Assembly: GCA_017443165.1 (NCBI GenBank)
Contig: JAFSOW010000071.1
Coordinates: forward strand, 1-13,001
Reading direction: 5' to 3'
DNA from: Acidaminococcaceae bacterium
GTDB lineage: Bacteria > Bacillota > Negativicutes > Acidaminococcales > Acidaminococcaceae
Length of the DNA: 13,001 nt
Shown: in pieces, positions 1 to 13,001 of the stretch
Layout of the letters: each line of letters starts with the position of its first letter
How positions within the stretch are numbered: the stretch's first letter is position 1
The notes under the pieces: model-generated
What the model was told of the DNA's origin: nothing
The model's database searches: none
Seen by the model: the letters and a program-made list of their open reading frames with translations, nothing else
Position numbers and translations under genes: made by a program

Positions 1-1003
1 GGTCCATCCGTTTGCCCAGGGACTCCGCCAGCAGCTGCACATACCAGGCGCCAAGGCACTGCAGGGTATCACCATAACCCATCAGCACTTCAATATCCGC
101 TCCCAGTTTTTCAGCAGCCAAATATTTCAGGGCCGCATTCAGCAACGCAGGATTGTCCGCCCCTTCGGTTGCAAGGCACAGTTCCGACATCTCCCGGGCG
201 CCTTCCAGCAGGGCGCGGATATCATAGCCTAACGCGGCGCACATCAGAAGACCGGGATTGCTTAAGATGCAGAAACGCCCGCCGATCCCTTCCGGGATAC
301 TGAACGCCGGCCAGTTGTTTTCCTGCGCCAGCCGGAACAGCAGGGACTCTTTCGGATCAAGACCGGTCACCGCCGTCACATCGATGGTAAACCATTCCGG
401 ATGCGCTTTCATGTAGTTCAGCAACGCAGCGAAACTGGTCAGCGGTTCCATGGTGGTACCGGATTTGGAAATCGGCACCAGCTGGATATGCAGCGGATGT
501 TTTACGTGCTGCGCCTGCAGTGTCAGCTGGCGCATCAGGCCCTGTAAAGCCACTCCGTCCACATTATTGCCTGCAAAATAAATCTGCGGATACCCGTTGC
601 GTTCTTTTTTCGGCAGCTGGTTCCAATAGGGTTTTGCCGCCAGATCAAAAATTACCTTATCCCCCAGATAGGACCCGCCGATACCGATAAACACCGCCGC
701 ATCTACGGAATCTTTCCATGACGCTCCCAGTTCTTCGAGACGCTTTACCGAAGCTTCGTCGTTCGGGTTCCCTTCCGCAAGATAGGCCTGACGCGGAAAA
801 TAAACATGTTCCGGCGTCCCGTCCTTGGAAAGATGCGCTTTGGAAAAACCTTCGCTGCGTATCGCCCGTACCGCTTTTACGGCCTGCTCCATGGCAGGCT
901 GCAATGCCTGCAGCGCTTCTTCCGTAACCCGGCCTTCCCCAACCAGGTTCTGATACTGAAACCGGAATCCTTCCCTGATTCCTACACAGCCAGTCAACTT
1001 CAT
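1..1003 (-). CDS. pgi: Glucose-6-phosphate isomerase, C-terminus cut off by the window edge
   Basis: Phosphoglucose isomerase interconverts glucose 6-phosphate and fructose 6-phosphate in the cytoplasm (glycolysis and gluconeogenesis). The first 334 residues are visible; family members of this type are about 450 residues or longer, so the C-terminal part lies outside the window. Family motifs seen: IGIGGSYLG (residues 106-114, first SIS domain), SKSGTT (179-184, phosphate binding), IGGRF (240-244) and AESLGK (326-331), whose Glu matches the catalytic base. The ATG at 1003 follows GGAGGGAGAG, a good ribosome binding site. The gene starts 38 bases after the comF stop with no terminator or promoter that I can see, so it is probably co-transcribed with recD2 and comF. 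One oddity: the residue after GGRF is Cys245, where Ser or Thr is usual in the family signature. Identification is secure; only the downstream end is unknown. Confidence 0.94.
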   Translation of the reverse strand, partial: MKLTGCVGIREGFRFQYQNLVGEGRVTEEALQALQPAMEQAVKAVRAIRSEGFSKAHLSKDGTPEHVYFPRQAYLAEGNPNDEASVKRLEELGASWKDSVDAAVFIGIGGSYLGDKVIFDLAAKPYWNQLPKKERNGYPQIYFAGNNVDGVALQGLMRQLTLQAQHVKHPLHIQLVPISKSGTTMEPLTSFAALLNYMKAHPEWFTIDVTAVTGLDPKESLLFRLAQENNWPAFSIPEGIGGRFCILSNPGLLMCAALGYDIRALLEGAREMSELCLATEGADNPALLNAALKYLAAEKLGADIEVLMGYGDTLQCLGAWYVQLLAESLGKRMD

Positions 1004-1041
1004 CCTCTCTCCCTCCAATTCTTTTTATATATTTTTTGCAT

Positions 1042-1830
1042 TCAACGTATATTTTCAACCGAACCGCAAAAAGCAATCCCTTTTACCGTTTCCGCGCCTG
1101 CTTCTTTCAGCGCAGCCGCAGCAGCGGAAAACGTGGTGCCTGTCGTAAAAATATCGTCCGTCAGCACGATTGATTTACCACGGACATCACAGGTCACTGC
1201 AAAACAGTCCTGCAGGTTACGCCTTCTTTCTTCCGGAGACAGTCCGTACATAGGCAACGTCTTCCGGGTCCGGCAGAGGGTCTGCGTCCAGATTCCCCCA
1301 AATTTCTGTGCCCGGGAGGAAAACAGCGCTTCAGGCAGGTCAAATCCGCGTTCACGCAAGCGTCCGCTGTCTGTCGGTATTCCGCTCCACAGCCAGGATC
1401 CGCATTTCCTAAGGCAAATGTCTTTTTGACAGGTTGCCAGGCTATCTTCTTTTTGACAGAAGGCCTGAACCGTATTTTCTCTATTATACTCTCTTTCTGC
1501 ATTGCACGAAGTTTTTCCTGCATCCGCCAAAAAATTCGTAACAATCCTCTGTCCGGACAAATCCGTCAAAAGCAGTTCCGTTTCTTCAGACAGCCGGTCC
1601 ATCAACTCTTTATCCCGCCCAAATTTGATTTTATGAATTGCTTCTTTAATATGGTTTTCATATGCAAAAAAGAACAGGACTCCGTCCAAACCGTCCATGG
1701 GCGGAAATGCTTTCATCTGCAAAAGTCCTTTCCTGCACTCACGGCACAGGAAACCTGCTTCGATTTCCACACTGCAGCCGTCACAGCAGCGCGGAAGTAC
1801 CAGCTCCTTTATTAACCGGAAAAACAGTAT
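1042..1830 (-). CDS. comF: ComF-family phosphoribosyltransferase-like protein (probable non-ATG start)
   Basis: ComF proteins join an N-terminal zinc finger to a phosphoribosyltransferase fold and are needed for DNA uptake in competent bacteria. Numbering from 1830, Cys15/16, Cys19, Cys29 and Cys32 form a CxxC...CxxC finger. Residues 157-163 (RLRERGF) and a PRPP-loop-like segment, VLTDDIFTTGTT (222-233), are family hallmarks. The first usual start codon is GTG at 1770, but it lies after the first CxxC and has no ribosome binding site. The open frame runs back to a TGA at 1843-1845. An AGGAGG at 1837-1842 sits 6 bases before ATA (1830) and 9 before CTG (1827), so I propose one of these as the start. 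Residues about 94-148 are an insertion with five cysteines, making the protein about 262 residues rather than about 230. It sits between recD2 and pgi, apparently in one operon. Confidence 0.82.
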   Translation of the reverse strand: MLFFRLIKELVLPRCCDGCSVEIEAGFLCRECRKGLLQMKAFPPMDGLDGVLFFFAYENHIKEAIHKIKFGRDKELMDRLSEETELLLTDLSGQRIVTNFLADAGKTSCNAEREYNRENTVQAFCQKEDSLATCQKDICLRKCGSWLWSGIPTDSGRLRERGFDLPEALFSSRAQKFGGIWTQTLCRTRKTLPMYGLSPEERRRNLQDCFAVTCDVRGKSIVLTDDIFTTGTTFSAAAAALKEAGAETVKGIAFCGSVENIR

Positions 1831-1906
1831 ACTCTCCCTCCTTCACGTATTGGCCCCGTCTATTTGCCGGGAAGCGCACTAACCTGCGAAACTGTTATCC
1901 CGCCTG

Positions 1907-4057
1907 TCATAAATCCCCGCTTTCCTGCAGCCGTTCTTTCAGCAGCGAATAGCGGCGCCTTGTCCGGTCGTTGGCCACAGCAGTCTGCAACGCCGTTTTT
2001 GTCCCCACCAGTTCGACTTTTTCCCTGGCCCGCGTCACAGCCGTATACAGCAGGTTCCGCTGCAGCATGATATAATGCCCGGGCACAAGGGCCAGGACAA
2101 CGCGGGAATATTCGCTTCCCTGGGATTTATGGACACTCATGGCATAAGCCAGCTGCAACTCTTCGCTTTCGCCTTCCCCATAGGTCACATATTCCCCATC
2201 CGGACGCTCGGGATACCAGACCTTAACGGTATTTCCTGAAATGTTTTCAATCTGCCCGATATCCCCGTTATAAACATCTTTTTCATAATTGTTGCGGATC
2301 TGCATCACCTTATCCCCCACGCGCAGTGCCACGCCACCGGGCTGCCGGATTTCTTCTTTCCGCGAAGAGGGAGGATTGACACGGTCCTGCAGCAGGCTGT
2401 TCAGGTTCTGTACACCGCAGGGGCCCTTATGCATCGGGGACAGGATCTGCAATGACTGCCATCCGCCACCTTTTGTTGCTTCCGCATATAAATCCGTAAT
2501 ATATGCAGCAGCCAGTTCCTCGTCCGCAAACTCTGTCAGGGAAAAATCGCTGTCCGCTGCGCACTCCGGAATCAGACCCCTGTTGATGCGGTGTGCATTG
2601 CGTACAATCGGACTGACCTCCGCCTGCCGGAATACTTCATGCAGACGGGCTACCGGCATTTTACCGCATTGGATAATATCTTTCAGCACCGATCCCGGTC
2701 CCACGGAAGGCAGCTGATCCACATCTCCCACCAGTATCAGGCGGCAGCCTAACGGCAGCGCTTCCAGCAGGTGATAAAAAAGGTAAATGTCAAGCATGGA
2801 CGCTTCGTCCACAATAACAGCCTGCGCTTCCAGCAAATCGCCGGCATTCTTGCCAAACTCCCCTGTAACAGTATACTCCAGCAGACGGTGCACCGTCTGG
2901 GCTTTATCCCCCGCAGCCATCTCCAGCCGCCGGGCCGCCCTGCCGGTAGGCGCTGCCAGCAAAACGGTGCAGCCCGCCCGTTTCAGTACAGAAAGGATGC
3001 CCTTGATTATCGTTGTCTTACCTGTGCCGGGGCCCCCGGTCAAAGCAAACACTCCATACTTTAACGAAGAACGGATGGCGTCCTTCTGGGCTTCCGCCAG
3101 TTCGATACCGGCTTCCGCTTCCCAGTCGCCGATAATTTTTTCCACATGGACTTTTCCCAGGCTGTCAGGATGGTCCCGCAACGCGCGGAGCATGCGCGCG
3201 GTTCCGGTTTCAGCCCGGTACAGGTATTCCGGATAAATAAACCGCTGACCGCCCCAGTCTTCCGTCCGGAGCTGGCCATTGGCAATCATTTTGTGAAAAA
3301 CGGTTTCCACATCTGCAAAGTCTGTTTGTAAAACCTGTCCCGCATACCGCAGCAATTCTTCTTCCGGGACACAGGTATGCCCGCCGGAAGCAGCCAGCGT
3401 TAACGCGTAGCCGATCCCCGCCCGGACACGCTCTTCCGATGCCGGCTCAAAGCCCAGTGACAAGGCGATCCTGTCTGCTGTTTTAAAGCCGATTCCGTCA
3501 ATATCCGTAATCAGGCTGTAGGGATTCGCTTTGATCCGGGTAATCGCCGTATCGCCATAGGCAAGCTGTAATTTTGCCGCGTAATTGCCGCTTACCCCGT
3601 TTTCTTCCAGAAACAGCATCAGTTCCCGTAAATCAGAAATCGTATTGTAGGCTTCGCCGATGCTTTTCGCTTTTTTGGCGCCGATCCCCGAAACTTCCGC
3701 CAGACGTTCCGGTGCTTTTCCCAATATGTCCAGCGTGTCCTTGCCGAAATGCGCAACAATACGGGAAGCCATAGCTTTACCGATGCCTTTTACGGCCCCG
3801 CTGGCCAGAAAACGCTCCATCCCTTCTGCCGAACCCGGTTTGAGCGACTGGTACCCGGTAACACTGAACTGCCGGCCGAAACGCGCATGCTGCGTCCACT
3901 CACCACGGGCCCGTATCATTTCCCCCATAAACGGAGCCGGCCCCTTATATACCGTTGTGACCAGGCCAAGCGAAGCGCACTTTGTCCTGAACACACAAAA
4001 CTGCCTGTCATCGCTTTGAAATATTATATTTTCGACGGTGCCTTCAATCGTTTCCAT
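1907..4057 (-). CDS. recD2: RecD2-type ATP-dependent DNA helicase
   Basis: A superfamily 1B 5'-to-3' DNA helicase of the RecD2 class, which works without RecBC and is linked to repair and replication-fork maintenance. The protein is 716 residues from ATG 4057, the normal RecD2 length. The N-terminal half has an OB-like start and three helix-hairpin-helix-like GIG segments near residues 90-95, 124-127 and 187-190. The motor domains show Walker A GGPGTGKTT (341-349), Walker B VDEAS (416-420), VGDVDQLPSVG (443-453), VHKSQGSE (642-649) and YTAVTRARE (671-679). An in-frame ATG at 4072 would add five residues, but it has no ribosome binding site and lies only about 13 bases from the predicted transcription start. 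ATG 4057 follows GAGG at 6 bases, and the protein then begins with the usual METIEGTVENIIF-like strand. It heads a likely recD2-comF-pgi operon. The family assignment is secure. Confidence 0.95.
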   Translation of the reverse strand: METIEGTVENIIFQSDDRQFCVFRTKCASLGLVTTVYKGPAPFMGEMIRARGEWTQHARFGRQFSVTGYQSLKPGSAEGMERFLASGAVKGIGKAMASRIVAHFGKDTLDILGKAPERLAEVSGIGAKKAKSIGEAYNTISDLRELMLFLEENGVSGNYAAKLQLAYGDTAITRIKANPYSLITDIDGIGFKTADRIALSLGFEPASEERVRAGIGYALTLAASGGHTCVPEEELLRYAGQVLQTDFADVETVFHKMIANGQLRTEDWGGQRFIYPEYLYRAETGTARMLRALRDHPDSLGKVHVEKIIGDWEAEAGIELAEAQKDAIRSSLKYGVFALTGGPGTGKTTIIKGILSVLKRAGCTVLLAAPTGRAARRLEMAAGDKAQTVHRLLEYTVTGEFGKNAGDLLEAQAVIVDEASMLDIYLFYHLLEALPLGCRLILVGDVDQLPSVGPGSVLKDIIQCGKMPVARLHEVFRQAEVSPIVRNAHRINRGLIPECAADSDFSLTEFADEELAAAYITDLYAEATKGGGWQSLQILSPMHKGPCGVQNLNSLLQDRVNPPSSRKEEIRQPGGVALRVGDKVMQIRNNYEKDVYNGDIGQIENISGNTVKVWYPERPDGEYVTYGEGESEELQLAYAMSVHKSQGSEYSRVVLALVPGHYIMLQRNLLYTAVTRAREKVELVGTKTALQTAVANDRTRRRYSLLKERLQESGDL

Positions 4058-4091
4058 GCAAGCCCTCTGCATCTTATTTATTATTGATACT

Positions 4092-4100
4092 ATTATATCA
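4092..4100 (-). promoter_or_regulatory. Extended -10 promoter for recD2
   Basis: The minus strand reads TGATATAAT, a TGN extended -10. No good -35 lies at 16-18 bases. The predicted transcription start is near 4085, which leaves a leader of about 28 bases to ATG 4057. This supports 4057 over 4072 as the start of recD2. Confidence 0.55.
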
Positions 4101-4135
4101 CATATGCATATTCGTTTTTATTATACTTTCTTATT

Positions 4136-4164
4136 TTGACAAGCTTATACACCTCTGTTATAAT
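4136..4164 (+). promoter_or_regulatory. Consensus sigma-A promoter for the SpeD-like gene
   Basis: TTGACA (4136-4141) and TATAAT (4159-4164) are separated by exactly 17 bases, and TG precedes the -10 by one base (4156-4157). All twelve core positions match consensus. Transcription should start near 4171, giving a leader of about 83 bases before the TTG start. The leader holds no riboswitch or attenuator that I can recognise. Such a promoter predicts strong, possibly unregulated transcription. Confidence 0.85.
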
Positions 4165-4253
4165 TATAAAGCACTACACTATTTCAAAAGTAGCAGAAAA
4201 CACAGAACGGGCAGGGTAATCCGCGCCGGCAGTTTTAAAAAGGAGACTTTATT

Positions 4254-4706
4254 TTGAAATCAGGATTATTAGTAGCTGCCGACCTGTACGGCTGCGCGGA
4301 AGATGCGCTGGTGCAGGAGGCTTTAAAAAAAGTTCTGGAAGATTATGCGGAAAAAAACTCCATGCACATGCAAAGCGTACGTGTAGAACGGGAAAATGAA
4401 ACCAGTTACGGTATTTACAGCATTTGTAAAGCCGGTCATATCATCCTGCACGTGAACATGGAAAAAGGGTTTGTCGCCATAGACGGTTTTTCCTGCAGCG
4501 AAAATGCCGATCCGGAAAAAATGGTACGGGAACTCTGCAGTTTTCTTGCCCCTGATAAAATGAAACTGACCTATGTTGACCGGGGCGATTTCGGCAAAAA
4601 GGCTGACATGAAACCGCGGCACCGCAACAAGTCCCGTAAAATTGCCCAGATGCGCAACATGACCAAACGTTTCGGGAAACTTCTGATAAAGCCGAAATCT
4701 TTATAA
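4254..4706 (+). CDS. SpeD-like protein (S-adenosylmethionine decarboxylase fold) lacking the pyruvoyl-forming serine
   Basis: 150 residues, starting at TTG 4254 with AGGAG 8 bases upstream. Residues 1-111 resemble bacterial class 1B S-adenosylmethionine decarboxylase, a proenzyme that cleaves itself before a serine to make a pyruvoyl cofactor for polyamine synthesis. Conserved here: the VAADLYGC start (7-14), GHIILH (61-66, for SHLTIH), KGFVAIDGFSC (71-81, for the YGYAAIDLFTC-like strand) and ADPEK (85-89). By recalled comparison with the Thermotoga enzyme, His66 (for His68) and Cys81 (for Cys83) are kept, but the cleavage serine (Ser63) is Gly61 and its preceding Glu is Ala60. It should therefore not form pyruvoyl by the known route. 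Residues 111-150 are a basic tail with 14 Lys/Arg and 2 Asp. The gene stands alone, with its own promoter and terminator and no speE neighbour. The function is unknown; it may be non-enzymatic or a different enzyme. Confidence 0.72.
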   Translation: MKSGLLVAADLYGCAEDALVQEALKKVLEDYAEKNSMHMQSVRVERENETSYGIYSICKAGHIILHVNMEKGFVAIDGFSCSENADPEKMVRELCSFLAPDKMKLTYVDRGDFGKKADMKPRHRNKSRKIAQMRNMTKRFGKLLIKPKSL

Positions 4707-4746
4707 GTGATATGCTCCCAAATCAACAACTATTTATAAATGCAAC

Positions 4747-4786
4747 AGAGCCGGACAGCAATGCCCGGCTCTTTATTTTTGTTTTT
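4747..4786 (+). terminator. Intrinsic terminator of the SpeD-like gene
   Basis: AGAGCCGG (4747-4754) pairs with CCGGCTCT (4765-4772) around a 10-base loop, followed by TTATTTTTGTTTTT. It lies about 40 bases after the stop at 4706. The reverse strand has no T-run after the hairpin, so it probably works only for the plus strand. Confidence 0.88.
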
Positions 4787-4835
4787 ATGGTGAAATTAAA
4801 AGAAAAATCTCAGAGAAACGCTATGTTCTGTTGCG

Positions 4836-5306
4836 TCAGTTCCCGCGGTAACTCATAAAAGCCTGGTCCCCGTATTTTACGATCACGTTCCATAAAACGG
4901 TGCCCTTACGGATATCCAGCTTATCCACATTGTTAACCATGGCGCTGCCCTGGATCGGCAATATAGTTCTGTTATAAATCACATGATGGACATAATAGAG
5001 CTCGGAAGCTTTAACATCAAACTGGATCATGCCTTTTTCATCGGCATAAGCTTCCTGCCCTTTTTCCTTTGTCGTGTTATACAGCATGATAACTCCCGGC
5101 AGCGGCGCGTTATCCCGGGTCATGAACTGGAAAACAATTTTCGCCGTACCTTGTTTGCGAATCGCCTGGGCTTCTTTCACATAATGGTTTTTATAAGGAT
5201 TCTCGTCGCTGGGCGCCGCAAACGCAACCACGGATAATGAAGTGATAAACACCGTCAGCAAACTGACTAACAGCAAAGAAACTTTTTCATGAGAAGACCT
5301 CCACAA
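4836..5306 (-). CDS. Small secreted protein of unknown function, start apparently frameshifted
   Basis: I do not recognise a family. The frame encodes a hydrophobic signal segment (VSLLLVSLLTVFITSLSVV) ending in AFA-AP, a likely signal peptidase I site. About 125 mature residues follow, rich in short hydrophobic and polar stretches that suggest a beta-sandwich of the carboxypeptidase-regulatory or CnaB type; that is only an impression. The open frame can be extended to TTG 5306, but that codon has no ribosome binding site. Instead GGAGG (5298-5302) is 7 bases before ATG 5290, which is in another frame and reads only MKKFLCC before a stop. One extra A in the A5 run at 5283-5287, or a -1 slip, would give MKKVSLLLV..., a normal signal peptide start. 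The gene is transcribed alone from the promoter near 5385. It is either intact through slippage, a recent pseudogene, or affected by a sequence error. Confidence 0.6.
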   Translation of the reverse strand: MWRSSHEKVSLLLVSLLTVFITSLSVVAFAAPSDENPYKNHYVKEAQAIRKQGTAKIVFQFMTRDNAPLPGVIMLYNTTKEKGQEAYADEKGMIQFDVKASELYYVHHVIYNRTILPIQGSAMVNNVDKLDIRKGTVLWNVIVKYGDQAFMSYRGN

Positions 5307-5342
5307 TAATTATTATTCTAAAATGATTGAAAACAGAATAAA

Positions 5343-5356
5343 AACAGTTCACTGTT
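5343..5356. repeat. Inverted repeat in the leader of the secreted-protein gene
   Basis: AACAGT-TC-ACTGTT is a perfect 6+2+6 palindrome, about 20-30 bases downstream of the predicted transcription start. As RNA on the minus strand it gives a 5-bp stem with loop UGAA followed by TTTTTATTCTGTTTT. It could be an operator or a weak terminator for pyrR read-through. I cannot decide between these. Confidence 0.4.
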
Positions 5357-5381
5357 CCAATTAACAGGCTCTGTGAAAATT

Positions 5382-5390
5382 ATTATAACA
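5382..5390 (-). promoter_or_regulatory. Extended -10 promoter for the secreted-protein gene
   Basis: The minus strand reads TGTTATAAT, a TGN extended -10. No good -35 is visible at 16-18 bases (the 17-base position reads ATATTC). It lies about 75 bases upstream of the GGAGG ribosome binding site. Confidence 0.5.
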
Positions 5391-5433
5391 CACCGGAACG
5401 CAATGAATATGAAAAAAATGAAAACAAATCTTT

Positions 5434-6063
<630 letters not shown>

Positions 6064-6123
6064 TCAGAATTCAATATGCCGGAATGATCCCACAACCGTT
6101 AACAGAAATGAATCAGTGTTTCC

Positions 6124-7155
6124 TTAAAACTGTCCGTTATGCAGGCGGGTTAAAATTTTTTGCATGTCCTCCGGCAAAGGCGCTTCAAAATGCATCGGTT
6201 TCCCTGTCCGCGGATGGATAAAATCCAGCGTCCGGGAATGGAGCGCCTGCCCTTTTATGGAAAAAGGTGTCTTCATGGGAGAATATTTGGGATCCCCTAC
6301 CAGCGGGTAGCCCAGATGTTCCATATGGAGACGGATCTGGTGGGTCCGTCCGGTCTTCAGCCTGCACAACACCACGGTAAAGCGTCCAAACCGTTCCAGC
6401 ACCTCATACTCCGTAATGGCTTCGCGTCCGCCTTCCGTAACCACAGCCATCCGTTTCCTGTCATTTTTGTCCCTGTCCATCCGGGTTTCAATCAGTCCCC
6501 TGTCCGCTTTTACATTACCGCGGACAACACACAGGTACGTCCGCTTCGCCGTTTTATCCTGAATCTGTTTGGACAGGGATACATGGGCGTCGTCGTTCTT
6601 CGCGACAATCATGATGCCGCTGGTATCCTTATCCAGCCGGTGCACGATGCCGGGACGGATCACACCGTTGATCCCCGACAGATTCCGGCAGTGAAACAAC
6701 AGCGCATTGACCAGCGTGCCTGTGTAATGCCCCGGCGCCGGATGCACCACCATGCCCCTGGGTTTATTGAGAACAATCACGTCGTCATCTTCATATATGA
6801 TGTCCAGCGGAATGTTTTCCGGCTCTGCCTCCAGCGGCACAGGCCTGGGCAGTACTACCTGAAAAACATCTCCTGCCTTAACCTTATAATTCGGTTTGAT
6901 CTGCTTATTTCCTTTGCAGACGCGGCCTTCATTCAGCAATATCTGGACATGGGAACGTGTATTTTCCAGAATCTCAGCAAAAAACACATCCGCCCGCTTT
7001 CCGGAATCAGCCCCGTCTGCAGTCACTTCGCGTATATCTTCCGTATCCGGCGCAGCTATATCCGGCTCCTCTCCGGCGTCGTCCCAGACACCACCGGCAA
7101 CCGGAACATCCGCTTCGTTTAATTGTCCAGAAATCCGTTCAGCAGCATTCCCCAT
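6124..7155 (-). CDS. rluD: RluD-family 23S rRNA pseudouridine synthase
   Basis: RluA/RluD-family enzymes isomerise uridines in large-subunit rRNA. The protein is 343 residues from ATG 7155. An S4 RNA-binding domain spans about residues 52-100 (GKRADVFFAEIL, NEGRVCKGNK, KAGDVFQV). The catalytic domain follows, with HRLDKDTSG (172-180, Asp175 the expected nucleophile), RTHQIRLH (270-277) and GYPLVGDPKY (282-291). The first 50 residues are an acidic extension that most RluD proteins lack. ATG 7155 has AGGA 8 bases upstream and overlaps the end of lspA by 37 bases. An ATG at 7179 in the same frame has no ribosome binding site. The order lspA-rluD-pyrR is the same as in Bacillus (lspA-ylyB-pyrR), which suggests one operon with coupled translation. 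The exact rRNA target among RluC/RluD-type sites cannot be told from the sequence. Confidence 0.93.
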   Translation of the reverse strand: MGNAAERISGQLNEADVPVAGGVWDDAGEEPDIAAPDTEDIREVTADGADSGKRADVFFAEILENTRSHVQILLNEGRVCKGNKQIKPNYKVKAGDVFQVVLPRPVPLEAEPENIPLDIIYEDDDVIVLNKPRGMVVHPAPGHYTGTLVNALLFHCRNLSGINGVIRPGIVHRLDKDTSGIMIVAKNDDAHVSLSKQIQDKTAKRTYLCVVRGNVKADRGLIETRMDRDKNDRKRMAVVTEGGREAITEYEVLERFGRFTVVLCRLKTGRTHQIRLHMEHLGYPLVGDPKYSPMKTPFSIKGQALHSRTLDFIHPRTGKPMHFEAPLPEDMQKILTRLHNGQF

Positions 7156-7562
7156 AAAATCAGTCCTACCCCTACGCATATGGCAATATCCGCAACATTA
7201 AACACCGGCCAGACACGAAAATCAAAAAAGTCGATGACCTGCCCGGTCTGTGCCCTGTCCCAAAGGTTTCCCAACGTGCCGCCCAGAAACAAAGCCGTTC
7301 CGGCGCGTGTCCGCCAGCCTTCCGCCAGAATATCTTTCCGCATCCACCAGATCGCGGCAACAGCCACTATACCGATAACCAGAAAAAACGTCCGGTTATG
7401 GGGCAGCATGCCAAAAGCGGCGCCCGGATTCAAAACATACGTAAGATGGAAAATGTTTTCAAAAACGGGAATGCTTTCGCCTTCCGTCATTTTTGAAACC
7501 ACAGCCAGCTTGGTGACCCGGTCCAGGAACAGCACCAGCAGCGATAACCATAATAAAATCAT
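7119..7562 (-). CDS. lspA: Lipoprotein signal peptidase (signal peptidase II)
   Basis: LspA is an inner-membrane aspartic protease that removes signal peptides from diacylglyceryl-modified prolipoproteins. At 147 residues it has the usual size, with four hydrophobic segments. The conserved residues are present: DRVTK (14-18), LNPGAAFG (44-51), GGTLGNLWDR (94-103), VIDFFDF (109-115) and FNVAD (121-125). Asp111 and Asp125 match the catalytic pair of the family, and Asn45, Asn99, Arg103 and Asn122 match its other invariant positions. The ATG at 7562 follows GGGAG at 5 bases. It is the first gene of the lspA-rluD-pyrR unit, with a promoter at 7627-7655 and a hairpin in the leader (7591-7612). Confidence 0.97.
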   Translation of the reverse strand: MILLWLSLLVLFLDRVTKLAVVSKMTEGESIPVFENIFHLTYVLNPGAAFGMLPHNRTFFLVIGIVAVAAIWWMRKDILAEGWRTRAGTALFLGGTLGNLWDRAQTGQVIDFFDFRVWPVFNVADIAICVGVGLILWGMLLNGFLDN

Positions 7563-7590
7563 AGCGGCTCCCAGAATTCTTTTCGGAAAC

Positions 7591-7612
7591 TGCTGCGAAG
7601 TTTATCGCAGCA
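7591..7612 (-). other. Hairpin in the lspA leader
   Basis: TGCTGCGA and TCGCAGCA form a perfect 8-bp stem with a 6-base loop, between the predicted transcription start (near 7620) and the lspA ribosome binding site. No T-run follows, so it is not a terminator. It could stabilise the mRNA 5' end or be a protein-binding site. Confidence 0.55.
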
Positions 7613-7626
7613 AATCCTTATACAGT

Positions 7627-7655
7627 ATTATAACAAAAACCCCGCTGCCTGTCAG
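7627..7655 (-). promoter_or_regulatory. Promoter of the lspA-rluD-pyrR operon, overlapping the upstream terminator
   Basis: On the minus strand CTGACA (7650-7655) and TATAAT (7627-7632) are 17 bases apart, and the -10 is extended (TGTTATAAT). The -35 is one base from consensus and occupies the loop and two 3'-stem bases of the terminator hairpin at 7640-7667. Confidence 0.68.
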
Positions 7656-7667
7656 CAGGCAACGGGG
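7632..7667 (-). terminator. Intrinsic terminator of the acyl-CoA dehydrogenase gene
   Basis: On the minus strand CCCCGTTGCCTG pairs with CAGGCAGCGGGG (12 pairs including one T-G) around the loop CTGA, followed by TTTTTGTT. The stem spans 7640-7667, only 14 bases after the stop codon. Confidence 0.93.
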
Positions 7668-7681
7668 CAGCTTCGCATAAA

Positions 7682-8821
7682 TCAGTACATAACTTTGTTG
7701 GCAATGACCAGACGCTGAATCTGGTTGGTGCCTTCATAAATCTGCATGATCTTGGCATCACGCATACGTTTTTCAGCCGGATTTTCTTTGGAGTAGCCGT
7801 AGCCGCCCATAATCTGCACGGCGTTCGTCGTAACTTCCATGGCGGTATCTGCCGCAAAACATTTTGCCATGGCCGCTTCCTTGGTAAATACAACGCCTTC
7901 GTCACGCATAGCGCAAGCACGGTACACCAGCAGGCGCGCCGCGTCGATCTTCATGGCCATATCGGCAACCATTTCCTGGATCATTTCGAAGGAAGCGATG
8001 GGCTGGCCGAACTGTTTCCGTTCTTTTGCGTACGCAACCGCAACATCCAGCGCGGCCTGGGCCAGACCGACGGAAACCGCGCCCACAAACGGACGGGCGG
8101 AATCCAGCGTCTGCATGGCGATACGGAAGCCCTGGCCTTCACGGCCTACACGGTTGCTTTCCGGAATGACCACGTTATCCAGGATCAGTTCGCAGGTATT
8201 GGAGGGGCGGATGCCCATCTTGTCTTCTTTACGACCCACTTTGAAGCCGGGGGTTCCCTTCGGAACGATGAAAGCAGTCAGGCCGCGGATGCCGCCGTCT
8301 TTACGGGTATTGGCAAAAATCAGGTAGATATCCGCAATGCCGCCGTTGGTGATAAACGCTTTCGTGCCGTTCAGGGTATAGGTTTTCTTTTCCTTGTCGT
8401 GGACAGCACGGGTGGAAACACCGCCGGCATCCGAACCGGCGCCGGGTTCCGTCAGAGCGAAAGCAGCCAGGCCGCCTTCGTTCAGGATATCACACCACAT
8501 GCGTTTCTGTTCGTCATTGCCTGCCAGCAGCACGGGAGCCGTTGCCAGAGCATTGGCAGCCATGGACGTCGCCACACCGGCGCAGCCTTTTCCCAGCTCT
8601 TCATACATCATGGCAACCGTAACGCTGTCCAGACCTAATCCGCCGTATTCTTCAGGAACAATAACATTCAGCAGTCCCATGTCGGCAGCCATTTTAAACA
8701 ATTCCGGACGGGTCGCGTTTTCCGCGTCCATCTCACCGGCGATGGGAGTAATTTCCTTTGCCACAAACTCGCGCACCATTTCCTGCAATTCGAGCTGTTC
8801 TTCCGTAAATCCAAAATTCAT
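7682..8821 (-). CDS. Short-chain (butyryl-CoA type) acyl-CoA dehydrogenase
   Basis: An FAD enzyme that oxidises acyl-CoA to 2-enoyl-CoA and passes electrons to ETF; in fermenting anaerobes the same fold often runs in reverse to make butyryl-CoA. At 379 residues it has the normal length. Both family signatures are present: AFALTEPGAGSDA (120-132) and QIMGGYGYSKENP (336-348). IYEGTNQIQR (361-370) places Glu363 as the catalytic base, in the position used by short- and medium-chain enzymes. The ATG at 8821 follows GGAGG at 7 bases. The gene stands alone, with its own promoter and a strong terminator, and no etfAB, thiolase or crotonase gene lies nearby. The natural substrate (butyryl, branched or another short acyl group) cannot be settled from the sequence. 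Confidence 0.95.
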   Translation of the reverse strand: MNFGFTEEQLELQEMVREFVAKEITPIAGEMDAENATRPELFKMAADMGLLNVIVPEEYGGLGLDSVTVAMMYEELGKGCAGVATSMAANALATAPVLLAGNDEQKRMWCDILNEGGLAAFALTEPGAGSDAGGVSTRAVHDKEKKTYTLNGTKAFITNGGIADIYLIFANTRKDGGIRGLTAFIVPKGTPGFKVGRKEDKMGIRPSNTCELILDNVVIPESNRVGREGQGFRIAMQTLDSARPFVGAVSVGLAQAALDVAVAYAKERKQFGQPIASFEMIQEMVADMAMKIDAARLLVYRACAMRDEGVVFTKEAAMAKCFAADTAMEVTTNAVQIMGGYGYSKENPAEKRMRDAKIMQIYEGTNQIQRLVIANKVMY

Positions 8822-8889
8822 TGTTATCCTCCTAAACTACGGCATCTATATTTTTGCCAAGAAAGTCTTTATAAACTGTAAATCCGGTC

Positions 8890-8904
8890 AATACTTGTAG
8901 TATT
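8890..8904. repeat. Palindrome over the transcription start of the acyl-CoA dehydrogenase gene
   Basis: AATACT-TGT-AGTATT is a perfect 6+3+6 inverted repeat. It overlaps the downstream end of the -10 (8902-8907) and the predicted start near 8895. This is a classical repressor position, but the regulator is unknown. Confidence 0.45.
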
Positions 8905-8930
8905 TTACCATAAGTCTACATATAAGACAA
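8902..8930 (-). promoter_or_regulatory. Promoter of the acyl-CoA dehydrogenase gene
   Basis: TTGTCT (8925-8930) and TAAAAT (8902-8907) on the minus strand are 17 bases apart, with a TGG extension before the -10. The leader is about 74 bases long and ends in the GGAGG ribosome binding site. Confidence 0.75.
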
Positions 8931-8948
8931 CAACCCTGCGAAGAAAAT

Positions 8949-8964
8949 TTCACAAAGTTCACAA
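8949..8964. repeat. Tandem TTGTGAA half-sites upstream of the acyl-CoA dehydrogenase promoter
   Basis: On the minus strand TTGTGAA occurs twice, 9 bases apart, about 20-35 bases upstream of the -35. TTGTGA is the half-site of CRP/FNR and Rex-type regulators, but neither copy has a proper inverted partner. Treat this as a candidate regulator site only. Confidence 0.3.
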
Positions 8965-9010
8965 TAGAAGCAGGTCTCAAGGGCAAAATACACAACTACA
9001 AAATCATGCT

Positions 9011-9046
9011 CCGGCGATTCCCGGCATTCTTTTGCCGGATTGCCGG
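9011..9046 (-). terminator. Two-step hairpin after the glutamine synthetase gene, possible terminator
   Basis: Outer arms CCGGC/GCCGG (9011-9015 and 9042-9046) enclose inner arms CCGGCA/TGCCGG (9021-9026 and 9033-9038), starting just after the stop. On the minus strand only a short ATTTTG follows, and not directly. It could be a weak terminator or a 3'-end stabilising structure. Confidence 0.5.
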
Positions 9047-9047
9047 T

Positions 9048-10952
9048 TTAATCAATGATGTTCTGCCTGTAATCGTGATACAACGCATAGAGTTCGTCTT
9101 TCAGTTTCTGCATCTCCAAAAACTTCGCGGATACCGCGTCGTAATCCCCGGCCTCTATGGCATTTTTAATTTCGGTAAACGTGCTGGTCTCCTTCGCGGA
9201 ATCTTTCGCCAGTTTATTGCGCACGGCCTGGATCTTTTTCCAGACAGCATTGTCATATGCGGTTCCGTTGCCGGCATCATGCAGTTTCTTCGTTGCCACC
9301 ACATCGGCCCGGACTTCCGGGATCAGCCGGTTCAGCAGCTCCGTCTTCCAGCGGATCATGGCGCCTTCCGCAAAGGAACGGATCACCGCTTCGCCAAAGA
9401 TGCCGCCTTCCATGATAACTTTCTTCTTTTCCGGATATTTATCCCAGTTCCGGATGTTTTCCCACACGGTGGCAGGCGGCTCGCCAAAGAGTTTGGCCCG
9501 CTCTTCCGCCGTAAAGTCTTCAAACACATCGGCTTCGGTACGGTATTCCCTGTCTTTTTCCAGATAAAAACCCTTCTGTCCGGCCTTTTTGGAAATTTCC
9601 TTTTCCAGCTGGGTCAGGGATTTCTTGCTGGTCACACAGGCTTTGATGCCGTCCAGGGCTGCCAGATAGAACGCCGCGATGGCGATATAAGTATTGGTAT
9701 AGGGGTTCGGGGAACGCATCTCGATGCGGGTCGCCAGCGGATTGTCCAGGTCACGGATCAGGCCGGCCAGAATGGTGCGGTTCCGGGAAGGGATATCCGG
9801 GGCAAGGCCCAGAGAAGTGACAATGCACACCGGCGCCTCAAAGCCCGGTTTCAGCCGGTTGAAAGCGTCCGTGGTGGCGGAGATGAAGGGGTTGATGGCC
9901 TCATAATTCTTCATGATGCCCATCACAGCGCCATACCCTACCGCGGACAGGAAATCCTTATGCATGTCCGCCGGGGCGAACAGATTGACCACTTTGCCGT
10001 TTTTCAGTTTGGCTGCAATGCCCACATGGGTATGCTCGCCGCTGCCGGCCACACCGGGGATCGGTTTTGCCTGGAAAGAAATGTCCAGGCCGTTCTGGCG
10101 GAACACTTCCTTGACGATGATGCGGGCCAGAATTTCATTGTCTGCCGTCTGCAGGCCCACATTATATTTCCAGTCTACTTCCAGCTGTTCGTTGATATGG
10201 GTCATATGGCCGGAGGAATCAATCTGTCCTTTGACGCCGCCGCATTCTTTATGCCCCATTTCCGGTTCCAGTCCGTACAGCTCCAGCATCTCAATGGTCT
10301 GCTCCAAAGCCGTGCGTACATTGCCGCGAGTGCGCTGCCAGTACATCTCCTGCATGACCTGGGAGGAAGACAGGGCCTCGATGGGAGAATTTTCCCGGGG
10401 AGATTTCACCCAGAATTCCAGTTCCGTTGCCGTGGTGAAGATCAGATGCGCAATTTCATTCACATCAATGTTCTCCAACCCGGGAATGTGCGGATACTTT
10501 TTCAGAAGGGCCAGGATTTCGTCTTCCACATACTGCAGGGATTTCTTCAAAAGAGAACGGGAATCCACGTACTCGCCGTTATGGGTCAGGAAACAGGGCA
10601 TGCGGAGAGTGCCTACCATGCGCCCTTTTTCGTCAAAATGCTCATAGTTATAATCCACGTACCAGTTTACGTCTTTGTCCACTTCCATATCCACACGGGC
10701 GTCGTTCAGGGTGGCGATGCCGGGCAGTACTACGGAAGATCCGTCGGTCTGGGCGGCACTGCCGGTCAGGAACTTGTCAATATCATGCAAAAAAATGTTG
10801 ACGGGAATCTTTTCATCCGTATCGTTCCCTGCCAGGTCCACGCCCATCAGAGAAACAAACTGCACCTCTTTATGGTCGGCCAATAACTGCAGCAGCGTTT
10901 CTTTTGTCTGCTGTGAAGGTTTAATCACATACAGCAATTCATTTTTTCCCAT
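9048..10952 (-). CDS. glnA: Long-form glutamine synthetase
   Basis: Makes glutamine from glutamate, ammonia and ATP. At 634 residues it is between type I (about 440-470) and type III (about 700). The core is recognisable: DGSS (70-73) in the N-terminal beta-grasp domain, TELEF (176-180), EVDWKY (258-263), KPIPGVAGSGEHTH (296-309, metal and ammonia region), NRLKPGFEAP (365-374), SRNR (389-392) and RIEMRSPNPYTN (409-420). Residues 244-257 are an insertion between the GQ and E of the usual GQxE block. The last about 190 residues form a Lys- and Glu-rich helical extension, with no NLYDLP-type adenylylation site, as in the C-terminal part of type III enzymes. The ATG at 10952 has only a weak adjacent ribosome binding site; a GGGGGG run lies behind a small hairpin. 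It is transcribed alone from 11025-11053. Function is secure, the subclass less so. Confidence 0.92.
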   Translation of the reverse strand: MGKNELLYVIKPSQQTKETLLQLLADHKEVQFVSLMGVDLAGNDTDEKIPVNIFLHDIDKFLTGSAAQTDGSSVVLPGIATLNDARVDMEVDKDVNWYVDYNYEHFDEKGRMVGTLRMPCFLTHNGEYVDSRSLLKKSLQYVEDEILALLKKYPHIPGLENIDVNEIAHLIFTTATELEFWVKSPRENSPIEALSSSQVMQEMYWQRTRGNVRTALEQTIEMLELYGLEPEMGHKECGGVKGQIDSSGHMTHINEQLEVDWKYNVGLQTADNEILARIIVKEVFRQNGLDISFQAKPIPGVAGSGEHTHVGIAAKLKNGKVVNLFAPADMHKDFLSAVGYGAVMGIMKNYEAINPFISATTDAFNRLKPGFEAPVCIVTSLGLAPDIPSRNRTILAGLIRDLDNPLATRIEMRSPNPYTNTYIAIAAFYLAALDGIKACVTSKKSLTQLEKEISKKAGQKGFYLEKDREYRTEADVFEDFTAEERAKLFGEPPATVWENIRNWDKYPEKKKVIMEGGIFGEAVIRSFAEGAMIRWKTELLNRLIPEVRADVVATKKLHDAGNGTAYDNAVWKKIQAVRNKLAKDSAKETSTFTEIKNAIEAGDYDAVSAKFLEMQKLKDELYALYHDYRQNIID

Positions 10953-10959
10953 GATATTC

Positions 10960-11005
10960 CGGCAAAGAGCCGTTTCCCCCCTTTGCGCTGTCTGAAGAGG
11001 ACAGC
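10960..11005 (-). promoter_or_regulatory. Two-hairpin leader of the glutamine synthetase mRNA
   Basis: In the predicted leader of about 66 bases, GCTGTC/GACAGC (10987-11005, 7-base loop) and CGGC/GCCG (10960-10972, loop TCTTT) form two stems separated by GCAAAGGGGGGAAA. The second stem lies between the G-run (10976-10981) and the ATG. No terminator hairpin and no known riboswitch class is recognisable. Confidence 0.5.
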
Positions 11006-11024
11006 AATTTTAACATTATATTTT

Positions 11025-11053
11025 ATTTTAACAAATCCATTCTTAAATGTCTA
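11025..11053 (-). promoter_or_regulatory. Promoter of the glutamine synthetase gene
   Basis: On the minus strand TAGACA (11048-11053) and TAAAAT (11025-11030) are 17 bases apart, each one base from consensus, with an extended TGT before the -10. Predicted start is near 11018. Confidence 0.75.
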
Positions 11054-11065
11054 TAAAAGCTGACT

Positions 11066-11092
11066 GCAACAAAATGTATACATTTTGGTTGC
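11066..11092. repeat. 27-base palindrome upstream of the glutamine synthetase promoter
   Basis: AAAATGTATACATTTT (11071-11086) is a perfect 16-base palindrome. GCAAC on the left and GTTGC on the right extend it, with one extra G on the right arm. It sits just upstream of the -35, where an activator or a nitrogen regulator could bind. It does not match the GlnR/TnrA spacing. Confidence 0.6.
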
Positions 11093-11141
11093 GCGCTAAC
11101 CTGTTTCAAATATCGCAACTATTGTTAAACGAATCCTTCAT

Positions 11142-11161
11142 GGTTTAAACATTTTTAAACC
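11142..11161. repeat. 20-base inverted repeat between holA and the glutamine synthetase promoter
   Basis: GGTTTAAA-CATT-TTTAAACC is a perfect 8+4+8 inverted repeat, 10 bases after the holA stop. On the minus strand ATGAAGG follows, with no T-run, so an intrinsic terminator is unlikely. It may be a second operator of the gene downstream. Confidence 0.5.
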
Positions 11162-11171
11162 GACAGACAAA

Positions 11172-12269
11172 CTACGCGCACAATACGGCAATGATTTCTT
11201 CCAGGCGGTCGTATTGTCGTCCGCCCAGGCTGATTTCCTCCGCCAGCGTGTCCAGCGCCTGGATTGCGTTCCGGAGACGGCCTTCACTGAAGTTCCGGCC
11301 TTCCCTCTGCCACATGCTGATCAGAAACGGCGCCTTATTGGATTCGGCAGCGATCTGGGCGCCAGTACGGCCCAGCCGTTCCCCTTCCTTTACCATCAGG
11401 ATGCTGCGAAGATGGGAGAGCAGTTTGGCAACCAGCAACGGAAGATACGTGTTTTTCTTTTGTTCCTCAGCCAGCAGCTGCAGCGCCAGCACCATATTTT
11501 TTGCCGTGATGGCATTATTCAGGGCAAACACGCCGATTTCCGGCAACGAGGAAAACAGCATATCCACATCCGCCGCGGTCCAGTTTTTCCGGTCTCCTGC
11601 ATACACGGCAATCTTTTCCACTTCCGCCGCCAGCAGCTGTAAAGGAGGATTGTCCACGGTTGCCAGGTATTCCTGGATGCGTTGCACCGCGCCCCTGTCC
11701 AGGCGTCCGCCCCGCTGTTCCGCCTGCCGCGCCAGCCAGGCCGGCAGATACCGGGAATCCACCGGTGAACAGTCCACGAAGGCCGTTTCCTTTTGTAAGA
11801 ACTTTGTAAATTTCTGCCGCCCGTCCATCTTTTCCGCCTGCAGGATCACGGTACAGAAGTCCGGCACATCCCCCAGCATTGTCTGGAACTGTTCCTGCTT
11901 TGAGAGATTCGTTTCCTTTGCTTTTTCTTTTGCTTTTCCCTTCCCGCCGGATTTCGGTTTTTTCCCTTCCGCTTCCGCTTTGGGGGTCAACAGGTCTTTA
12001 TCCGTAACGAGGATGACCGTCCTGCCGCTGAAAAACGGATAGGTGTTGATCAGGGTGTCCAGCTTTTTCATGTCCGTTTTTTCTTCAAAAACCATGATAT
12101 CCCTGCTGTCCGGCGGCGTGTCCGTAAAGATGGCGTCCAGCAGGGTGCGGCGGACCAGATCCCGGTAATAGGGTTCTTCCCCCACGATGCAGACCACGGT
12201 GGGGATGGTGCCGTTTTCAATTTGTTTGATAAATACGTCCGGGGCAAGGCCGGAGGTTTTTGGTTTCAT
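11172..12269 (-). CDS. holA: DNA polymerase III delta subunit (clamp loader)
   Basis: HolA opens the beta sliding clamp as part of the clamp loader. The 365-residue length and layout fit the family: CIVGEEPYYRDLVRR (27-41) in place of the degenerate nucleotide loop, the NTYPFFSGRTVILV strand (75-88), AEKMDGRQKFTKFL (145-158), DNPPLQLLAAEVEKI (206-220) and a helical C-terminal domain with FALNNAI (248-254). Residues 97-119 are an extra Lys/Gly-rich stretch (11 Lys in 23) between two strands of the first domain. ATG 12269 has GGAG 9 bases upstream; a GTG at 12293 would add eight residues without a ribosome binding site. It follows comEC by 64 bases, the usual order in Bacillota, but rpsT, often the next gene, is not here. 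Confidence 0.93.
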   Translation of the reverse strand: MKPKTSGLAPDVFIKQIENGTIPTVVCIVGEEPYYRDLVRRTLLDAIFTDTPPDSRDIMVFEEKTDMKKLDTLINTYPFFSGRTVILVTDKDLLTPKAEAEGKKPKSGGKGKAKEKAKETNLSKQEQFQTMLGDVPDFCTVILQAEKMDGRQKFTKFLQKETAFVDCSPVDSRYLPAWLARQAEQRGGRLDRGAVQRIQEYLATVDNPPLQLLAAEVEKIAVYAGDRKNWTAADVDMLFSSLPEIGVFALNNAITAKNMVLALQLLAEEQKKNTYLPLLVAKLLSHLRSILMVKEGERLGRTGAQIAAESNKAPFLISMWQREGRNFSEGRLRNAIQALDTLAEEISLGGRQYDRLEEIIAVLCA

Positions 12270-12310
12270 GGTATGTTTCTCCGATAATAACACAAAGAAA
12301 ATTATATTTT

Positions 12311-12319
12311 ATTATATCA
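12311..12319 (-). promoter_or_regulatory. Extended -10 promoter for holA
   Basis: The minus strand reads TGATATAAT in the comEC-holA gap. The position 17 bases upstream reads TTTTAA and overlaps the comEC stop codon, so the -35 is poor. It suggests holA can be transcribed independently of comEC. Confidence 0.5.
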
Positions 12320-12333
12320 TGAACACTGTTGAA

Positions 12334-13001
12334 TTAAAATTGGTTTTCATGGTAGCGGTAGCTGTACCAGTATAAATTATTTTTGCCAAAAACTACCTTG
12401 ATCGCACCCAGTTCGTCCGTCCGCAGGGGAATGATATTACAGGCAGCCAGGCGTTCCAATGTGCCTTGTGCCGGATGGCCGTAGCGGTTATGTTTTCCAC
12501 AGGAGATTATAGCGAAACGTGGCTTAATATGATCAAGAAAATTCGGGGAAGAAGAGGTTTCCGATCCGTGGTGGCTGACTTTCAGCGCATCCGCAGTACG
12601 CAATAGCCGCATGGCGTTTTCTTCTGTTTCCATATCTGCGTCACCTGTAAAAATCAGGGAATGTCCGCGGCAAAACAGTTGCAGGACTAACGAAGAAGCA
12701 TTGGTTTCTGTCGCAGCGGCAGAAGATGTTCCGGAAGACGCTGAGGCAACTACTATTCTGCAGTCTCCCACATTCCACTGTTCGCCTTTTTGCAGTCTGT
12801 AGACGTTTGCCTTGTGTTCCACAACTTTCAGCAGCGCCTGCACATCCGCAGACTTTTCCGCCCCGGCTCCCAAAAATACATTCTTTACCGGTAGCCTGGC
12901 TGCCACACCGGCCGCGCCCCCGGCATGATCATGTTCGCCGTGGCTCAGGTACAGGGCATCGATTTGTTTTACGCCGAGGTAACGGAGATAAGGCAGCAGC
13001 A
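12334..13001 (-). CDS. comEC: ComEC/Rec2 competence protein, C-terminal metallo-beta-lactamase domain only
   Basis: ComEC forms the inner-membrane channel through which single-stranded DNA enters competent cells; its C-terminal part is a metallo-beta-lactamase-like domain, probably a nuclease. Only the last 221 residues are in the window; the membrane part lies beyond the right edge. Seen from the edge: SHGEHDHAGG (19-28), with His20, Asp24 and His25 in the metal-binding positions, then a SLVLQLF strand, FTGDAD, KVSHHGS and NRYGHP, in the family order. A GTG at 12906 is only an internal codon, as the frame is open to the window end. Together with comF at the other end of the window, it shows that late competence genes are kept here. 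A stand-alone MBL hydrolase cannot be ruled out, but the comEC-holA order makes that unlikely. Confidence 0.88.
   Translation of the reverse strand, partial: LLPYLRYLGVKQIDALYLSHGEHDHAGGAAGVAARLPVKNVFLGAGAEKSADVQALLKVVEHKANVYRLQKGEQWNVGDCRIVVASASSGTSSAAATETNASSLVLQLFCRGHSLIFTGDADMETEENAMRLLRTADALKVSHHGSETSSSPNFLDHIKPRFAIISCGKHNRYGHPAQGTLERLAACNIIPLRTDELGAIKVVFGKNNLYWYSYRYHENQF

Follow-up and report, generated by a model that had tools for sequence, protein, structure and literature searches.

Why would a bacterial lineage keep a relative of S-adenosylmethionine (AdoMet) decarboxylase from which the serine that forms the pyruvoyl cofactor is gone? The question is raised by a SpeD-like gene in a 13,001-nucleotide stretch of an Acidaminococcaceae genome, referred to here as the window (Table 1). 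The favoured answer, with a probability of roughly 0.47, is a class-specific SpeD paralogue in which an enzyme gained a second, tail-dependent role and then repeatedly lost catalysis.

Table 1. Features at and around the SpeD-like gene, in positions of the window. Tm, Thermotoga maritima.
Feature	Position	Strand	Basis
sigma-70/A promoter TTGACA-17-TATAAT	4136..4164	+	12/12 consensus bases, TG before -10
ribosome-binding site AAGGAG	4240..4245	+	sequence
SpeD-like protein gene, 150 aa, TTG start	4254..4706	+	ORF
SpeD (AdoMet decarboxylase class 1b) domain, residues 1-111	4254..4586	+	Pfam 8-111, fold
Ala60-Gly61 codons replacing Glu-Ser (Tm E62-S63)	4431..4436	+	sequence, alignment
His66, equivalent to Tm His68	4449..4451	+	His in 63/66 family rows
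Cys81, equivalent to Tm Cys83	4494..4496	+	Cys in 44/66 family rows
class-specific basic C-terminal tail, residues 112-150	4587..4703	+	DFG..DMKP motif, then predicted amphipathic helix
terminator-like stem-loop between convergent genes	4747..4772	-	consensus scan scores - strand only

A SpeD fold without the pyruvoyl-forming serine

The window protein matches the SpeD family of Pfam (PF02675) at 58.3 bits against a gathering cut-off of 25, and comparison of predicted structures gives the class 1b SpeD fold. An unrelated fold, which the sequence-only reading had named as grounds for abandoning its proposal, was looked for and is rejected; the observation itself, a SpeD homologue without the self-cleavage serine, is confirmed by the family match, the fold and the Ala60-Gly61 pair. 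Gly61 stands where T. maritima has the pyruvoyl-forming Ser63, and known chemistry upholds the earlier statement that such a protein cannot mature like SpeD. The active-site positions said to be retained, His66 and Cys81, counterparts of the T. maritima residues His68 and Cys83 treated in PMC10407285, are both present. The score against the NCBIfam equivalog TIGR03330 is 54.1 bits, below the cut-off of 75.65.

The glycine is not a private mutation, a second ground on which the proposal could have failed. It recurs in 19 of 20 rows of an alignment of the window protein with 19 close relatives, one row of which has no sequence at this stretch, and in 9/9 rows from its own family. Gly61 is fixed across the rows of that family; other families of the class keep serine. 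The overall interpretation is thus borne out in part: the loss is real, but it is probably one of several, and the basic tail had been missed.

Several other elements of the window were noted. The stem-loop downstream of the gene is matched by chance expectation (one found, 1.0 expected by shuffling) and also has a T-rich run 3' of it on the + strand. The gene convergent with the SpeD-like gene (4836-5306, -) encodes a 156-aa protein that begins like a signal peptide and matches nothing in Pfam. A 626-codon open frame (9006-10886, +) overlaps the glutamine synthetase gene (9048-10952, -) on the opposite strand and is probably a codon-bias shadow. The comFC-like gene (657-1770, -) looks odd in that its phosphoribosyltransferase match covers residues 193-235 of 242 only, and it has competing overlapping frames.

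Distribution of the family and of the serine

Relatives number 38 by phmmer and 49 and 169 by profile searches (the best 120 of the 169 listed), and the closest named ones belong to Succiniclasticum and other Acidaminococcaceae, which places the window in that genus or next to it. Ten relative loci (L002-L011) have the TTG start codon at the same place. The family profile matches 357 of 380 Negativicutes genomes, mostly once per genome, and 228 of the 234 with completeness of 90% or more and contamination of 5% or less; where a genome matches twice, the second match may be a canonical SpeD or come from a broken frame. The same search gives no match in some complete genomes of the window's own family (e.g. 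G002, G011), so the protein is not strictly essential. In a 398-genome sample of the phylum, the profile matches 267 genomes. Among the matches listed from that sample, only those of 14 same-class genomes reach the end of the model (positions 147-152, E <=3.2e-41). The best match outside the class has E 9e-33, and among the matches listed (to about 7e-28) the rows from outside the class end by position 128, apart from three that reach 129, 138 and 144 by crossing a stop codon. The family forms one clade against nine canonical SpeD rows (100/100), and the window protein shares its hallmarks, usually a single copy per genome and a SpeD domain followed by a conserved basic tail.

A free-standing, class-wide, tail-bearing and often serine-less SpeD was not found described among the open-licence PMC papers listed; it can be classed as a pseudoenzyme of the SpeD family to which a new module has been added. 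Source names, where given, call family members AdoMet decarboxylase; for the serine-less members these records are probably wrong. By known chemistry a serine-less protein cannot make the spermidine precursor, and spermidine synthesis may have been miscredited to gut and rumen bacteria through it.

The 66 family proteins read come from 64 of 80 representative genomes and two further loci (L010, L012); the representatives outside the tree are G003, G010, G051, G060, G085, G086, G097, G125, G132, G138, G176, G190, G217, G315, G316 and G352. Of the 66, 26 retain serine, 18 of them together with the preceding glutamate. The other 40 have glycine (32 rows), cysteine or alanine (three each), threonine (one) or phenylalanine (one) in its place. 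The 18 Glu-Ser keepers fall in groups f5, f6, f8, f11, f13, f14, f18, f21-f28 and f31, which we infer to be Sporomusa-like; group f20 resembles the window's own family in having glycine throughout (14/14 rows). On a tree built without the two motif columns, the Ser/non-Ser label needs 10 changes, and well-supported branches alone force four for the Ser group and one for the Gly group. Serine was probably lost repeatedly across the class, with a number of independent losses that is soft because columns are few, branches long and the bootstrap unsettled. The coexistence of serine-keeping and serine-less states in one class opens the non-catalytic job to comparison.

Other marks run through the whole family, serine keepers included. 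Asp10 is present in 66/66 rows where SpeD has Glu (9/9), and the SpeD Trp at position 68 is lost, to Tyr in 58/66 and to Asn in both tree rows of the window's genus. C14, D77 and R110 are each found in 66/66. Among the 40 serine-less rows, H62, C14, D77 and R110 are kept in 40/40 each, H66 in 38/40 and Cys81 in 29/40. Judged by this alignment, the pocket is not free to drift in serine-less members, H62, H66, C14, D77 and R110 being nearly fixed. AdoMet binding is not to be assumed, because Cys81 is inconstant and Trp68 is replaced. In groups f32-f35, the proteins of loci L110, L111, L112, L115, L121, L122, L130, L132, L136, L137, L141, L142, L143 and L145 carry Phe at the Cys83 position, and the pyruvoyl position of some is taken by Ala, Cys or Phe.

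Spermidine synthesis in the genus and class

Each of 14 genomes of the window's genus, two of them only 73-75% complete, has exactly one PF02675 match. Spermidine synthase (PF01564) has no match in 12 of these 14, the window's own genome being 73% complete. In the other two, half-length hits scoring 24.9 and 26.3 bits (cut-off 22.9) lie in frames of 380-426 aa; they are not convincing and are not counted as SpeE. The SpeE partner looked for beside a SpeD enzyme is thus missing for the window protein, and with one PF02675 match and no convincing SpeE in the genus, a role as AdoMet decarboxylase or as its activator is unlikely there.

The activator role would be that of a dead partner which heterodimerises with a live AdoMet decarboxylase, in other parts of the class the class 1a SpeD. 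Such a pair is described for Trypanosoma brucei (PMC5201418), where a dead AdoMet decarboxylase paralogue activates the live one. Many class genomes hold suitable components. Among 80 representatives, PF01564 matches 69 and exceeds the cut-off in 68; the 11 without a match include G051 (98% complete) and G027 (96% complete). Most SpeE genomes also encode another, class 1a-sized SpeD homologue (about 260-300 aa), in many cases a few kb from speE (e.g. G010:C97, G098:C23), and that of G098, the one tested, is class 1a (TIGR03331, 397 bits, cut-off 256). In the genus there would be nothing to activate, unless it has a SpeD unlike PF02675, and the tail would go unexplained, which leaves this reading a slim chance.

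The simple rule that serine is kept only where spermidine synthesis exists is rejected: SpeE is matched in 19 of 20 f20 genomes, yet the 14 f20 proteins read all have glycine. Eight of the 80 genomes (G001, G014, G036, G176, G214, G244, G262, G334) speak against a clean story, having a SpeE match (E 1e-54 to 1e-57) and the tail-bearing SpeD as their sole PF02675 homologue; seven of these tail-bearing proteins were read, and 7/7 are without serine. The aminopropyl donor for SpeE in the eight has no evident source, and a hidden tie to polyamine synthesis is possible. SpeE passes the NCBIfam spermidine synthase cut-off in the three genomes checked of the eight, G014, G244 and G334. The speE clusters of these three (L196, L197, L199) hold a decarboxylase and a carboxynorspermidine-synthase-like gene (405-421 bits, cut-off 800), with nspC matches in G244 (455 bits) and G334 (405 bits; cut-off 409). 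This may be a carboxynorspermidine-type route, by which spermidine would arise without AdoMet decarboxylase.

A change of substrate has also been considered, the protein then being SpeDA or SpeDC, which use a pyruvoyl group to decarboxylate arginine or ornithine, respectively. SpeDs with a new function of this kind are widespread (PMC10407285), and serine-keeping members could be among them. The window protein, with Gly61, lacks the serine that this activity needs. Diamine synthesis in the class also has no evident gap to be filled, since the PLP decarboxylase families PF01276 and PF02784 (the latter includes LysA) are matched in 46 of 46 class genomes tested, a set that does not include the window's own. 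The chance of this reading is very slim.

Basic tail, promoter and related systems

Behind the SpeD domain the family carries a tail of median 39 residues (34-61; 66 rows), whereas SpeD ends 11-12 residues after the domain-closing Arg-Gly (9 rows). Its net charge has a median of +9 (5 to 20) against -2 to +2 for the SpeD equivalent, with a median domain charge of -0.5; in the window protein the tail has +12 and the domain -5. The opening DFG..DMKP motif has P121 in 66/66 rows and D118 in 62/66, with Glu in the other four. The end of the tail is a predicted basic amphipathic helix, and 46/66 rows beat shuffles at p below 0.05. The AlphaFold model of the window protein has a tail helix at residues 130-143 with low pLDDT (53-65), and the tail of a Dendrosporobacter member with Ser and no Glu is modelled at pLDDT 52-64.

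Above noise, the tail was found on the SpeD-like protein only (38/38 genomes searched), the next best other protein having E 0.009. The tail alignment (A6) gives chance-level matches only to Pfam and PDB sequences (best values 0.037 and 0.052, the latter GCN4). The tail as a known domain is rejected on these matches; such sequence searches leave a known fold possible, and VIA-align rows hardly test the tail.

The tail helix could be read as a membrane anchor, in an envelope role in which the protein senses or handles diamines for polyamine-modified peptidoglycan. The amphipathic character of the helix suits such an anchor, and Negativicutes OmpM is described as anchoring to cadaverine- or putrescine-modified peptidoglycan (PMC10628300). 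Only a coincidence of distribution links the protein to that envelope. At the compared loci, where neighbours were Pfam-typed for a few (L103 and L094 among them), no gene beside it was recognised as an envelope gene, and a search of the open-licence PMC literature for a peptidoglycan diamine transferase found nothing. The envelope role is accordingly rated as quite unlikely.

The distribution of constraint sets the tail apart from the domain. Between the window and ten relatives, pN/pS is about 0.08-0.33 and tail pN 0-0.085, from which it follows that the gene is not decaying, as the sequence-only reading had maintained. Among Glu-Ser keepers from different families, median pairwise identity is 0.74 in the domain and 0.66 in the tail, and the tail is the more similar part in 42/150 pairs. 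Among serine-less proteins from different families, the values are 0.29 and 0.41, and the tail exceeds the domain in 562/646 pairs; it does so in 91/91 pairs within f20 and in 31/36 within the window's own family. This shift is the pattern that would be expected if serine keepers are still enzymes and serine-less members keep only a tail-linked function. The best-kept novelty of the protein is the basic tail, not the pocket.

Drift of the domain after serine loss is what a decaying SpeD relic would also display. Such a relic is refuted by the purifying selection, the consensus promoter, the conserved tail and retention across nearly the whole class, and its chance is negligible. Harder to dismiss is a still active enzyme, whose pocket would catalyse a reaction independent of a pyruvoyl group, perhaps even one tied to polyamine synthesis. 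The His, Asp and Cys14 residues that stay in serine-less rows speak for it, as do the eight genomes with SpeE and no other SpeD. The fall of between-family domain identity after serine loss speaks against it, together with the 11/40 serine-less rows that lack Cys81, the want of a conserved pathway operon, and the hint in three speE clusters of a spermidine route without AdoMet decarboxylase. On this balance a still active enzyme is unlikely.

The promoter ahead of the family gene matches the consensus at 11 or all 12 bases in 48/68 loci (one genome is counted twice, as L037 and L097), against 19/534 other genes in the same loci (Fisher p 3e-39). The recurring form is TTTACA or TTGACA, a spacer of 17 and TATAAT, and in Sporomusa-like groups the leader often exceeds 100 nt. 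A structured leader RNA is rejected: an Rfam scan of 20 loci has no match at the gene, with only rRNA and tRNA nearby. CAI lies above the median of the neighbours in 14/19 genomes (Wilcoxon p 0.002), above 80% of the neighbours in seven, and below the ribosomal-protein median in 18/19. Codon usage is only mildly adapted and lends weak support to high abundance, so the claim made here is for strong conserved promoters.

No conserved operon that would suggest a pathway was found at the family gene in the loci compared. In the window's own family and its order-mates, the gene usually adjoins recD2, a comFC-like gene or both, and the window follows this pattern. In Sporomusa-like and some other groups it is divergent from ctsR-mcsA-mcsB-clpC(-radA), in loci that often hold flavodiiron-type, nitronate-monooxygenase-family and rubrerythrin genes, and in some an rRNA operon. 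This place beside ctsR-mcsAB-clpC-radA is kept across many family groups (L103, L094, L100 and others). Co-regulation with the neighbouring ctsR operon is rejected, given that a CtsR-like box occurs upstream of none of the 68 family genes and of 8/25 ctsR-cluster genes.

Under the favoured reading, the class ancestor would have held a class 1b SpeD that gained the basic tail while its pocket changed from Glu to Asp10 and from Trp to Tyr68. This tailed SpeD may have been bifunctional, its domain carrying out a reaction that depended on pyruvoyl and its tail serving a second job. In many lineages the serine would then have given way to Gly, Ala, Cys, Thr or Phe, which would have ended the reaction, and the tail and the pocket His and Asp residues would have been retained for the second job. 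As a proposal for that job, the uncleaved domain could bind a small ligand, either a cation or a nucleoside, in the former active-site pocket, the cationic tail and amphipathic helix could contact rRNA or the ribosome, the nucleoid or an anionic membrane as a polyanionic partner, and binding to this partner could report the ligand level. In its boldest form the account casts the class-wide dead SpeD fold with its cationic tail as a regulator or a structural factor that is near-universal and strongly promoted. It would bind rRNA or the ribosome, the nucleoid or the membrane in answer to a ligand related to polyamines or AdoMet. Having started as a bifunctional enzyme, it would have discarded its catalytic half several times and been kept for the second function. 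That fuller form is a tentative and doubtful extension.

The family appears to offer a natural case of an enzyme that gains a second module and then loses catalysis, probably several times. A near-universal protein behind consensus promoters and so far found in one class only also gives an entry point to the outer-membrane-bearing class of Firmicutes.

The AdoMet decarboxylase-like N-terminal domain of human spermine synthase has a role in dimerisation, and the trypanosome prozyme has, to our knowledge, no basic tail. The human domain (PDB 3c6k) differs from the window protein in being fused to an aminopropyltransferase. The prozyme (PMC5201418) is alike as a catalytically dead AdoMet decarboxylase paralogue under selection, but it has a eukaryotic class 2 fold and acts on a live partner, a partner that the window's genus lacks. 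A dead C-terminal SpeD domain that has lost its self-cleavage residues is likewise described for Victivallis vadensis (Lentisphaerota), where it is fused to an active SpeD (PMC10407285). New pyruvoyl activities are described for the bacterial arginine and ornithine decarboxylases SpeDA and SpeDC (PMC10407285) and for phage SpeDs (PMC9992855). SpeDA and SpeDC resemble the family as SpeD paralogues with a changed job, but they are still pyruvoyl enzymes that need Ser63 (PMC10407285), which the window protein does not have. In Veillonella, a dual RNA-seq study reports an 'S-adenosylmethionine decarboxylase proenzyme' (Vpar_0438), which could be either SpeD type, as 18-fold down in coaggregates (PMC6529473). 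Set against the class 1b SpeD of T. maritima (TM0655; PDB 1vr7, 1tlu, 1tmi), the window protein is without the pyruvoyl serine, falls below the TIGR03330 cut-off and has no convincing SpeE in its genus; Asp10 and Tyr or Asn68 replace Glu and Trp in its family, and it carries the basic tail.
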